A stretch of 63,358 bases of DNA, from positions 1 through 63,358 of the forward strand of contig JAGBBX010000047.1 of NCBI GenBank assembly GCA_017938245.1, given 5' to 3'. Numbering within the stretch: position 1 is the stretch's first letter; every line of letters starts with the position of its first letter. Of this stretch, positions 1 to 63,358 are shown piece after piece. The translations under genes and the position numbers were made by a program. The notes under the pieces are model-generated. The model was not told where the DNA came from. It made no database searches and worked only from the letters and a program-made list of their open reading frames with translations. The stretch comes from Bacteroidaceae bacterium (lineage in GTDB: Bacteria > Bacteroidota > Bacteroidia > Bacteroidales > Bacteroidaceae).

Positions 1-1134
1 ATCTTCCACCTACTGTTTTCGATGTGTCAAAGATACAATTTTGAAAGCAAATCACAACGCAGGGAAGTATGGCATTAGGATAGAGCCGACTGTTTTCGAT
101 GTGTCAAAGATACAATTTTGAAAGCAAATCACAACGGCAAAGATGATGCAAAGATAACCGATGGTACTGTTTTCGATGTGTCAAAGATACAATTTTGAAA
201 GCAAATCACAACACACGTTTTTGAAGTTACTACTACTTTCCCACTGTTTTCGATGTGTCAAAGATACAATTTTGAAAGCAAATCACAACGGCGTGTTACC
301 CTGCTCAACTCTCGGGCGTACTGTTTTCGATGTGTCAAAGATACAATTTTGAAAGCAAATCACAACGTAACCCACATCATCAAACAAATCGACTAGACTG
401 TTTTCGATGTGTCAAAGATACAATTTTGAAAGCAAATCACAACTGTCTTGATAGGCGATGTAACAAGCACATCACTGTTTTCGATGTGTCAAAGATACAA
501 TTTTGAAAGCAAATCACAACAGCAGAGATTCGAGAAACATTCGGCTACAACTGTTTTCGATATGTCAAAGATACAATTTTGAAAGCAAATCACAACGACC
601 GATAACGTGCAGAACACATCCCAAAAACTGTTTTCGATATGTCAAAGATACAATTTTGAAAGCAAATCACAACACACCCGCGATATATGCGCGGTTCTTG
701 ACACTGTTTTCGATATGTCAAAGATACAATTTTGAAAGCAAATCACAACGAGCAGGAAGTTAAACAATCTTGTGCATATACTGTTTTCGATATGTCAAAG
801 ATACAATTTTGAAAGCAAATCACAACTGACATAGAACCCCTTACGAGCGGAACTGCACTGTTTTCGATATGTCAAAGATACAATTTTGAAAGCAAATCAC
901 AACCCGGGGGAACGGTTGTCTTGCCGCACTCCGACTGTTTTCGATATGTCAAAGATACAATTTTGAAAGCAAATCACAACGATATACGACCAATTACAAC
1001 CCGTTAGACGACTGTTTTCGATATGTCAAAGATACAATTTTGAAAGCAAATCACAACTAGTAGGCTACTACAACAAAAATCGCACAAACTGTTTTCGATA
1101 TGTCAAAGATACAATTTTGAAAGCAAAACTAAAA
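1..1134 (-). CRISPR. Type II-C CRISPR array, right-hand part (15 repeats, 14 full spacers)
   Basis: Repeats of 47 bp start at 12, 89, 166, 243, 320, 397, 474, 550, 627, 703, 780, 857, 934, 1011 and 1088. The spacers are 29-30 bp, and bases 1-11 are the tail of a further spacer, so the array continues left of the window. Read on the minus strand the repeat begins GTTGTGATTTGC and ends GAAAACAGT, matching the 47-nt Bacteroides type II-C (Cas9) repeats in length and sequence; that is why the minus strand is taken as the crRNA strand. Repeats 1-7 carry TGTGTC and repeats 8-15 TATGTC on the plus strand. The last repeat (1088-1134) is degenerate in its final 7 bases. No cas gene or tracrRNA-like anti-repeat is visible to the right, so cas genes, if present, lie to the left. 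Confidence 0.97.
105..134 (-). promoter_or_regulatory. Promoter inside a CRISPR repeat (example; present in all 14 complete repeats)
   Basis: On the minus strand the repeat reads TTG (132-134), 19 bases, then TATCTTTG (105-112). This is the Bacteroidetes housekeeping promoter pattern (-33 TTG/TTTG, -7 TAnnTTTG) at the same spacing as the rpmE2 promoter at 29793-29823 in this window. Transcription would start about 10 bases before the spacer. The terminal repeat has lost the -33 TTG. That the promoter is used is inference. Confidence 0.6.
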
Positions 1135-1383
1135 ATGTTTATAATAATTTATTTCATAATCTAATAATTTAAGAAAAATCAATTTATCTTTGATACATAA
1201 AGATTGAGACAAGGAAAAATTGTAATATAATTGAATATGAAATACTGGCTGCCCCATCTGCGCAGTGAACGCTTGGTCTAAGGAGATACGGGTCGAGGGC
1301 TTCAAGGCTACAGCGTGGCAATAGATACATTGACTCTCGCTCACGATGGAGTTAAACCTATTTAATAAGCAAAGAAATGATTC

Positions 1384-1405
1384 GGGCGATTGAAAATCGC
1401 CCCTA
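1384..1405 (+). repeat. REP-like palindrome GGGCGATT-n3-AATCGCCC
   Basis: A perfect 8-bp inverted repeat with a 3-base loop, followed by CTAC and, a few bases on, GCAATGAG. Related copies are at 1456-1479 (inverted), 17051-17080 and 22962-22991, with a decayed one near 39004-39024. All are intergenic. Confidence 0.65.
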
Positions 1406-1455
1406 CACGCAATGAGTTTTATCGATGAATATTAAACGTTTATATTTCGCGAACA

Positions 1456-1479
1456 GTAGGGGCTATTTCTTATCGCCCG
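1456..1479 (-). repeat. REP-like palindrome, inverted copy
   Basis: Read on the minus strand it starts GGGCGATAAG and ends GCCCCTAC, matching the copy at 1384-1405 with a few changes. The two copies face each other 50 bp apart. Confidence 0.55.
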
Positions 1480-1613
1480 CAACACGCCCGCAACCGCGAA
1501 GTAATGAGTAAAGCCGGCAGAAAGAACTATAAGCGTTTAGTGGCAAATCACAATAGGAATGTAAATGTGAATTGTAAGATATTTTATTCCTTTTTACGCA
1601 AAAATAAAGATTC

Positions 1614-1646
1614 TTGAACAATATTTGGCAAATTAATGTAACTTTG
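1614..1646 (+). promoter_or_regulatory. Probable sppA promoter
   Basis: CTTG ending at 1616 and TAACTTTG at 1639-1646 (spacing 22) fit the Bacteroidetes consensus with a slightly long spacer. A start near 1650 leaves a leader of about 60 nt before the ATG at 1710 and argues against a TTG start at 1614. Confidence 0.55.
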
Positions 1647-1709
1647 TCTTCGTTTCTACGTCTATATATAATATATAAAGAGATAACAAAAATAATTAAA
1701 ACATATATT

Positions 1710-3485
1710 ATGAAAAGTTTCATCAAACACACAATGGCAACTGTCGTAGGTATATTCCTTACTATGACGTTGTTTTCTTTCATCAGTATCATAGCCTTTG
1801 TAGTAATGATAGCAAGCGTGGATGTTAACACACCTATCAAGGAAAAAAGTATCCTAAGAATTAATCTTTCGGGTAGCTTGTCCGAGCGTAGTGATGCCAA
1901 CCCTTTTGCCACACTGATGGGTGAGGAAGAGGAGCCTTTGTCTCTCGAAGATGCAATGCTGGCATTGGATAAGGCTGCCAAGAATGACAATATTATAGGT
2001 GTTTACATCGAGGGTGGCACACTTGATGCAACTCCCGGTATGCTACAAGAACTTCGTCAGGCGATTGTGGAGTTCAAGGAGAGTGGAAAATGGGTAATTG
2101 CCTATGGCGACTCTTATAGCGAATCATCCTACTATCTCTCTTCAGCTGCTGATTCTGTACTGCTGAATCCCGAGGGTAATGTAGATTTTAGTGGTTTGTC
2201 GTCACAAGTTATGTTCTACAAGGATGTACTGGAGAAGGTTGGTGTGAAGATGCAGGTCTTTAAAGTGGGAACATACAAGAGTGCCGTAGAACCCTTCATC
2301 TGCACCGAAATGTCTCCTGCCAACCGCGAACAAATAACTTCGTACCTGTCCAGCATTTGGACAAATATGCTGAAAGATGTAGCCGGAAGCCGCAATATGG
2401 AGGTGAGCAAACTTAACTCTCTTGCCGATTCTATGACAATGATTTCCGAGGCTTCTATGGCTGTGAACGGGGGCTTGGTGGACCGACTATGTTATATGGA
2501 CGAGGTAAAGAGCATTCTACAAGAGAAATGTGGATATAAGAATAATGATAAAGACTTGGTATTCGCCACAGTGTCTGATGTAGCAAAGAGCGAGATTTTG
2601 AACGAAAAAGCGGGTGATGAGGTAGCCGTTTACTATGCCTACGGCGAGATTGTTCAGAGCGAAAGCGGCGGTTTAAGTATAAGCCAGGAGCATCAGATTG
2701 TTGGCGAGAAGATGATAAAGGATCTTCAGGAACTGCGCGAGGATAACGACGTAAAGGCTGTGGTAATTCGTGTGAACAGCCCCGGTGGCAGTGCCTTTGC
2801 CAGCGAACAGATATGGCGCGAAGTTTGCCTGCTGAAGGAGAAGAAACCCGTAGTGATAAGTATGGGTGGTATGGCCGCCAGTGGCGGATATTATATCAGT
2901 TGTGCAGCTAACCGCATCTTTGCCGAACCTACCACACTGACCGGTTCCATTGGTATCTTTGGAATGATTCCCGATATAAGCGAACTGATGACAAAGAAGA
3001 TTGGTCTTAAGTTTGACGTTGTAAATACCAACAAGATGTCAGACATTGGTAATATGGCACGCCCATTCAATGCTGCCGAGAGCGCACAAATGCAGAAGAT
3101 GATAAATCGTGGCTATGACCTCTTTACCAAGCGTGTGGCCGACGGTCGTGGTATGGCTCAGGACAGCGTGAAAATGATTGCCGAGGGACGTGTATGGACA
3201 GGCGAACAGGGCCTTAGCATCGGTCTTGTTGACGAACTTGGCAATCTGGACGATGCCATAGTATATGCCGCTAAGATGGCTAAAGTGGAGAAATACCACA
3301 CTGCACCTTATCCGGCAGCCGATAATCCCTTCGAACAGTTAATGGAACAGACTAAGAGCGGATATCTCGATAGTGAGTTGCGCGAACTGCTTGGCGACGG
3401 CTATGTTGCCTATTCTCTGTTACACAACATCAAGAATATAGAACGTGTTCAGGCACGTATGCCATTTGAACTAATCATTAAGTAA
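1710..3485 (+). CDS. sppA: Signal peptide peptidase SppA, 67K type
   Basis: A 591-residue membrane-anchored serine/lysine protease that degrades cleaved signal peptides. One N-terminal membrane segment (about residues 9-31) is followed by two ClpP-fold peptidase S49 repeats, as in the long E. coli-type enzyme. The catalytic dyad is visible: Lys190 in GTYKSAVEP of the first repeat and Ser361 in NSPGGSAFAS of the second. The ATG at 1710 is chosen because the protein then begins with the typical positively charged start and hydrophobic anchor, and because the promoter lies between 1614 and 1646. It is a single gene, ending at a strong hairpin shared with the converging hydF operon. Confidence 0.95.
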   Translation: MKSFIKHTMATVVGIFLTMTLFSFISIIAFVVMIASVDVNTPIKEKSILRINLSGSLSERSDANPFATLMGEEEEPLSLEDAMLALDKAAKNDNIIGVYIEGGTLDATPGMLQELRQAIVEFKESGKWVIAYGDSYSESSYYLSSAADSVLLNPEGNVDFSGLSSQVMFYKDVLEKVGVKMQVFKVGTYKSAVEPFICTEMSPANREQITSYLSSIWTNMLKDVAGSRNMEVSKLNSLADSMTMISEASMAVNGGLVDRLCYMDEVKSILQEKCGYKNNDKDLVFATVSDVAKSEILNEKAGDEVAVYYAYGEIVQSESGGLSISQEHQIVGEKMIKDLQELREDNDVKAVVIRVNSPGGSAFASEQIWREVCLLKEKKPVVISMGGMAASGGYYISCAANRIFAEPTTLTGSIGIFGMIPDISELMTKKIGLKFDVVNTNKMSDIGNMARPFNAAESAQMQKMINRGYDLFTKRVADGRGMAQDSVKMIAEGRVWTGEQGLSIGLVDELGNLDDAIVYAAKMAKVEKYHTAPYPAADNPFEQLMEQTKSGYLDSELRELLGDGYVAYSLLHNIKNIERVQARMPFELIIK

Positions 3486-3510
3486 TGCCGTAACAACGAA
3501 TTAATAAAAT

Positions 3511-3559
3511 TAAAATAGTTTACTCAACTGCTGTAATGGTGGTTGAGTAAACTATTTTA
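3511..3559. terminator. Bidirectional terminator between sppA and hydF
   Basis: A near-perfect 17-bp inverted repeat (AAAATAGTTTACTCAAC and its complement, 3512-3528 and 3542-3558), flanked by A-rich and T-rich sides. It lies between two converging genes and can serve both. Confidence 0.85.
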
Positions 3560-3602
3560 ATATATCCTTTTGCCTACTTTTCGCCGGCTTTACGCGTTTT
3601 TT

Positions 3603-4787
3603 TCAATACACTACCCTATCCAATATACCGGTGAGGGCAGCGATGGCAATTCCATAGTTCGTGATTGGGATATTCTGTCCCTTTGCCTGACGCACACGCC
3701 ACAATACGTGTCGACGAGTGAACATACAAGCACCGCAATGTATTATAAGGTCGTAAGAGGATAGGTCGTCGGGGAAATCATTGCCCGAGACTATGTTTAT
3801 ATCCAACGTATCACCCAACCGTTTGCGCAGAAGGCGCGGCAGTTTCACACGGCCGATATCTTCGTTCTGCGGAATATGCGAACAGGCTTCGGCAATGAGA
3901 ATTTTTGCATTGGGTGGCAGGTTAAGCAACACCTCGGCGCCCGCACGAAAAGCATCGATATCGCCTTTGTTACGTGCCATAAGCACCGAGAACGAGGTTA
4001 GACGTGTCTCGGACGGAGTAAGAGCCTTTACCTGTGCAAACACCTGTGAGTCGGTAATTATAAGCGCGGGGGGAGCCTGCAACTGTGACAACATCTGAGG
4101 CAGTTCCTCGGGTGCGCAACATAGTGCAAGGCAGTGTTTGTCGAGCAGATTACGCAGTGTCTGCACCTGTGGTTGTATGAGTCGCCCCTTAGGAGCTTGA
4201 GCATCCTGCGGCATTACAAGAACCACCGTATCTCCGGCTTTTACAAGCGTGTGGGTAATATCCTCGATATTATCATCGAGTTTATGAATCTGGGCCATTC
4301 GCGCAAGGAGTGTATCTATTCCACTGCCGTCGCGCGCCGATACGGGCAAGACGTCGTACCCCAAAAGAGTACTCCACTCTTGCAAAAGTGACTTTTGGCA
4401 ACTATCACTCTTACCTAAAAGGAATATTACCGGGATACCCGATTTTCGGAATCGATCTTTCCACTCCTGCTCCATTGTAACCGATGCCACACTATCCGAT
4501 AGCAGCACAACGGCAAGGTCGATGCGTCTTGCTGCTGCTATGGTTCTCTCGACACGCAGCGCACCAAGCTCTCCCGAGTCGTCGTACCCCGCTGTGTCGC
4601 CTATTACAGCCGCGCCAATGCCCGGGAGTTCGATATTTTTCCACACTGTATCGGTGGTGGTACCTGCAACATCACTTACTATTGATACATCTTGCCCTGC
4701 AAGAGCATTTATCAGGCTCGATTTTCCTGCGTTGCGACGGCCGAATATTGCAATATGATAGCGGCTGGAACGTGGTGTCTCACTCAT
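3603..4787 (-). CDS. hydF: [FeFe]-hydrogenase maturation GTPase HydF
   Basis: A 394-residue scaffold protein on which the 2Fe subcluster of the H-cluster is assembled before transfer to the hydrogenase. The N-terminal Era-like GTPase domain shows the P-loop GRRNAGKSS near residue 16 and the switch motif DTAG. The C-terminal [4Fe-4S] domain has the HydF ligand pattern: CxH at 302-304 and HCGAC at 350-354. It is the last gene of the minus-strand operon hydE-hydG-hydF, 18 bp after hydG, and ends before the shared terminator at 3511-3559. All family residues looked for are present. Confidence 0.95.
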   Translation of the reverse strand: MSETPRSSRYHIAIFGRRNAGKSSLINALAGQDVSIVSDVAGTTTDTVWKNIELPGIGAAVIGDTAGYDDSGELGALRVERTIAAARRIDLAVVLLSDSVASVTMEQEWKDRFRKSGIPVIFLLGKSDSCQKSLLQEWSTLLGYDVLPVSARDGSGIDTLLARMAQIHKLDDNIEDITHTLVKAGDTVVLVMPQDAQAPKGRLIQPQVQTLRNLLDKHCLALCCAPEELPQMLSQLQAPPALIITDSQVFAQVKALTPSETRLTSFSVLMARNKGDIDAFRAGAEVLLNLPPNAKILIAEACSHIPQNEDIGRVKLPRLLRKRLGDTLDINIVSGNDFPDDLSSYDLIIHCGACMFTRRHVLWRVRQAKGQNIPITNYGIAIAALTGILDRVVY

Positions 4788-4805
4788 ACTCCTTATTATA
4801 ATATA

Positions 4806-6224
4806 TTAGAAACGAAAATCTCTCTCGCCTTCGGCAATCTTGTCAAGATATTTCTCGGCTGTGGCACGTGCACGCTCGTTGGGAATATCATTCAGCAGAC
4901 GTTTTATCATAGTCTCACATTTCTCGCGTACGGCGGGTGAAGCATAGTCTTGCATATACTCCTTAAGTGTCAACAGCGCATTGGGCAGACAACAGTTGGC
5001 AATCTGTCCGCTCTTTAGCAGCTGCATAAAGCGGTCGCCGGTGCGTCCTTCGCGGTAGCAGGCTGTGCAGAAGCTGGGGATGTGGTCGAGGTCGAGCAAC
5101 CAACCGACAACCTCGTCGAGCGAGCGGTGGTCGGCAACATCGAACTGTGCCGAGTTCTCCTCGGCTGTCTCTTCGTGCACGTAACCGCCCACGCTTGTAC
5201 GCGAACCGCCACTTATCTGCGAGATTCCAAGCTCAAGCAATTTTGCTCGGCTGCTCTGGCTCTCGCGTGTCGATATAATCATTCCGGTATAAGGAACGGC
5301 AATACGTGTAATTGCCACGATGCGGAAGAACACATCGTCGGGAACGGCATTCTTAAAGTCGGCAGTATCAATATCATCGGCCATACATAGACGTGGAACG
5401 CTTATCGTATGAGGGCCCACACCGTATGTTGCCTCGAGATGCTCGGCGTGCATAAGCAGACCCACAAAGTCGTAGCGATAGGTCTCGAGTCCGAAGAGCA
5501 CTCCAATACCGACGTCGTCTATGCCGCCCTGCATTGCGCGGTCCATAGCCTCGGTGTGATAGGCATAATTGCTTTTGGGGCCTGTGGGATGCAGCGCCTC
5601 GTAGTTTTTCTTGTTATATGTCTCTTGAAAGAGGATATATGTTCCTATTCCTGCATCGCGCAGACGGCGGTAATTCTCGACCGTTGTTGCTGCGATGTTT
5701 ACATTTACACGTCGTATGGCACCGTTCTTGTGCTTTATGCTGTAGATAGTCTTTATACTTTCGAGAATATACTCGATAGGATTGTGAATGGGGTGCTCAC
5801 CCGCCTCAAGAGCAAGGCGTTTGTGTCCCATATCCTGAAGCGCAATAACCTCTTCGCGAATCTCTTCTTGTGTCAGTTTCTTGCGTCGTATGCTCTTGTT
5901 CTTTGCGTGGTAGGGGCAATAGACACAGCCGTTTATACAGTAGTTCGATAGATAAAGAGGGGCGAACATCACAATTCTGTTGCCATAGAAACGGTGCTTT
6001 ATCTCACGTGCCAGTTCGAACATCTCCTCGGTGAGGTCGCTCTGGTCGCACTCGAGTAGAACGGCTGCCTCGCGATGGTCTATTCCCTTACAGGCGCGCG
6101 CCTTTTCTATAATACTCTTTATCAGTTCGCGGTTGCTGCGATTCTGCGCAGCATACTCCATTGTCTCGCGTATTTCGTTGTCGCAGATAAACTCCTCGGC
6201 GACGGTTGATTTCACATTATACAT
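4806..6224 (-). CDS. hydG: [FeFe]-hydrogenase H-cluster maturase HydG (tyrosine lyase)
   Basis: A 472-residue radical SAM enzyme that cleaves tyrosine to p-cresol and makes the CO and CN ligands of the H-cluster as an Fe(CO)2CN synthon. The SAM cluster motif CINGCVYC gives Cys96, Cys100 and Cys103. A second, C-terminal cluster motif typical of HydG is present as FCTACYREGRTG. Length matches the family (about 470). It is the middle gene of the hydEGF operon, 21 bp after hydE and 18 bp before hydF, so one transcript is likely. ThiH, its closest relative, is excluded by the C-terminal cluster motif and the context. Confidence 0.96.
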   Translation of the reverse strand: MYNVKSTVAEEFICDNEIRETMEYAAQNRSNRELIKSIIEKARACKGIDHREAAVLLECDQSDLTEEMFELAREIKHRFYGNRIVMFAPLYLSNYCINGCVYCPYHAKNKSIRRKKLTQEEIREEVIALQDMGHKRLALEAGEHPIHNPIEYILESIKTIYSIKHKNGAIRRVNVNIAATTVENYRRLRDAGIGTYILFQETYNKKNYEALHPTGPKSNYAYHTEAMDRAMQGGIDDVGIGVLFGLETYRYDFVGLLMHAEHLEATYGVGPHTISVPRLCMADDIDTADFKNAVPDDVFFRIVAITRIAVPYTGMIISTRESQSSRAKLLELGISQISGGSRTSVGGYVHEETAEENSAQFDVADHRSLDEVVGWLLDLDHIPSFCTACYREGRTGDRFMQLLKSGQIANCCLPNALLTLKEYMQDYASPAVREKCETMIKRLLNDIPNERARATAEKYLDKIAEGERDFRF

Positions 6225-6245
6225 ATTTTTCTTTTGTCGTTTTTG

Positions 6246-7304
6246 TTATTTTTCGTTATAGTCTCCTCGTCCAAAATCTATATGATAGCCTATTGTCGCA
6301 AGCCTCCTTGCAAGCTCGTCGAGAGCCTGTGCCGACTCACTGCCTAAACTCTTTTTTCCATCGTAAATGCTGTATTTACTGCGCACATCAAGCGGCGAGA
6401 GATTCGGCATTACCACATTGGCACCGGCAAGAATGGCCCGCTCCCTACCCTGTTCGTCTATCGATGCCAACGCTGTTGTCGCCGGGATAAGAGCCTTTTG
6501 AAAGCGCAAGCGCAGCAAAGATACAACAAGAATTGTTAAATCGACCGACCCGGCAGGAAATTGTGCAAAGGGTGTGTTCTTGGCAGGTATAAAAGGGCCG
6601 ATGCCAATCATCTGCGGCCTTAGTTCATCGAGATACATAAGGTCGTCGACGATATTCTCCATTGTCTGGTAGGGCGAACCTATCATCATTCCGCTTCCCG
6701 TCTGAAAACCCAGGCTTTTTAATGTCTGCAACGAGGCGCGTCTTTTCTCGGCGCTCATCGTCGAAGGGTGCAACCGAGCATAGTGTTCGTCGCTGCGTGT
6801 CTCGTGACGCAACAGATAGCGGTCGGCACCTGCCTTGCGCATCGCACGGTACCCCTCGACACTGCGCTCACCCACCGACAAGGTAACAGCTTTATCAGGA
6901 AATAGCTCTTTAATGGAGCGTACAACATCCACTATCCACGCATCGTCCTGCTTTACATCTTCGCCACCCTGTAATACAAAAGTATTGAATCCAAGAGAAG
7001 CACCTTCGCGACAACAGTCGAGAATTTCCTCTTTTGTAAGACGATAGCGCAACGCCTCGCGGTTGCTGCACCTTAATCCGCAGTAGTTGCAGTTATTACG
7101 GCAATAGGAACTTATCTCAATGAGACCACGCACAAATACACCCTTACCGAAATTCTCGGTTGCAATGCGCGAAGCCTCACTGCGCAATAAATCGGCAACA
7201 TCGGGAGCAGCGCCCTCAGAGAGTAACCAACGCCAGTCGTCGCGACTCAAAGGAGCCCCTCCAATAACCCTATCCAATATATTGTGTAAAAATTTCTTAT
7301 CCAT
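6246..7304 (-). CDS. hydE: [FeFe]-hydrogenase H-cluster maturase HydE (radical SAM)
   Basis: A 352-residue radical SAM enzyme that acts with HydG and HydF to build the dithiomethylamine-bridged di-iron subcluster. The CX3CX2C motif is CRNNCNYC (Cys68, Cys72, Cys75). The sequence then follows the TIM-barrel pattern of HydE/BioB/PylB, including LQGGED and SGMMIGSP. It is the first gene of the maturase operon; its promoter is at 7335-7365, leaving a leader of about 25 nt. It is divergent from the hydrogenase gene at 7541. PylB is an unlikely alternative given the hydG and hydF neighbours. Confidence 0.95.
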   Translation of the reverse strand: MDKKFLHNILDRVIGGAPLSRDDWRWLLSEGAAPDVADLLRSEASRIATENFGKGVFVRGLIEISSYCRNNCNYCGLRCSNREALRYRLTKEEILDCCREGASLGFNTFVLQGGEDVKQDDAWIVDVVRSIKELFPDKAVTLSVGERSVEGYRAMRKAGADRYLLRHETRSDEHYARLHPSTMSAEKRRASLQTLKSLGFQTGSGMMIGSPYQTMENIVDDLMYLDELRPQMIGIGPFIPAKNTPFAQFPAGSVDLTILVVSLLRLRFQKALIPATTALASIDEQGRERAILAGANVVMPNLSPLDVRSKYSIYDGKKSLGSESAQALDELARRLATIGYHIDFGRGDYNEK

Positions 7305-7334
7305 ATAGCCATACTCGAGCAGCGCACACTGCTA

Positions 7335-7365
7335 CAAAAGTACAAATTTGCAAAAAAAGGAGCAA
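7335..7365 (-). promoter_or_regulatory. Promoter of the hydE-hydG-hydF operon
   Basis: Minus strand: TTG at 7365-7363, 20 bases, TACTTTTG at 7342-7335. This is a full match to the Bacteroidetes consensus and lies about 30 bp from the hydE start. Confidence 0.7.
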
Positions 7366-7488
7366 TCGAGAGGCACATTAAGACAATTATTTAATGTCGA
7401 ACCGAAATATTTATAGATTCATAATAAAATTTAGTTTTTTTTATCTATTTTTGCGGTTAACTGCGAATATACCGAAGAGAGAGTAACG

Positions 7489-7496
7489 TATCTTTG
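7489..7496 (+). promoter_or_regulatory. -7 element of the hydrogenase gene
   Basis: TATCTTTG lies about 45 bp upstream of the hydrogenase ATG. No good -33 TTG is found 19-21 bases upstream, which may mean an activator is needed. A second -7-like TATTTTTG is at 7446-7453. Confidence 0.5.
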
Positions 7497-7540
7497 CAAC
7501 CAAGAGTAAACAATCGACAAAACCAAACTTTAATACAACT

Positions 7541-8980
7541 ATGGCATACAACAACAATGTAATGTTCGTGAGATACCAACTCCTCTCGAAGTTGGTAAAA
7601 ATGTGGAAACAAGATGAGCTGTTGGGCAACATCGACAAAATGCTTTTGGAGATGTATCCTCGCAAACGTAACCCTAAGGGACGTTGCTGCGTATACAAAG
7701 AGCGCGCCGTAATGAAATACAAGACTATGGCAATGCTTGGCTTTGATATGAGCGACGAGGTCGACGAGGGTGAGCGTCTGAGCAGCTACGTACAGCGTAT
7801 GTACGACCGCGATATGCCCGATGACAAGCGCGGTATCCTAAGCGTAATGGACGAGGCCTGCTCATCGTGTGTAAAGATTAACTACGAGATTACACATCTG
7901 TGTCGCGGTTGCGTTGCACGTCCCTGCTACACAAACTGCCCCAAGGATGCCATCACATACGACCGCGAAGGAAAAGCACACATCGACCACGACAAATGTA
8001 TCAGCTGCGGTAAATGTCATCAGTCGTGCCCCTACCACGCAATCGTTTATATGCCCGTTCCTTGCGAAGAGGCTTGCCCCGTAAAGGCAATCTCGAAAGA
8101 TGAGTACGGCATCGAGCACATCGACCCCGAGAAATGTATCTACTGCGGTAAGTGTCTTAATGCCTGCCCCTTCGGTGCCATATTCGACCAGTGTACCGTA
8201 TTCGATGTTCTAAAGCGTATCAAGGCAGGCAAAAAGGTGATTGCTATGGTGGCTCCCGCAGTGCTTGCACAGTTTGGCAAGCCCATCGAGCAGGTTTACG
8301 GCGCACTGAAAGCGCTTGGCTTCGCCGATGTTATTGAGGTTGCCGTTGGTGCCGAGGAGACAACACGTCGCGAGTCGGCCGAGTTTGTCGAGCGTATGGA
8401 AGAGGGCGAGCCCTTTATGACAACAAGCTGCTGCCCCGCATACGTGAACCTTGCGCGCAAGCATATACCCGACCTTGTTAAATATGTATCGACAACAGCA
8501 TCGCCTATGGTATATACCTCGCAGTATGCACGTGAGAAACACCCCGATGGAATAAACGTATTCATTGCACCCTGCGCATCAAAGAAAGCCGAGTGCCGCG
8601 AATATGACACTGTTGACTTTGTTCTCACATTCCGCGAGATTGAGGCAGTGCTGGAGGGAATGGAGATAAGCATCGACGGTTGCGCCCCATTCACCCCCGA
8701 CGAGACAGCCGGCAAGGATGCTCACGGATTTGCAAAGACCGGAGGTGTATTCACAGCTGTACAGAATCATTTGGGCGCCACCGACCTTCAGGGTCTTGTC
8801 ATTGCCGACCTTAACAAAAAGAATATCGCACTGCTTAAGGCATACGCAAAGACAGGCAAATGCCCCGGTAAGATGGTCGAGGTAATGTCGTGTCCCGGTG
8901 GCTGTATAACAGGCCCCTGCGCTTGCTCGGAGAATGGCGAGGCCAACCGCCGCTTCGATGCCGAGATTAAGAAGAAATAA
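7541..8980 (+). CDS. hydA: Monomeric [FeFe] hydrogenase, group B type
   Basis: A 479-residue cytoplasmic iron hydrogenase. Residues about 106-215 are Cys-rich and hold several [4Fe-4S] sites, including CISCGKCHQSCP and CIYCGKCLNACP ferredoxin motifs. The H-cluster domain has the three signatures: L1 TTSCCPAY (294-301), L2 IAPCASKKAE (342-351) and L3 EVMSCPGGC (about 447-455); the SCC pair includes the proton-relay and cluster cysteines. The sequence resembles the group B1/B3 enzymes of Bacteroides, whose physiological partner (probably ferredoxin) and direction are poorly known. It is divergent from the hydEGF operon needed for its maturation and ends at a strong terminator. Confidence 0.93.
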   Translation: MAYNNNVMFVRYQLLSKLVKMWKQDELLGNIDKMLLEMYPRKRNPKGRCCVYKERAVMKYKTMAMLGFDMSDEVDEGERLSSYVQRMYDRDMPDDKRGILSVMDEACSSCVKINYEITHLCRGCVARPCYTNCPKDAITYDREGKAHIDHDKCISCGKCHQSCPYHAIVYMPVPCEEACPVKAISKDEYGIEHIDPEKCIYCGKCLNACPFGAIFDQCTVFDVLKRIKAGKKVIAMVAPAVLAQFGKPIEQVYGALKALGFADVIEVAVGAEETTRRESAEFVERMEEGEPFMTTSCCPAYVNLARKHIPDLVKYVSTTASPMVYTSQYAREKHPDGINVFIAPCASKKAECREYDTVDFVLTFREIEAVLEGMEISIDGCAPFTPDETAGKDAHGFAKTGGVFTAVQNHLGATDLQGLVIADLNKKNIALLKAYAKTGKCPGKMVEVMSCPGGCITGPCACSENGEANRRFDAEIKKK

Positions 8981-9010
8981 CATACCTCGAAAAGAGATAG
9001 AATATACATC

Positions 9011-9053
9011 AACAGTCCTCACTGCAAATTTGCAGTGAGGACTGTTTATTTTT
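9011..9053 (+). terminator. Terminator of the hydrogenase gene
   Basis: A perfect 36-bp palindrome (18-bp arms starting AACAGTCCTC, 9011-9046) followed by a T-rich run. Confidence 0.9.
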
Positions 9054-9105
9054 CTGGTTTTTCTGTGGATTTATTGCATTAGATTCACAGATAACAAACC
9101 AATAT

Positions 9106-9137
9106 TTTGGTCGAGAAAAAATAATTGACTATCTTCG
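9106..9137 (+). promoter_or_regulatory. phoH promoter
   Basis: TTTG at 9106-9109, 20 bases, TATCTTCG at 9130-9137. The -7 box has C in place of the third T of TTTG; the spacing is ideal. The start site would be near 9141, about 45 nt before the ATG. Confidence 0.6.
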
Positions 9138-9186
9138 CAAGGATAAAGACCAATTTGCCTATAAACAAACAGAGCATACACGTTAA

Positions 9187-10155
9187 ATGATTGAACGTCA
9201 TATAGTTCTCGAAGGAATTGACCCCGCATCGTTTTACGGGGCAAATAACGTACATCTTCAGATGCTGAAAAAGCTGCATCCGAAGTTACGTATTGTAGCA
9301 CGCGATAACATAATAAAAATTATGGGCGACGAGGATGAACTCGAACGTTTCGTCAAAGTTGTGGAATTGTTGCGCGAGCATTGTACAAAATTCAACAGTA
9401 TTAACGAGGAGGCAATAATTGATGCGGTAAATGGCAAACGAAGTGACAAGGGTACCGACAGCAATGTTATTGTCTACAACATCAACGGTCGTCCCATATA
9501 CCCAAGAAGCGAAAATCAGTGTCGTCTGGTACAGGAGTTTGCAAAGAACGATATGTTGTTTGCTGTTGGCCCGGCAGGTTCGGGAAAGACATATACGGCA
9601 ATAGCGCTTGCAGTACGTGCACTAAAGAATAAAGAGGTAAGAAAAATTATACTGAGCCGCCCTGCTGTTGAGGCGGGCGAGAAATTGGGTTTTCTGCCGG
9701 GTGATATGCGCGAGAAGATTGACCCTTATCTGCAACCTTTATACGATGCGCTTGAGGATATGATTCCGCTCGTAAAATTAAAGGAGTATATGGATGCAAA
9801 CGTCATACAGATTGCTCCGCTTGCCTTTATGCGTGGTCGCACACTGAACGATGCAATAGTAATTCTTGACGAGGCGCAGAACACTACTCCACAGCAGATA
9901 AAGATGTTCCTCACACGTATGGGCAACAACACCAAGATGATAATCACCGGCGACCTTACACAGATTGACCTGCCACAGAGACAGGCATCGGGACTGATAC
10001 AGGCACTGCACATTCTAAAAGATGTTTCGGGAATAGGATTCATTACACTTGGCAAGAAAGACATTGTGCGTCATAAGCTCGTTACAAGAATTGTCGAGGC
10101 ATACGATGCCTACGACAAAGAGAAAAAAGAGGAGAAAGAGAGCAAAGAGGAGTGA
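9187..10155 (+). CDS. phoH: PhoH family ATPase
   Basis: A 322-residue cytoplasmic P-loop protein of the PhoH/PhoL family, related to the N-terminal half of SF1 helicases and linked to RNA metabolism or stress in other bacteria. The Walker A motif GPAGSGKTYT lies near residues 127-136 and the Walker B motif VILDEAQNTTP about 100 residues later; the downstream TGD motif is also present. The C-terminus is a Lys/Glu-rich tail. It has its own promoter (9106-9137). purC follows after 49 bp and may share the transcript. Its exact substrate is not known. Confidence 0.9.
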   Translation: MIERHIVLEGIDPASFYGANNVHLQMLKKLHPKLRIVARDNIIKIMGDEDELERFVKVVELLREHCTKFNSINEEAIIDAVNGKRSDKGTDSNVIVYNINGRPIYPRSENQCRLVQEFAKNDMLFAVGPAGSGKTYTAIALAVRALKNKEVRKIILSRPAVEAGEKLGFLPGDMREKIDPYLQPLYDALEDMIPLVKLKEYMDANVIQIAPLAFMRGRTLNDAIVILDEAQNTTPQQIKMFLTRMGNNTKMIITGDLTQIDLPQRQASGLIQALHILKDVSGIGFITLGKKDIVRHKLVTRIVEAYDAYDKEKKEEKESKEE

Positions 10156-10204
10156 GGAAAAAGGAAAGAATTAGAAACAAATAACAATAATAAAAAGTAT
10201 AGCA

Positions 10205-11146
10205 ATGGCAAAAGCATTAACCAAGACAGAGTTTAAATTTGAGAAACAAAAGAGCGTTTATCACGGTAAGGTACGCGACGTATATGATATTGACGACGAT
10301 AAGCTGGTAATGGTGGCTACCGACCGCATCTCGGCATTCGACGTGGTTCTGCCCAAAGGTATCCCATTCAAGGGACAGGTTCTGAATCAGATAGCAGCAA
10401 AATTCCTTGATGCTACAGCCGACATTGTGCCCAACTGGAAACTTGCTACTCCCGACCCTATGGTAACAGTGGGACTTAAGTGCGAGGGGTTCCGTGTAGA
10501 GATGATTATTCGCGGATACCTCACAGGAAGCGCTTGGCGCGAGTATAAGAATGGTTGCCGCGAGCTTTGCGGAGTGAAACTCCCCGATGGTATGCGCGAG
10601 AATGAGAAGTTCCCTACTCCTATCATCACTCCCACAACAAAGGCCGATGCCGGACACGACGAGAATATCTCGAAAGAGGAGATTATTGCACAGGGTATAG
10701 TAAGCAAAGAGGATTACGAACTTCTTGAGAAATATACATACGCACTCTTCGAGCGTGGCAGCAAGATGGCAGCCGAGAAGGGTCTTATCCTTGTCGATAC
10801 AAAGTATGAGTTTGGAAAGCGCGACGGAAAGGTTTATCTCATCGACGAGATTCATACTCCCGACTCATCGCGTTATTTCTATGCCGAGGGTTACGAAGAG
10901 AAATTCCGGAATGGCGAGCCTCAGAAACAGCTGTCGAAGGAGTTTGTACGTCAGTGGCTCATAGAGAATGGCTTTATGGGACGCGAGGGTGAGCAGGTTC
11001 CCGAGATGACCGACGAATATGTAAACAGCGTTTCGGAGCGCTACATAGAGCTTTACGAGCACATCGTTGGCGAGCCTTTTGTTAAGGCCGACACCGAGAA
11101 CATTGGCGAGCGCATAGAGAAGAACATCGCAGCCTATCTTGCTTAA
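10205..11146 (+). CDS. purC: Phosphoribosylaminoimidazole-succinocarboxamide synthase (PurC)
   Basis: A 313-residue SAICAR synthetase joining CAIR with aspartate in de novo purine synthesis. The start [11 protein letters not shown], the segment [12 protein letters not shown], the [14 protein letters not shown] motif and the C-terminal [13 protein letters not shown] signature are all present. The length is that of the long Bacteroidetes/yeast-like form rather than the 237-residue E. coli form. It follows phoH by 49 bp; a palindrome at 11176-11208 may end the transcript before aroE. Confidence 0.96.
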
Positions 11147-11175
11147 AAAAGAAAGGAACCAACAGTATATAATAT

Positions 11176-11208
11176 TGGATATATGGTGCTGACTGCGCCA
11201 TATATCCA
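11176..11208 (+). terminator. Possible terminator after purC
   Basis: An 11-bp inverted repeat (TGGATATATGG and its complement) with an 11-base loop. There is no clear T run after it, so it could also be a pause or processing hairpin. Confidence 0.4.
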
Positions 11209-11270
11209 TTAAAAGCATAATAAGGTCGTCCTACAATATTTTCATATAAATTCAAGAAACATCTGCGAAT

Positions 11271-12020
11271 ATGAAGAAAGAGTTTGGAATAATTGGCTAT
11301 CCTTTGCATCAATCGGCTTCACCGGCATTTTTCAACAAAAAATTTGCCGATGAAAGTATCGATGCGCACTATCTGCCTTTCGAGATTGAAAATATTGAGG
11401 AGCTGCCCCGCATACTGACCGAACACCCCACCCTTTGCGGATTCAATGTCACTATTCCCTACAAGCTTCAGGTAATGAATTTCCTCGAGGATATGAGCGA
11501 CGAGGCAAAGGGTATTATGGCTGTAAATGTGGTGAAAGTGACACGAGACAGCGATGGTACACCTCATCTGCACGGATACAACAGCGACGTAATCGGTTTT
11601 ACCCGTTCTTTGGAGCCCCTCACAAAGGGACGACACAGCAAGGCGCTTATATTGGGCACGGGAGGTGTGTCAAAGGCGGTTGCATATTCGCTACAGTCGT
11701 TGGGAATAGAGTATCTTTTGGTGTCGCGAAAAAGCGGTAACGGCGCGATTTCATACGACGAGATTACACCCGAGATTATGCACAGCCACACACTGCTTGT
11801 TAACTGCACACCGCTTGGAATGGTGGGACACGGCGTAGACAAATGCCCCGATATTCCCTACTCGCTGCTGACACCACAACATCTGCTGTATGACGTTGTA
11901 TATAACCCCGAGGAGACGCTCTTCCTAAAAAAAGGTGCCGAGCAAGGAGCCGAGACAAAGAGTGGTTACGAAATGTGGTATCTGCAAGCGCTTGCTTCGT
12001 GGGAGATTTGGAATAGCTAA
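11271..12020 (+). CDS. aroE: Shikimate dehydrogenase (AroE)
   Basis: A 249-residue NADP-dependent enzyme reducing 3-dehydroshikimate in the chorismate pathway. The N-terminal substrate-binding motif is seen as GYPLHQSASPAFFN, the catalytic Lys in GFNVTIPYKLQV, and the nucleotide-binding loop as LGTGGVSKAV. The C-terminal YNPEETLFLKKG and the SGYEMWYLQA segment are typical. It is somewhat short (E. coli 272) but complete. It is followed after 27 bp by the sulfatase-family gene, which suggests co-transcription. Confidence 0.94.
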   Translation: MKKEFGIIGYPLHQSASPAFFNKKFADESIDAHYLPFEIENIEELPRILTEHPTLCGFNVTIPYKLQVMNFLEDMSDEAKGIMAVNVVKVTRDSDGTPHLHGYNSDVIGFTRSLEPLTKGRHSKALILGTGGVSKAVAYSLQSLGIEYLLVSRKSGNGAISYDEITPEIMHSHTLLVNCTPLGMVGHGVDKCPDIPYSLLTPQHLLYDVVYNPEETLFLKKGAEQGAETKSGYEMWYLQALASWEIWNS

Positions 12021-12047
12021 CGACCGTAAAGAGAAAATTTCAGGTAA

Positions 12048-14042
12048 ATGAGCGAGAAGAAGAGAAACTGCAAATCGACAGCCGCCATACTATCCCTATA
12101 TGCACAAATATGGTTGTATCAGCTTATAGGGTTAGCCATTTTTGCTGTGGCACGCGTTATCTTTCTGTTTGGACAGACGACGTTGGATAATGTATCGGCA
12201 CACGCCGACAGCATACCTATGTTGCTATGGAATGCTTGGCGATTCGACACACAGGCACTGACGTATATCTCGCTGCCTCCACTGCTTGCCACGCTGATAG
12301 TACCCTGGTTGAGCAAAAAGGCAGTAGATGGGTGTTGCCGATTTATGCGCAGGTACTATGCTGTGATGCTGGCAGTTTTGGGCGCTCTTGTCACAGCCGA
12401 GTTTTTCTTCTTTGAGAATTTCAACAGTAGATATAATGTTGTCTTTTTCGACTTCTTTGACGAGGGCCCCTGGGGACTTCTGCTCACAATGTGGCAAGAT
12501 TATCCCTTCTTAAGAATTGTGCTCTCGATAGTTGCTCTTGGTTTTATTATCTTCTTTATTGGTCGTTATATTTCCAAGATACACATAGGAATACAGAAAC
12601 CGTCCGGAACGGTTGCGACAATTATTGCCACCGTTGCCATTGCAGCCGTTACATTTGTGTTTATGCGTGGTTCGGTAACACGATACACACTTCAGGTAGA
12701 GGCTTTTATGGTATCTACCGATGAGACAATAAACCAATCGGTGCCCAACGCGGTGTACCTGCTGAAAAAGGCATACAAAGAGCGAGCAAACAGTTTTAAG
12801 CTATATAGCGACGAACAGTTGCTCTCGCGAGAGGGGTTTAAAAATATCGATGAGGCGATAACAGCTGCCGGGCTACCGCTTATCAATGGTACAAACAGCG
12901 AAAAATGTGAGGCGGCACTCTTTGGCAATGCACCGGGTTACGGCGGCGACACACTCCCCTCGACCAATGTTCTGCTGATACTGAGCGAGAGCTGGAGTAA
13001 TTTCCTTACCACAATGGACAAGGGCGAAAGACTCGACCTACTCGGTTCGCTTCGCGAGCATCTGCAACAGGATATTCTGTTACAGAATTTTCAATCGGTG
13101 CGTAACGGAACAATCTACTCTATTGAGGCTGTTACACTTGCAATGCCATATATGCGTTTCTTCAATTCGCGTTACCGATTCAAAAGCCTGCCTACATCGA
13201 TAGCCTACCCCTTCAAACAAAATGGCTACAGCACCACATTTGTTACGGGAATGGACCCGACGTGGGAAAATGTACTCGAAGGACTCGGTTACCAGAGTTT
13301 CGACACCATCATTGGTCGACAGGATATTCTGCACAGCATAAAGGGTAGCACAACAAGTGCCATAGGAGTATATGACGAGTTTCTAATGCAGTATATCTTC
13401 GAGCGTATGAGCAACGACAAGAGTGGTAATCCGCAGTTTATGCTTGCACTGACAACGACCAACCATCCCCCATTCACCTACCCCGAGAATATGCAGTTGC
13501 CACAGCTTGGCGATGAGTGGTATAAGTCGCCCTACCTCACCGGCGACCGGGAGGTGCTGCGCAAATATGGTCTTGGGGCACAGTATGCCAACAGAAGCAT
13601 AGGCGATTTTCTGACCCGACTAAAAGCATCTCCACTTGCACAAAATACTATTGTAATTGTCACCGGCGACCATAATGTACGCAGCATACTCGACTATGAT
13701 AAAGTACCTGACGAGCAACGTTTCTCGGTACCTTTGTATATTTACCTGCCACCACATTATGCGTTGTCCAATAGCAGCAAGAAGAGGATAGTACAACGCT
13801 ATGGTTCGCATTACGACCTACTCTCGACAGTAGCGCCGCTTGCCTTGAAAAAAGATACACGCTACTTGAATATCGGGCAGAACCTGTTGGATACAACAGC
13901 CAATGATAACAGGTTTCTCAGCTACAGTGAAAAGCAGCTTCTTGCTCCCGAAGGTAGCAACATCGATTCGCTTATGCACGTTATGAAAACTCGTGAACTG
14001 CTGATGGAGATTTTCTACCAACAACAATTCCGCACCGAATAA
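12048..14042 (+). CDS. LTA-synthase-like membrane sulfatase/phosphotransferase
   Basis: A 664-residue inner-membrane protein of the alkaline phosphatase superfamily (LTA synthase/sulfatase branch). About five hydrophobic segments occupy residues 15-205, followed by a large periplasmic catalytic domain. Metal-site motifs are visible: LLILSESW near residue 307, a candidate nucleophile Thr in NGTIYSIEA, and the TGDHN motif near residue 540. Bacteroidetes have no lipoteichoic acid, so the likely role is transfer of a phospho-group (phosphoethanolamine or phosphoglycerol) to an envelope glycan; that is inference. It lies between aroE and a glycosyltransferase, probably as one operon. Confidence 0.85.
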   Translation: MSEKKRNCKSTAAILSLYAQIWLYQLIGLAIFAVARVIFLFGQTTLDNVSAHADSIPMLLWNAWRFDTQALTYISLPPLLATLIVPWLSKKAVDGCCRFMRRYYAVMLAVLGALVTAEFFFFENFNSRYNVVFFDFFDEGPWGLLLTMWQDYPFLRIVLSIVALGFIIFFIGRYISKIHIGIQKPSGTVATIIATVAIAAVTFVFMRGSVTRYTLQVEAFMVSTDETINQSVPNAVYLLKKAYKERANSFKLYSDEQLLSREGFKNIDEAITAAGLPLINGTNSEKCEAALFGNAPGYGGDTLPSTNVLLILSESWSNFLTTMDKGERLDLLGSLREHLQQDILLQNFQSVRNGTIYSIEAVTLAMPYMRFFNSRYRFKSLPTSIAYPFKQNGYSTTFVTGMDPTWENVLEGLGYQSFDTIIGRQDILHSIKGSTTSAIGVYDEFLMQYIFERMSNDKSGNPQFMLALTTTNHPPFTYPENMQLPQLGDEWYKSPYLTGDREVLRKYGLGAQYANRSIGDFLTRLKASPLAQNTIVIVTGDHNVRSILDYDKVPDEQRFSVPLYIYLPPHYALSNSSKKRIVQRYGSHYDLLSTVAPLALKKDTRYLNIGQNLLDTTANDNRFLSYSEKQLLAPEGSNIDSLMHVMKTRELLMEIFYQQQFRTE

Positions 14043-14089
14043 GTTATTATTGCAACAAACCATTTGAAAAAGGATAGTAAGTCAACAAT

Positions 14090-15118
14090 ATGCCCAAAGT
14101 ATTAGTAATAGCAACATCAAGCAAGACCCGAGGAGGAATAACCTCTGTTGTCAACGTACACAGAAAGGGTGCCCAATGGGAAAAATATAACTGTATATGG
14201 ATTGAGACACATATCGACACAAACAAATTTATGTCGCTATGTTACTTTTTCATTGGTTATTTAAAATTCCTGTTTCATCTGCCTACAGCCAATATTATGC
14301 ATATTCACTTGAGTCTGCCTGTATCGGCTATGAGAAAGCTGTTATTCTTTTTCCCTGCATATATTTGCAGAAAAAAGATAATAGTACATCTTCATACCTC
14401 TACCATTCACAGTAAATTCAAATGGCTCTACAGATATATGTTCAGTAGAGCAAAAAAAGTTATCGTATTATCCAACTTATGCAAAGGAACGGTATACAAC
14501 ACTTTGGGAATAGATAACACTATTGTTGTATACAATCCTTGCAAGAAAATCGAAAGCAACAAACAATATACCAAGGAAAAACATATTTTATATGCCGGTT
14601 CCATTGTTAAAGCAAAAGGTTATATCGATATGATACGAGCCTTTGCCAAGATTGCAGCAGAGTACAAAGATTGGAAAATAGTCTTTGCCGGCAATGGCGA
14701 AATTGAAGAGGGAAAAAATCTTGCTAAAGAACTTGGAATAAAGGAACAGACGCTATTCCTTGGATGGCTTAACGGCGAAGAAAAAGACAAGACTTTTAAG
14801 GAGGCTATGATATTCTGCCAACCAAGCTATGCCGAGGGTTTCCCAATGGCCGTTTTGGATGCGTGGTCGTATGGACTACCTGTAATAAGTACACCTGTTG
14901 GAGGGATTAACGATGTTGCCAAGCACAAAGAAAATATGCTTGTATTTACTCCCGGAGATACAGAGAAACTTGCCGAATGTATGCAATTACTTATAGAGAA
15001 CAAAGAGTTATATAATAAGATAAAAGAAGCCTCGGTACATTTTAGCCAAGGAATATTTAATACCGAGGTAATAAACAAGCAGATTGAAGATATTTACAAT
15101 GAGGTTACAAATATGTAG
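14090..15118 (+). CDS. Family 4 (GT-B) glycosyltransferase
   Basis: A 342-residue cytoplasmic or membrane-associated retaining glycosyltransferase. The C-terminal Rossmann domain has the GT4 hallmarks: ILYAGSIVKAKGYIDMIRAF, then LFLGWLNGEEK and PSYAEGFPMAVLDAWSYGLP, where the usual last Glu of the EX7E motif is Asp. An N-terminal hydrophobic stretch (about residues 47-80) suggests membrane contact. The gene is visibly more A+T-rich than its neighbours (many AAA and ATA codons), as is common for exchanged surface-glycan genes. It follows the sulfatase-like gene by 47 bp and ends at a terminator. Donor and acceptor are unknown. Confidence 0.9.
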   Translation: MPKVLVIATSSKTRGGITSVVNVHRKGAQWEKYNCIWIETHIDTNKFMSLCYFFIGYLKFLFHLPTANIMHIHLSLPVSAMRKLLFFFPAYICRKKIIVHLHTSTIHSKFKWLYRYMFSRAKKVIVLSNLCKGTVYNTLGIDNTIVVYNPCKKIESNKQYTKEKHILYAGSIVKAKGYIDMIRAFAKIAAEYKDWKIVFAGNGEIEEGKNLAKELGIKEQTLFLGWLNGEEKDKTFKEAMIFCQPSYAEGFPMAVLDAWSYGLPVISTPVGGINDVAKHKENMLVFTPGDTEKLAECMQLLIENKELYNKIKEASVHFSQGIFNTEVINKQIEDIYNEVTNM

Positions 15119-15149
15119 TGATTATCAGAAATATCAGAAATATTATGTT

Positions 15150-15186
15150 TGTGGGGACGCATTGAGATGTGTCCCCACATTTTTTA
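15150..15186. terminator. Terminator between the glycosyltransferase and TPR genes
   Basis: Inverted repeat TGTGGGGAC / GTCCCCACA (15150-15158, 15171-15179), followed on the plus strand by six T. The T run overlaps the stop codon of the converging TPR gene. Confidence 0.8.
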
Positions 15187-16878
15187 GTTCATTGCCTCGA
15201 TAAGTTGCTCTTTATGAGGAGCATCGGAACGGGATATAATACTTTTTATTCGCGATTTCTTGGTATATACGTTACCCACGCTCTCCTGCATAAAGATACT
15301 TATTGCTTTTGACGAGAAACCGGCATACACAAACACCATAAAACGCAATTCCTGAGTTCCCAACATTGGTACTTCGGCACGTAGCATTGACATCAAACCT
15401 CCGCGATAACTGTCGACGATAGCTTCAAGGCGCTCGACCGAGCGATTATCCTTCATAAAGGAGTCGATGTTCTCGCGCACCTGACGATAGATAGCCTCCT
15501 TGTCTTTTTTTATATCGTGTGTCTCGTAGAATGTTCCACTTAGTTTATCGAGCAGTTCGAACTGCTTTTTAAACAGCGTACCAACCTGCCTGTCCATCTC
15601 GGCTATACGGGCTGTGTGAGCCTGTAGTTTCGATGAAATATCTTCGACCTCGGCACTCTTTACATAGAGCGAGTGTCCCATCTCGTCGGCAAGTTCCATA
15701 TATCGCTCAATCTCGGCATTCTTCGCTGTAATTCTGTTCTTAATAAAAAGAAGGACAATGACAAGAAGAAGCACAACAACAACTACAACAGCAATGGCAA
15801 GGCGCTTTGCCGATGTCAACCGATAAGCGCTCAACTCGGCCTGTGAACGGTAAAAATCGCGCTGAGCCAACATAACAGGCTGCTGCAATGCACTGCGCAT
15901 TATCGTATCGTGAATATAATGCACATTTTCGAGGATATCAAGAGCCTCGGAATATCTGCCACTCATACGACGTATATCATACATCTGCACCAAATTGGCA
16001 AGAGTATCGCTTATTGAGTTGGATTTTGTCCAGGCACGACGCATATATCTGTCGGACGACTCATAATCACCTGCAAGGGCCTGCATATAGGCAATGGCAC
16101 GGTCGACAGCCAATGTGGTGTCGCACAAATCAAAGTAGTCGCTTCCCAACAGCCAATCGGACTTCGATGGATAGTTTGTTCTATGATACAATTCCAATAG
16201 ATACTCTATAGAACTTTGACAAATCTCTTTGTCATTATTACCATACCCCCACTGAAGCTCTTCCATAAGACAACGCTCGGCTTCGTCATATTTTTTTTGC
16301 TCCATAAGAGTTTGTGCAACGTTCACTATGGCAATATGCTGAAGTCGATTGGCTCCGGCAACACGAAAATAGAGCTGAGCCTTACGATAAGAATCAAGCG
16401 CACGGGTATAATCGAAAGAATCGGCAAAGATATCGGCCATTGCCTTATACAATAATCCTACACCGGTAGGACTTTCAACCAGGTCGGTGATATGTTCGGC
16501 ATTTACATAGTTGAGCATTGCCTTCGAGTTATATCCTTCTCGTTGATAGATGCGACCAAGAGAATATAAAGCAAGAAAATGCAGTTCGTTATTGTTGGAC
16601 AACGCATAATGTGATACAATATGCTTCATCACCGAATCACTTGGCATTACAGCCCCCACTCCATCGAGCGCCATTGCGCGAAGAAGTATGTAACGCTGCT
16701 CCTCGCTACCCGAAATAACGTTTGCTTTATCTATTTGTGATAATATGGCAATGGCACTATCGGGATATTCAGCAACAACCTCCTGCACTCGGTCGAGAAG
16801 TTCACCACTGCTTTTATTGGAACAGGAGAAGAGAGAGAATAAGGTTATTACCAATAAGTATATTATGCTGTGTTTCAT
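15184..16878 (-). CDS. TPR lipoprotein with transmembrane helix and C-terminal regulator-like domain
   Basis: A 564-residue protein of the Bacteroidetes TPR regulator type. A lipoprotein signal (LFSLFSCSNKSS, lipid Cys near residue 19) is followed by TPR-like helical repeats (about residues 30-330), one strong membrane helix (about 365-385, VVVVVVLLLVIVLLFI), a coiled coil (about 390-450) and a C-terminal helix-turn-helix-like segment. The last part, with SSKAISIFMQESVGNVYTKK, resembles the LuxR/GerE recognition region. The layout suggests periplasmic sensing joined to cytoplasmic DNA binding; target genes are unknown. The ATG at 16878 gives the complete signal peptide. It is a single gene. 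Confidence 0.75.
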   Translation of the reverse strand: MKHSIIYLLVITLFSLFSCSNKSSGELLDRVQEVVAEYPDSAIAILSQIDKANVISGSEEQRYILLRAMALDGVGAVMPSDSVMKHIVSHYALSNNNELHFLALYSLGRIYQREGYNSKAMLNYVNAEHITDLVESPTGVGLLYKAMADIFADSFDYTRALDSYRKAQLYFRVAGANRLQHIAIVNVAQTLMEQKKYDEAERCLMEELQWGYGNNDKEICQSSIEYLLELYHRTNYPSKSDWLLGSDYFDLCDTTLAVDRAIAYMQALAGDYESSDRYMRRAWTKSNSISDTLANLVQMYDIRRMSGRYSEALDILENVHYIHDTIMRSALQQPVMLAQRDFYRSQAELSAYRLTSAKRLAIAVVVVVVLLLVIVLLFIKNRITAKNAEIERYMELADEMGHSLYVKSAEVEDISSKLQAHTARIAEMDRQVGTLFKKQFELLDKLSGTFYETHDIKKDKEAIYRQVRENIDSFMKDNRSVERLEAIVDSYRGGLMSMLRAEVPMLGTQELRFMVFVYAGFSSKAISIFMQESVGNVYTKKSRIKSIISRSDAPHKEQLIEAMN

Positions 16879-16977
16879 TCTTTCAAGGTTTAATTTGTCA
16901 AAAATAGTCTATTTTTACGAGGTATAAGCGACGAATGTGAGCAAAATGCATTGTAATTCTGTTTTTTTGTTTAAAAT

Positions 16978-17008
16978 TTTGTATTGCGTACAAAAACACC
17001 TACATTTG
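16978..17008 (+). promoter_or_regulatory. Promoter upstream of the ornithine cyclodeaminase homologue
   Basis: TTTG at 16978-16981, 19 bases, TACATTTG at 17001-17008: a full consensus match. The leader would be about 150 nt and would contain the palindrome at 17051-17080. Confidence 0.6.
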
Positions 17009-17050
17009 TATGATGGGTTCGAATATTCTGTTTAAGAAACAGAGGACGGT

Positions 17051-17080
17051 GCGCTATTAAAAATAGCCCCGACGAGCAAT
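17051..17080 (+). repeat. REP-like palindrome, variant copy
   Basis: GCGCTATTAAAAATAGCCCC followed by GACGAGCAATGAGG. Same plan as 1384-1405, with compensating changes in both arms (CGATT to CTATT, AATCG to AATAG), so the pairing is kept. Confidence 0.5.
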
Positions 17081-17164
17081 GAGGTACAATAATGCAAAAA
17101 AGCAACGAGAGGCCACTACAATCAATAATTAAAAATTATACAAAAAAAGACCTATATACAAGCA

Positions 17165-18112
17165 ATGAGAATAATATCACAAAGCGAAATACGCGAACTT
17201 AATATCTCCCCTGTAAATTGCATAGAATGGGTACGAGAGAGTTTCTCTTTGAAAGAGAGAGCGCAACTCCCGGCAAAAATCAGTCTGCACCCGCAAGGTA
17301 ACGATTTTTTCAACACAATGCCCTGTCAGTTGCCCGCACCGGATAATTACTTTGGTGTAAAAATAGTACACCGTATAAAGGGTGCAACACCGGCATTGGG
17401 TAGCGACCTGCTGCTGTACGATTCGCAAAGCGGCACTCTACTTGCAATGCTCGATGCCGATTGGATAACAACGATGCGCACAGGTGCAGTTGCAACATTA
17501 GCAATACAGACATTCAGAAAGAGCGATACAAAAAGATACGGATTTTTAGGTCTTGGAAATACAGGTCGCGCAACAATGCTCTGCCTTTTGGAATCGGAAC
17601 CCGACATTATGCACGACGTTATGCTGCTGCGTTATAAAGACCAGGCCGAGCTGTTTATTGAACGCTTTAAAGAGTACTCCAATGTATCGTTCACTATCTG
17701 CGACGATGCAAAAGAGATTATATCGCAATCGGATGTAATTGTCAGTTGCATCACCGAGGCATCGGGGTTAATTTGCGAAGATGACAGCCTGTACAAAGAG
17801 GGTTGTCTGGTTATCCCGGTACACACTCGCGGATTCCAAAATTGCGACCTTTTCTTCGACAAGGTTTTTGCCGATGATACTGCACACGTGTGCGGTTTTA
17901 AATATTTCGATAGGTTCAAGCAATTTGGCGAGATACAGGATGTGCTGGCAGGAAAAATTAAAGGCCGCGAGAGCGACAAGGAGCGCATTTTGAGTTACAA
18001 CATAGGCCTTGGACTGCACGATGTACTCTATGCAAGCAAAATATACAAGATACTCAAGGAGTATTCAAATGAGATTAAGATAATTCGCGAGACCGATAAA
18101 TTCTGGATATAA
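17165..18112 (+). CDS. Ornithine cyclodeaminase / mu-crystallin family protein
   Basis: A 315-residue NAD(P)-dependent enzyme of the OCD/mu-crystallin family. The N-terminal substrate domain shows KIVHRIKGATPALGSDLLLY and the TMRTGAVATLA segment; the Rossmann domain shows GFLGLGNTGRATM near residues 122-134, then DVIVSCITEASGLI. Family members include ornithine cyclodeaminase, alanine dehydrogenase, lysine cyclodeaminase and SbnB-like enzymes; the sequence alone does not say which reaction is done here. It is followed after about 40 bp by the resB-ccsA pair, so co-transcription is possible, but no functional link is known. Confidence 0.85.
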   Translation: MRIISQSEIRELNISPVNCIEWVRESFSLKERAQLPAKISLHPQGNDFFNTMPCQLPAPDNYFGVKIVHRIKGATPALGSDLLLYDSQSGTLLAMLDADWITTMRTGAVATLAIQTFRKSDTKRYGFLGLGNTGRATMLCLLESEPDIMHDVMLLRYKDQAELFIERFKEYSNVSFTICDDAKEIISQSDVIVSCITEASGLICEDDSLYKEGCLVIPVHTRGFQNCDLFFDKVFADDTAHVCGFKYFDRFKQFGEIQDVLAGKIKGRESDKERILSYNIGLGLHDVLYASKIYKILKEYSNEIKIIRETDKFWI

Positions 18113-18151
18113 ACTCAGTGGGGTTGTTTCTCGGTTAAATAGTTATTCTAA

Positions 18152-18916
18152 ATGATTATGAACACACTCTCTATTGTGCAATATTTAGAATTTCCAAGGA
18201 ATGTACTATTTGCAGCAGTGTTGATTGCAATATTAACGTTTCTCTACAAAAAAAGAAAAGATAGCAAAATTGTGAGGTTTATGCTATCGTCTCGTGCCAC
18301 CATTGGCTCAATTATTGCAATAATCATAGGAGCAATGGGAGTTGCTTTCATTCCCGATTTCAGCACTTCGGTAATATTCATTCTTATTCTTCTGTTTGTA
18401 CTGAGCAATCTGTTTTTTGTCATTCTGTACGGATACAGAAACAAGCGCGGCAAACGGCTGCGTTTCTTATTGAATCACGTTGGACTGTGGATTGCCCTCT
18501 TTGCAGGGTTTATAGGTGCTGCCGACACCAAGGAAGTGAATACAACAGTATTCAGAAACGCACCCACGAATGAGGCTTTTTACAAAAATGGAGAACGCAC
18601 ATTTCTTGACTACAAACTTATGCTGCATAGTTTCGATGTGGTTTACTCAACAGATGGTACACCAACTAACTACGAGGCAAGAGTGATTATAGAAAGGGAT
18701 ACTGCCCTACTAAAAGTAAACCATCCCTATTCGCATACGCTTTTCGAGAATATGTACCTTACCGGCTACGACATTGCAGGAGGTAATAATGCACAATATT
18801 GCACTGTGCAAATTGTGTTTTCTCCGTGGAAATTCCCTATGCTGTTAGGCATTATTATGATGCTGTGTGGTTCTGTAATGCTATTTATACAAGGGCCTAA
18901 AAGAACGAAGCTATGA
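18152..18916 (+). CDS. ResB-like cytochrome c assembly protein
   Basis: A 254-residue membrane protein resembling the short ResB/Ccs1 component of System II cytochrome c biogenesis, which with CcsA delivers and attaches heme to periplasmic apocytochromes. Three or four N-terminal membrane helices (within residues 15-130), a periplasmic segment (about 130-215) and a C-terminal membrane helix (about 222-243) are visible. It overlaps ccsA by 4 bp (ATGA), so translation is probably coupled. The start is ATG at 18152; ATG at 18158 is equally possible. No cytochrome gene lies nearby. Confidence 0.8.
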   Translation: MIMNTLSIVQYLEFPRNVLFAAVLIAILTFLYKKRKDSKIVRFMLSSRATIGSIIAIIIGAMGVAFIPDFSTSVIFILILLFVLSNLFFVILYGYRNKRGKRLRFLLNHVGLWIALFAGFIGAADTKEVNTTVFRNAPTNEAFYKNGERTFLDYKLMLHSFDVVYSTDGTPTNYEARVIIERDTALLKVNHPYSHTLFENMYLTGYDIAGGNNAQYCTVQIVFSPWKFPMLLGIIMMLCGSVMLFIQGPKRTKL

Positions 18917-19698
18917 TAAGTTGGAACTATTTACCATATTTTGCAGCGTGTACTGTATTGCTCTCATTTGCCGGAGCATTTCTTGCTCTTTTCTCTGATA
19001 GAAAAAGAAGATATGCACAACCATTAACACTCACTGCTATCATCACATTGGGAGTATTTATCACTGCACTTTGGTATTCACTTGAGCGTCCACCTTTGCG
19101 CACTATGGGCGAAACTCGATTATGGTACTCATTCTTTATGCTCATAGCCGGGTACATTACCTATCTGAAGTGGAAGTTCAGTTGGGTGCTGCTGTTCTCA
19201 TCGATAATGTCCACTGTGTTTCTATTGGTGACATTATTGAATCCCGAGATGCACGACAAAACTCTTATGCCCGCACTGCAAAGTATATGGTTCGTACCGC
19301 ACGTTACTGTTTATATGTTCTCATACGCTCTATTGGGTGTCTCTTTCATTTTATCTCTTTATGGTCTTATGACATCTAAACACGAAATTTTTAATGTTAT
19401 AGATACCTTGACATACGCCGGCACAGCCTTTTTCACTACAGGAATGTTGATTGGTGCAATATGGGCAAATGAAGCTTGGGGAAATTATTGGAGTTGGGAC
19501 CCCAAAGAAAGTTGGGCGCTTATAACGTGGATGCTCTATCTTTTATATATACATTTGCGTCTTTTTGGTATAACAATTACAAAGCCAAAGATTCTTTACA
19601 TTGTGCTAATAATCGCTTTCTTTGCACTGCAGATGTGTTGGTATGGAATAAACTATCTTCCTTCCTATGTTCCCAGTATACATATTTATAATAAATAG
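18913..19698 (+). CDS. ccsA: Cytochrome c assembly protein CcsA
   Basis: A 261-residue polytopic inner-membrane heme-handling protein of System II. About seven or eight membrane helices are seen. The tryptophan-rich WWD motif is present as WGNYWSWDPKESWALITW, with histidines in adjacent segments (for example VPHVTVYMFSY and IHLRLFG) as candidate heme ligands. It forms a pair with the ResB-like gene (4-bp overlap). A small hairpin with a T run follows at 19767-19799. Confidence 0.92.
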   Translation: MISWNYLPYFAACTVLLSFAGAFLALFSDRKRRYAQPLTLTAIITLGVFITALWYSLERPPLRTMGETRLWYSFFMLIAGYITYLKWKFSWVLLFSSIMSTVFLLVTLLNPEMHDKTLMPALQSIWFVPHVTVYMFSYALLGVSFILSLYGLMTSKHEIFNVIDTLTYAGTAFFTTGMLIGAIWANEAWGNYWSWDPKESWALITWMLYLLYIHLRLFGITITKPKILYIVLIIAFFALQMCWYGINYLPSYVPSIHIYNK

Positions 19699-19766
19699 TC
19701 ACTGTCGGAAATTACAGCAGTATATTACTGCCAAAATGTCATATTCCTAATAAAAAGCTAAAAGGC

Positions 19767-19799
19767 AGTGTCAGATTAAAGCATTTGGCACTTTTTTTG
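19767..19799 (+). terminator. Probable terminator after ccsA
   Basis: A short stem AGTGTC/GGCACT (one G-U pair) with a 14-base loop, followed directly by seven T. Confidence 0.55.
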
Positions 19800-19865
19800 T
19801 TTATATTATGTGTAGACAAACGTCTGCGCAAACATAAATAGATTACAAACTAAAAATTAAAGAAT

Positions 19866-21911
19866 ATGCAAAAAGGAAACATTGGGGTAACAACCGAAAA
19901 CATCTTCCCCGTCATTAAAAAATTCTTGTATAGCGACCACGAGATTTTTCTGCGTGAGATTGTATCGAATGCTATTGACGCTACTCAAAAACTAAAGACT
20001 CTGTACGAAAAAGGCGAGTACAAAGGAGAACTTGGCGAGCTAAAGGTGACAGTATCGCTTGGCGAGGGTACAATCACTGTAAGCGATAATGGTATAGGAT
20101 TAACAGCCGAGGAGATTGAGAAATACATCAACCAAATCGCCCTGTCGGGTGCAACAGATTTTCTTGAGAAATACAAAGACACTGCCAACAACATCATCGG
20201 ACACTTTGGTCTTGGATTCTACTCGGCATTTATGGTATCCAAGAAAGTGGAGATTGTTACAAAATCATACACCGATGCGCCTGCCGTAAAATGGAGCTGC
20301 GACGGTAGTCCCGAATACACTCTTGAGGAGGTAGAGAAAGAGGGTCGCGGTACAGATATTATAATGTATATCGACGAGGATAGCAAAGAGTTCCTCGAGG
20401 AGCAGCGCATTACTGCTATTCTGAACAAATATTGTCGTTTCTTGCCTGTACCCATTGCATTCGGAAAGAAGAAAGAGTGGAAAGATGGCAAGCAGGTAGA
20501 GACAGCCGAAGATAATATTATCAACGACACCACCCCGCTGTGGACACGTAAACCCGCCGACCTCACCGACGAAGATTATAAAGAGTTCTACCGTAAGCTC
20601 TATCCTATGAGTGACGAGCCACTCTTCTGGATACATCTGAATGTCGATTTTCCTTTCCACCTTACAGGAATACTCTACTTTCCCAAGGTAAAGAGCAATC
20701 TCGACCTGCAGAAGAACAAGATACTGCTGTTCTGTAACCAGGTGTACGTTACCGACGAGGTTGAGGGAATTGTACCCGACTTTCTTACACTTATGCACGG
20801 AGTAATAGATTCGCCCGATATTCCTCTTAACGTATCGCGCTCGTATTTGCAAAGCGACTCAAACGTAAAGAAGATTTCATCGTATATCTCGAAGAAGGTA
20901 TCCGACCGTCTGCAATCTATCTTCAAAAGCGACCGTAACGAGTTCGAGGAGAAGTGGAACGACCTTAAGATTTTCATCCACTATGGAATGCTGACCGAGG
21001 AGAGTTTCTACGACAAGGCGAGCAAATATGCATTGTTACAAGATACAGAAGGTAAAAAATATACCTACGAGGAGTACAAGACTCTTGTAGCAAGCGAGCA
21101 GACCAATAAAGATGGTAATATAATTTATCTCTACTGCAACGACCGTGAGAAGGAGTATAGCTTTGTAGAGGCTGCAACAGCAAAAGGCTATAATGTGCTT
21201 CTTATGGATGGACAGCTTGACGTGGCGCTAATCAGCCTCCTTGAGCGCAAATTTGAAAAGACACACTTCACACGTGTCGACAGCGATGTGGTAGAGAACC
21301 TTATCGTAAAAGAGGAGCGAAAAGCATCGGCACTGACAGCAAATGAATACGATATTCTCACAGGAGTATTCCAGAGCCAGCTTCCCGAGATGGATAAAAA
21401 AGAGTTCGGTGTTCAGGTACACGCTCTTGGCGAGAATGGTGCTCCCATTGTAATAACACAAGCCGAGTATATGCGTCGAATGAAGGAGATGGCAGCCATA
21501 CAACCCGGAATGTCGTTCTATAGCGATATGCCCGATATGCTGAACGTAATACTGAACGAGGAGCATCCAATTGTTAAACGCATCCTAACCGACGCCGAAG
21601 CATCGTGCAACGAGCAACTGCAAACTGTAAACAGCGAGATTGATTCTCTTGAGGCACACCGCAACGCTCTTAACGAGGCAAGCAAGGATAAGAAGATTGA
21701 GGATATACCTCAGAGCGAGAAAGACGACCTTGCCGATACCGAGAAGAAAATTGCAGATGCAAAGAGCAACCGCGAAGCAATATATGCCGGGTACGCAGCA
21801 AACAATCCTCAGGTTCGCCAACTTATAGATATTACCCTTTTGCAGAATAATATGCTCACAGGCGAAGCGTTAAGCAACTTTGTAAAGCGCAGCATTGAGC
21901 TTATGAAATAA
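19866..21911 (+). CDS. htpG: Molecular chaperone HtpG (Hsp90)
   Basis: A 681-residue cytosolic ATP-dependent Hsp90 chaperone. The N-terminal GHKL ATPase domain shows LREIVSNAIDA (ATP/Mg Asn), SDNGIGLT and GHFGLGFYSAF; the middle domain carries NVSRSYLQ with the catalytic-loop Arg. The C-terminal dimerisation part is long, with an added Lys/Glu-rich coiled stretch (about residues 575-640), a common Bacteroidetes feature. No clear consensus promoter is seen in the 167 bp upstream; a heat-shock type control is possible but not shown. It ends at a strong terminator. Confidence 0.97.
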   Translation: MQKGNIGVTTENIFPVIKKFLYSDHEIFLREIVSNAIDATQKLKTLYEKGEYKGELGELKVTVSLGEGTITVSDNGIGLTAEEIEKYINQIALSGATDFLEKYKDTANNIIGHFGLGFYSAFMVSKKVEIVTKSYTDAPAVKWSCDGSPEYTLEEVEKEGRGTDIIMYIDEDSKEFLEEQRITAILNKYCRFLPVPIAFGKKKEWKDGKQVETAEDNIINDTTPLWTRKPADLTDEDYKEFYRKLYPMSDEPLFWIHLNVDFPFHLTGILYFPKVKSNLDLQKNKILLFCNQVYVTDEVEGIVPDFLTLMHGVIDSPDIPLNVSRSYLQSDSNVKKISSYISKKVSDRLQSIFKSDRNEFEEKWNDLKIFIHYGMLTEESFYDKASKYALLQDTEGKKYTYEEYKTLVASEQTNKDGNIIYLYCNDREKEYSFVEAATAKGYNVLLMDGQLDVALISLLERKFEKTHFTRVDSDVVENLIVKEERKASALTANEYDILTGVFQSQLPEMDKKEFGVQVHALGENGAPIVITQAEYMRRMKEMAAIQPGMSFYSDMPDMLNVILNEEHPIVKRILTDAEASCNEQLQTVNSEIDSLEAHRNALNEASKDKKIEDIPQSEKDDLADTEKKIADAKSNREAIYAGYAANNPQVRQLIDITLLQNNMLTGEALSNFVKRSIELMK

Positions 21912-21937
21912 AAATTGTAATGGTAGTTTTTTTATGC

Positions 21938-21981
21938 AACTTCCACCAATGGACTTATTCTATTGGTGGAAGTTCTTTTTC
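21938..21981 (+). terminator. htpG terminator
   Basis: 13-bp arms AACTTCCACCAAT (21938-21950) and complement (21962-21974), then CTTTTTC. Confidence 0.88.
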
Positions 21982-22045
21982 TGTATTATCCACAGGGTAT
22001 TTTAAATTGGGAGAAGACTCCATTTATCATCATAAAGCAAAGGGA

Positions 22046-22075
22046 TAAAAAAAAAGACAGCCAAAGGCTGTCTTT
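22046..22075 (-). terminator. Terminator of the rplU-rpmA operon
   Basis: 10-bp arms AAAGACAGCC/GGCTGTCTTT with a 3-base loop (22053-22075). A run of A on the left becomes the U tract on the minus strand. Confidence 0.9.
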
Positions 22076-22097
22076 ATAAACCAACTATTAAAATAGA

Positions 22098-22361
22098 TTA
22101 GTTTTTCTCGAAGGGAGCTACTGAAACAAAGCTCTTATTGTTCTTTCCACGCTTGAAAGTTACGATACCGTCAACCAAAGCATAGAGAGTGTGGTCGCTA
22201 CCCATACCGATATTGTTACCGGGGTTGTGAACTGTACCACGCTGACGAACAATGATATTACCGGCTTTGCATACCTGGCCACCCCAAATCTTCACACCGA
22301 GTCTTTGGCTTGCTGACTCACGGCCGTTCTTAGAACTACCAACACCTTTCTTATGTGCCAT
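22098..22361 (-). CDS. rpmA: 50S ribosomal protein L27
   Basis: An 87-residue ribosomal protein whose N-terminus reaches the peptidyl transferase centre. It begins [16 protein letters not shown] directly, without the cleavable extension found in Firmicutes. The conserved core [24 protein letters not shown] is complete. It is the second gene of rplU-rpmA, 20 bp after rplU, and is followed by a terminator. Confidence 0.98.
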
Positions 22362-22381
22362 AATACTTAAACTTTAATAAA

Positions 22382-22771
22382 TTAACCGATAATTTCCTTT
22401 ATTACTAACTCTGTAAACTGCTGGCGGTGACCATTGAGCTTGCGGTAACCTTTACGACGACGCTTGTGGAATACCAATACCTTGTCACCCTTAACCAATG
22501 TAGGATCGATTGTACGTGTGGTAACGATATTCTGGCCATCCTTTGACTTGCGAACCATCTTCTGCTCGCGAACCTCGCCAATGTGGCAAACTACCTTTGC
22601 GCCCTCTACTACAGGAGCACCTACTGTTACTTCACCATCCTTGTCCAACAGCAATACGCGGTCGAACTCAACAGTTGTGTCATTCTGAGCACCCTTAATG
22701 TGGTGCACGAACAGTCTCTTTCCGGCCTCGGCCTTGAACTGCTGTCCGTTAATCTCAACAATTGCGTACAT
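22382..22771 (-). CDS. rplU: 50S ribosomal protein L21 with an internal insertion
   Basis: A 129-residue L21; the usual length is about 103-106. Residues 1-65 and 92-129 align with normal L21, the second including [21 protein letters not shown]. Between them (about residues 66-91, from GEVREQ to IDPT) is an added segment of roughly 24 residues, rich in Lys, Arg and Thr, in a loop between strands. The reading frame is open throughout, so it is an insertion, not a frameshift. First gene of rplU-rpmA. A -7 box at 22860-22867 gives a leader of about 85 nt, long enough for autoregulation, although no specific structure was identified. Confidence 0.96.
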
Positions 22772-22859
22772 TTAATTTAATCGCTTTTATTGTGAATTCC
22801 GCGAGGTGCATTCTCTTCGTGAGACTGTCTTCTCTAACCCCAACGGACTAAATCGGCTG

Positions 22860-22867
22860 CAAAGATA
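22860..22867 (-). promoter_or_regulatory. -7 element of the rplU-rpmA promoter
   Basis: Minus-strand TATCTTTG. The -33 region at the right distance reads TTTC rather than TTTG. Predicted leader about 85 nt. Confidence 0.55.
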
Positions 22868-22961
22868 CAAAACTTTTTTCGGTTAAGAAAAATTTTCAGC
22901 CATTATTTTTTAATCATTTTAAATGAATTACTATATCTGTTAAATAATTATGCCAACTCTC

Positions 22962-22991
22962 GGGCGATTAAAAATCGCCCCTACAAGCAAT
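22962..22991 (+). repeat. REP-like palindrome, perfect copy
   Basis: GGGCGATTAAAAATCGCCCC followed by TACAAGCAAT. Lies between the trxB stop and the rplU leader and may act as an end structure for trxB mRNA. Confidence 0.6.
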
Positions 22992-23059
22992 CTAATTCAA
23001 TGCACAATCATTTATCACTGTTCGCCACGAATAGTAGTAATCCAAGAGCAGATAAAGGC

Positions 23060-23995
23060 TTATTTGTTCGATAGATAGCGCTCGGCCTCGAGTGCCGCGC
23101 GACATCCGCTTGCCGCAGCGTTAATAGCCTGACGGTAATGTGGGTCGGCAACGTCACCTGCAACAAATACTCCGGGAACAATGGTCTTTACACCGCTTTC
23201 GTCGGCAGGAACAAAATAACCTGTCTCGTCGGTCTTAAGATACTTCTTGAAGATATCGCTGTTGGGTTTGTGACCAATCGCCAGGAAGAAGCCATCGATA
23301 GCAAGGTCGTAGTGTTTTTCGTCGGCCTCGCCCTTACGAGATACAAGATGTACCCCCTCTACTCCATCCTCGCCAAAAAGGCCCTCGGTATTATGCTCGA
23401 AAAGAACCTCTATCTTAGGATTCTGCAGCGTGCGGTCCTGCATAGCCTTAGAGGCACGCAAGAAAGGCTTACGAACAATAAGATATACTTTTGCTGCCAA
23501 CGATGCAAGATAATTGGCCTCTTCGCAAGCAGTGTCACCACCACCGACTACGGCTACAATCTTCTTACGATAGAAGAATCCGTCGCAAGTGGCACAAGCG
23601 CTCACTCCCATACCTTGATACTTTATCTCATCGGCAAGACCAAGATATTTTGCAGCCGCTCCTGTAGCAATAATCACAGTCTCGGCCTCAATCTGAGTAC
23701 CATCGTCCAGAGTAACCTTATAAGGCAATGACTCAAAATCAACCTCGGTTACACTTCCCGAGCGAACATTAGCGCCCACGTTAATTGCCTGCTGACGCAT
23801 ATTATCCATCAATTCGGGACCTGTTATTCCATTGGGGAATCCGGGAAAATTCTCAATTACCGTAGTCGTTGTCAACTGACCACCGGGTTGCATACCTTCA
23901 ATAAGCACGGGGGCTAAATTAGCACGTGACGCATAAATCGCCGCAGTGTAACCTGCAGGCCCCGAACCTATAACCAAACACTTTGTTCTTTCCAT
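23060..23995 (-). CDS. trxB: Thioredoxin-disulfide reductase
   Basis: A 311-residue NADPH- and FAD-dependent enzyme that reduces thioredoxin in the cytoplasm. The FAD motif GSGPAGYTAAIYASRA (residues 10-25), the redox-active pair CATC (Cys134, Cys137) in CATCDGF, the NADPH motif VVGGGDTACEEA and the C-terminal GVFVAGDVADPHYRQ signature are all present. Length is typical. It lies 37 bp after lolA and is probably the last gene of the ftsK-lolA-trxB transcript. Confidence 0.97.
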   Translation of the reverse strand: MERTKCLVIGSGPAGYTAAIYASRANLAPVLIEGMQPGGQLTTTTVIENFPGFPNGITGPELMDNMRQQAINVGANVRSGSVTEVDFESLPYKVTLDDGTQIEAETVIIATGAAAKYLGLADEIKYQGMGVSACATCDGFFYRKKIVAVVGGGDTACEEANYLASLAAKVYLIVRKPFLRASKAMQDRTLQNPKIEVLFEHNTEGLFGEDGVEGVHLVSRKGEADEKHYDLAIDGFFLAIGHKPNSDIFKKYLKTDETGYFVPADESGVKTIVPGVFVAGDVADPHYRQAINAAASGCRAALEAERYLSNK

Positions 23996-24032
23996 AATAT
24001 GTAATTTAAATTATTGTTTACCTAATAATATA

Positions 24033-24680
24033 TTATCGCATATCAATAACCTCGACATTGGGGTAGTTGTTTACAGGACAGACAAACTGACCGACTGAAA
24101 AATCACACCCTGCCTTATAATTCTTGATAACAATTTCGGTACTGCCATTCCCGTTCATCGATAACAACATTTTCAAGGGACGCAGGCTCGCATTATCAAT
24201 CGTTACCTTAACTTTATCGAACTCACTATTCTTGTCAGAAGAGACAAGAGTCACCACAGTCACCGCAGTCTCCTTTTTGAGCAAACCTCTGTAACCTTTT
24301 TTATAGAGTTGCATAATATATAATGGCGAGAGATTCTGCGCCTCTTCGCTGTCGGCATCTGTAATATAAATCTCATTTGTCTGTCCTGTGTAATTCCACT
24401 GCACCGTACCGTTGCACCAGATTTTCAGTTCATTCAACAACAACGCAAAGCACTCTTTTCCTTTTACAGCCCTATCCGAGTCTATAAGCAGAGTACCTTT
24501 CTCCTGAAAGAGAAGCGATGCATCGGCATCGTACACCGAGTATTCAAACTCCATCTGCACGCCCGAATCGGCTTTTAGCTTTGTAACCGCCCTGTCGAGC
24601 AGTTTCTCGGCACCGTCATTCGATGCATAAAGTGCGATAGGCAGTAACAAAAACAATATAAAGAATCTTCTCATAAACAT
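24033..24680 (-). CDS. LolA-like outer membrane lipoprotein carrier
   Basis: A 215-residue periplasmic protein with an N-terminal signal peptide (RRFFILFLLLPIALYASN) and a LolA/LolB-like half-barrel domain, including a FEYSVYDAD strand pair and WNYTGQTNEIYI. LolA moves lipoproteins from the inner to the outer membrane. In Bacteroidetes a LolA-like gene directly after ftsK is the usual arrangement, and here the start overlaps the ftsK stop (TAATG). A second ATG two codons in (24674) is an equally good start. Confidence 0.8.
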   Translation of the reverse strand: MFMRRFFILFLLLPIALYASNDGAEKLLDRAVTKLKADSGVQMEFEYSVYDADASLLFQEKGTLLIDSDRAVKGKECFALLLNELKIWCNGTVQWNYTGQTNEIYITDADSEEAQNLSPLYIMQLYKKGYRGLLKKETAVTVVTLVSSDKNSEFDKVKVTIDNASLRPLKMLLSMNGNGSTEIVIKNYKAGCDFSVGQFVCPVNNYPNVEVIDMR

Positions 24681-27214
24681 TACTGATTGTTATTCAACAG
24701 AGACTTAAGGCGGAATTCAAGGTCGGCCTCATCGGGACATAATACTTGACGGGGTTTACTGCCATCCTGCTCGCCAACAATACCTGTTTGACACAACTGA
24801 TCCATAATACGTCCTGCACGGTTGAATCCGATATTGAATTTACGCTGCAAAAGCGAAGTTGAACCCTGCTGATGCAATACTACTGTACGCGCAGCATCGG
24901 CAAAGAGTTCGTCGAGTTTACCCACTGCACCTGCATCGCCACGCGACGACGAGCTTGCGCTGCCTCCATCGCCGGTGCTCTCATCGGGTTCGGGAAGAAT
25001 ATATGCCGATGCATAACCTTGCTGCTTAGCAATGTGAGCACACACGCGCTCAACCTCTTTTGTCTCTATAAGAGCACACTGCACACGCACCGGGTCGTTT
25101 CCTGCCAGGAAGAGCATATCTCCCCTACCCTGTAACTGATTAGCACCTGTACGTTCCAAAATAGTACGAGAGTCAATCTGCGAGATAACGCGGAATGCCA
25201 TACGAGCCGGGAAGTTCGCCTTAATGGTACCTGTGATAATATTTGTTGTAGGACGCTGTGTTGCAATAATCATATGTATACCAACGGCGCGCGCCTTTTG
25301 CGCAATACGTGCAATTGGTGTCTCGACCTCTTTTCCTGCAGTCATCATAAGATCGCCGTACTCGTCAATGATAACAACGATATAAGGCATAAAGCGATGC
25401 CCCTTTGTCGGCAGCAGCTCTTTGTTTAGGAATTTCTCGTTATACTCTTTTACCGAACGCACATTGGCAGCCATAAGCAGACGATAGCGATTATCCATCT
25501 CGGTACATAGTGACTTCAACGTGCGCACCACCTTAGAGACATCAGTAATGATAGGTTCTGTTTCGTCCTCCAGTTTAGCCAGGAAGTGTTTCTCTATAAC
25601 ACGATATAGGTTAAGCTCGACCATTTTTGGGTCGACCATAACAAACTTAAGATAGGCAGGATGCATCTTAAAGAGCAGAGAGGTAATAATTGCATTAAGA
25701 CCAACCGACTTACCCATACCTGTTGCTCCTGCAACAAGAAGGTGAGGCATCTTTGCCATATCAACCATAAACACCTCATTAGAAATTGTCTTGCCAAGCG
25801 CTAAGGGGAGTGCCATATCGGTCTCCTTATACTTACGGCTGTTGAGCAGAGACATCATCGGTACTATCTGTTTGTTGGCATTAGGTACCTCGATACCTAT
25901 CGTACCTTTTCCCGGGATAGGAGCAATGATACGTATACAAAGAGCCGCCAATGACATTGCTATATCATCTTCGAGGTGACGAATCTTATTGATTCTCACA
26001 CCGGGCGCGGGGGTAATCTCGTAAAGAGTGATTGTAGGGCCGACTGTCGCTTTGATTGAGCTGATTTCTATATCAAAGTCACGCAACACGCGTACAATCT
26101 CCTCCTTCTTTACATTCTGCTCGTTCATATCGATAGATTGAGCAGTATTCTCATACTTATCGAGCAGGTCTATTGTAGGAGGCTTATAGTAGCTTAGCTC
26201 GTCCTTAGGATTCAATGGACGGTGCATATCTCCACCCATATCAACATCACCCTCGGCTTGCTCTACGTCCATTTGTATTTCATTGCCACTATTATTATTC
26301 TGCTGTGCTATTCTGTCGAACCGACGCGCCAACTCATCGTCATCCGAGGTGTTATTATTATTCTGCGATTCCTCGACAGGCACCTCGTCCTCTTCATCAC
26401 CCTCGGGAACAACTATTTCCATTATTTCATCACTCTCAGTGGGATTGCTGTCATCGATTGTCAATTCAACAACAGGCGCCTGCTCTTCGTCCTCTTCAAC
26501 ATCTGCTTCATCTTCATCGGACTGATTTATCACGGGAGTATTCTCATCACTCTCCTCTATGACCTCATCATTGGCCGACTCTTCATCTTGTGCACCTTCC
26601 GAAGATGCGGGACGCTTTCTTCTGATAAATTCCAACGCAAACAGTTTACGCAGCCAAACGATTGTCTCACGTGTCAGATATATCATAAAGAAAATAAGAG
26701 ATATTGCAAGTAATAATACTACTCCTACCGAACCTATCTGCGTAGTGAGCCAGTTAACTACATTCTCTCCGTGCACACCACCGGGAGTCATAAATGCAAC
26801 GTCGTCAAGTATAAAGCCAAAGAAAATCGAGCCCCATATAATTCCGAATAATACACCTATAGACCACTTAATCAACGGCAGATTACGCAACGACATCAGT
26901 CGCAATGCAACAACCACCATAAGCGGTACAATCAGCAGCGATGACCATCCGAAACAGTCATTCACAAGATAACTTGCCACTATGGCACCACCTTTTCCGG
27001 TGCTATTCTCGACAGCCTCGGCAACAACTGTAGCCTCATCTATGGCACTTTGGTCGGCTCCACCCGAAGAGAAGAACGAGAGAAAAGAGAAACAGAAGAA
27101 TATTGCCATAGCAGCAATTACAACTCCTGCAATAAAGGTAGTATTGGGCGACTTTATATACGCGAGTGCACGCTCCATAGCACCCGGTTCCTTAACAATA
27201 TTTTTCTTTGCCAT
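24680..27214 (-). CDS. ftsK: DNA translocase FtsK/SpoIIIE
   Basis: An 844-residue divisome-linked DNA pump that clears chromosome ends from the septum and activates dimer resolution. Four or five membrane helices (within about residues 25-180) are followed by an acidic Glu/Asp/Asn-rich linker (about 210-330), the RecA-like motor with Walker A GATGMGKS and Walker B IVVIIDEYGDL, and a C-terminal gamma winged-helix domain (TSLLQRKFNIGFNRAGRIMDQ). The start MAKKNIVK at 27214 is preferred; an upstream in-frame ATG at 27259 would add 15 atypical residues. First gene of the ftsK-lolA-trxB group. A -7-like TATCTTCG lies at 27333-27326. Confidence 0.95.
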   Translation of the reverse strand: MAKKNIVKEPGAMERALAYIKSPNTTFIAGVVIAAMAIFFCFSFLSFFSSGGADQSAIDEATVVAEAVENSTGKGGAIVASYLVNDCFGWSSLLIVPLMVVVALRLMSLRNLPLIKWSIGVLFGIIWGSIFFGFILDDVAFMTPGGVHGENVVNWLTTQIGSVGVVLLLAISLIFFMIYLTRETIVWLRKLFALEFIRRKRPASSEGAQDEESANDEVIEESDENTPVINQSDEDEADVEEDEEQAPVVELTIDDSNPTESDEIMEIVVPEGDEEDEVPVEESQNNNNTSDDDELARRFDRIAQQNNNSGNEIQMDVEQAEGDVDMGGDMHRPLNPKDELSYYKPPTIDLLDKYENTAQSIDMNEQNVKKEEIVRVLRDFDIEISSIKATVGPTITLYEITPAPGVRINKIRHLEDDIAMSLAALCIRIIAPIPGKGTIGIEVPNANKQIVPMMSLLNSRKYKETDMALPLALGKTISNEVFMVDMAKMPHLLVAGATGMGKSVGLNAIITSLLFKMHPAYLKFVMVDPKMVELNLYRVIEKHFLAKLEDETEPIITDVSKVVRTLKSLCTEMDNRYRLLMAANVRSVKEYNEKFLNKELLPTKGHRFMPYIVVIIDEYGDLMMTAGKEVETPIARIAQKARAVGIHMIIATQRPTTNIITGTIKANFPARMAFRVISQIDSRTILERTGANQLQGRGDMLFLAGNDPVRVQCALIETKEVERVCAHIAKQQGYASAYILPEPDESTGDGGSASSSSRGDAGAVGKLDELFADAARTVVLHQQGSTSLLQRKFNIGFNRAGRIMDQLCQTGIVGEQDGSKPRQVLCPDEADLEFRLKSLLNNNQ

Positions 27215-27432
27215 ATTTTTAATATTCCTACTAACAACAATAAAAACACCGTAACGCATTGACTCTCACACCACAAAACGAAGTGGTGTATCAGTTACAC
27301 GCTACAGACCCTAATTTAGCAAGCGCGAAGATAATAAAAAAATAAATAATAATACATTACCTCTATGCTATTTTTTTGTAACTTCGCGGCAGATTTTAAG
27401 ATGCACACAAAGTTTGCAAAAACACAAAAGCA

Positions 27433-27993
27433 ATGACCAACAACGAAGATATTGTCTTTTCAAGAAATACTGTAGAGTTTGTAACAGTAGCAGCCGAATA
27501 TTGCGCCTATTTAGAGCGCTCAAACGAGCTCTCACGCAAAGAGTTCGTAGAAACTATGTTAAAACTACTGCCTCTTTTATATATTAAGGCACAAATGTTG
27601 CCCAATGACGAGCCTGTCAGCGATGACAGTCTCGAAGATTTTGTAACAGAGGAGAGCTACGAGGTGTTGCGCATTACCCTATCCGAACTTCTTGGCAGCC
27701 GCGATGCCTACCTCGACGTTTTTGTCGATGAAATGCGTTACAGCGACACACCTGTTACCAAGCACATATCAGAGGACTTGTCCGACATATATCAAGACAC
27801 AAAAAACTTCATCTGCCAATTTCAATTAGGAATAAATGAGACGATGCACGACGCCGTACTTCAATGCCGCGAGCATTTTTGCAGATATTGGGGGCAGACA
27901 CTTGTAAACACACTGCGCGCACTACACGAAATTGAGTATAACACACCCGAGGAGGAGAACGAGGAGCAAGATTACACAAATGACGAAATATAA
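27433..27993 (+). CDS. DUF5063-type protein
   Basis: A 186-residue acidic, all-helical cytoplasmic protein without signal peptide, membrane segment or known catalytic motif. It resembles the DUF5063 family that in Bacteroidetes sits between ftsK and a 3'-5' exonuclease gene; both the sequence type and the position fit. It ends in a very acidic tail (PEEENEEQDYTND). The last 14 bp overlap the start of the exonuclease gene, so translation is probably coupled. Function unknown. Confidence 0.7.
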   Translation: MTNNEDIVFSRNTVEFVTVAAEYCAYLERSNELSRKEFVETMLKLLPLLYIKAQMLPNDEPVSDDSLEDFVTEESYEVLRITLSELLGSRDAYLDVFVDEMRYSDTPVTKHISEDLSDIYQDTKNFICQFQLGINETMHDAVLQCREHFCRYWGQTLVNTLRALHEIEYNTPEEENEEQDYTNDEI

Positions 27994-28555
27994 ACCACAC
28001 ATAGAGAAAAGCGAAATATCGACAATGCCGAACGTTCTTTTCCAAGGACGCATAATAGTAATAGACACACTGCCCGATGCCGAGAAAGCAGTAAAAGCCC
28101 TATCAAGCGAGAATATCTTAGGCATTGACACCGAGACACGCCCATCATTCAAAAAAGGGGTACATTACAACGTCTCATTACTACAGATAAGCACCTCTGA
28201 CACCTGTTTTCTATTCCGTCTGAACCGTATTGGTATGCCGGCATCAGTTATCTCACTGCTCGAGAACAGTGAGATAAAAAAGATTGGATTATCGCTTCAC
28301 GATGACTATCAAGCACTTACCAAACGCAAGCGATTCACGCCACAAGCCTTTCTCGACCTACAGAAATATGTAGCCGATTTTGGAATAGAAGAAAAGAGCC
28401 TGCAAAAAATTTTTGCAATAATATTCGGGCAACGCATCTCAAAGAGCCAACAGCTTACAAATTGGGATGCCGACGTGCTCACCGACAAACAAAAACTATA
28501 CGCAGCCACCGATGCGTGGGCCTGCTTAAGCATTTATAACCATCTGCAACAATAA
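27980..28555 (+). CDS. DEDD-type 3'-5' exonuclease (RNase D-like domain)
   Basis: A 191-residue single-domain DnaQ/RNase D-fold exonuclease. The metal-binding motifs are visible: Exo I as GIDTETRPSF (Asp, Glu), Exo II around KKIGLSLHDDYQAL, and Exo III as KLYAATDAWACL, giving a DEDDy pattern. The HRDC domain of true RNase D is absent, so it is probably an orphan exonuclease acting on RNA or DNA ends. The ATG at 27980 is chosen because it overlaps the DUF5063 stop by only 14 bp; an upstream in-frame ATG at 27932 is possible. The next gene starts 8 bp after its stop. Confidence 0.85.
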   Translation: MTKYKPHIEKSEISTMPNVLFQGRIIVIDTLPDAEKAVKALSSENILGIDTETRPSFKKGVHYNVSLLQISTSDTCFLFRLNRIGMPASVISLLENSEIKKIGLSLHDDYQALTKRKRFTPQAFLDLQKYVADFGIEEKSLQKIFAIIFGQRISKSQQLTNWDADVLTDKQKLYAATDAWACLSIYNHLQQ

Positions 28556-28563
28556 ACAACCAA

Positions 28564-29745
28564 ATGGAGAAAGCCGTTATATTAAAACGAGGCAAGGAAG
28601 AGTCACTGCAGCGCTTCCACCCTTGGATATTCTCGGGCGCGATACAGCGCATCGAAGGCAGCCCCGAAGAGGGTGACGTCGTAACAGTATACACCAACGA
28701 CCGTAAGTTCATTGCTCGCGGACACGTTCAGGTAGGAAGCATCGCTGTGCGCGTGCTCACTTTCAAAGACGAACCCATCGACCTTGAATTCTGGCGCCGA
28801 CGCATAGCAACAGCCTATCATCTGCGTCGCAGCATAGGCATAGCAGGCAGTCCGACCAACGACACCTACCGCCTTGTTCACGGCGAAGGCGACTCACTGC
28901 CCGGTCTTATAATAGACATCTACGGCGACACAGCCGTAATGCAAGCACACAGCGTAGGTATGCACGTCAGCCGCGCCATTATTGCAGAAGTAGTAAAAGA
29001 GACATTGGGAGAATCTCTTAAGAACATATATTATAAGTCGGACACCACCCTACCTTTTAAAGCCGATATAAACAAAGACAACGGCTACCTTTTGGGCGGG
29101 AATGCAGGAAACGTATCAACCGAGTACGGACTGAAATTCCACATCGACTGGTTGCGCGGACAAAAGACAGGCTTTTTTGTAGACCAGCGCGAGAATCGCA
29201 AACTTCTCGAGCAATATGCAAAAGGACGCAAGCTCCTTAATATGTTCTGCTACACAGGAGGATTCTCTATTTATGCCCTGCGCGGAGGTGCCGAATTGGT
29301 ACACTCGGTCGACAGTTCGGCAAAAGCCATCGACCTTACAAATGCCAATGTTGCAATAAATTTCCCCGACGACACACGTCACGCAGCATACGCCGAGGAT
29401 GCATTCGACTACCTCGAACGTATGGGTAATAATTACGACCTTATAATATTAGACCCGCCCGCTTTTGCCAAACACCGCGACAGTCTGCGCAATGCCCTCA
29501 TAGGTTACCGCCGACTTAATGCAAAAGCCATCGAAAAGATACAACCCGGTGGCATACTCTTTACCTTCTCTTGTTCGCAAGTAGTGAGCAAAGAACACTT
29601 CCGCACCGCAGTGTTCACCGCAGCAGCAATCGCCAAACGAAATGTACGCATCCTGCACCAGTTGACACAACCTGCCGACCACCCGGTAAACATTTACCAC
29701 CCCGAGGGCGAGTATCTAAAAGGATTAGTACTATATGTAGAGTAA
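28564..29745 (+). CDS. Class I rRNA methyltransferase with PUA domain (RlmI-like)
   Basis: A 393-residue SAM-dependent methyltransferase of the RlmI/RlmK family that makes m5C in 23S rRNA. The N-terminal PUA domain (about residues 1-75, starting with LKRGKEESLQRFHPWIFSGAI) is followed by a linker and a Rossmann catalytic domain: MFCYTGGFSIYALRGGA, then DLIILDPPAFAK and the TFSCSQ motif with the catalytic Cys. It is the third gene of the unit DUF5063 - exonuclease - methyltransferase with very short gaps. The exact rRNA position is not certain from sequence. Confidence 0.9.
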   Translation: MEKAVILKRGKEESLQRFHPWIFSGAIQRIEGSPEEGDVVTVYTNDRKFIARGHVQVGSIAVRVLTFKDEPIDLEFWRRRIATAYHLRRSIGIAGSPTNDTYRLVHGEGDSLPGLIIDIYGDTAVMQAHSVGMHVSRAIIAEVVKETLGESLKNIYYKSDTTLPFKADINKDNGYLLGGNAGNVSTEYGLKFHIDWLRGQKTGFFVDQRENRKLLEQYAKGRKLLNMFCYTGGFSIYALRGGAELVHSVDSSAKAIDLTNANVAINFPDDTRHAAYAEDAFDYLERMGNNYDLIILDPPAFAKHRDSLRNALIGYRRLNAKAIEKIQPGGILFTFSCSQVVSKEHFRTAVFTAAAIAKRNVRILHQLTQPADHPVNIYHPEGEYLKGLVLYVE

Positions 29746-29792
29746 AAAAACAGTATAAAGCGTTTATCGCATAACATTTTATCAAAAAATAT

Positions 29793-29823
29793 TTTGCCGA
29801 GTAAAAGATATTTGCTATCTTTG
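29793..29823 (+). promoter_or_regulatory. rpmE2 promoter
   Basis: TTTG (29793-29796), 19 bases, TATCTTTG (29816-29823): a perfect consensus. Leader about 65 nt. Confidence 0.8.
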
Positions 29824-29894
29824 CACCTCGAAAAGCCATTACACTACATTTTGTTACCAGCAAAGTTTAAAAACAGATTAAAAAATATACCACA

Positions 29895-30149
29895 ATGAAA
29901 AAAGACATCCATCCCGCAGGATACCGTCCCGTTGTATTTAAAGATATGTCAAACGGCGATTGCTTCCTTTCACAATCTTGCTGCAACACTAAGGACACAA
30001 TTGAGTTCGAGGGCGAGACCTATCCCCTTGTAAAGCTCGAGATTTCTAATACTTCTCACCCCTTCTATACAGGTAAGGCTAAGCTTGTCGATACAGCCGG
30101 TCGTGTGGATAAGTTTATGAGCCGTTATGGCAAGACAATGAAGAAGTAA
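29895..30149 (+). CDS. rpmE2: 50S ribosomal protein L31, type B
   Basis: An 84-residue ribosomal protein of the type B (YkgM-like) class. It begins [17 protein letters not shown] and carries [20 protein letters not shown]. The zinc-binding CxxC of type A L31 is absent; a CC pair in SQSCCNTKD is not at the zinc positions. It has its own strong promoter and a terminator, so it is monocistronic. Confidence 0.97.
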
Positions 30150-30181
30150 TTCACGTCTCAAAAAAAACAGACAAAAATCAC

Positions 30182-30223
30182 ATAAAGGGTGTGTCAAATA
30201 TAAACTTTTGGCACACCCTTTAT
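30182..30223 (+). terminator. rpmE2 terminator
   Basis: 12-bp arms ATAAAGGGTGTG and complement (30182-30193, 30212-30223), loop of 18 bases. Confidence 0.75.
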
Positions 30224-30251
30224 AGGTTATATAACATTCTCACGACTTTAT

Positions 30252-31151
30252 ATGAAAAGAGCACTCATAATACTTACATCGGCACTAATGTTGACAGCCT
30301 GCAGTAGCGACAGCAGCAGCGAGCTACCCTCTTACATCGACCGCGACAATATCAATGCCAATGTAAACGGGAACAAATATGCCACACGTACAGAGATGCC
30401 ATATATAACCGACGACGACCTCTTCATCACACACTGCACTACGACAAACGGCAAGGAGAATGTAAACTTCAGCATAGCACACTCTCCCGAACGCAAGCAT
30501 AGTCGTTGGGTAGCCTTCACATTCGACCCAAGCAACAGAACCAAGAATTGGAACCGTAATAATTGGGATAACACTTCGTGGGGCGGCGACCCTTTTCAGC
30601 CCGACCCGGAAATGCCCTACAGTTACGTATTTACAAAAGACGAGATTAACCGCAACGGATATGTTCGCGGACACCTTGTAGCATCGGCCGACCGCCTACA
30701 ATCGAAAGATGCTAACGAGCAGACATTCTACTACAGCAATATCTCACCTATGCTCAGCCGTTTCAACGAAGGGAAATGGTTGGACCTCGAAGGAAAAGTA
30801 CAAGGATGGGGACGCAACAGCGGATTCTGCGACACACTTTTCGTTGTTAAAGGAGGCACAATAAGAGAAGGAGAGTACAAAAGTGTTACCAATGCCAACG
30901 GATTAACCTGCAAAACAGTTCCTAACTACTACTATATGGCACTACTCTGTCGTTACAAAGGCACATACAAGGCCGCAGGTTTCTATTTCGAGCATAAGAA
31001 CTACTTAGACGGTAACCTATCGGATTATGCAATGACAATAGACGAGCTTGAGGATAAAACAGGAATTGACTTTTTCTGCAATCTGCCCGACAAATTAGAG
31101 AGAGCCGTTGAGCAGTATTTCACTCCGGCACAGTGGACAGGATTGAAATAG
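30252..31151 (+). CDS. Secreted DNA/RNA non-specific endonuclease (lipoprotein)
   Basis: A 299-residue NUC-family (beta-beta-alpha metal) nuclease. The lipoprotein signal MKRALIILTSALMLTACSSD puts it in the envelope or on the surface. The active-site region is NRNGYVRGHLVASADR, where the classical DRGH reads VRGH; the general-base His is kept. The metal Asn is in YYSNISPMLSRFNEGKW, as expected. Bacteroides homologues often have QRGH here, so loss of the Asp is probably a clade feature. It would degrade external nucleic acid for nutrition or biofilm turnover (inference). Confidence 0.88.
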   Translation: MKRALIILTSALMLTACSSDSSSELPSYIDRDNINANVNGNKYATRTEMPYITDDDLFITHCTTTNGKENVNFSIAHSPERKHSRWVAFTFDPSNRTKNWNRNNWDNTSWGGDPFQPDPEMPYSYVFTKDEINRNGYVRGHLVASADRLQSKDANEQTFYYSNISPMLSRFNEGKWLDLEGKVQGWGRNSGFCDTLFVVKGGTIREGEYKSVTNANGLTCKTVPNYYYMALLCRYKGTYKAAGFYFEHKNYLDGNLSDYAMTIDELEDKTGIDFFCNLPDKLERAVEQYFTPAQWTGLK

Positions 31152-31218
31152 TGTATCGCTCAGAGTCTTATCTGACACCAATAATTTTATATACAATATT
31201 TCATAGTTTTGCACACTT

Positions 31219-31254
31219 ATTACGGGAGCAGCCATTTCCGATTGCTCCCGTAAT
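31219..31254. terminator. Bidirectional terminator between nuclease and rubrerythrin genes
   Basis: 12-bp arms ATTACGGGAGCA and complement (31219-31230, 31243-31254) between converging genes. Confidence 0.82.
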
Positions 31255-31269
31255 AATATTTATAAAACA

Positions 31270-31845
31270 TCAATAATTCTTCTTCATAGGCTCGAAGAAG
31301 GCCTGCGCGTGCAGACAAGCAGGACACAGTTGCGGAGCGTCCTCGGCCTCTATGAGATAACCACAATTACGACATTGCCACCATATTTTCCCGTCGCGAT
31401 GGAAGAAATTACCATCGGTAATACGACTCAGCAGAGCCAGATAACGTCTCTCGTGCTCGGCCTCTACTGTAGCAATAGCTTTAAATGCAGCAGCAACGGG
31501 AGCAAAACCCTCATCCTCGGCAATCTTTGAAAAATCGCGATAGAGAATGTCCCACTCCTCTTTCTCACCTTTTGCGGCAGCCAACAGATTTTCGGTAGTA
31601 GTACCTATCCTCCCTGCAGGATAGGTAGCGAGAATCTCGACACTGCCACCTTCGAGGAATTTAAAAAATCGTTTGGCGTGCTCCTTCTCCTGCTCGGCAG
31701 TCTCGAGGAACACAGCTGCAATTTGCTCGTACCCCTCTCTTTTTGCCACCGAAGAAAAGAAGGTATAACGTGTACGTGCCTGACTCTCTCCTGCAAATGC
31801 TTTCAGCAAATTCTGTTCGGTCAACGACCCTTTGATACTTCTCAT
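31270..31845 (-). CDS. rbr: Rubrerythrin
   Basis: A 191-residue cytoplasmic peroxide reductase of anaerobes. The N-terminal four-helix di-iron domain shows the ligand motifs GESQARTRY and ETAEQEKEHAKRF in the first half and ATVEAEHERRY in the second. The C-terminal rubredoxin domain carries WQCRNCGY and CPACLHAQAFF for a single Fe(Cys)4 site. Length and domain order are those of classical rubrerythrin. It appears to be transcribed alone and converges on the nuclease gene. Protection of oxygen-sensitive enzymes such as the hydrogenase is its likely benefit. Confidence 0.97.
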   Translation of the reverse strand: MRSIKGSLTEQNLLKAFAGESQARTRYTFFSSVAKREGYEQIAAVFLETAEQEKEHAKRFFKFLEGGSVEILATYPAGRIGTTTENLLAAAKGEKEEWDILYRDFSKIAEDEGFAPVAAAFKAIATVEAEHERRYLALLSRITDGNFFHRDGKIWWQCRNCGYLIEAEDAPQLCPACLHAQAFFEPMKKNY

Positions 31846-31870
31846 AAATTAGTGTATTTAAAATTTGGTA

Positions 31871-31906
31871 AAAGAAAAATCCTGTTACGTCATAACAACG
31901 AACAGG
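31871..31906 (-). terminator. Terminator of the GDPD gene
   Basis: Stem CCTGTT/AACAGG (31881-31886, 31901-31906), with an A-rich run to the left that becomes U-rich on the minus strand. Confidence 0.6.
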
Positions 31907-31937
31907 ACTGTTTTGTTTACCCCTTAACCCACAAGGA

Positions 31938-32774
31938 TTATCTTTTCCAAAGGTCGGGACGGTCGGTTATTACTGCATCTACAGGAAGCATAGGAGACTC
32001 TTTCGGACCGTCTAGCGTCCACACTTTGATACTTTTTCCACAAGAGTGTATTTTCTTTACAAGCCGTGACGATATATATTTATAATGAAAATTAAACGAC
32101 GAGATATAGTCGTACTTCAAGCAGTTGAAGCGTGTTAACGAGCCATCGTATGCAAACGGCAGAAAAGGAACCTTGAAATAAAAAAGTTTCTCAAGAGTAA
32201 AAGGGTGTCCCAAGCGATGAATATGAGCAAGCACTTCGGTGTCGAACGACTGAACAGCCACCCACCCGTCCGCCTGATATAGTGCAACTTCGTTTATTAT
32301 TGCCTTTGCCATACGCTCGGCATCTTTTGTGCGTTTAACCTCGACAAGCACTCGGCATCGGCCGTTGATTCTCCACAGGACATCTCCCAACGTTGGCAGA
32401 GGTTCCTCGGTTACAGCGCCATCGGCAGCCACGATGCGATAGGCGCGAATCTCTTCGAGCGTCATCTCACCAATGCGTCCTTTGCCGTTTGTTGTACGCT
32501 CTATTGTATTATCGTGACAAACAACAAGCTCTCCGTCGGCAGTCAGATGCACATCAACCTCAATAACATCGGCGCCAACTGCCAAGGCCTCGTCAACCGC
32601 TGCGAGAGAATTTTCAGGTGCAACGCCAGCACCTGCGCGGTGCGCAACAACAGAAACACCTCTCCAATCTACCCCCTCTTTACTATTCCACAATCCCTGC
32701 GAGCACGAAGAGAAAAGCAGCGCTGCTGCACACAGCGTTATACCTATTATTATAATATACCACATTCTCATCAA
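31938..32774 (-). CDS. Glycerophosphodiester phosphodiesterase, lipoprotein
   Basis: A 278-residue TIM-barrel GDPD-family enzyme hydrolysing glycerophosphodiesters to glycerol-3-phosphate and an alcohol. A lipoprotein signal (IGITLCAAALLFSSCSQG) places it in the envelope. Catalytic motifs are complete: VAHRAGAGVAPENS, GADVIEVDVHLTADGELVVCHD and TTNGKG. The later VEVKRT segment holds the third metal-region Glu. It lies in a minus-strand series (rlmD, pseudouridine synthase, peptidoglycan-binding protein, GDPD) but is separated from the upstream gene by 99 bp. Confidence 0.93.
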   Translation of the reverse strand: MMRMWYIIIIGITLCAAALLFSSCSQGLWNSKEGVDWRGVSVVAHRAGAGVAPENSLAAVDEALAVGADVIEVDVHLTADGELVVCHDNTIERTTNGKGRIGEMTLEEIRAYRIVAADGAVTEEPLPTLGDVLWRINGRCRVLVEVKRTKDAERMAKAIINEVALYQADGWVAVQSFDTEVLAHIHRLGHPFTLEKLFYFKVPFLPFAYDGSLTRFNCLKYDYISSFNFHYKYISSRLVKKIHSCGKSIKVWTLDGPKESPMLPVDAVITDRPDLWKR

Positions 32775-32873
32775 AAAATTTTATAAACAACAGGAATAGT
32801 CGATAATTCTATTTATCAATACTCTACTCAAAAAAAGTCTATAGGGTTATTGGTTCAACAGAGGGAAGACGAT

Positions 32874-33380
32874 TTAACGATATTTACGCAGTGCTTTCAA
32901 CGTGGGGGTTCCCACCATACCATCCTCGTACAACCCCGATATTTTCTGAAACGAGCGCACTGCACGTATTATCTCACCTTCGTATAACACACCATTCTTG
33001 GTATAAATTATGTCGTTCTCGTCGAGAAAGAGTTTTTTCACCAACATATTGGCAAGTGATTTTACATCGGCACCCGAGTCGCCACGCATAATCACTCTTT
33101 CGCCCAGACGATAGCGTTTCTCCTCATATACTATACCCTCGAACTTTTTTTCCTTCTTTACCTTTGCTGTTTTTTTCTTTGCAGAACTCCTCTTTTTCTT
33201 AGCCGTACTTTTTTTCTTCGCCTCCGATTTTTTCACATCGGTACGTTGTTGCTGATAAGCCACACCTCCCTTTATCACTCGCGCAACAGAGTCGCGACGC
33301 TGATAAAACTGCGCACTTGCCTCCCCGGGAAGCAGCAGCAACAGAAAAAGAGATACTATGCAAAGATACTTATTTACCAT
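32874..33380 (-). CDS. Secreted peptidoglycan-binding domain protein
   Basis: A 168-residue exported protein. A signal peptide (CIVSLFLLLLLPGEASAQ, cleaved near residue 24) is followed by a strongly basic Lys/Ala/Ser-rich linker (about residues 50-80) and a C-terminal PG_binding_1 domain (about 95-168), recognised by RGDSGADVKSLANML and FQKISGLYEDGMVGTPTLKALRKY. No catalytic domain is present. It probably anchors to the cell wall or acts with a separate hydrolase. Its start overlaps the end of the pseudouridine synthase gene by 11 bp, so the two are co-translated. Confidence 0.82.
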   Translation of the reverse strand: MVNKYLCIVSLFLLLLLPGEASAQFYQRRDSVARVIKGGVAYQQQRTDVKKSEAKKKSTAKKKRSSAKKKTAKVKKEKKFEGIVYEEKRYRLGERVIMRGDSGADVKSLANMLVKKLFLDENDIIYTKNGVLYEGEIIRAVRSFQKISGLYEDGMVGTPTLKALRKYR

Positions 33381-34257
33381 TCAAACGATTTACGAAACAG
33401 AGAGGAACAGGGGTCTCGAAACGGAGGAATTTTCCGGTAACAGGATGACGAAAACAGAGCATATAGGCGTGAAGTCCCAAGCGGCGTATCGAATCATCGT
33501 CATTGCCATATTTTCTATCACCAACGACAGGATGCCCAATCTCGGCCATATGAACACGAATCTGATTCTTACGTCCCGTCTCAAGTTCAAGTTCTACAAG
33601 CGAATATCCGTTTGCACTATCCAACACACGATAATGCGTGTGAGCATATTTTCCACCATTGTCGACAGGGCTCGAATGTGTAACAAAGCGCTTGTCCTCG
33701 GTGAGCCACGAACGAATATCACCCTCGCGTTTCTCGACCTCGCCCGAGACAAGCGCCACATAACGGCGGTCGGTAACAAGTTCACGCCAATCACGTATGA
33801 ACGACTGCTGTGTCTGCACATCCTTGGCATAGAGCATAAGACCCGACGTATCGCGGTCGAGACGATGCACAAGATGAGCGGTGTTACGCCCACCACCCTT
33901 CTCGAGATAGCGGTTAAGCACCGACTGCGCCGTCTCTTGACGAGTGTTATTACTCATAGAAAGCAACCCGGGACGCTTGTCGATAACAAGCAGATAAGCA
34001 TCCTCATATACAATATCAAGGTCGTTACTGTGGAACGACATTTTATGCTTTGTACGGTCAATCTGCACCTCTTGTCCAACAGCAAGTTCGGTTAGCGGGT
34101 AGGTGACAATTCTATTATCTACAAGCACCACACGATTGGTTATCAACGCCTTTGCGCGATTTCGACTTATTCCGTGCATCTTTTCCATAATAAATGGTAG
34201 CAGTTGCGTAGCCTCGGTAACCTTAAAGGTGAGCATTGGTTTTGTATTCTTGCGCAT
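33370..34257 (-). CDS. RluA-family pseudouridine synthase
   Basis: A 295-residue RNA pseudouridine synthase of the RluA/RluC/RluD family. An N-terminal S4-like RNA-binding domain (about residues 20-80, with SRNRAKALITNRVVLVDN) precedes the catalytic domain with the HRLDRDTSGLMLYAK motif, where the first Asp is the nucleophile. C-terminal GRKNQIRVHMAEIGHPVVGD is typical. Target uridines (23S rRNA positions) cannot be fixed from sequence. It ends 11 bp inside the peptidoglycan-binding gene and follows rlmD after 32 bp. Confidence 0.92.
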   Translation of the reverse strand: MRKNTKPMLTFKVTEATQLLPFIMEKMHGISRNRAKALITNRVVLVDNRIVTYPLTELAVGQEVQIDRTKHKMSFHSNDLDIVYEDAYLLVIDKRPGLLSMSNNTRQETAQSVLNRYLEKGGGRNTAHLVHRLDRDTSGLMLYAKDVQTQQSFIRDWRELVTDRRYVALVSGEVEKREGDIRSWLTEDKRFVTHSSPVDNGGKYAHTHYRVLDSANGYSLVELELETGRKNQIRVHMAEIGHPVVGDRKYGNDDDSIRRLGLHAYMLCFRHPVTGKFLRFETPVPLCFVNRLNGK

Positions 34258-34289
34258 AAAAATCTTCTGTTTTACGTTTTAGGGAACAA

Positions 34290-35723
34290 TCAATCAACAA
34301 CCTCGTTGCGTCTTTCGAGCAGCACTACGTTCTCGACGTGGTGAGTGTGCGGAAACATATCCACCGGCTGCACAGCTGTCACACGATAATCTTTGTCGAG
34401 CAAAGAGAGGTCGCGCGCCTGTGTAGCAGGATTACAGCTCACATATACAATACGACGCGGCGCCGCAAAAAGAATTGTATCTATAACATCATTATGCATT
34501 CCTGCACGAGGGGGATCGGTAATAATTACATCGGGACGACCGTGTTCCTCGATAAAGTCACGTGTCAGAATATCCTTCATATCACCTGCAAAGAAAACGA
34601 GATTATCGAGACCGTTGATACGCGAATTCTCACGCGCATCAATCACAGCATCCTCGACATACTCTATTCCCACCACCTTACGCGCCTTTCGTGCCACAAA
34701 ATTGGCTATTGTTCCAGTGCCGGTGTAAAGGTCGTATACCACCTCGTCACCCGTCAATGCCGCAAACTCTCGCGCTACCTTATATAAATTATAAGCCTGT
34801 CGGCTGTTTGTCTGATAGAACGATTTTGGACCGACCTTGAAACGAAGCCCCTCCATCTCTTCGTAAATAACATCAGTACCTTTGAAAGTGTGAACCTCCA
34901 AGTCGCCAAAAGTATCATTACATTTATTGTTTATGACATACAGCAGAGATGTTATCTGTGGGAAGTTCTCGGCAATGAAAGCAAGTACACTATGCAGTTG
35001 TTTCATCTGTGCATCATCCTCAATCTTTGCCTGAATCAGCAGCATCACCTCGCCCGTTGTCGATGTACGAAGCATCATATTACGCAGTACACCTGTCTGT
35101 GAGCGAAGGTCGAAGAAAGGAATCGCCTCGCGTACGGCAAAATCGCGTATAGCGTTACGAATCTCGTTGTTTAGCGAGGGCATAAGAGCACACTCCTCAA
35201 TATCCAGCACCTTATCGAATGCACCCGGGATGTGAAATCCCAAAGCATTCATATGCTCATATTTTGTCTGCTTTTCGACCTCTTCCCAAGTGAGCCATCT
35301 TTTATTGCTGAATGTAAATTCGAGTTTGTTACGATAGGCTTTTGTCTGCTCCGAACCCAAGATAGGCATAAATTCGGGCAGCTCAACCTTACCGATTCTC
35401 TTAAGGGCATCAAATACCTGCTGCTGCTTATACTTCAACTGATGTTCGTAGGCCAGACACTGCCATTTACATCCTCCGCAAACGCCATAATGTTTACAGA
35501 AAGGCTCGGCCCTCTCGGTTGAATATTCGTGGAACTTTACAGCCTCGGCCTCGGCATAACTATGTTTTTTACGACGAACCTGAAGGTCAACAACATCACC
35601 CGGAACTACAAAAGGAACAAAAACAACAAGATCGTCTACACGTGCCAATGCCTTACCCTCGGCGGCAACTCCGGTTATCTCAATCCGCTCGAGCAGCGGC
35701 AATGGTTTCTTTTTCTTTGCCAT
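34290..35723 (-). CDS. rlmD: 23S rRNA (uracil-C5)-methyltransferase, RlmD/RumA type
   Basis: A 477-residue SAM-dependent m5U methyltransferase with an N-terminal TRAM/OB domain (about residues 8-65), an iron-sulfur motif (CKHYGVCGGCKWQ, with its fourth Cys further on) and a C-terminal Rossmann domain: VYDLYTGTGTIANFVA, DPPRAGMH and the catalytic YVSCNPATQARDL. The cluster motif separates the RlmD/RlmCD type from TrmA. Bacteroidetes often have more than one paralogue, so the exact target (U1939 or U747) is not certain. First gene of a minus-strand series. Confidence 0.9.
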   Translation of the reverse strand: MAKKKKPLPLLERIEITGVAAEGKALARVDDLVVFVPFVVPGDVVDLQVRRKKHSYAEAEAVKFHEYSTERAEPFCKHYGVCGGCKWQCLAYEHQLKYKQQQVFDALKRIGKVELPEFMPILGSEQTKAYRNKLEFTFSNKRWLTWEEVEKQTKYEHMNALGFHIPGAFDKVLDIEECALMPSLNNEIRNAIRDFAVREAIPFFDLRSQTGVLRNMMLRTSTTGEVMLLIQAKIEDDAQMKQLHSVLAFIAENFPQITSLLYVINNKCNDTFGDLEVHTFKGTDVIYEEMEGLRFKVGPKSFYQTNSRQAYNLYKVAREFAALTGDEVVYDLYTGTGTIANFVARKARKVVGIEYVEDAVIDARENSRINGLDNLVFFAGDMKDILTRDFIEEHGRPDVIITDPPRAGMHNDVIDTILFAAPRRIVYVSCNPATQARDLSLLDKDYRVTAVQPVDMFPHTHHVENVVLLERRNEVVD

Positions 35724-35924
35724 TATATACAGCTTGATAAATATAGTACAAGCGGAATATCCGCATTTGATTAATCACATTACTCACTATTTGCAATAGA
35801 GTATAACAGCACAAAAATACATCTATTTTCCCGATTATTACCATATTTAAGTTAAGAAGTTTATTTTTTAAGAATTGTAGTGCATATTTTTTGCCACAAA
35901 CTTTATTTGGAAAACTTTTTTTTA
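35724..35924. other. Divergent intergenic region between rlmD and ppdK, rlmD side
   Basis: A minus-strand -7-like TATTTTTG (35819-35812) may serve rlmD, without a clear -33 box. No coding region is seen; the stretch is very A+T-rich. Confidence 0.4.
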
Positions 35925-35932
35925 TATATTTG
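35925..35932 (+). promoter_or_regulatory. -7 element of the ppdK promoter
   Basis: TATATTTG; the nearest TTTG (35906-35909) is only 15 bases upstream, so the -33 contact is imperfect. The predicted start near 35936 leaves a 200-nt leader. Confidence 0.5.
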
Positions 35933-35935
35933 CAA

Positions 35936-36135
35936 ATTAGAAAGAGAGTGCCTTTTTATAAAGTTCAAAAGGCATTGGATTGTGTGGTCAAAAGATTCAC
36001 ATACGACTCTGATAAACCTTAAAAACGGTTTTAAAAAGTTTATGCGTGTCGAATGAGCATTAAAATCCCACTCTTTTAAGAGAGATAAATAATTTAAACT
36101 TTTAACTATCAATAACATAATAAACTCAAAAATTT
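35936..36135 (+). promoter_or_regulatory. Long structured 5' leader of ppdK
   Basis: About 200 nt of non-coding RNA before the ATG. A clear hairpin has arms TGCCTTTT and AAAAGGCA (35949-35956, 35967-35974). Further short inverted repeats follow, for example ACTCTT/AAGAGAG near 36072. No known riboswitch consensus was recognised. Confidence 0.4.
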
Positions 36136-38859
36136 ATGGCAGACAAAAGAGTCTATACCTTTGGTAATGGTCTTGCTGAAGGTAATGCGTCAATGAGAAA
36201 TTTGTTAGGAGGTAAAGGTGCCAACCTTGCAGAGATGAACCTCATCGGTATCCCTGTTCCTCCCGGATTTACCATTACAACCGAGGTTTGTGGCGAGTAC
36301 TACAGCCTTGGCAAAGAGAAGGTTATTGAGCTTCTTAAGGCAGAGGTTCAGGCCGCAGTTAAAAACATCGAGACATTGATGAACTCGACATTCGGCGACC
36401 CCACCAATCCCCTTCTTGTATCAGTTCGTTCAGGTGCACGTGCATCTATGCCCGGTATGATGGATACCATCCTCAACCTTGGTCTTAACGACATCGTAGT
36501 AGAGGGTCTTGCAAAGAAGACCGGTAACGAGAAATTCGCTTGGGACTCTTACCGCCGTTTCGTACAGATGTACGGTGACGTTGTTCTTGGTATGAAACCT
36601 ACAAGCAAGGAGGAGATCGATCCCTTCGAGGCAATCATCGAGAAGGTTAAGGAAGAGGCAGGTGTTGTTCTCGACAAAGACCTTTCGGTAGACGACCTCA
36701 AGCGTCTTGTTAAGGAGTTCAAGGCAGCCGTTAAGGCTCAGACAGGCAAGGACTTCCCCACCGACTCTTACGAGCAGCTTTGGGGTGCCGTTTGCGCTGT
36801 ATTCGAGTCTTGGAACAACGAGCGCGCTATCCTCTACCGTCGTATGGAGAAAATTCCCGATGAGTGGGGAACAGCCGTATCGGTACAGGCAATGGTATTC
36901 GGTAATATGGGTGAGACATCGGCTACCGGTGTATGCTTCTCACGCGATGCTGCAACAGGTGAGAACCTCTTCAACGGAGAGTATCTTATCAACGCACAGG
37001 GTGAGGACGTTGTAGCAGGTATCCGCACACCTCAGCAGATTACAAAGATTGGTTCACAGCGTTGGGCTGCATTGCAGAACATCAGCGAGGAGGAGCGTGC
37101 TTCTAAGTATCCTTCAATGGAGGAGGCAATGCCCGAGATTTACAAGGAGCTCGACAGAATACAGACTCACCTCGAGGACCACTACAAAGATATGCAGGAT
37201 ATGGAGTTCACCGTTCAGGAGGGCAAACTCTGGTTCTTGCAGACACGTAACGGTAAGCGTACAGGTGCTGCAATGGTTAAGATTGCTATGGACCTCTACC
37301 GCGACGGTATCATCGACGACAAGACAGTTCTCAAACGTATGGAGCCCGAGAAGCTCAACGAGCTCTTGCACCCCATCTTCGACACAGCAGCTCTTGCAAA
37401 GGCTAAGGTAATTGCCAACGGTCTTCCCGCATCTCCCGGTGCTGCTACAGGACGTATCGTATTCTTCGCCGACGACGCTGCAAAGTGGAACGAGGATGGC
37501 GAGAAGGTAGTTCTTGTACGTATCGAGACCTCTCCCGAGGACCTTGCAGGTATGGCTGCCGCTCAGGGTATCCTTACTGCACGTGGTGGTATGACCTCTC
37601 ACGCAGCCGTTGTTGCTCGTGGTATGGGTAAGTGCTGCGTATCGGGTGCAGGTACATTGGTTATCGATTATAAGAAACGTACATTGTCGGTTGACGGTAT
37701 TACATTCAACGAGGGTGACTACATCTCATTGAACGGTTCAACAGGTCAGGTTATCGAGGGTAAGGTTGAGACTAAGGCTCCCGAACTCAGCGGTGACTTT
37801 GCCGAGTTGATGGAGATTTGCGACAAATATGCACGTCTTGGGGTTCGTACAAATGCCGATACTCCTCACGATGCACAGGTTGCACGTAACTTCGGTGCAA
37901 TCGGTATCGGTCTCTGCCGTACCGAGCATATGTTCTTTGAGGGCGAGAAGATTAAGGCTATGCGCGAGATGATTCTTGCCGAGACAACTAAGGAGCGCGA
38001 GGTTGCTCTTGCTAAGCTTCTTCCCTTCCAGAAGGCCGACTTCGTTGGTATCTTCAAGGCAATGGAGGGCTTGCACGTGACAGTTCGTCTGCTCGATCCC
38101 CCTCTCCACGAGTTTGTACCCCACGATGCTAAGGGTCAGCAGATGCTTGCCGAGGCAATGGGTAAGACCGTAGAGGCTGTTCAGCGCCGCGTTAAGTCAC
38201 TCGAGGAGTTCAACCCGATGCTTGGTCACCGTGGTTGCCGCTTGGGTAACACATATCCCGAGATTACAAAGATGCAGACAACCGCTATCCTCGGTGCAGC
38301 TCTCGAGTTGAAGAAAGAGGGTAAGGTTATCTATCCCGAGATTATGGTTCCCCTGGTAGGTATCATCAACGAGTTCGAGGAGCAGAAGAATGCTATCCTC
38401 GAGGCAGCTAACGCACTGTTTGCAGCCGAGGGCGACTCAGTAGAGTACACAATCGGTACAATGATTGAGATTCCTCGTGCAGCTCTTACAGCCGACCAGA
38501 TTGCACAGCAGGCTCAGTTCTTCTCATTCGGTACAAACGACTTGACACAGATGACCTTCGGTTACTCTCGTGACGACGTTAACTCATTCTTGCCCATCTA
38601 CCTGCGCAAGAAGATTCTGAAGAACGACCCCTTCCAGGTACTCGACCAGACCGGTGTTGGTCAGCTCGTTGAGATGGCTACAGCTAAGGGTCGCGCCGTT
38701 AACCCCGAGCTCAAGTGCGGTATCTGCGGTGAGCACGGTGGTGAGCCCGAGTCAGTTAAGTTCTGCCACCGCGTAGGTCTTAACTACGTATCTTGTTCTC
38801 CTTTCCGCGTGCCTATCGCACGTTTGGCTGCCGCTCAGGCTGCTGTTGAGGAGCTATAA
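36136..38859 (+). CDS. ppdK: Pyruvate, phosphate dikinase
   Basis: A 907-residue cytoplasmic enzyme that interconverts pyruvate + ATP + Pi and PEP + AMP + PPi. The N-terminal ATP-grasp domain begins LLGGKGANLAEMN and contains RSGARASMPGMMDT. The phosphohistidine swivel domain has GGMTSHAAVVARGMGK with His near residue 489. The C-terminal PEP/pyruvate TIM barrel includes LCRTEHMF, GHRGCRLG, SFGTNDLTQMTFG and the catalytic Cys in CGICGEHGGEP. Length equals bacterial PPDK. Codon use is strongly biased, as in highly expressed genes. It has a long leader and a strong terminator, so it is monocistronic. Confidence 0.98.
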   Translation: MADKRVYTFGNGLAEGNASMRNLLGGKGANLAEMNLIGIPVPPGFTITTEVCGEYYSLGKEKVIELLKAEVQAAVKNIETLMNSTFGDPTNPLLVSVRSGARASMPGMMDTILNLGLNDIVVEGLAKKTGNEKFAWDSYRRFVQMYGDVVLGMKPTSKEEIDPFEAIIEKVKEEAGVVLDKDLSVDDLKRLVKEFKAAVKAQTGKDFPTDSYEQLWGAVCAVFESWNNERAILYRRMEKIPDEWGTAVSVQAMVFGNMGETSATGVCFSRDAATGENLFNGEYLINAQGEDVVAGIRTPQQITKIGSQRWAALQNISEEERASKYPSMEEAMPEIYKELDRIQTHLEDHYKDMQDMEFTVQEGKLWFLQTRNGKRTGAAMVKIAMDLYRDGIIDDKTVLKRMEPEKLNELLHPIFDTAALAKAKVIANGLPASPGAATGRIVFFADDAAKWNEDGEKVVLVRIETSPEDLAGMAAAQGILTARGGMTSHAAVVARGMGKCCVSGAGTLVIDYKKRTLSVDGITFNEGDYISLNGSTGQVIEGKVETKAPELSGDFAELMEICDKYARLGVRTNADTPHDAQVARNFGAIGIGLCRTEHMFFEGEKIKAMREMILAETTKEREVALAKLLPFQKADFVGIFKAMEGLHVTVRLLDPPLHEFVPHDAKGQQMLAEAMGKTVEAVQRRVKSLEEFNPMLGHRGCRLGNTYPEITKMQTTAILGAALELKKEGKVIYPEIMVPLVGIINEFEEQKNAILEAANALFAAEGDSVEYTIGTMIEIPRAALTADQIAQQAQFFSFGTNDLTQMTFGYSRDDVNSFLPIYLRKKILKNDPFQVLDQTGVGQLVEMATAKGRAVNPELKCGICGEHGGEPESVKFCHRVGLNYVSCSPFRVPIARLAAAQAAVEEL

Positions 38860-38887
38860 TTTAAGCACATTTTAATGCTGAATATTC

Positions 38888-38922
38888 GCGGCAGACACCG
38901 ATTGGTGTCTGCCGCTTTTTTT
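38888..38922 (+). terminator. ppdK terminator
   Basis: 12-bp GC-rich arms GCGGCAGACACC and complement (38888-38899, 38904-38915), then seven T. Confidence 0.95.
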
Positions 38923-39029
38923 CAGAAATTTATTATCGCCATCGGATTAAGAATAGGATGACACAAATGAACATAATCTTTATTATAGGGTTAGTTGATA
39001 CAATGATTCGGACGATTAGAAAGCGCTTT

Positions 39030-39138
39030 GAAATATTCAAGCAAGCTTGATATTATTTGTTATACGAAGTTTCGACTTCGCTCGTTGCGTGTGAAAATAT
39101 ATTTTCACCCACTCGCTCTTTGAACTTTCGCTCGTTTT
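39030..39138 (+). repeat. Dispersed hairpin-rich repeat, left copy
   Basis: 109 bp, repeated inverted at 43355-43462 with roughly 90% identity by eye. It contains three hairpins in a row: CAAG-CAAG-CTTG with flanking ATAT pairs (39033-39053), CGAAGT-TTCG-ACTTCG (39065-39080) and the 18-bp palindrome starting GTGAAAATA (39091-39108). The end overlaps a promoter. No transposase is present. Confidence 0.75.
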
Positions 39139-39149
39139 ATCTATTTTTG
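39119..39149 (+). promoter_or_regulatory. Promoter at the edge of the left repeat copy
   Basis: TTTG (39119-39122), 19 bases, TATTTTTG (39142-39149). Points at rhaB; the start site would be near 39153. Confidence 0.55.
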
Positions 39150-39181
39150 GGTTGTCCCCGAAAATTTATTGCACTCGCTGT

Positions 39182-39232
39182 GAAATATTCAAGCAAGCTT
39201 GATATTATTTCGCTCGTTTTATCTATTTTTGC
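39182..39232 (+). repeat. Shortened second copy of the dispersed repeat, with promoter
   Basis: The first 29 bases repeat 39030-39058 and are joined directly to a copy of 39129-39149, as if the middle had been deleted. It carries CTTG (ending 39201), 22 bases, TATTTTTG (39224-39231), about 25 bp upstream of the rhaB ATG. Confidence 0.65.
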
Positions 39233-39256
39233 TCTTAGACAACAAAAACCAAGAAA

Positions 39257-40735
39257 ATGGAAAAACAGATATTTTTAGCATTCGACCTTGGAGCCACAAG
39301 TGGTCGCGCTGTAACAGTTACATTGTGTGGCAACAAATTCGATATTGAAGAGATACACCGTTTCCCAAATGGTATTATGCAGCTCGAAGGTAAGTACTAT
39401 TGGAACGTATATTCGCTATACGAGGAACTGAAGAAAGCGCTTCGAATATGTGTACAGCGTAACATTAAGCCCCATTCCATTGGCATTGACACTTGGGGCG
39501 TCGATTTTGGGTATATAGCAAAGGACGGTAGTCTAATGAACCTGCCTCGCGCCTACAGAGACCCTTACACCGATGGTGCTCCCGAGGAGTATTTCAATAT
39601 CGTCCCAAGAAAAGAGCTTTACGCAAGCACCGGCATACAGATAATGAATTTCAACAGTCTGTTCCAGCTTTTCAGCGCAAAGAAAGAGGGTTCAACGGCG
39701 CTCGAAGAGGCCAAGCACATACTTTTTATGCCCGACCTGCTTACCTACTTGCTCACAGGAAAGATGGTATGTGAATATACCGAAGCATCGACCTCACAGA
39801 TATTGAACCCCGCAAAAAAAGAGTTTGAGAAACAGTTGCTCGATGCAGCGGGTATCAACAGCGATATACTTCTGCCACTTTCACTGCCCGGGACATTGGT
39901 AGGCCACCTTAGCGACTCGGTTGCCGAGGAGACAGGAATTGGCAAGATTCCCGTTTATGCCGTTGCTGGACACGACACAGCATCGGCAATAGCGGCAATA
40001 CCCTCACTTGACAAGGAGTTTGCCTACCTTAGCAGCGGTACGTGGAGTCTAATGGGAATAGAGTGCGAGAACCCCATCATAAACGAAGAGAGCTATCGTC
40101 ACAACTTTACCAACGAAGGAGGAATAGACGGAACGACCTGCTTCCTTAAGAATATAACAGGAATGTGGCTGTTGGAGCAGTGCCGAAAAGAGTGGGAAAG
40201 AGAGAGCGTCAGCTACAGCTACCCACAGATTGTTGAGCTTGCCACCGACGCCGAACCTTTCCGCTGTTTCATACAGCCCGATGCCCCCGAATTTGCCAAC
40301 CCTGCGAGTATGAGTGCAGCCATTGTCCGTTTCTGCGAGGAGACAGGACAGCGCGCACCGCAGACACATGCACAATTCATACGCTGTATTTTCGAGAGTC
40401 TTGCACTCTGTTATCGTCACACATTAGAGACTATGCGCAGCCTCTCACCCCACGAAATAAAACGTCTGCACATTATTGGTGGCGGCTCAAAGAATACGCT
40501 TCTCAATCAGCTTACAGCAAACGCTTTGGGAATACCCACCGTTGCCGGCCCTGCCGAAGCAACAGCAATAGGCAACTGTATGGTGCAGGCACGTGCTGCC
40601 GGCCTTGTCGGCGACCGCTGGGAGATGCGCCGTATGATAGCACAAATGGAGCCACCCGTAACATTTGAGCCGCAAGATAGTGAGCAGTGGCAACAAGCAT
40701 ACGAGAGATACAAAACAATAATTAACCTAAAATAA
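39257..40735 (+). CDS. rhaB: Rhamnulokinase (FGGY family)
   Basis: A 492-residue sugar kinase phosphorylating L-rhamnulose to rhamnulose-1-phosphate. N-terminal AFDLGATSGRAV, the substrate region IGIDTWGVDFGYI, GHDTASAIAAIP and the C-terminal HIIGGGSKNTLLNQLTANALG motif all fit RhaB rather than FucK or XylB. The following gene encodes the matching aldolase 8 bp downstream, so the pair forms an operon. A promoter inside the repeat copy at 39182-39232 lies just upstream. No rhamnose isomerase, permease or regulator is found in the window. Confidence 0.9.
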   Translation: MEKQIFLAFDLGATSGRAVTVTLCGNKFDIEEIHRFPNGIMQLEGKYYWNVYSLYEELKKALRICVQRNIKPHSIGIDTWGVDFGYIAKDGSLMNLPRAYRDPYTDGAPEEYFNIVPRKELYASTGIQIMNFNSLFQLFSAKKEGSTALEEAKHILFMPDLLTYLLTGKMVCEYTEASTSQILNPAKKEFEKQLLDAAGINSDILLPLSLPGTLVGHLSDSVAEETGIGKIPVYAVAGHDTASAIAAIPSLDKEFAYLSSGTWSLMGIECENPIINEESYRHNFTNEGGIDGTTCFLKNITGMWLLEQCRKEWERESVSYSYPQIVELATDAEPFRCFIQPDAPEFANPASMSAAIVRFCEETGQRAPQTHAQFIRCIFESLALCYRHTLETMRSLSPHEIKRLHIIGGGSKNTLLNQLTANALGIPTVAGPAEATAIGNCMVQARAAGLVGDRWEMRRMIAQMEPPVTFEPQDSEQWQQAYERYKTIINLK

Positions 40736-40743
40736 AAGACACA

Positions 40744-41553
40744 ATGGAGATTATCAGAAAAAACACAGCACTGATGGCCGAGATTGACCGCATAGCCGAA
40801 GTAGCCGGATACCTGTGGACAAAAGGTTGGGCCGAGCGCAACGGTGGTAACATTTCGGTAAACGTTACACATCTTATGGATGACGAGTCTAAGAGCCTTC
40901 CAGCTCTTGCACCTACCCGTCCGCTGAACGAAGAGGTACCCTATTTGGGCGGACACTTCTTCTATGTAACAGGAACAGGCAAACGTATGCGTTACGTTGC
41001 ACAAGCCCCCTTCGATAATGGTTCAATCATCCGCATTGCCCCCGATGGAAAGAGCTTCGATATTATTGCCGAGCAGCCCGTTGGACCCACAATGGAGATT
41101 CACTCACATCTTATGATGCACAACTATCTGCGCAGCATAGGTCGCGAGACAACAGTTGTACTACACACCCATCCCACCGACCTTATAGGATTCTCGCACT
41201 GCAAACCCTTCCTTAACTCGGAGCACTTGACACGCACCCTCTGGAGTATGATTCCCGAGGCACGCATCGTCGTTCCCAAAGGCATCGGTATTGTACCCTA
41301 CGCAATCCCGGGAACAATGGAACTTGCCTATGCTACAATAGAACAGCTTGCAAAGCACGATATGTTACTATGGGAGAAACACGGCGTTCTTGCTGTTGGC
41401 GATGATATTATCGACTGCTTCGACGCCATCGACACAATGAGTAAATCGGCACAAATATATTTCAATGCACGTTGGGCCGGATACGAGCCCGTTGGAATGA
41501 CCGACGAAGAACTCGAGGCACTTGTTCCAGCATTCAATTTGCCAAGAATGTAA
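40744..41553 (+). CDS. rhaD: Rhamnulose-1-phosphate aldolase
   Basis: A 269-residue zinc-dependent class II aldolase splitting rhamnulose-1-phosphate into dihydroxyacetone phosphate and lactaldehyde. Recognisable family segments are KGWAERNGGNISVN, FFYVTGTGKRMR, the zinc motif VVLHTHPTDLI (His-x-His) and LLWEKHGVLAVGDDI with a further His. Length is as in E. coli RhaD (274). It is translated 8 bp after rhaB and followed by a shared terminator. Confidence 0.93.
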   Translation: MEIIRKNTALMAEIDRIAEVAGYLWTKGWAERNGGNISVNVTHLMDDESKSLPALAPTRPLNEEVPYLGGHFFYVTGTGKRMRYVAQAPFDNGSIIRIAPDGKSFDIIAEQPVGPTMEIHSHLMMHNYLRSIGRETTVVLHTHPTDLIGFSHCKPFLNSEHLTRTLWSMIPEARIVVPKGIGIVPYAIPGTMELAYATIEQLAKHDMLLWEKHGVLAVGDDIIDCFDAIDTMSKSAQIYFNARWAGYEPVGMTDEELEALVPAFNLPRM

Positions 41554-41580
41554 TAAAGGTAATCCACCTTTAAACGATAA

Positions 41581-41612
41581 AAAAATCATAGAGATGCGTC
41601 TCTATGATTTTT
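41581..41612. terminator. Bidirectional terminator between rhaD and the FAD oxidoreductase gene
   Basis: 14-bp arms (AAAAATCATAGAGA and complement) with loop TGCG, followed by T on the plus strand and preceded by A. Confidence 0.92.
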
Positions 41613-41613
41613 T

Positions 41614-43188
41614 TTATTCCTCGTGATAATCGCTCTCGGTATTCACACTCCATATATTACTTTTATCCGATACATTATTTACAATATTATCCACAGCAAC
41701 CATCGCAGTTAGCATAGAGTGATCCATATTATTATATCGGTGCTGCCCATTGCGTCCCAAACAGTAGATATTATCAATAGAATCGATGAAGCAGCGCACT
41801 TCGGAAAGCCTGTCGTATGTTCCAAAGTAGGCAGGATAAGCCTTTTTCATTCTCACACAAACACTATCGAGCAGAGCAGAATGCTCTATAATATCCATCT
41901 TCACAAGTTCATCCACTGCCATAAAGGATAGTAATTCATCGGACATCTGCCACAGTTCATCTCCCTCGTTACAGAAGTATTCAAGTCCGACGAATAAGGT
42001 ATTCTCATAGTCGGCTACCATATAAGGTGACCAATTATTGAAAATCTGTATGCGTCCAACCTTTACATCACGCTCCTGAATATATATCCACGTATCGGGT
42101 GGGCGATTGGCAAAGGTACGCAGTTTTGTTTCATTTTTAATTTTTACACTATCGAGTAAGAGTCCAACGGTAATAAAATCGCGAAAAGGCAGTCCTTGTG
42201 CAACATCAGCAACAGCATCGGGCACCAATATACCCTGCAACGAAGGAACAAGCTGCGCAAGAGGCATTGTCGAGAACAGATAATCGCAATGCAATCTTTG
42301 CTGCGAGCCATCGGACAACACCACATCAACCGAGACCGCCTTTCCGTTCTCCACATTCACGTGCACTACCCTGCTGTTTAATTGCACCTCGCCTCCGGCA
42401 GCAGAGACTTCATTGGCTACAATCTCCCACAGTTGTCCGGGGCCATATTTCGGATATAAAAAATTCTCTATAAGTGACGTCTCGACACCTTTTTGCGATG
42501 TATCGACACGAGGAAAAAGCCTCCTGATGGCATTCTTTATTATTCCCGTTATTGATAATCCTTTTACACGTTGGCTACCCCAATCGGCACCAATCTCCGA
42601 GGGGTGCTTACCCCACACTTTCTTTGTATAAGTCTCGAAGAAAAGTGAATAAAGAGTCTTACCGAATCTGTTTATATAGAAATCCTCCAATGTACGTTCG
42701 CGTCGCGGTACTATTCTTGCCAGCAGATATCCGAACGAAGCACACACCGTACGCCAAAGTCCCAAATTGCGAAAGGTAGAGAATTTCAGAGAGATAGGAT
42801 AATCGAAGAAACGTCGATTGAAAAATATACGTGACACACGACGGCGACGCAACATCACCCTATCGTTGTGCTCGGGGTCGGCACCAGCAGTGGATAAATC
42901 TCGCATCACTTCACCAATAAGAATTTCGTCCCTCGAAGGAGCACCCTGCATAGGCATAATAGTATTCCACCACTCTACAACCCTGTCATTTTTAGAGAAG
43001 AAACGATGGCCGCCAATATCCATACGATTGCCATTATAAAGCACCGTGCGCGATATTCCACCCACACAATCATCAGCCTCAAGGAGTATCGGTTTTATAT
43101 CGGTACGTTGCAACAGTTCGTATGCCGCAGTAAGTCCTGCGGGGCCTGCACCTATTATAACAGCTATTTTCTCTCGCTTCTGAACCAT
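41614..43188 (-). CDS. FAD-dependent amine-oxidase-like oxidoreductase
   Basis: A 524-residue flavoprotein of the protoporphyrinogen oxidase/amine oxidase/UDP-galactopyranose mutase-like group. The N-terminal dinucleotide motif [16 protein letters not shown] (residues 10-25) is followed by the GGISRTV and [11 protein letters not shown] segments seen in such proteins; the C-terminal [20 protein letters not shown] binds the FAD end. Relatives are often found with polysaccharide genes; no substrate can be assigned here. The ATG at 43188 is chosen because an ideal promoter (43194-43225) ends 5 bp before it, giving a nearly leaderless mRNA; the frame is open further upstream, but that part lies in repeat DNA. 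Confidence 0.82.
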
Positions 43189-43193
43189 AGTTA

Positions 43194-43225
43194 CAAAGAT
43201 AGTACAAACGAGCGAAATAGACAAA
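43194..43225 (-). promoter_or_regulatory. Promoter of the FAD oxidoreductase gene
   Basis: Minus strand: TTTG (43225-43222), 20 bases, TATCTTTG (43201-43194). The start site would fall 0-4 nt before the ATG at 43188. Confidence 0.7.
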
Positions 43226-43309
43226 CCCACGAATAAGTGAGAGCAATGAAAGTTTACTTTTTTTGCCGAGCAGGAGTGGGTTCGTGAAACAAAGCTTGCT
43301 TTGGCATTT

Positions 43310-43338
43310 TGCAGCGAGTGCAGGCTATCTTCGCGCAA
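43310..43338 (+). repeat. 29-bp direct repeat, copy 1
   Basis: GCGAGTGCAGGCTATCTTCG and flanks, repeated at 43463-43491 with one or two changes. The two copies bracket the right copy of the dispersed repeat. Confidence 0.65.
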
Positions 43339-43354
43339 TAGCGCAAAGTAGTAC

Positions 43355-43462
43355 AAACGAGCGAAAGTTCAATGAGCGAGTGGGTGAAAATAAATTTTTA
43401 CACGCAACGAGCGAAGTCGAAACTTCGTACAACAAATAATATCAAGCTTGCTTGAATATTTC
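43355..43462 (-). repeat. Dispersed hairpin-rich repeat, right (inverted) copy
   Basis: Inverted partner of 39030-39138. The stable CGAAGT stem is kept (43412-43427) and the GTGAAAAT palindrome is slightly changed. Between the two copies lie rhaB, rhaD and the FAD oxidoreductase gene. Confidence 0.75.
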
Positions 43463-43491
43463 TAAGCGAGTGCAGGCTATCTTCGCACAAT
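43463..43491 (+). repeat. 29-bp direct repeat, copy 2
   Basis: Second copy of 43310-43338. Both contain TATCTTCG on the plus strand, a -7-like sequence that recurs upstream of several genes here. Confidence 0.6.
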
Positions 43492-43501
43492 GTAACACAA
43501 A

Positions 43502-43535
43502 CAAAAAAGAGGGCACGTCCCAAAGACGTGCCCTC
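43502..43535 (-). terminator. Terminator of the aldolase gene
   Basis: 11-bp arms GAGGGCACGTC/GACGTGCCCTC (43509-43519, 43525-43535), with an A run to the left giving the U tract on the minus strand. Confidence 0.93.
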
Positions 43536-43560
43536 GTTCCAACTATATGTAATTTTAAAA

Positions 43561-44562
43561 TTACTGAGCCAACTTGTTCTCTGAACCAAGTACGTTCACA
43601 ATCTTGTGGATGTACTGCTTCTTCATATTGTCGCGAGCGGGACCAAGATACTTTCTGGGGTCGAACTCAGCGGGGTTAGTTGCGAATACCTCGCGGATAG
43701 CAGCTGTCATAGCAAGACGGCTGTCGCTGTCGATGTTGATCTTGCAAACTGCAAGAGCAGCAGCCTTGCGAAGCTCCTCCTCGGGAATACCGATAGCATC
43801 CTTCAATGCACCACCATACTTGTTGATGGTAGCAACCTCCTCCTGGGGAACAGAAGAAGAACCGTGAAGAACGATGGGGAATCCGGGGAGCTGCTCCATA
43901 CAACCCTCGAGTACGTCGAATGCCAAGGGAGGAGGAACAAGGATACCGTTCTCGTTACGTGTACACTGCTCGGGCTTGAACTTGTTAGCACCGTGTGATG
44001 TACCAATTGAGATAGCCAAGCTGTCGCAACCGGTCTTTGTCACGAAGTCAACAACCTCCTCGGGGCGTGTATATGTGTGGTGCTCGGCAACAACATCGTC
44101 CTCAACACCTGCAAGGATACCAAGCTCGCCCTCTACAGTAACATCGTACTGGTGAGCATACTCAACAACCTTCTTTGTAAGAGCCACGTTCTCCTCATAG
44201 GGGAGGTGTGAACCGTCGATCATCACCGATGAGAAACCCATATCGATGCAAGACTTGCAAAGCTCGAATGAGTTACCGTGGTCGAGGTGAAGAACGATTT
44301 CGGGGTTAGCGCAACCAAGCTCCTTAGCATACTCAACAGCACCCTCAGCCATATAACGGAGAAGAGTCTGGTTGGCATACTTACGAGCACCGCTTGACAC
44401 CTGAAGAATAACGGGAGACTTTGTCTCAACAGCAGCCATAATAATAGCCTGAAGCTGCTCCATGTTGTTGAAGTTGAACGCGGGGATAGCATAACCACCC
44501 TTCATTGCTCTTGCGAACATATCACGTGTGTTCACAAGACCTAATTGTTTGTAATTTACCAT
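43561..44562 (-). CDS. fba: Class II fructose-bisphosphate aldolase
   Basis: A 333-residue zinc-dependent aldolase of glycolysis and gluconeogenesis. Motifs are YAIPAFNFNNMEQLQAI near the N-terminus, VLHLDHGNSFELCKSCI with the zinc His and catalytic Asp, GFSSVMIDGSHLPYEENV, VEGELGILAGVEDD, and the late zinc His in PIVLHGSSSVPQE. The ATG at 44562 gives the normal start MVNYKQLGLVNTRDMF; upstream in-frame sequence back to 44745 is A+T-rich, contains a -7-like TATCTTCG (44619-44612) and looks non-coding. It is a single gene ending at a strong terminator. Confidence 0.96.
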   Translation of the reverse strand: MVNYKQLGLVNTRDMFARAMKGGYAIPAFNFNNMEQLQAIIMAAVETKSPVILQVSSGARKYANQTLLRYMAEGAVEYAKELGCANPEIVLHLDHGNSFELCKSCIDMGFSSVMIDGSHLPYEENVALTKKVVEYAHQYDVTVEGELGILAGVEDDVVAEHHTYTRPEEVVDFVTKTGCDSLAISIGTSHGANKFKPEQCTRNENGILVPPPLAFDVLEGCMEQLPGFPIVLHGSSSVPQEEVATINKYGGALKDAIGIPEEELRKAAALAVCKINIDSDSRLAMTAAIREVFATNPAEFDPRKYLGPARDNMKKQYIHKIVNVLGSENKLAQ

Positions 44563-44727
44563 AATATATACTTTTAAAGTAAAAAAATAATTTAGTACAT
44601 TCAATTTTGTGCGAAGATAGTAAATAATTTCGGTACTTATTAACATTAAAGGCGAAAAATATCTTACTAAATATAATAAAAAGCAAATATAGAAAACTTT
44701 TCCAATAGAATTTAAACAGTCACTTAA

Positions 44728-44759
44728 TTTGTATTTCTCACTCAAAAGCGCTACATTTG
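44728..44759 (+). promoter_or_regulatory. udk operon promoter
   Basis: TTTG (44728-44731), 20 bases, TACATTTG (44752-44759). The start near 44763 rules out the in-frame codon at 44757 and supports ATG 44781. Confidence 0.75.
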
Positions 44760-44780
44760 CTTAAAATTAGCTTACACTAT

Positions 44781-45392
44781 ATGTATATAATAGGTATTGC
44801 AGGTGGTACGGCCTCGGGAAAGACCACCGTAGTTAAAGAGATTGTAAATTCATTGCCGGCAGGCGAAGTTGTTGTAATTCCTCAAGACTCGTATTACAAG
44901 GACAGTAGCCACGTACCTGTAGAGAAGCGACAATTCATAAACTTCGACCATCCCGATGCGTTCGATTGGGAGCTTATGGTTGAGCAACTTTCTATGTTAC
45001 GCAAAGGAGAGAGCATAGACCAACCCACATATTCCTATATCACCTGCACACGACAACCCGAGACGGTACACATCGAGCCGCGCAAAATCATCATCATAGA
45101 GGGAATTATGGCACTCGTAAGTCCTGAATTGCGCGAGCTTATGGACCTCAAAATCTTTGTCGATGCCGAGGCCGACGACCGCCTCATCCGTCTTATTCGC
45201 CGCGATATTGTAGAGCGTGGACGCACACCCGAGATGGTGTTGTCGCGATACGAGAGAATTGTTAAAGCAATGCACGACGAGTTCATTGAACCTACAAAGA
45301 AATATGCCGATATAATTATTCCGCAAGGTGGCAGCAACGAAAAGGCGATAAAAGCCCTGCAAATGGCAATACAATTCTTCTTGGACAAATAA
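44781..45392 (+). CDS. udk: Uridine kinase
   Basis: A 203-residue nucleoside kinase making UMP and CMP from uridine and cytidine in pyrimidine salvage. The P-loop GIAGGTASGKTTVV lies at the N-terminus, followed by IPQDSYYKDSS (nucleoside site), NFDHPDAFDWELM and EGIMAL. Length and motifs match bacterial Udk. ATG 44781 gives the normal N-terminus (MYIIGIAGG) and lies just after the promoter. It is the first gene of a unit with the lytic transglycosylase (15 bp gap) and the nuclease-helicase. Confidence 0.96.
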   Translation: MYIIGIAGGTASGKTTVVKEIVNSLPAGEVVVIPQDSYYKDSSHVPVEKRQFINFDHPDAFDWELMVEQLSMLRKGESIDQPTYSYITCTRQPETVHIEPRKIIIIEGIMALVSPELRELMDLKIFVDAEADDRLIRLIRRDIVERGRTPEMVLSRYERIVKAMHDEFIEPTKKYADIIIPQGGSNEKAIKALQMAIQFFLDK

Positions 45393-45407
45393 GAAGCTGC
45401 ATAAGAT

Positions 45408-46145
45408 ATGTTCAAGGGGAGCGGTTACTCAATATCTATACTGTTACTATTCATTATCGTAGCGCTAAGCGGCGATAAGGTATTTCTTGCCCCGGAGCCT
45501 CCTCCTGCTCCCGAGATAAAGCGCCAAATATCGCCATACGTAGAGCTATCGCACTACGACCACCATTTTCGCGAAGCAAGCGACAGTCTTTTCAATTGGG
45601 ACTGGAAATTGCTTGCCGCAATAGCCTTTACCGAGTCCCGTTTCGACAGCACCGCACAATCCGAGGCCGGAGCTTGCGGAGTTATGCAGGTTATGCCTCG
45701 CACACTAAGAGGAATTGGAGTCCCCGACTCACTTTTTATGAATCCCCGCCGAAACATTTTGGCAGCAACTACTCTGCTAAAAGAGCTAAATCACATATTC
45801 CGCCGTATAAAAACGCCCGATGAGCGACTATCGTTCATCCTTGCATCCTATAATGCAGGCGTAGGACACATAAACGACGCAATGCGCCTTGCAAACAAAT
45901 ATGGACGCAACCGTTACAAATGGGAGAACAGCGTCGACACCTTCCTTATTCTTAAAGGCGAACCCGAATACTACAATGATAGTCTCTGTCGCAACGGGGA
46001 GTTCAAAGATTGGAAACAGACTTTACAGTTTGTAAAGAAGGTAAAGCGCACGTGGAACAGATACCGCAAGATGCAAGAGATATATAGCGACTCGATATAC
46101 CGAGTAGTCAAGAGTGACAGTACCGCCGAAATTATGCGAATATGA
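45408..46145 (+). CDS. Membrane-anchored lytic transglycosylase (SLT domain)
   Basis: A 245-residue murein-cleaving enzyme of the MltF/Slt type without the ABC-substrate-binding domain of MltF. An N-terminal hydrophobic anchor (about residues 7-25) is followed by a short linker and the SLT domain: catalytic Glu in AIAFTESRFDSTAQSEAGACGVMQVMP, then FILASYNAGVGHINDA and the YKWENSVDTFL region. It produces 1,6-anhydromuropeptides. Its stop overlaps the start of the nuclease-helicase gene (ATGA), so translation is coupled, an unusual partner pairing. Confidence 0.9.
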   Translation: MFKGSGYSISILLLFIIVALSGDKVFLAPEPPPAPEIKRQISPYVELSHYDHHFREASDSLFNWDWKLLAAIAFTESRFDSTAQSEAGACGVMQVMPRTLRGIGVPDSLFMNPRRNILAATTLLKELNHIFRRIKTPDERLSFILASYNAGVGHINDAMRLANKYGRNRYKWENSVDTFLILKGEPEYYNDSLCRNGEFKDWKQTLQFVKKVKRTWNRYRKMQEIYSDSIYRVVKSDSTAEIMRI

Positions 46146-49102
46146 TTAACAACAGCTTGCGAACACAAATAATAGTAGAGAGTTGGAACAGCAACCACAT
46201 CATAGGTACCGATTGTAACGATAAAAAAATCACTTCCACCTACCCATCATCCTCTTGCTACGACACGCTGCCGTTGCTCCTTTACAAAGGTTGCCGCATA
46301 AATCTGCTATCGTGTACCCGGGATAGTGATGGATTGTTGCACCCCCGCGACATTATATACGAACCCGACTGTCTGATAGATATTTCGGCTCTTGCACGTT
46401 GCGTGCAGCCATACGGAAGCCCCGCAATAGGATACATACTTAATCTTTTAGAGAGCAGCGAAGATACCTCGGCGCGACTGCTGGGAGAGGCTGCCAATAT
46501 CTTTCTCGACGACTGCGTAAACGAGCGTCCCTGCTCTCCCGCCACCTATCGCCGCTCTATGGAGAGTTTCTTTCGCGAATACCCCCTGCAACTATCGGTT
46601 TGTAGCGGAATTGACAAAAAATTTTTTGACGACGCCTGTGCTCAATTCAACTATATACAGCAAAAGATGGGTACACAAGGAATCAGTTCCACCGGCGCAT
46701 ACAGCCAAGAGAGCGTACAGCTTGAGCCATCATTCTTTTGCGAGGCACTTGGTTTGCAAGGTCGTATCGACCTTTTGCAAGGTAACGGCAGTATGCTCAT
46801 AGAGCTAAAATCGGGCAAAGCCGACGAATTCCACAACTGTGCCAAAGAGGAGCACTGCCTACAGATGTCGCTATACAAAGAGATGCTATGCTACTCGTTG
46901 CAGACACCACGCAACAGCATACGTCCACTACTCTTCTACTCGCGCTACCCCCGTTTTTTCAACAACGAGGCAACCGAGCGACAGATAAGCGAAGCACTGA
47001 TGCTGCGCAACCGTATAGTAAAATTACTGCAAAAGATGTGCAAAGATGGACTGCTCGACACACTTCTGCACCTCTCACCCGATGCTCTTAACACACGCAA
47101 CAATTCAGGCAAACTATGGACAAACTATCTGCGCCCACGAATAGAAAAAATCCTGAGCCCGATTAAAGAGGCCGACACCCTTCTGCTCGAATACATTTTC
47201 GGGAACATTGCCTTTATAGCACGCGAAATGATGATTGCAAAAGTTGGCAACAGCAATGCTGCAATGCAAAATAAAAGACTGCAAAGCGGACGTAGTTTTG
47301 CCGACGTGTGGAACCTTTCTTTAGAGGAAAAGATAGAGAACGGAAATATTCTTATAGACCTTGAGATAAAAGCCGTAGAGAGCGACGAGGGAAACGAAGG
47401 AATAACTGACATTACATTCAGCGTAACAGACAACAGCGAATACACACTCCCCAATTTCCGCGCCGGCGACACAGTCTTTTTCTACCGCCGCGATAATAGT
47501 TGCGACACAGCCGTAAACCAACAGGTTACACGCGGAACACTCACAGCCATTAGCCCCACCGAAGTGACGCTGCATCTAAGACACAAACAGCGTAACCGCA
47601 CACTCTACTCCCAAGAGTCGCGCTATGCCATAGAGCACGACCACCTCGACAGCACCTTCCGCTCTTCTCTGCGCGACCTCTACAGTCTCTTCGACGCCCC
47701 CAAAGAGCGCATCGACCTGCTGCTGGCACAACGGCAGCCACGTTTCGACAAAAGCAGAACACTCGCACGCAGTTACGGCAGCGAATATATCGATAACATT
47801 GTATTAAAAGCCAAGCAAGCCGATGACCTTTTTATGCTCGTAGGCCCTCCCGGAACAGGAAAGACCTCACAGGCACTAAGCAGTATGGTGCGCGAGTTCT
47901 GCAGCGAAGAGGGATGCAATATTTTGCTTGCATCGTACACCAACCGAGCCGTCGACGAGATATGCCAGACGCTGGAGCGACTGCCCGAACAACCGCAATA
48001 CGTGCGCATAGGCAGCGAGCAGAGCTGTCTGCCGCAATATCGTCACCGTCTGTTAAAGAACAGAATAGCCGATTGCAAAAACCGCGATGCCATACGCTCG
48101 GCAATGCAGGAGACAACAATTTTCGTTGGCACTATAGCCTCACTCACCGCTCGCAAAGAGCTTTTTAAATTAAAGAAATTCCACGTAGCAATAATAGACG
48201 AAGCAACACAGATTTTAGAGTCACAGTTGGCCGGGCTGCTTGCCGCAGTATCGCCCGACAGCACATCGGCAATAGAGAAATTTATCCTTATAGGCGACCC
48301 CAAGCAGTTACCTGCCGTTGTTGTGCAAAGCCCACAAGAGAGCATAGTAAAAAACAGTTCTCTGCAAGCAATAGGAATAAAAGACTATGGAACATCGCTC
48401 TTCGAGCGACTATTCGGTTTTTATCACGACAAAGAGATAGACGGCCTCACCGGCACACTGAATCTACAAGGACGTATGCACCCTATTGTTTCCCAATTTG
48501 CCAACCACCATTTCTACAGAGACAAACTACAGCCCATCCCTTTGCCACACCAAGTAGAAGAGCAAACATTCGACACCTACGACAAAGACAATACAATAGA
48601 GACAATTATTGCCACCCGACGCACCGCCTTTATAGCCACCGAGCATCCCAATTCCGAAAACAGCTACAAGGTTAACCGCCCCGAAGCCGAGGCAATTGCA
48701 CTTTTCATAAAGTACTATCATAAATTGCACGGCGACAATGGACTCGACTGCGACCCTGCGCAAGAGATAGGTATTATAGTCCCCTTCCGCAACCAGATTG
48801 CAATGGTGGCACACGCCATTGCCACACTCGATATTCCCGGCAGCGACAAGATTGTAATTGACACCGTGGAACGCTTTCAGGGTTCACAAAGAGAGATGAT
48901 ACTTTTCGGCACCACAATATCCGACACACAGAGAATTGAGACAATATCGAGTCCCATAGTAGATGCCGAAGGAGTGCTCATCGACCGCAAACTTAACGTA
49001 GCACTCACACGTGCTCGCCGCAGAATGTATGTATTCGGCAACCGCGAAGCACTAACGGCCTCTCCACTCTACAAGGCGCTGATGGATGCGCTTGAGGAAT
49101 GA
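46142..49102 (+). CDS. Dna2-like nuclease-helicase (RecB/Cas4-type nuclease + SF1 helicase)
   Basis: A 986-residue fusion. Residues about 100-260 form a PD-(D/E)XK nuclease of the RecB/Cas4 kind: Asp210 in GRID, Glu221 and Lys223 in IELKSGK, then Gln241 and Tyr245 in the QMSLY motif. The C-terminal half (about 540-980) is an SF1B helicase like Dna2/Upf1: Walker A GPPGTGKTSQ near 568, IIDEATQ near 685, GDPKQLPAVV, and VERFQGSQREMI and NVALTRARRR near the end. No CxxC-type iron-sulfur cluster like that of eukaryotic Dna2 is obvious. It probably processes DNA ends or flaps. Coupled by ATGA overlap to the lytic transglycosylase; an integrase remnant lies directly behind its stop. Confidence 0.85.
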   Translation: MINNSLRTQIIVESWNSNHIIGTDCNDKKITSTYPSSSCYDTLPLLLYKGCRINLLSCTRDSDGLLHPRDIIYEPDCLIDISALARCVQPYGSPAIGYILNLLESSEDTSARLLGEAANIFLDDCVNERPCSPATYRRSMESFFREYPLQLSVCSGIDKKFFDDACAQFNYIQQKMGTQGISSTGAYSQESVQLEPSFFCEALGLQGRIDLLQGNGSMLIELKSGKADEFHNCAKEEHCLQMSLYKEMLCYSLQTPRNSIRPLLFYSRYPRFFNNEATERQISEALMLRNRIVKLLQKMCKDGLLDTLLHLSPDALNTRNNSGKLWTNYLRPRIEKILSPIKEADTLLLEYIFGNIAFIAREMMIAKVGNSNAAMQNKRLQSGRSFADVWNLSLEEKIENGNILIDLEIKAVESDEGNEGITDITFSVTDNSEYTLPNFRAGDTVFFYRRDNSCDTAVNQQVTRGTLTAISPTEVTLHLRHKQRNRTLYSQESRYAIEHDHLDSTFRSSLRDLYSLFDAPKERIDLLLAQRQPRFDKSRTLARSYGSEYIDNIVLKAKQADDLFMLVGPPGTGKTSQALSSMVREFCSEEGCNILLASYTNRAVDEICQTLERLPEQPQYVRIGSEQSCLPQYRHRLLKNRIADCKNRDAIRSAMQETTIFVGTIASLTARKELFKLKKFHVAIIDEATQILESQLAGLLAAVSPDSTSAIEKFILIGDPKQLPAVVVQSPQESIVKNSSLQAIGIKDYGTSLFERLFGFYHDKEIDGLTGTLNLQGRMHPIVSQFANHHFYRDKLQPIPLPHQVEEQTFDTYDKDNTIETIIATRRTAFIATEHPNSENSYKVNRPEAEAIALFIKYYHKLHGDNGLDCDPAQEIGIIVPFRNQIAMVAHAIATLDIPGSDKIVIDTVERFQGSQREMILFGTTISDTQRIETISSPIVDAEGVLIDRKLNVALTRARRRMYVFGNREALTASPLYKALMDALEE

Positions 49103-49271
49103 AGATATTAGTGATGATTATTGAGTTTTCTTCCTCGTTCCACTTGTGCATAAAAAGTCGGTAATCCGTCTTTAGCTGACGGATTACACGATTCTGAATG
49201 ATTTGATAATAGATTGTTCCCTCCTTGTGTGCTGTTGTCGAGGGTCGGAACTTTACCTTGATACTTGACAT
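49103..49271 (-). pseudogene. Truncated tyrosine integrase, N-terminal arm-binding domain only
   Basis: The minus-strand frame from ATG 49271 begins MSSIKVKFRPSTTAHKEGTI and continues YYQIIQNRVIRQLKTDYRLF, which is the N-terminal arm-DNA-binding domain of Bacteroidetes mobile-element integrases. After about 55 residues it runs into the 3' end of the nuclease-helicase gene, where the frame is only the antisense of that gene. The core-binding and catalytic domains are missing, so it cannot be a working recombinase. It follows the portal-like gene by 53 bp in the same direction. Confidence 0.75.
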
Positions 49272-49324
49272 AGGCTTATGGATTTATTTGGGTTATCCTT
49301 TGGTTTGCCTGGCAAGGGCTGTCA

Positions 49325-51253
49325 CTATTGCACTGCGTTGTTTGGCGCTTCTTCGGCAAGTTGTTCCAAGAGTTCCGTTGGTATACCCTGCATAGGTTGG
49401 TTATTGGCAACCTGTTCTTCATTACGTTTTATTGCTTCGAGTATCTTCTTGGCAAACGGATAACTGCTGTTTTCGAGCATAGTCTTTACATCAAGAGCTT
49501 GTGCCTGGAAGAGCTGCATTAAGAAATCATTTGCCAGCATCTGATAGGCGGGTGTGTTATACCCCTCGCTGAGTGTAAGGTCGAACTCGCTGTTACGTAC
49601 CTTCTGCGGCGAGTACCAACGCGACTCCTCGGCATATTCACTGCCGGCAATATCGAGGTAGCGTTCATCGGTGTAATACTGCTGTATCATCTTCAAGAGT
49701 TTTGTATCGCGACGACGGCGGAATGCACGGAAACTATCGAAAAGTCCACGTAAATTCAATGAAGAGTTTTGCACCTGTTGCGCATAAAGGCTTGCCGGGG
49801 TGCCGGCCTTAGGCGCTTGTCCTTGCATAGCCGAGTTTACTCCGGAAATTTCGTTTATAAGACGCAGTTGCAGATTCAACAGTTCAAAATCTCCTGCCAC
49901 AGCTGCACCGCTGTTATACTGTCGCACTACTCCATCGATACTCTGTCCGGGTTTCAGACGCACAAACAGCACTCCATTATATCGCACATACTCATCGATA
50001 ACCTCTTCGCGCGACATACTCTCGAAAGCCTCATCATCGACAACAAGAACTCCTTTTGACGATGTTCCACGAATAAAATCGATGAGAGTAGCGGTGCGGT
50101 TTATTGCTCTTTGCTGGTCGATGAACTGCTCGACAAAATTGCCCAATCGTCCCTGCACCATCGGATAGAGATGAAGTACATAGTTGTGCTCGCTGTGCCA
50201 ATAGGGGCTGCGTCCCTCTTGCAGGACATCGCCCATAGGCGACATATAACGATAATACCAATAGCGTTCGATGGCAAACTCGTACTCTACTCCAAGAAAA
50301 TCCTCCTCGGCAACTCCACTTTGCAGTGCCTGCTCGCGACGGCGGCGATTGGTCTCTTCGAGCAGCAGGCGACTGTCATCGTTATATGGCAGATAGCCCC
50401 ACGTTCCGTGCAGTGTATCGTTCCAACGATAGCTGTCGCGCGACTCCAATTTCCATCCGAGGATTACGCGGCACAGGTCGCTTCGCGATGGAGAATAGAA
50501 TGTCAATGTCTGTGTCTCGTCGCCCTGCATAGCACGGCTGTCGATATAGCGGTTCTCGGCCTCGCCATAAATCTCCATTATTCGCTTTTTTTTCTCAGGT
50601 GTATCACCAAAATGGGCAAGAACGTCGTCTAACGACATATCGAATAGCTCTCCAATGCAGGTTATATCCCACATACGCACATCCTCGAGATTGGTATTGA
50701 AGAAAAGGCGCGAAGGATTGACACCATAAACCCAGACATCGCGTTTATCTTTCGATGAATTCTCGCCATACTCGATACGTTGTGCAGTCATTCCGCCATT
50801 GAGCAACATACGCATAGAGTCGGAATCGAGTTCTTCGAGTTCATTTATGTCGTGTACATATTCCACTGCGATGGACATCATCTCACCAAGCATCGACTCA
50901 TTACTGTCTCGTGCCACACAGATGGGACGCATAAGATTCTGTCGCAGCTGACCGTCAATATTACTAAGTATAGGTGCAATCATATTGTTCTTTAGCGGCA
51001 CCTTTCCATTTTTCTTTATAAGGTCTCCCTCGGTTATATAAGCCGACGAATCGGGGTCGCGAACATAGTCGCCCCATTGGTCACCGTAGCTATACATAAG
51101 GCTCCGTCGCAGCTTGCGACGGGCCTCTTCGAGGGAGTTCCAACAAGCTGCACACTCGTCGAGAAAATCGACTGCCGAGCCTGTCCGAGCATTCTCGCAT
51201 CTCTTTTCCTGAGCGGGCGAGGGTTTCACTCTACGATTAAGGAACTTGTTCAT
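49325..51253 (-). CDS. Phage portal-like protein
   Basis: A 642-residue protein with the features of podovirus-type portals (P22/crAss-like group). It starts with a basic region and an acidic helical segment, then NNMIAPILSNIDGQLRQNLMRP, a long mixed region with many aromatic residues (YWYYRYMSPMGDVLQ), the wing/stem-like HLYPMVQGRLGNFVEQFIDQQRAINR, and a Gln-rich helical C-terminus (NEEQVANNQPMQG). The frame is uninterrupted. A portal forms the DNA gate of a capsid; here no capsid or terminase gene is found. Last complete gene of a minus-strand set starting at 56732. The assignment rests on pattern and context. Confidence 0.65.
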   Translation of the reverse strand: MNKFLNRRVKPSPAQEKRCENARTGSAVDFLDECAACWNSLEEARRKLRRSLMYSYGDQWGDYVRDPDSSAYITEGDLIKKNGKVPLKNNMIAPILSNIDGQLRQNLMRPICVARDSNESMLGEMMSIAVEYVHDINELEELDSDSMRMLLNGGMTAQRIEYGENSSKDKRDVWVYGVNPSRLFFNTNLEDVRMWDITCIGELFDMSLDDVLAHFGDTPEKKKRIMEIYGEAENRYIDSRAMQGDETQTLTFYSPSRSDLCRVILGWKLESRDSYRWNDTLHGTWGYLPYNDDSRLLLEETNRRRREQALQSGVAEEDFLGVEYEFAIERYWYYRYMSPMGDVLQEGRSPYWHSEHNYVLHLYPMVQGRLGNFVEQFIDQQRAINRTATLIDFIRGTSSKGVLVVDDEAFESMSREEVIDEYVRYNGVLFVRLKPGQSIDGVVRQYNSGAAVAGDFELLNLQLRLINEISGVNSAMQGQAPKAGTPASLYAQQVQNSSLNLRGLFDSFRAFRRRRDTKLLKMIQQYYTDERYLDIAGSEYAEESRWYSPQKVRNSEFDLTLSEGYNTPAYQMLANDFLMQLFQAQALDVKTMLENSSYPFAKKILEAIKRNEEQVANNQPMQGIPTELLEQLAEEAPNNAVQ

Positions 51254-51292
51254 ACTTAAATAGTTTTTCTTAGTTTTAGGATTAGAAACTGT

Positions 51293-54200
51293 TTATTTTT
51301 GCTGAGCCTCTTCTATCTTTCTTGATAGTTCTCGTAGTCTCTCTTCAACTTCGTTCAATGGTTTCGTTTCATCTTTAGCGGCAGCCTCACTCGTTTGCTC
51401 TTTCTTTTGGTGTTTAGTTTTTTGGTTATCGTATCTGCTTCTTAAATAATCGTATCTCGAACCAACACCATATTCATTATTAATATCTGCTGCAATCTCT
51501 TCTATACTGCGTCCGCTGTGGTATTCATATTCGGGGAGTGTATAAGAAGGAACTTCGGATACAAATCCTCTCTCTCTTTCGACCTCGCGAAGAGTCTTGG
51601 CACCATTCTCGCGAGGAGGATTTTGCAGGACCTCTTTTATAAGGTCTATAGGGCCGCCAAGGAACTTTTTTAGTTCACGAGTACTTCCTGCATAGTTGCG
51701 CAACGATTCACCACTATCGTCGTACCATCTTAGTTTAACATTTTTATTGATAAAGTCCTCTAGTTCGGGATAGAGTTTTAGGAAATCCTCGACATCTACA
51801 CCATACTTCATTTTAAAATCCTCTTTAATTAGTTCGGCAATTCTGGGATTTGAACCTAATTGCGGATTCCCCGATTTATCATAATTCTGGAGAGCTTTAT
51901 TGTAGGCCATCACTGCATTAAGTATAGTTTTATGTTTACCAATGGAATTAACCACTCCACTTTCAATACTATGAATAACGTGCTGCATTGTATAATAGAG
52001 TTCATCCTTAAACAAAGGGTCGGCGAAACCTTTCTTGTCTACAAGAAGACGTTTATTCTGAATGTCATAAACAGCGTAACGACCATTTAACTTACAAAAT
52101 GTTACAGGCATATCGGCTATTTCGGGGTAGGATTTAAACAAAAGCCAGTCGTACAGAATGTCGTTAACTTTAGCCGAGGCATCATAGTCTGTGGCTGTCT
52201 GACGAGAGTGTTCAAGAAAATTCTCGTCCTCTTTGGTACGCTCGCCCGCCGGTTTGTTTTTTAACTCATTATAGTAATATGCCAGCCGTGGATTTTTCAG
52301 ACGAAGAGTGCGGTAGACATAATCGTAGACTTTTATTCTGTCTATGACATCTACTGCATTCATAAACCATTTACCCGATTCATCCTGGGTTCGCCATCCG
52401 AAATCTTTAGCGACATTATCCATACTCCAATATTCTTTCTTTTTTATGGCATCATAATACCTATTCAAATTATAATAAGGTAGGTTGCCCATTCGTTTAA
52501 TACCTTTATGACCATAATCGCGGTATCTGAATTGGTCAAGGTCTATATCGCCATACATTCTGCGTTTGAAATCGTGGAACCCAGAATGCAGTCCGTCGAG
52601 ATTAGGGTTATCTTTCATATCTCTGATGTAGCGTCCAAAGGCTACTCCCTCGTTGCCATATCCACCGTCGCGACGTGCCGCAGTCTCGAAAGGACGGAAT
52701 GCCTCACTACGGTAACTATCGTAGGAGCGGCGTTTTGCCATTGCATTGTGGTGACGACGTATGAGGGAGAGAATATCCGATTCATTTAGCTCGCCATTGT
52801 AAATATTATATCGTTGCAGCATCTCGCGCACAAAATCACAGAAGCGTTTGAGGATATTACGCTGTTCGGGAGTATTCTCGACGCGTTCGGTGAGAATGGC
52901 AAGATACTCGTCGGTGCCGGCGTGATGCGAGCGTCCTTTTCGCTCGGCTTGATAATCGATGGCAGCACGAACCTCCTTACTGCCACGTCGATATACCTCC
53001 TCGAGAAAATCATAGTAATAGTACCCGAATAGCTCGGAGAACCCCTTGTGTCCCACAACCTCGTGAAGCACAGTTTTACGCACCTCGGCAATATTCTGGT
53101 TATTAGGCAGATTTATAACAACTCTTCCTGTACCCTCATCATACCATCCACAAGAGCGTACCTTATAGAAATACTCCGGGTCGGATGTCTCAATCTGACT
53201 CTCGTCGGTGATAACTTCGATACTGTTCCCAAATTTATCTCCCATACGCTGTGCTTCTATTGCCATACGGTCGATGTCCTTAGGAGTGTGACGGTGTTTG
53301 TTGGGATTCCACACGTATATTTCGTCCCAATCGGCCGGTTTATATACACCGTCTGAAAAAAGTCCGAACTGCTCGCTGAAAGTTGGTATAGAGCCTTTGT
53401 TCATCTTGGTACCTGTTCTTATTACCATATCGCGATAGTCAAGATTTTCCTGTTCCTTCAGTTGGCTGTTTCCCAATCCTGCGTATGTGTTATTTACATC
53501 TGCTAGTTCGTTGGCACGCTCCTTTGAGACGCCCGAGTGAAGATTTTTCACCTCCTCTTCCATAAGCTTCTCATATTTGTTAAGTGCCATATTTTCATCC
53601 TTAGAACAGTAGTACCAGGGTTTATCTATCGCCCCAAGAAGGCTGCCCTCGTTCAGATTATACTCCTGTTCGAGCGAGCGGCGAATAGAGTGCAGCATCT
53701 GCCCCACCTCGCTGTCGGAATAGTTGGAGCGGTGCAGAATCTCATCGAGCATACCTTGCTCCTCGGCCGAGATATTTTCTTTCTTTGCTTTACGATACAT
53801 AACATCGGAGAGATAGTCGATATCGGTACCGGTTTCTCGTGCATACGCTCCTGCCTGACGCAAAAAGTTCTGTGAGTCGTAACTTTGTAACAATGCTCTC
53901 TCGTGCGATGCGATTCTGTTGCGACGCAAATTCCCAAGAAGACCGAAATAGGTGCTTTTGAGTTCCTCGCGACTACTGCACTTCACGGTCTCAATAGGCT
54001 GTCCTTCGGCATCAAATGTCGATAAAGTAAAACTATCATCCCCTTTTGTATCGACCCGATAGTCTACAGCCTCGGGAGGGGTAGAGGTTAGTTTATTCTC
54101 GACAATATAAAGTAATTTTGAGCGCGTTGATGCCGATAAGCCTGAGGTTGACATTAGCTTTATATAATCCTCTCTTACCTGTTCGGCTGCTTTTCCACTA

Positions 54201-55717
54201 CCCTTTTGATAAACATTAAATGATTTCTCGAGATTGGCAACGAACTCTTCGGGTGCGACACCTGCCTTTGCCATCTCGCTCTGCTCGGGGATAGAGAAAC
54301 GCAGTTCGCTTTTTAGACGACCCACTGTATTTAGTTTATTAGATGCTCCCGATGGACGCCAATGGAACATTCGCATAGCAAGAATAGTTGCAAAACTGTC
54401 GCCAAAATCATTTACCAGGTCGATGGGTTCAATGCTCACCCCTTCGAGCATTTTTGCCGACTCGGTAGATGCTGTAAACACTGCCGACTCGGCGCCCAAT
54501 ATTCCGGCAGATGCCATCAGGCGTTTACCTCCGGTTAGTCCGCGTGCGGCGTGTCGCAAAGGAGTACCCACAATGCCCAATGCAGCACCTGTTGAATATC
54601 CCTTTCCAAATGCCGACATAGCCGAAGAGACATCGGGATTCTCGCCATACAAGATATCATCGACCACGCTATGCGCTGCATCGTATGTACCCAATGTCAA
54701 TCCTTGCGTCATAGCACTCTGCGCAATTTTTGTCTTAAGGCTGCCAAGAATAGCATTTTTGGCTGTTTGTTCAGCCATTTCGCGTGTAAGGCCTTTTGCT
54801 ATCATTCGGTTCGTTGCGTTCTTTAACAACATACCGGTGGCTTTTCCTGTAAACTGCGAGGTCACTGTACCAATTCCTGCAAACAAAGCGCTATCGAACA
54901 GCAGTCCACCTACACCTGCAGCTATACGTTCGCCACGCGAAGGGTTATAACGCTCCATTGCCATATCGTCGATATACATATGTGAAGAACCTTTGTAACC
55001 ATAATGGCGCATATCCGATAGAGAACCCATAAGCGAATTGCGTCGTACCCCCCTAAAGAAATACTCGGCTCCGCTTTTAGGTTTTTTCTCCTCGACAATT
55101 TCGTCAATAGCCCTCTGACGCAATGCCGGCTCAAGAACCTGCTTACGATATTCTTTGGCATCGATGCCTGCATAATGTGCATAGCGCTCGGCAATAGCAT
55201 CGAGACGGTCATCGTCGAGTGCGGATATTGTGGTATCTATTGTAGCAACAGGGTCTACTCTCTCATTCATAGATGCAAGGGCAAGCGACGCATTGGCACC
55301 GGGCACGCTCGCATAACTCTTGTATACCTCTATACCGGTTTCATCGGCTTTTGCACGTTGTTTCTTCCAGTTAGGGGTAAAAGTCTCTTTATAATAATCG
55401 TTAATGGCTTCGTCGACCACCTCGGGAGTGGTTACAAACTGCAGACGTCGACGTTCCTCGGTGTTTTTGGGGACAAGGAAATTTTTCTGACTCTCTTTGA
55501 AGTAATTGTTCATAGTATTATTATCCAAAGAGTCGAAATATTTGTTTTTCTGTTTAAGTTGCTGTTCCGAGGCAAGCATATCATCGGCAAGTCCTGCCAC
55601 GTACTCCCTGTCCTCGGCACTCATACCACCGCCTGCTCCCGGCATATAATCTATTTTCCATCTGTTTTTTTTGCCATCATCAAACAGCAAGCCATTTTTC
55701 TCATCGTTGTTTTTCAT
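51293..55717 (-). CDS. Giant phage polyvalent/ejection-like protein with metallopeptidase motif
   Basis: A 1474-residue uninterrupted protein. Residues 1-260 are charged and helical. Residues about 265-420 are Gly/Ala-rich and partly hydrophobic (GVGGLLFDSALFAGIGTVTS), as in phage proteins that enter the host membrane. Residues about 860-950 hold a zincin-like site: KTVLHEVVGHKGFSELFG (HEVVGH at 885-890) with a possible third ligand in DEYLAILTE near 937. A further His-rich segment (YYTMQHVIHSIESG) occurs near 1260, and the end is a coiled coil (NEVEERLRELSRKIEEAQ). This resembles large polyvalent proteins of phages and mobile elements, injected with the DNA. The exact function is unknown. 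It is located between two small genes and the portal-like gene. Confidence 0.55.
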   Translation of the reverse strand: MKNNDEKNGLLFDDGKKNRWKIDYMPGAGGGMSAEDREYVAGLADDMLASEQQLKQKNKYFDSLDNNTMNNYFKESQKNFLVPKNTEERRRLQFVTTPEVVDEAINDYYKETFTPNWKKQRAKADETGIEVYKSYASVPGANASLALASMNERVDPVATIDTTISALDDDRLDAIAERYAHYAGIDAKEYRKQVLEPALRQRAIDEIVEEKKPKSGAEYFFRGVRRNSLMGSLSDMRHYGYKGSSHMYIDDMAMERYNPSRGERIAAGVGGLLFDSALFAGIGTVTSQFTGKATGMLLKNATNRMIAKGLTREMAEQTAKNAILGSLKTKIAQSAMTQGLTLGTYDAAHSVVDDILYGENPDVSSAMSAFGKGYSTGAALGIVGTPLRHAARGLTGGKRLMASAGILGAESAVFTASTESAKMLEGVSIEPIDLVNDFGDSFATILAMRMFHWRPSGASNKLNTVGRLKSELRFSIPEQSEMAKAGVAPEEFVANLEKSFNVYQKGSGKAAEQVREDYIKLMSTSGLSASTRSKLLYIVENKLTSTPPEAVDYRVDTKGDDSFTLSTFDAEGQPIETVKCSSREELKSTYFGLLGNLRRNRIASHERALLQSYDSQNFLRQAGAYARETGTDIDYLSDVMYRKAKKENISAEEQGMLDEILHRSNYSDSEVGQMLHSIRRSLEQEYNLNEGSLLGAIDKPWYYCSKDENMALNKYEKLMEEEVKNLHSGVSKERANELADVNNTYAGLGNSQLKEQENLDYRDMVIRTGTKMNKGSIPTFSEQFGLFSDGVYKPADWDEIYVWNPNKHRHTPKDIDRMAIEAQRMGDKFGNSIEVITDESQIETSDPEYFYKVRSCGWYDEGTGRVVINLPNNQNIAEVRKTVLHEVVGHKGFSELFGYYYYDFLEEVYRRGSKEVRAAIDYQAERKGRSHHAGTDEYLAILTERVENTPEQRNILKRFCDFVREMLQRYNIYNGELNESDILSLIRRHHNAMAKRRSYDSYRSEAFRPFETAARRDGGYGNEGVAFGRYIRDMKDNPNLDGLHSGFHDFKRRMYGDIDLDQFRYRDYGHKGIKRMGNLPYYNLNRYYDAIKKKEYWSMDNVAKDFGWRTQDESGKWFMNAVDVIDRIKVYDYVYRTLRLKNPRLAYYYNELKNKPAGERTKEDENFLEHSRQTATDYDASAKVNDILYDWLLFKSYPEIADMPVTFCKLNGRYAVYDIQNKRLLVDKKGFADPLFKDELYYTMQHVIHSIESGVVNSIGKHKTILNAVMAYNKALQNYDKSGNPQLGSNPRIAELIKEDFKMKYGVDVEDFLKLYPELEDFINKNVKLRWYDDSGESLRNYAGSTRELKKFLGGPIDLIKEVLQNPPRENGAKTLREVERERGFVSEVPSYTLPEYEYHSGRSIEEIAADINNEYGVGSRYDYLRSRYDNQKTKHQKKEQTSEAAAKDETKPLNEVEERLRELSRKIEEAQQK

Positions 55718-55732
55718 AGTAATAGTTTTTTA

Positions 55733-55748
55733 GTGTTACGATTTTATC
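55733..55748 (-). repeat. 16-bp motif ahead of the giant gene (copy 1)
   Basis: Plus-strand GTGTTACGATTTTATC; the same motif with one change is at 56783-56798. Each lies 15-70 bp upstream of a phage-island gene start. Confidence 0.35.
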
Positions 55749-56193
55749 CATTTATTTTATTCTTCAGTACTCTACCCCAACGCGATAGATTTCTATTTGC
55801 CGACACAACATCGGACGAGTATCTTTTTGCGAAATTGTTGGCATATCCTTTCAAAGATGATTGCTGCTTGCCAACCGTAGGCATCGTCTCATTAGCCGAT
55901 GATGGGTTACCCGATTCTATTATATTTTTAAAAGCGAGTTCGGCCATAAGTGCATTATAGTTACGTTGTGCCGTCGCCCTATTCTCACGCGCACCAAGCA
56001 ACCTGTTGCTTTCGGTGGTTGCCATATTTGTTCCCATAGCATATCGGGCACCTTTACTGCGGGCATACATTGATGCCAAATTCGTTAGGCTGTCGGCAAC
56101 GAGCATTGCCGAGTGTCGACGCCGGGCACTCTTCTCTCTCTGCTTCTCGAAATCGGCCATAGATTCCAATCTCTTTTTTTCTCTCTCGTACAT
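55744..56193 (-). CDS. Small phage-island protein, basic N-terminus
   Basis: A 149-residue protein I cannot assign to a named family. It begins with a highly charged stretch (YEREKKRLESMADFEKQREKS), continues with an Ala-rich helical part (about residues 30-90, ARSKGARYAMGTNMATTESNR) and ends in a basic tail (NLSRWGRVLKNKING). The composition is like small internal virion or ejection proteins. It is 17 bp after the upstream island gene and 26 bp before the giant gene, so co-expression is nearly certain. Confidence 0.6.
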   Translation of the reverse strand: MYEREKKRLESMADFEKQREKSARRRHSAMLVADSLTNLASMYARSKGARYAMGTNMATTESNRLLGARENRATAQRNYNALMAELAFKNIIESGNPSSANETMPTVGKQQSSLKGYANNFAKRYSSDVVSANRNLSRWGRVLKNKING

Positions 56194-56210
56194 ATTATTA
56201 TCTTTAATGG

Positions 56211-56732
56211 TTATTTCTCTTTACCCCAATTTACACCTAAAAGAGCATTGTTAAGCAAACCAAAACCTTGCTCGGCAGCTTGCGCGCCTGCCTGCTCCTG
56301 CATTCTGAGGTCTTGTAGTTGATTATTACGCAACGACGATATATTCTGCTGATGGATAGAATCTATCCTGCTTTTGTTGGCGCTATCCTGCGCCGCCAAT
56401 CCTGTAGCTACGTTACTCAACTGCTCCACTCCTTGACGATTACGTGCAAGTTCCAACTCGGGTGTTACACCATTCACAGCTGCATATCCCCGGTTTTGTT
56501 TGTTCTGCGAATGAAGCGTCTTTTCGACCCTTTTAAGAGCAGCTCTAGCCATTGACGAATTCATATAATCGCCATAATAATTACGTTTGTACCACGCCGA
56601 TTCCGAGGCTTTTGCCTCGTTAAGCAATTTCCTTTGCTTACGAGCAGCCCGCTGTGCATCGAACATTCCTTTCACTCCCGACACAAGCCCCATTGCAGCA
56701 CTTGCGCCACCAATAATTTTACTTAGTATCAT
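56211..56732 (-). CDS. Small internal-virion-like protein, first gene of the phage island
   Basis: A 173-residue protein starting with a Gly/Ala-rich hydrophobic segment (MILSKIIGGASAAMGLVSGV), then a basic helical stretch (DAQRAARKQRKLLNEAKASE) and a Gln/Asn-rich helical remainder. This layout recalls T7 gp14-like and related podovirus ejection proteins, but no signature is decisive. The ATG at 56732 is used; a GTG at 56756 would add 8 residues. It is the first gene of the minus-strand island transcript and is divergent from the small gene at 56896. Confidence 0.55.
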   Translation of the reverse strand: MILSKIIGGASAAMGLVSGVKGMFDAQRAARKQRKLLNEAKASESAWYKRNYYGDYMNSSMARAALKRVEKTLHSQNKQNRGYAAVNGVTPELELARNRQGVEQLSNVATGLAAQDSANKSRIDSIHQQNISSLRNNQLQDLRMQEQAGAQAAEQGFGLLNNALLGVNWGKEK

Positions 56733-56782
56733 TTTGTATGGTTTTAAAATTTCCACAAAAGAAATAACCCGAGAAGGAGTTT

Positions 56783-56798
56783 GTGTTGCGATTTTATC
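56783..56798 (-). repeat. 16-bp motif ahead of the island's first gene (copy 2)
   Basis: GTGTTGCGATTTTATC on the plus strand, 15 of 16 identical to 55733-55748. Confidence 0.35.
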
Positions 56799-56859
56799 AC
56801 TAAGTGATTGTTAAACAAGATTATAACAGATTCGCAACCATAAAAAGATAATGCACTGT

Positions 56860-56867
56860 TATATTTG
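56860..56867 (+). promoter_or_regulatory. -7 element of the small helical gene
   Basis: TATATTTG about 30 bp before the ATG at 56896; no good -33 box is seen. Confidence 0.45.
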
Positions 56868-56895
56868 CACATTAAATACTTACAACTAAACAACT

Positions 56896-57150
56896 ATGGC
56901 AAAGAAGAATATCAGTAAGGTAACAATCAGCGATGTGCACAACGAGACACTTGCGCTATTTCATCGTCTTATACGGCGATTAGAGAAATTGACACACAAT
57001 TGTGAAGACCCCGGGACAATTAATCAGGCACTTAAAACTACAGCCGATTTTCTTGTGAAACTGAATAAAGAGAAGGAACACGACGATGATAGTCTCGGCA
57101 TACTGCTGCGTCAGACACTTAACGGAGTCGACGAAGATTATTCGCAATAA
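56896..57150 (+). CDS. Small helical protein, unknown
   Basis: An 84-residue cytoplasmic protein with two predicted helices and an acidic C-terminus (KEKEHDDDSLGILLRQTLNGVDEDYSQ). It has no recognised motif. It is transcribed away from the phage-island genes with its own -7 element and a perfect palindromic terminator. Position suggests it belongs to the island, for example as a regulator or small packaging-type protein, but nothing in the sequence proves that. Confidence 0.6.
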   Translation: MAKKNISKVTISDVHNETLALFHRLIRRLEKLTHNCEDPGTINQALKTTADFLVKLNKEKEHDDDSLGILLRQTLNGVDEDYSQ

Positions 57151-57153
57151 AAA

Positions 57154-57182
57154 AGTCGTTGCAAAATTTTGCAACGACTATA
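57154..57182 (+). terminator. Terminator of the small helical gene
   Basis: A perfect 26-bp palindrome with arms AGTCGTTGCAAAA and complement (57154-57166, 57167-57179). Confidence 0.8.
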
Positions 57183-57239
57183 GTTACTCTAAAAATAAAT
57201 GTATACCTTAGCAGAAACCTTTTAAAAAGAGTTAGTAAT

Positions 57240-57755
57240 ATGGCTATAATAAAAGATGTGCGCGGATATACTCCCAAAATAGGAGAGAATTGTTTTCTTG
57301 CCGAGACTGCTGCAGTAATAGGCGATGTTACCATAGGCGATGATTGTTCTATATGGTACGGCACCGTACTGCGTGGCGATGTGAATACAATTACCATAGG
57401 TAATAAAGTGAATATACAGGATGGCGCTGTCATACACACTCTATACAAACGCTCGGTAACAAAAATAGGCAACAACGTATCTATAGGACACAATGCCACC
57501 ATTCACGGTGCAACAATAGAGGATAACTGCCTTATTGGAATGGGTGCCACTGTATTGGATAATGCCATTGTTGAGAGCGGAGCCATTGTTGCGGCAAATG
57601 CACTTATTACATCGGGAATGCGTGTCGAAGGCGGATGTATATATGCCGGTGTACCTGCCAAGAAGATAAAAGAGGTAAGTCCCGAACAGCAAAAAGATAT
57701 TGTCGAGCGCATTGCAAACGACTATGTGATGTATGCATCGTGGTATAAAGAGTAG
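57240..57755 (+). CDS. Gamma carbonic anhydrase family protein
   Basis: A 171-residue left-handed beta-helix protein of the YrdA/PaaY group. Hexapeptide repeats are clear (IGDVTIGDDCSIWYGTVLRG, IGNKVNIQDGAVIHT, IGHNATIHGATIEDNCLIGMG). Zinc ligands are the His residues in VIHT and the GHNATIH pair. The Arg in VLRGD is also conserved. The C-terminal helix SPEQQKDIVERIANDYVMYA is typical. Members may be carbonic anhydrases or acyltransferase-like proteins; activity is not certain. ATG 57240 is chosen since upstream in-frame sequence lies in the terminator of the previous gene. It converges on menA with a 2-bp gap. Confidence 0.9.
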   Translation: MAIIKDVRGYTPKIGENCFLAETAAVIGDVTIGDDCSIWYGTVLRGDVNTITIGNKVNIQDGAVIHTLYKRSVTKIGNNVSIGHNATIHGATIEDNCLIGMGATVLDNAIVESGAIVAANALITSGMRVEGGCIYAGVPAKKIKEVSPEQQKDIVERIANDYVMYASWYKE

Positions 57756-57757
57756 AA

Positions 57758-58636
57758 TTATCTGCCACAAACAAACAGCGCAAGCAACATTATGGTAAAT
57801 ATAAGCAGATTGAGTGCTGTGCGTCCAAGAAAAGGATTAAGTGCAGCACCTCGGCTGCTCGACATTCTGCGCCAAGTAAGTATGTGCATAAGAATATAAA
57901 CAAGCGGTGCAAAGATTGCCCACAGCGGTAATTGCAGCCATAAGGGCGCCATTATCGCCATAGCAAATATTCCCGAAAAAAGATATACAAGACTCATAGC
58001 CTTGCGACCAAAAAGAACAACAGTTGTGTTTTTACCGACAGCCTCATCATCCTCTTTATCGCGATAATTGTTTACAATAAGCACATTGGCAGCAAGGAGC
58101 CCTATTGCTACCGAAGTAGTAAGCAATATAGGTAACTTTCCCCACTCTCCTGTCTGAAGATAACAGGTAAAGGTAACAGGTACAACACCAAAGAAAATGA
58201 CTACAGCAATATCTCCAAGCCCGTGATGCGATAAGGGATAAGGTCCTGCACTATAAGCAAGAGCAAACAGCAGTATTACACAGCCAACAAAAATAAGCCA
58301 CAGGGGGCCAAAGATTAACAACAGACAACCTATTAGAGCAGCAAGCCCCAACATTAAAAAGGTGGCATACTTCATCATTTGCGGCGATATATCCCCTTCG
58401 GTTACACCACGTCGGAATCCCTCGCGTCCCTTTCGGTCGACCCCATTCATAAAATCATAGTATTCGTTTCCGAAATTAGAAGCTATCTGTGCCGATAAAG
58501 CAAATAGCAAGCAGAGCAACGCAGGAACAAAAGAAAAACCATTCTGCCATACAGCACAGCCGCACCCTGCCAACACACCGGCCACACTAACCGGCAGCGT
58601 ACGCAGACGCATTGCCTCTATCCACTTTCTTATCAT
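57758..58636 (-). CDS. menA: 1,4-dihydroxy-2-naphthoate polyprenyltransferase
   Basis: A 292-residue UbiA-family membrane prenyltransferase that joins the polyprenyl chain to DHNA, making demethylmenaquinone. About eight membrane helices are visible. The first Asp-rich motif is in GNEYYDFMNGVDRKGREGFRRG and the second in VNNYRDKEDDEAVGKNT, as in MenA rather than UbiA. It follows menG by 10 bp; together with the transporter gene upstream they form a three-gene minus-strand unit. Confidence 0.95.
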   Translation of the reverse strand: MIRKWIEAMRLRTLPVSVAGVLAGCGCAVWQNGFSFVPALLCLLFALSAQIASNFGNEYYDFMNGVDRKGREGFRRGVTEGDISPQMMKYATFLMLGLAALIGCLLLIFGPLWLIFVGCVILLFALAYSAGPYPLSHHGLGDIAVVIFFGVVPVTFTCYLQTGEWGKLPILLTTSVAIGLLAANVLIVNNYRDKEDDEAVGKNTTVVLFGRKAMSLVYLFSGIFAMAIMAPLWLQLPLWAIFAPLVYILMHILTWRRMSSSRGAALNPFLGRTALNLLIFTIMLLALFVCGR

Positions 58637-58646
58637 ACCGCCCCTT

Positions 58647-59342
58647 TTACTTTATACCAACATACATACGACACACACCAAATGTAAGGGCCTTATGCTT
58701 CACCTCGGCAAATCCCGCCTCGCGCAACATTGGAATAAATTTGTCGGGAGCGGGAAAATGCAAAACCGAAGCCGGCAGATATTCGTATGCGCCACGATTG
58801 CCCGATACCATTCCACCAATAGCAGGCAGTATATTAAGGAAATATAGTTTATAACACCAACGTATAATGGGGTTAGAAGGTACAGAAAGTTCAAGGATAA
58901 CCAATTTTCCGGCGGGTTTCAACACTCGACACATTTCTCTTAGTCCTATGGCAAGATGTTCGAAGTTACGTACTCCAAAGCCCACCGATATGCGATCGAA
59001 TGTATCATCGGCATATTTAAGAGCCTCGCAATCGCCATATTCCAATGCAGCATCTACACCCGCAGCCTTTATCTTGTCGCGCCCAACGGCCATCATTCCC
59101 TCGGATAGGTCGATACCTGTCACACTGCTGCCGGTTGCCGCTTTTCGTGCAATCTCTATTGTAAAATCTCCCGTTCCACAAGCTACATCAAGTACCTTAA
59201 GCGGCGAGTCACTATCGACAATTTCGCGTACAGCTTTTTTACGCCAACCCTTGTCTATATTCAATGATAAAATATGATTGAGTTTATCATAGTTAGGTGC
59301 AATATTATCGAACAACCTTTTTATATTCTCTTTCTTTGCCAT
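58647..59342 (-). CDS. menG: Demethylmenaquinone methyltransferase
   Basis: A 231-residue SAM-dependent methyltransferase of the UbiE/MenG family catalysing the last step of menaquinone synthesis. It shows YDKLNHILSLNIDKGWRKKAV, the SAM motif VLDVACGTGDFTIEIA (about residues 50-64), the RISVGFGVRNF segment and LKPAGKLVILELSVP. With MenA next to it and no ubiquinone genes, menaquinone is the product. It lies 11 bp after the transporter gene and 10 bp before menA. Confidence 0.95.
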   Translation of the reverse strand: MAKKENIKRLFDNIAPNYDKLNHILSLNIDKGWRKKAVREIVDSDSPLKVLDVACGTGDFTIEIARKAATGSSVTGIDLSEGMMAVGRDKIKAAGVDAALEYGDCEALKYADDTFDRISVGFGVRNFEHLAIGLREMCRVLKPAGKLVILELSVPSNPIIRWCYKLYFLNILPAIGGMVSGNRGAYEYLPASVLHFPAPDKFIPMLREAGFAEVKHKALTFGVCRMYVGIK

Positions 59343-59353
59343 ACAGGTATATG

Positions 59354-60208
59354 TTATTTCATTTTTTTAATTACAAAGACGTAAAACAATAATATTACGT
59401 TCATCAGCAAAGCATATATTATTGCGGGGATAGCCATCTCTCCACTGTTAAAGATAAAAGGAGATGTTGCGATGGCTATAGCTTGCGCTGCATTCTGCAT
59501 ACCTACCTCTATGACAATAGTACGACGTACAGCATCCTTTAAACGTGCTATACGAGAGAGAAGCGAACTGCACAACATACTCATCAAAATAAGCAAACCG
59601 CAGGCCGTACCTATGAGTCGGAAATTATCGAAAATCTCTTTGGTATATTGCAGAAAGAACAGAAAAGCAAGCAGCATCAATGCCGGAAAAGCCAACTTAC
59701 CAAGAATTTTTCCCACCTTAGCAGCTACTGAAGGCTTAAGATGTCGGAAAAGCCATCCTGCCAATAGCGGAAGAAACAGTGTAACAAGATTCTGCATCAA
59801 TAGTTTACCGACAGGGAGTTCTATTGTTATTCCTTCATTATGTGACACATACTCAGAGGTCAGTTCCATAATTACGGGAAGCGTAAACAGTGTGAGTACA
59901 CTGCTCACGGCTGTAAGTGTTACCGATAGAGCAACATCGCCTTTGGCAAGCATTGAAAAGACATTAGAAGAGCTACCGCCGGGACAGCAGGCTATAAGTA
60001 CCAATCCCATAAAATATATAGGTGAGACATTGAGCAGCGAAGCAAGCAGAAAGGCAATAGAGGGCAACAAAACCAACTGCCCCACCATTCCAAATATAAC
60101 CGCCTTAGGATTACGTACCACGTTTATAAAAGCTTCTTTAGTGAGTTCGGTTCCAAGCAGGAACATTAGAACAATGAGAATGGGCATTACAATCCAAATT
60201 GTATTCAT
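59354..60208 (-). CDS. Bile acid:sodium symporter (BASS) family transporter
   Basis: A 284-residue polytopic membrane protein with about nine helices. Family signs include the LVLIACCPGGSSSNVFSMLAKGDVALSVTLTAVSS segment (sodium-site region) and EVGMQNAAQAIAIA. Substrates of bacterial members include bile acids, pantoate and other organic anions; none can be assigned. It is the first gene of the unit with menG and menA, with an 11-bp gap, though a functional link is not obvious. Confidence 0.9.
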   Translation of the reverse strand: MNTIWIVMPILIVLMFLLGTELTKEAFINVVRNPKAVIFGMVGQLVLLPSIAFLLASLLNVSPIYFMGLVLIACCPGGSSSNVFSMLAKGDVALSVTLTAVSSVLTLFTLPVIMELTSEYVSHNEGITIELPVGKLLMQNLVTLFLPLLAGWLFRHLKPSVAAKVGKILGKLAFPALMLLAFLFFLQYTKEIFDNFRLIGTACGLLILMSMLCSSLLSRIARLKDAVRRTIVIEVGMQNAAQAIAIATSPFIFNSGEMAIPAIIYALLMNVILLFYVFVIKKMK

Positions 60209-60261
60209 CCGTAGAACTAATTTGATAATTATGGCTAAAGGCGAATATCGCTGTAAATTAA

Positions 60262-60286
60262 AAAAAGGAACTCAATGAGTTCCTTT
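60262..60286 (-). terminator. Terminator of tRNA-Arg
   Basis: 10-bp arms AAAGGAACTC/GAGTTCCTTT with loop of 3 (60264-60286) directly downstream of the tRNA on the minus strand; the A run at the left gives the U tract. Confidence 0.85.
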
Positions 60287-60287
60287 G

Positions 60288-60361
60288 TGATCTCGGCAGG
60301 GTTCAAACCTGCAACCTTCTGATCCGTAGTCAGATGCTCTATTCAGTTGAGCTACGAGACC
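60288..60361 (-). tRNA. tRNA-Arg (anticodon ACG)
   Basis: The minus-strand cloverleaf is complete: acceptor stem GGTCTCG/CGAGATC, D arm GCTC...GAGC, anticodon stem TCTGA/TCAGA with loop CTACGGA (anticodon ACG, read as ICG), and T arm GCAGG-TTTGAAC-CCTGC. The discriminator base is A and CCA is not encoded. It has its own promoter and terminator. Confidence 0.96.
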
Positions 60362-60381
60362 GTTGTTTTTGTTTGACGATG

Positions 60382-60413
60382 CAAAGGTACGGCTTTTTTT
60401 TAAACCACCAAAA
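60382..60413 (-). promoter_or_regulatory. tRNA-Arg promoter
   Basis: Minus strand: TTTG (60413-60410), 20 bases, TACCTTTG (60389-60382). Start about 17 nt before the mature tRNA. Confidence 0.78.
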
Positions 60414-60500
60414 CATTTGGCACTTTTTTTTCAAAAATCTTCATTTTTTTTTTGATTTTTCACCCGTATCGGCCTAAAATTCGGCGGAGAAATAGTAAAA

Positions 60501-62795
60501 TCACTCAATAAAACGCTCGTTAAACATAAACCATCCTAGTGTAAGACCCGCATTCACTCCATTCTTCTTTGAACTGTAGTAATCGACATATCCGCTAACC
60601 ATAAGTGAAGAGAACCTTGCCACCGCAGCAAATTCGGCTATATACTGAAAATCACTGAAATGTTTTTTACTAAAATAGGCTGCACCGTCTGCCCCTTCTT
60701 TTATCTTGCGATAAGGTGTAAAGCCATAAAACCCTGCACGGAACTGCAAGAAATTATTCATCTTGTAAATTGGTGTAACACCACCCGCAATAAATTGGTT
60801 GGCACGAAAAGCCGGGTCATAATTGAACATACTGCTCATCGTGGGGGTATATGCTCCCGCTTGCATCATCGAAGCCTGATAACTCGACGAGAGACCTCGC
60901 GTCGAATAAAACAGATGCATATTTGTCCCGATGGTAAAGAATCTATTAATATAGAAGTGGTCTTTACGATTGTAAGACATTTGCAACCACGAGAGTCGTC
61001 TGTGTCCATTTTTCTCTTCTTGCCTGCTATCGAAACGCTCTTTACCTACAAAGAATTGCGCTCGCATCGACTCGAACATTCCGCTCGTAGAGTATACTCT
61101 GCTGTCAAGAGTATTACCTTCGAATTTCAATGAGCCACCAAAAAGGCGAATACGATTGGTATCGAAATAAGGGTTGTCGAGATTTATTATGTTAGATGGC
61201 AGATATTGGTCTTTTATATTGCCTATACCTATTCCGAATTCTGCTTTTTGACGCAAGAGGAAAGGAAATACCATCTTCAACTTCACAAACACCTCACGCT
61301 CGTGATTAAGAGCAATGGGATTCTCTTTTGCGAAGATATATTTCATATTATAGTAGTCTATTGTAGAATAGGAGCCTATTATCCTTAACGAAAGGGGAAC
61401 TTTTGAGGCAAAGTCGACACGCGACGATAACTGTACGTTATTATACACCTTTCCCAGCTGTCCGTCCAATATAAACTCCTTTGAGTGGTTGTTAAGATTG
61501 CGATAATGCAGACCGAAATATATCTGATTCGAGTTATCGGTTGATAATGCGCCACCCATCTTAAGAGTGAAAGGCGGATTCATCTCAACATCCAACATAA
61601 GAGTGTAGGTACTGTCTTGCGGATTATATACGGCGCGCGGCGTCATTCCCGAGATTACATTTCCCGAGAGCAGACGAAAATAGGCACGTTTGCAATCGTC
61701 GAAAGTAAATACATCTTTTCCTTCGGTGTGAAACTCACTTTTTATATACTCCTGCTGGTCGGGGTCTACCCCATTTATCTCTATACGCTTGAAACGCAGC
61801 TGGGGCAGACGGCTGCGAAACTGTGCCCTTCTATTGGCAAGTTGCAGACTATCGGAACGACGATGGGGAACAAGTTTCTTTATAGAGTCCATCATCTCCA
61901 TTGTCTTTTGATAGCCATAGCCCGACACAAGGTCGAGCTTGTCGAAATCGAGCAACAGAATCTTGCTTAGCTCGGTATCGAGTACTATACCCTTTCCCGG
62001 CTCGATATTATACCCGCTGCGCGAAGTTACAAGATTCTCTATCTGGCTCATCATATCACGCGTATCGGGAAGAGGAGCATTCTTGCTGACAATGCTACCC
62101 ACGATTATATCGGGATTAAAATCGCGCTGCATAACATCGACGGGGAAGTTATTGTATATTCCTCCGTCATACATCAATATGCTGTCTTTTTTTATTGGCT
62201 TAAAGACAAACGGGTAGCTCATCGAGGCACGTACCGCATCACCCAGGTCACCTTCTTTAAATATCAGTTGTTTCTTATTATATATATCGGCTGCTACACA
62301 GCGGAAGGGAACAAAGAGTTTATCGAAATTTCCATCACACAATGTGGTATACTGTGCGTATGTCTGCATTACTCCCAAACTCATTGGATTGGGGTTTATA
62401 AGTGTTATCGAAGGTTTATAGATGCGCAGCGAGTCTTTTACGTCGAAATTAATTCCGAAGAACTCGGGAACCTCGTTGTTACGGCGGAAGTAGAACATAT
62501 AGTTTGCATCCATCGTTCCTGTGTACCACTGTCTGAAATCTTCCGATGCCAATATGTCGTACATCTCTTGCGGCGAATATCCCATTGAATATAATGCGGC
62601 CACAATAGCGCCCATAGAGGTTCCGGCAACATAATCTATAGGGATATTATTCTCTTCGAGGGCCTTAATGACACCCACGTGTGCAAGCCCTCGTGCTCCA
62701 CCACCACTGAGAACAAGTCCCACCTTCTGCGCACCGGCGATTGTGGGCAACATAAGGAGTAACACTATTGTCAGAAGAATTTTTCTCATACACAT
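60501..62795 (-). CDS. Patatin-like phospholipase with outer-membrane barrel (PlpD-like)
   Basis: A 764-residue type Vd-like protein. A signal peptide (RKILLTIVLLLMLPTIAGAQ) is followed by a patatin domain with GGGARGLAHVGV (oxyanion hole), nucleophile Ser in AGTSMGAIVAALYSMGYS and catalytic Asp in MYDGGIYNNFPVDV. A POTRA-like segment (about residues 335-400, RFKRIEINGVDPDQQEYIKSEF) and a C-terminal 16-strand-type BamA-like barrel (about 410-764, ending in FNERFIE) come next. It probably exposes or retains a lipase at the outer membrane. Start at 62795 or 62789, since a -7 box sits at 62836-62829; both keep the signal peptide. Confidence 0.9.
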   Translation of the reverse strand: MCMRKILLTIVLLLMLPTIAGAQKVGLVLSGGGARGLAHVGVIKALEENNIPIDYVAGTSMGAIVAALYSMGYSPQEMYDILASEDFRQWYTGTMDANYMFYFRRNNEVPEFFGINFDVKDSLRIYKPSITLINPNPMSLGVMQTYAQYTTLCDGNFDKLFVPFRCVAADIYNKKQLIFKEGDLGDAVRASMSYPFVFKPIKKDSILMYDGGIYNNFPVDVMQRDFNPDIIVGSIVSKNAPLPDTRDMMSQIENLVTSRSGYNIEPGKGIVLDTELSKILLLDFDKLDLVSGYGYQKTMEMMDSIKKLVPHRRSDSLQLANRRAQFRSRLPQLRFKRIEINGVDPDQQEYIKSEFHTEGKDVFTFDDCKRAYFRLLSGNVISGMTPRAVYNPQDSTYTLMLDVEMNPPFTLKMGGALSTDNSNQIYFGLHYRNLNNHSKEFILDGQLGKVYNNVQLSSRVDFASKVPLSLRIIGSYSTIDYYNMKYIFAKENPIALNHEREVFVKLKMVFPFLLRQKAEFGIGIGNIKDQYLPSNIINLDNPYFDTNRIRLFGGSLKFEGNTLDSRVYSTSGMFESMRAQFFVGKERFDSRQEEKNGHRRLSWLQMSYNRKDHFYINRFFTIGTNMHLFYSTRGLSSSYQASMMQAGAYTPTMSSMFNYDPAFRANQFIAGGVTPIYKMNNFLQFRAGFYGFTPYRKIKEGADGAAYFSKKHFSDFQYIAEFAAVARFSSLMVSGYVDYYSSKKNGVNAGLTLGWFMFNERFIE

Positions 62796-62828
62796 TATCT
62801 CTTTGTCGAAAAAATATATTTTAAACAG

Positions 62829-62836
62829 CAAAGTTA
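62829..62836 (-). promoter_or_regulatory. -7 element of the patatin gene
   Basis: Minus-strand TAACTTTG, with no good -33 box. The start near 62824 gives a leader of about 30 nt and excludes an in-frame codon at 62831. Confidence 0.45.
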
Positions 62837-62938
62837 ATTTTTTGATATGATACTTTATTATTATTTGCTTTAAAAAGTTTTAATAAGAATATTTTTTATT
62901 TGCGTCTGATAAAATAGAGAAAATAAGAAACTGTTTAT

Positions 62939-63140
62939 ACAACAAAGGAGAGCGTATTGTTTCACACGCTCTCCTTTGTTGTACTATCGGCTATTTATTA
63001 TTTTAATATTTCATCGATTTGATATAATCGTTTGAAGAATAAACACTTGAAGTTATTTTGAAAAGAGCGTGGTAACGATTTGGGAATCGTGCGAATTTCT
63101 GCGGTTTGCGGTAGCAAATACTCTCAAATAACTCTTGTAT
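62939..63140 (-). ncRNA. Candidate structured small RNA (about 200 nt)
   Basis: A minus-strand -7 box TACCTTTG (63150-63143) would start an RNA near 63140. Its first 90 nt fold well: a closing helix pairs 63126-63133 with 63051-63058 and 63121-63124 with 63064-63067, enclosing hairpins TTTGC-n4-GCAAA (63105-63118) and ACGATT-n4-AATCGT (63075-63090). The 3' end is a 17-bp hairpin (62939-62955 with 62966-62982) that looks like a terminator. An overlapping 60-codon frame starts at 63185, upstream of the predicted start, so a protein is less likely. No -33 box is seen. Confidence 0.4.
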
Positions 63141-63205
63141 CACAAAGGTATAACATTTTTCTGAAATAGAGCTAATTCGCTTCAAATTTATTTTGCATAT
63201 ACAGA

Positions 63206-63238
63206 AACACTCCCGATTGATTATTCTTCGGGAGTGTT
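63206..63238. terminator. Hairpin at the end of the partial gene
   Basis: 11-bp arms AACACTCCCGA and complement (63206-63216, 63228-63238); the stop codon of the partial gene lies in the loop. Confidence 0.6.
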
Positions 63239-63358
63239 GTTTTCTTGTTGCAATCTGAATATCATTTTTTGACGCTCTATCTCAGTTGTCAATTCCTCTT
63301 TCGTTGGCAAGAATGTTAGGTACTTTGCTTGGAATAATCGGTCATTGTCTTTGAGCAT
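63221..63358 (-). CDS. C-terminal part of an unidentified protein (cut by window edge)
   Basis: The minus strand from the window end reads 45 codons to TAA at 63221: MLKDNDRLFQAKYLTFLPTK followed by a Glu-rich helix (EELTTEIERQKMIF). The first codon in the window is an ATG, but the text looks like the end of a larger protein. The LPT-x-EEL pattern near the C-terminus recalls the ends of DUF1016/YhcG-type PD-(D/E)XK nucleases; this is a weak impression only. Confidence 0.4.
   Translation of the reverse strand: MLKDNDRLFQAKYLTFLPTKEELTTEIERQKMIFRLQQENNTPEE

Follow-up and report, generated by a model that had tools for sequence, protein, structure and literature searches.

A portal and ejection gene cassette in a ruminant-gut Bacteroidales genus, probably one half of a scattered gene transfer agent of podovirus type

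Judged from sequence comparison, the portal and ejection cassette described here is most likely one half of a scattered, two-block domesticated gene transfer agent (GTA) of podovirus type, which would package the DNA of its own host. We also lean towards the view that Bacteroidales have twice independently turned one podovirus family with giant ejection proteins into GTAs, once in the genus studied here, where the operons would be tied together by one phage-derived promoter box, and once in an older lineage of at least six families. The cassette, block A, lies in the window (the whole stretch of 63,358 nucleotides that was analysed) and comprises the portal, a shortened ejection protein, internal proteins and an 84-aa gene. 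The two-block system would be inherited largely with the chromosome. Its features are as follows.

49113..49271, minus strand: integrase stub, the N-terminal ~53 residues
49325..51253, minus strand: portal protein of 642 aa, encoded by the final gene of the block A operon
51293..55717, minus strand: polyvalent/ejection protein, 1474 aa, a shortened relative of prophage and phage proteins of 3373-5391 aa
53048..53065, minus strand: HEVVGH codons (HExxxH) inside the polyvalent gene, a putative metal-binding motif
55744..56193, minus strand: small protein of 149 aa, putative internal virion protein, named from its position only
56211..56756, minus strand: small protein of 181 aa, putative internal virion/ejection protein, GTG start, first gene of the operon
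56784..56799, minus strand: degenerate box copy in inverted orientation, pointing towards the block A operon
56824..56839, plus strand: 16-bp promoter box TAACAGATTCGCAACC, preceding the 84-aa gene
56860..56867, plus strand: TATATTTG, presumed Bacteroidota-type -7 element before the 84-aa gene
56896..57150, plus strand: divergent gene of 84 aa, putative packaging factor from its conservation and place

The open reading frames are those given in the earlier note, an intact minus-strand operon of four genes with a small divergent neighbour, and the portal-like identity of the 642-aa protein is well founded, with matches to Pfam P22_portal (1.7e-38), to PHROG 156 portal (2.6e-58) and, by profile, to the portal of PDB 8jov (1.3e-18). 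The portal is present in 34 of 37 genomes of the genus and the polyvalent protein in 33. The latter has no Pfam match at E 1, and its best PHROG is phrog_14770, of unknown function (2.6e-17); its gene adjoins that of the portal, as it also does in three prophages and in phage BS-TP4. Its H-E-x-x-x-H motif, which we take to be metal-binding, is conserved in 32/32 aligned genus copies despite a mean amino acid distance of 0.64. Neither small protein belongs to a significant family in Pfam or PHROG. The description of both as ejection-like holds for the 181-aa protein, which has homologs in the same place in two prophages (36% identity in G009:C6, 28% in G055) and profile matches in other Bacteroidales families, and which could also be made in a shorter form from an ATG at 56732; for the 149-aa protein it reflects position only. 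The 84-aa protein has 29 invariant residues across 27 copies, and its AlphaFold model consists of three helices at low confidence (pLDDT 68.5, pTM 0.42). Its gene occupies the place of an 82-101-aa gene found directly upstream of terL in other families; homology between the two was rejected, as BLASTP and hhalign were negative and place alone agrees. An anti-phage defence system is likewise unsupported, since a PADLOC-DB scan of the five window proteins returned two weak Csm2 models only (0.003 and 0.0064), both on the polyvalent protein and judged to be chance. Scans for sigma-70 promoters (21 against 16.4 in shuffled sequence, sd 3.1) and terminators (8 against 7.8) were near expectation.

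The earlier note described the cassette as lacking capsid and terminase. Profile searches indeed found neither on the contig of the window, but at the level of the genome the statement is wrong: one capsid and one terminase gene lie on contig C63 (C63:108950-120363), so the genome does contain what the window lacks, and a scan at window level can mislead when the other half sits on another contig. This second group of genes, block B, codes for capsid, scaffold-like, fibre-like and terminase proteins, where the names scaffold, fibre and TerS rest on gene position. By profile, the major capsid protein (MCP) matches that of PDB 9in6 (1.5e-9) and the large terminase (TerL) matches T4 gp17 (1.6e-13). 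The motif residues of TerL are invariant in 34 sequences and likewise in phage relatives; the Walker A position reads GGST rather than GKT, as it does in its phages. Pfam Terminase_6N had no match in G000, and SU10_MCP had none in G000 or any control genome; single Pfam models missed these proteins, and it took alignments of prophage relatives to find them. The ORF "p268" proved to run antisense to the scaffold-like gene and does not enter the counts, and TerS170/p138, p154/p170 and p128/p133 are overlapping names for identical genes in the presence table.

Both blocks are a regular possession of the genus, a group of ruminant-gut bacteria in which the 40 named relatives are all MAGs. Among the 37 genomes searched, every one has at least one block and 32 have both, mostly uninterrupted, with the GTA-type capsid and the terminase in 35 each, whereas an rpoB domain was recovered from 24 of these 37 (29/44 genus genomes overall); nearly every species has one copy per genome. 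Median dN/dS (pairs with dS 0.02-1.2) is low for the portal (0.092), MCP (0.059), TerL (0.067) and the polyvalent protein (0.147), compared with 0.050 for rpoB; six further genes, smaller or fibre-like, have values of 0.09-0.24. This measure, proposed as a check in the earlier note, points to purifying selection on the virion genes. The chromosomal surroundings also recur, as 18 genomes have ligA within 1 kb of the portal, the ATP-synthase gene atpG is near the cassette in 10 and a gamma-CA gene in 7. The two blocks lie apart, on contigs extending past both ends, in G000, G002 (99 kb), G009, G024 and G025, and seven other genomes have them 7-9 kb apart with atp genes in between.

The trees of the portal, capsid and terminase agree with each other. 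On common genomes, 20/27 splits agree between portal and MCP with no strong conflict (18/27 and one conflict before rebuilding on common genomes). Agreement with the host is partial: on the 20-22 genomes in common (16 in the Mantel test of the fibre-like gene), virion-gene trees strongly contradict 3-5 of the 9-10 strongly supported rpoB splits, falling to 0-2 without G010, where shuffled labels give about 9-10. Inheritance is therefore not cleanly vertical.

A further link between the blocks is the 16-bp box, as the class found before the 84-aa gene also precedes block B genes. Altogether, 97 of the 125 box sites in 1.31 Mb precede five block genes, where shuffled sequence yields 18 sites on average in total; the counts for the 84-aa and scaffold-like genes, and for the 181-aa gene, which shares its intergenic region with the former, hold partly by construction, because the pattern was written after viewing the regions upstream of the first two, while the p170 unit (18 genomes) played no part in it. 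The inverted copy in the window's genome is one base off the pattern, which 22 genomes match before the 181-aa gene. The motif TAnnTTTG, presumably a Bacteroidota-type -7 element, occurs in the 170 bp ahead of the 84-aa gene in 19/30 genomes (1.8 expected). In viral contigs the box is found before the scaffold-like gene, exact in L255 and L274 and with one mismatch in L256. We dropped the idea that it marks domestication alone; since the closest viral relatives carry it too, it is probably a retained phage promoter box. It offers a handle on the joint firing of separated operons.

Taken together, the genes would work as follows. A single regulator would fire the boxes of both blocks in some cells and capsids would assemble from block B products. 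With no viral genome left to choose, TerL would fill them with fragments of the chromosome by headful packaging. Lysis and timing may, in many species, be under the control of a holin-like protein and an S24-type repressor, the latter tying the system to DNA damage; the holin-like gene occurs in 28/37 genomes and the repressor gene in 18/37, and neither was seen in the stretches of the window's own genome that were examined. The fibre-like protein would bind the recipient, while a conduit through the envelope, built of the internal and polyvalent proteins, could pass DNA to kin. Several traits of GTAs are present: the chromosome carries head, portal and terminase genes of caudovirus origin (profiles identify portal, TerL and MCP), the loci are dispersed (contiguous in G018), no replication gene was recognised in a scan that included some but not all small genes, and the virion genes are under purifying selection. 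On vertical descent the signals are mixed: a block is present in 37/37 genomes and its site recurs, and the gene trees agree with each other but match rpoB only in part. Among the three options of the earlier note, the one with most support is a domesticated DNA-delivery device, through genus-wide retention, purifying selection, an often identical site and shared boxes; what does not stand is the absence of capsid and terminase.

A domesticated killing particle, which would package host DNA and kill relatives with no transfer of genes, is the strongest competitor and in our view still an unlikely one. The same gene content would be kept, and the fibre-like (0.57) and polyvalent (0.64) proteins outpace the capsid (0.17) in mean amino acid distance, as expected of a weapon that recognises targets. 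However, the retention of terminase, capsid and ejection genes seems to go beyond the needs of a killer that delivers no DNA, and no toxin or immunity gene was recognised among the genes scanned. The model for such a particle is PBSX of Bacillus subtilis, a defective prophage that packages random host DNA of ~13 kb and acts like a bacteriocin without transferring that DNA (PMC7667829); we compare it by description only.

Less likely again, and rather improbable, is a genus-specific prophage family, mobile in some species, whose apparent domestication reflects common lysogeny, each genome carrying by chance a single integrated copy that is sometimes rearranged. G018 carries both blocks contiguously at a different site (integrase-portal-...-TerL) with an intact integrase, and a block has an integrase beside it in G003, G016, G021, G031 and G036 too (two of them cut by contig ends), 6/37 genomes in all plus the stub of the window, so some copies may still move. 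The partial conflict with rpoB and the box shared with the closest viral contigs fit this reading as well. Against it stand the single copy in nearly every species, the separated blocks, the lack of a recognised replication gene in the scanned set and the recurrent site beside ligA, atpG or gamma-CA. Prophages of the family are moreover sporadic (G009:C6, G015:C128 and a candidate extra capsid match in G005). In the window itself the integrase is broken, as the earlier note had stated, no direct repeats of at least 16 bp or att-like repeats flank the cassette, and capsid and terminase are elsewhere. The stub is 60-80% identical to integrase N-termini from five other genus genomes, and in G018 and G031 the portal is followed immediately downstream by integrases of 398 and 402 aa. 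The earlier note would have taken as a refutation relatives with the full prophage at this site combined with no conservation of this copy; as a whole this does not hold, since the copy is conserved, although G018 has a contiguous set with an intact integrase at another site.

A decaying prophage or very recent deletion remnant, to which the stub and a few interrupted copies (such as TerL of G017, with an in-frame TGA) might point, is highly implausible given conservation in 37/37 genomes, low dN/dS and kept promoter boxes. A satellite borrowing the capsid and terminase of a helper, as block A alone might suggest, has hardly any probability left, because the same genome codes for its own capsid and terminase, with trees matching that of the portal.

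Compared with known systems, the GTA reading finds a close counterpart in FpGTA of Faecalibacterium, a podovirus-like gut GTA (PMC12946183). Both comprise two gene groups with a terminase, portal, scaffold, capsid and holin set; in FpGTA no replication genes were identified, the operons are ~125 kb apart in one strain, and the first was found in 12/12 Faecalibacterium genomes examined (PMC12946183). The host of FpGTA is Gram-positive, and its particles, with ~9-kb packaged DNA and proteomics, have been demonstrated, whereas the Bacteroidales system is known here from genes alone; the parts of that article consulted mention neither a giant polyvalent protein nor a promoter box (PMC12946183). 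Rhodogtaviriformidae, Bartogtaviriformidae and the Brachyspira GTA family are Caudoviricete-derived, chromosomal and vertically kept, with TerL and MCP distinct from those of phages (PMC9662315). Our system resembles them in these respects by description, with vertical descent apparent in part, and differs in host, theirs being Alphaproteobacteria and Brachyspira; that article contains no word beginning with Bacteroid. Few GTAs have known gene clusters, and those in the cited literature come from Alphaproteobacteria, Brachyspira and Gram-positives. No report of a GTA in Bacteroidota or Bacteroidales was found among titles and beginnings of abstracts in open-licence PMC (no preprints), which is not proof; our best reading is that a podovirus-type GTA of this kind is new for Bacteroidota within that literature. 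Such a system would be one more way for genes to spread in animal guts.

The phage relatives, Bacteroides phage BS-TP4 and prophage G009:C6, share the polyvalent gene adjoining the portal and homologous terminase and capsid, with portal identities of 34% and 57%, respectively. They differ in forming one compact locus each, while the kit of the cassette is split in two, and in the length of the polyvalent protein (5391 and 4176 aa against 1474 aa in the window). The portals of phages BKO1-TP3 and BF1-TP2 are 34-35% identical to ours; a search of viral contigs with the window portal protein alone gave no relative. The case for two domestications comes from a second, separate kit, dispersed in eight genomes from six other Bacteroidales families. 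The union of its TerL with that of the genus is rejected (AU p=7e-5). The trees of the two lineages took in 9 of the 37 genus genomes and 8 of the second lineage, reference GTA sequences being left out; one of them also had 25 viral sequences and was built under LG+G4 with no mixture and with a warning for long branches. If this reading is true, gene flow of GTA type may be commonplace in one of the dominant bacterial orders of the animal gut, and what was lost (the integrase in most genomes, much of the polyvalent protein) could be compared with what was kept (portal, capsid, terminase) across two domestications of one phage family. In the second lineage the kit occupies two or three sites, up to ~340 kb apart, and may have a box of its own.

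The five genes of the cassette are all present and uninterrupted, as the earlier note had observed. The portal is of the P22 type by Pfam and PHROG and gives a profile match to the solved portal 8jov (1.3e-18), the polyvalent protein matches no Pfam family, and the divergent 84-aa protein has a low-confidence predicted structure of three helices. Codon usage in the cassette is host-like (RSCU correlation of 0.865 versus a mean of 0.871 for random host subsets), and the window's integrase is a stub with 45 to 55 alignable residues, 60 to 80% identical to the integrases of five other genomes. A tRNA-Arg(acg) gene (window 60287-60361, minus strand) lies 3 kb beyond the cassette, away from its border. 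The capsid that the same note had inferred to be missing is encoded, with the terminase, on another contig (C63) of the same genome, G000. Queried with alignments of the terminases and capsids of the phage relatives (Bacteroides phage BS-TP4 and prophages G009:C6, G015:C128, and G055:C81), the window's genome yielded one terminase and one capsid, both within this second block:

C63:108950-120363, block B, 12 genes, with a fibre-like 944-aa protein, the capsid (MCP), a scaffold-like protein, and the large terminase subunit TerL

As the cassette and block B are each flanked on both sides by other genes, contig ends do not account for the split. In all four phage relatives a giant polyvalent protein adjoins the portal, with terminase and capsid close by, and in two of them a 181-aa-type protein precedes the polyvalent protein (one other contig begins too late); this layout of the three prophages and BS-TP4 is the ancestral one.

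Within the genus, 37 of 44 genomes were searched (the window's own and 36 others). The portal is present in 34, and a gene transfer agent (GTA)-type terminase and capsid in 35 each, with the G015 prophage matches set aside from the last two counts. One or both blocks occur in all 37 genomes and both in 32; cases of a missing block may stem from assembly gaps, because the RNA-polymerase domain PF00562, our yardstick, was recovered in 29 of the 44 genomes (24 of the 37). The 40 named genus relatives are MAGs labeled Bacteroidaceae or Bacteroidales bacterium, 35 of them with a ruminant cecum, colon, or rectum in the title. Gene order within the blocks is mostly constant. We also observed a TerL gene with one in-frame TGA (L183, G017:C12:7393-9381), an extra capsid gene with a stop, perhaps a prophage remnant (L086, G005:C34:1820-3136), and a block B split between TerS and the scaffold-like gene by ~9 kb of other genes (L108, G024:C18:61000-80900).

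In G018 the blocks adjoin, and in G030 ~1 kb separates them. The gap is 7 to 9 kb in G003, G004, G013, G019, G022, G029, and G035 (seven genomes) and 99 kb in G002; G000, G009, G024, and G025 have the blocks on different contigs that extend beyond both block ends. In the remaining genomes, contig ends interrupt or one block is missing. Integrase matches were found in 7 of the 37 genomes, counting the window's stub. By NCBIfam, the block neighbors are ligA, dapA, TIGR02757, malic enzyme, ATP-synthase subunits, and gamma carbonic anhydrase: ligA is at most 1 kb from the portal in 18 genomes, atpG 0.15 to 2.2 kb from the 181-aa gene in 10, and gamma carbonic anhydrase within 0.6 kb in 7, window included. 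The cassette thus has a chromosomal site that recurs across the genus. The atp genes sit between the blocks where these are 7 to 9 kb apart, and the blocks of G018 occupy a different chromosomal site.

One upstream element is common to block B and to the cassette, where it forms an inverted pair. Across 1.31 Mb of genus stretches its pattern, T[GA]N[CT]AN5[GA]CAACC, has 125 sites, of which 97 fall at most 260 bp upstream of block genes; the mean for order-1 shuffles is 18 sites overall. By gene, there are 30 sites before scaffold-like/MCP (29 genomes), 26 before the 84-aa gene, and 22 before the 181-aa gene, counts that are partly by construction, as the pattern was written after viewing the 84-aa and scaffold-like upstream regions; the p170 unit, not used in writing it, has 18, and TerS 1. 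The box typically lies 40 to 56 bp from the start codon of the 84-aa and 181-aa genes, 23 to 117 bp from that of the scaffold-like gene, and, in the genomes looked at, ~39 to 52 bp from that of the p170 unit (one at 99 bp). Four genomes (G013, G014, G031, and G036) have an additional site beside the TerS start. The window has one box ahead of the 84-aa gene and a degenerate inverted copy facing the operon. The viral contigs nearest the genus also carry the box before the scaffold-like gene:

L255:4141, exact match
L274:4900, minus strand, exact match
L256, one mismatch

One-mismatch copies precede TerS in this group of contigs, which lie near the genus in the TerL tree and may be either phages or domesticated copies. 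G009:C6, L226, and L257 do not carry the box, and sites occur at background density in 109 viral contigs (0.178 versus 0.213 per 10 kb). Given its presence in the nearest viral contigs, the box was probably inherited from a phage as a promoter element and not invented by the host; even so, its maintenance before separated blocks throughout the genus argues for joint, working control.

Median dN/dS, over pairs with dS of 0.02 to 1.2, is 0.092 for the portal (9 pairs), 0.059 for MCP (49), 0.067 for TerL (14), 0.147 for the polyvalent protein (3), and 0.087 to 0.244 for six smaller or fibre-like genes; the value for rpoB, with which all of these compare, is 0.050 (115). Rebuilt on common genomes, the portal and MCP trees have 20 of 27 splits in common (shuffled mean, 0.15) with zero strong conflicts, and those of portal and TerL agree on 18 of 26, with a single strong conflict; unpruned, the values are 18 of 27 with one conflict and 18 of 26 with none. 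Against rpoB (20 to 22 genomes), virion-gene trees have 4 to 6 of 18 to 19 splits in common (shuffled mean, ~0.2), with a Mantel r of 0.37 to 0.77, and strongly contradict 3 to 5 of 9 to 10 strong rpoB splits, or 0 to 2 without G010. In this genome rpoB (L198) is nearest G032 and the virion genes (blocks L178 and L052) nearest G013, which reflects either a bin mix-up or exchange. Our reading of these trees is that inheritance would be mainly vertical with some exchange or mis-binning, and this is the weakest point of the GTA case.

TerL matches T4 gp17 by profile. Among 34 aligned sequences, phages included, K151, A152, R153, Q154, G156, S158, T159, E256, D457, E518, D619, and D620 are invariant (numbered by the first sequence of the alignment), the roles of individual residues being taken from general background. 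The Walker A stretch reads GGST, as in the phage relatives, versus GKT in T4; TerL is plausibly an ATPase and nuclease. The capsid matches PDB 9in6. A 210-aa neighbor, present in 18 of 37 genomes, is an S24/CI-type repressor, and a protein of 157 aa, present in 28 of 37, is a holin barely above the Pfam cut-off; neither turned up in the stretches examined from the window's genome. The polyvalent protein has 1105 to 1876 aa in 32 genus copies (one further match is cut at 174 aa), 755 to 864 aa in four second-lineage genomes, and 3373 to 5391 aa in the phage relatives. All 32 aligned genus copies have HExxxH, and the stricter HExxGH occurs in 24 of 33 as well as in G057, G341, G404, a 727-aa ORF of G061, and the G009:C6 prophage; HExxGH was not found in BS-TP4, G015, G055, or G308.

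Of the options in the earlier note, the boldest one, a domesticated delivery device, has the best support, and we consider it highly probable that the blocks encode a domesticated DNA-packaging virion acting as a GTA or close to one. The odds of the rivals overlap with this reading, since killing could be a further role of a GTA-like particle, or the element could still move in some species. The system likely works like a GTA. Closest in mechanism is FpGTA of Faecalibacterium, which is podovirus-like, has its main operon in 12 of 12 genomes examined and a second one elsewhere, and was shown to form ~40-nm particles with ~9-kb DNA (PMC12946183). Three groups of GTAs are assessed in the viriform paper, no word of which begins with Bacteroid (PMC9662315). 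Our searches of open-licence PMC papers listed no Bacteroidota GTA, and within this literature both the lineage and its gene content are new.

Searching 393 genomes of the order for the terminase yielded 35 matches, spread over 16 of the 207 genera, and none in five genomes of three other genera of the window's family. Portal and capsid were then both found in all 35 genomes searched for them (31 terminase matches plus four more genomes of G057's family, leaving out G000 and the weak partial matches G214, G291, and G351). In G057's family, both genes occur in 9 of 9 genomes. Dispersal was judged in genomes of one or few contigs:

G341, portal 1.149, capsid 1.395, TerL 1.427 Mb, dispersed
G404, portal 0.499, capsid 0.837, TerL 0.931 Mb, dispersed
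G308, portal 2.773, capsid 2.726, TerL 2.759 Mb, dispersed

The compact cases (G055:C81, G061:C32, and G359:C123) look like prophages. Four genomes of family f26 are more distant relatives; in G284:C11, a distant relative from f26, portal and capsid are together and the terminase ~0.95 Mb off. Gene modules recur across families. The trees include 9 of the 37 genus genomes and 8 of the second lineage, with 25 viral sequences added in IQ-TREE. With FastTree, the eight second-lineage genomes (families f22, f29, f60, f68, f88, and f109) form one virus-free clade for all three genes. The IQ-TREE TerL tree (46 sequences; LG+G4 without mixture, with a long-branch warning) supports the window's genus at 100/100 and the second lineage at 100/99, and a single TerL clade of both was rejected (AU p=6.9e-5). 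G061 has four copies of the 9-mer TATCGCATC in 59.8 kb, and three of these lie 62 to 72 bp before genes, a hint in one genome of what may be another common box:

L364:9100, before the portal gene
L365:11262, before the p181 gene
L366:8075, before the scaffold-like gene

In other families, a gene of 82 to 101 aa directly upstream of terL (L348:8439-8690, L359:8975-9223, L365:10972-11220, and L099:10075-10380) is a possible small terminase.
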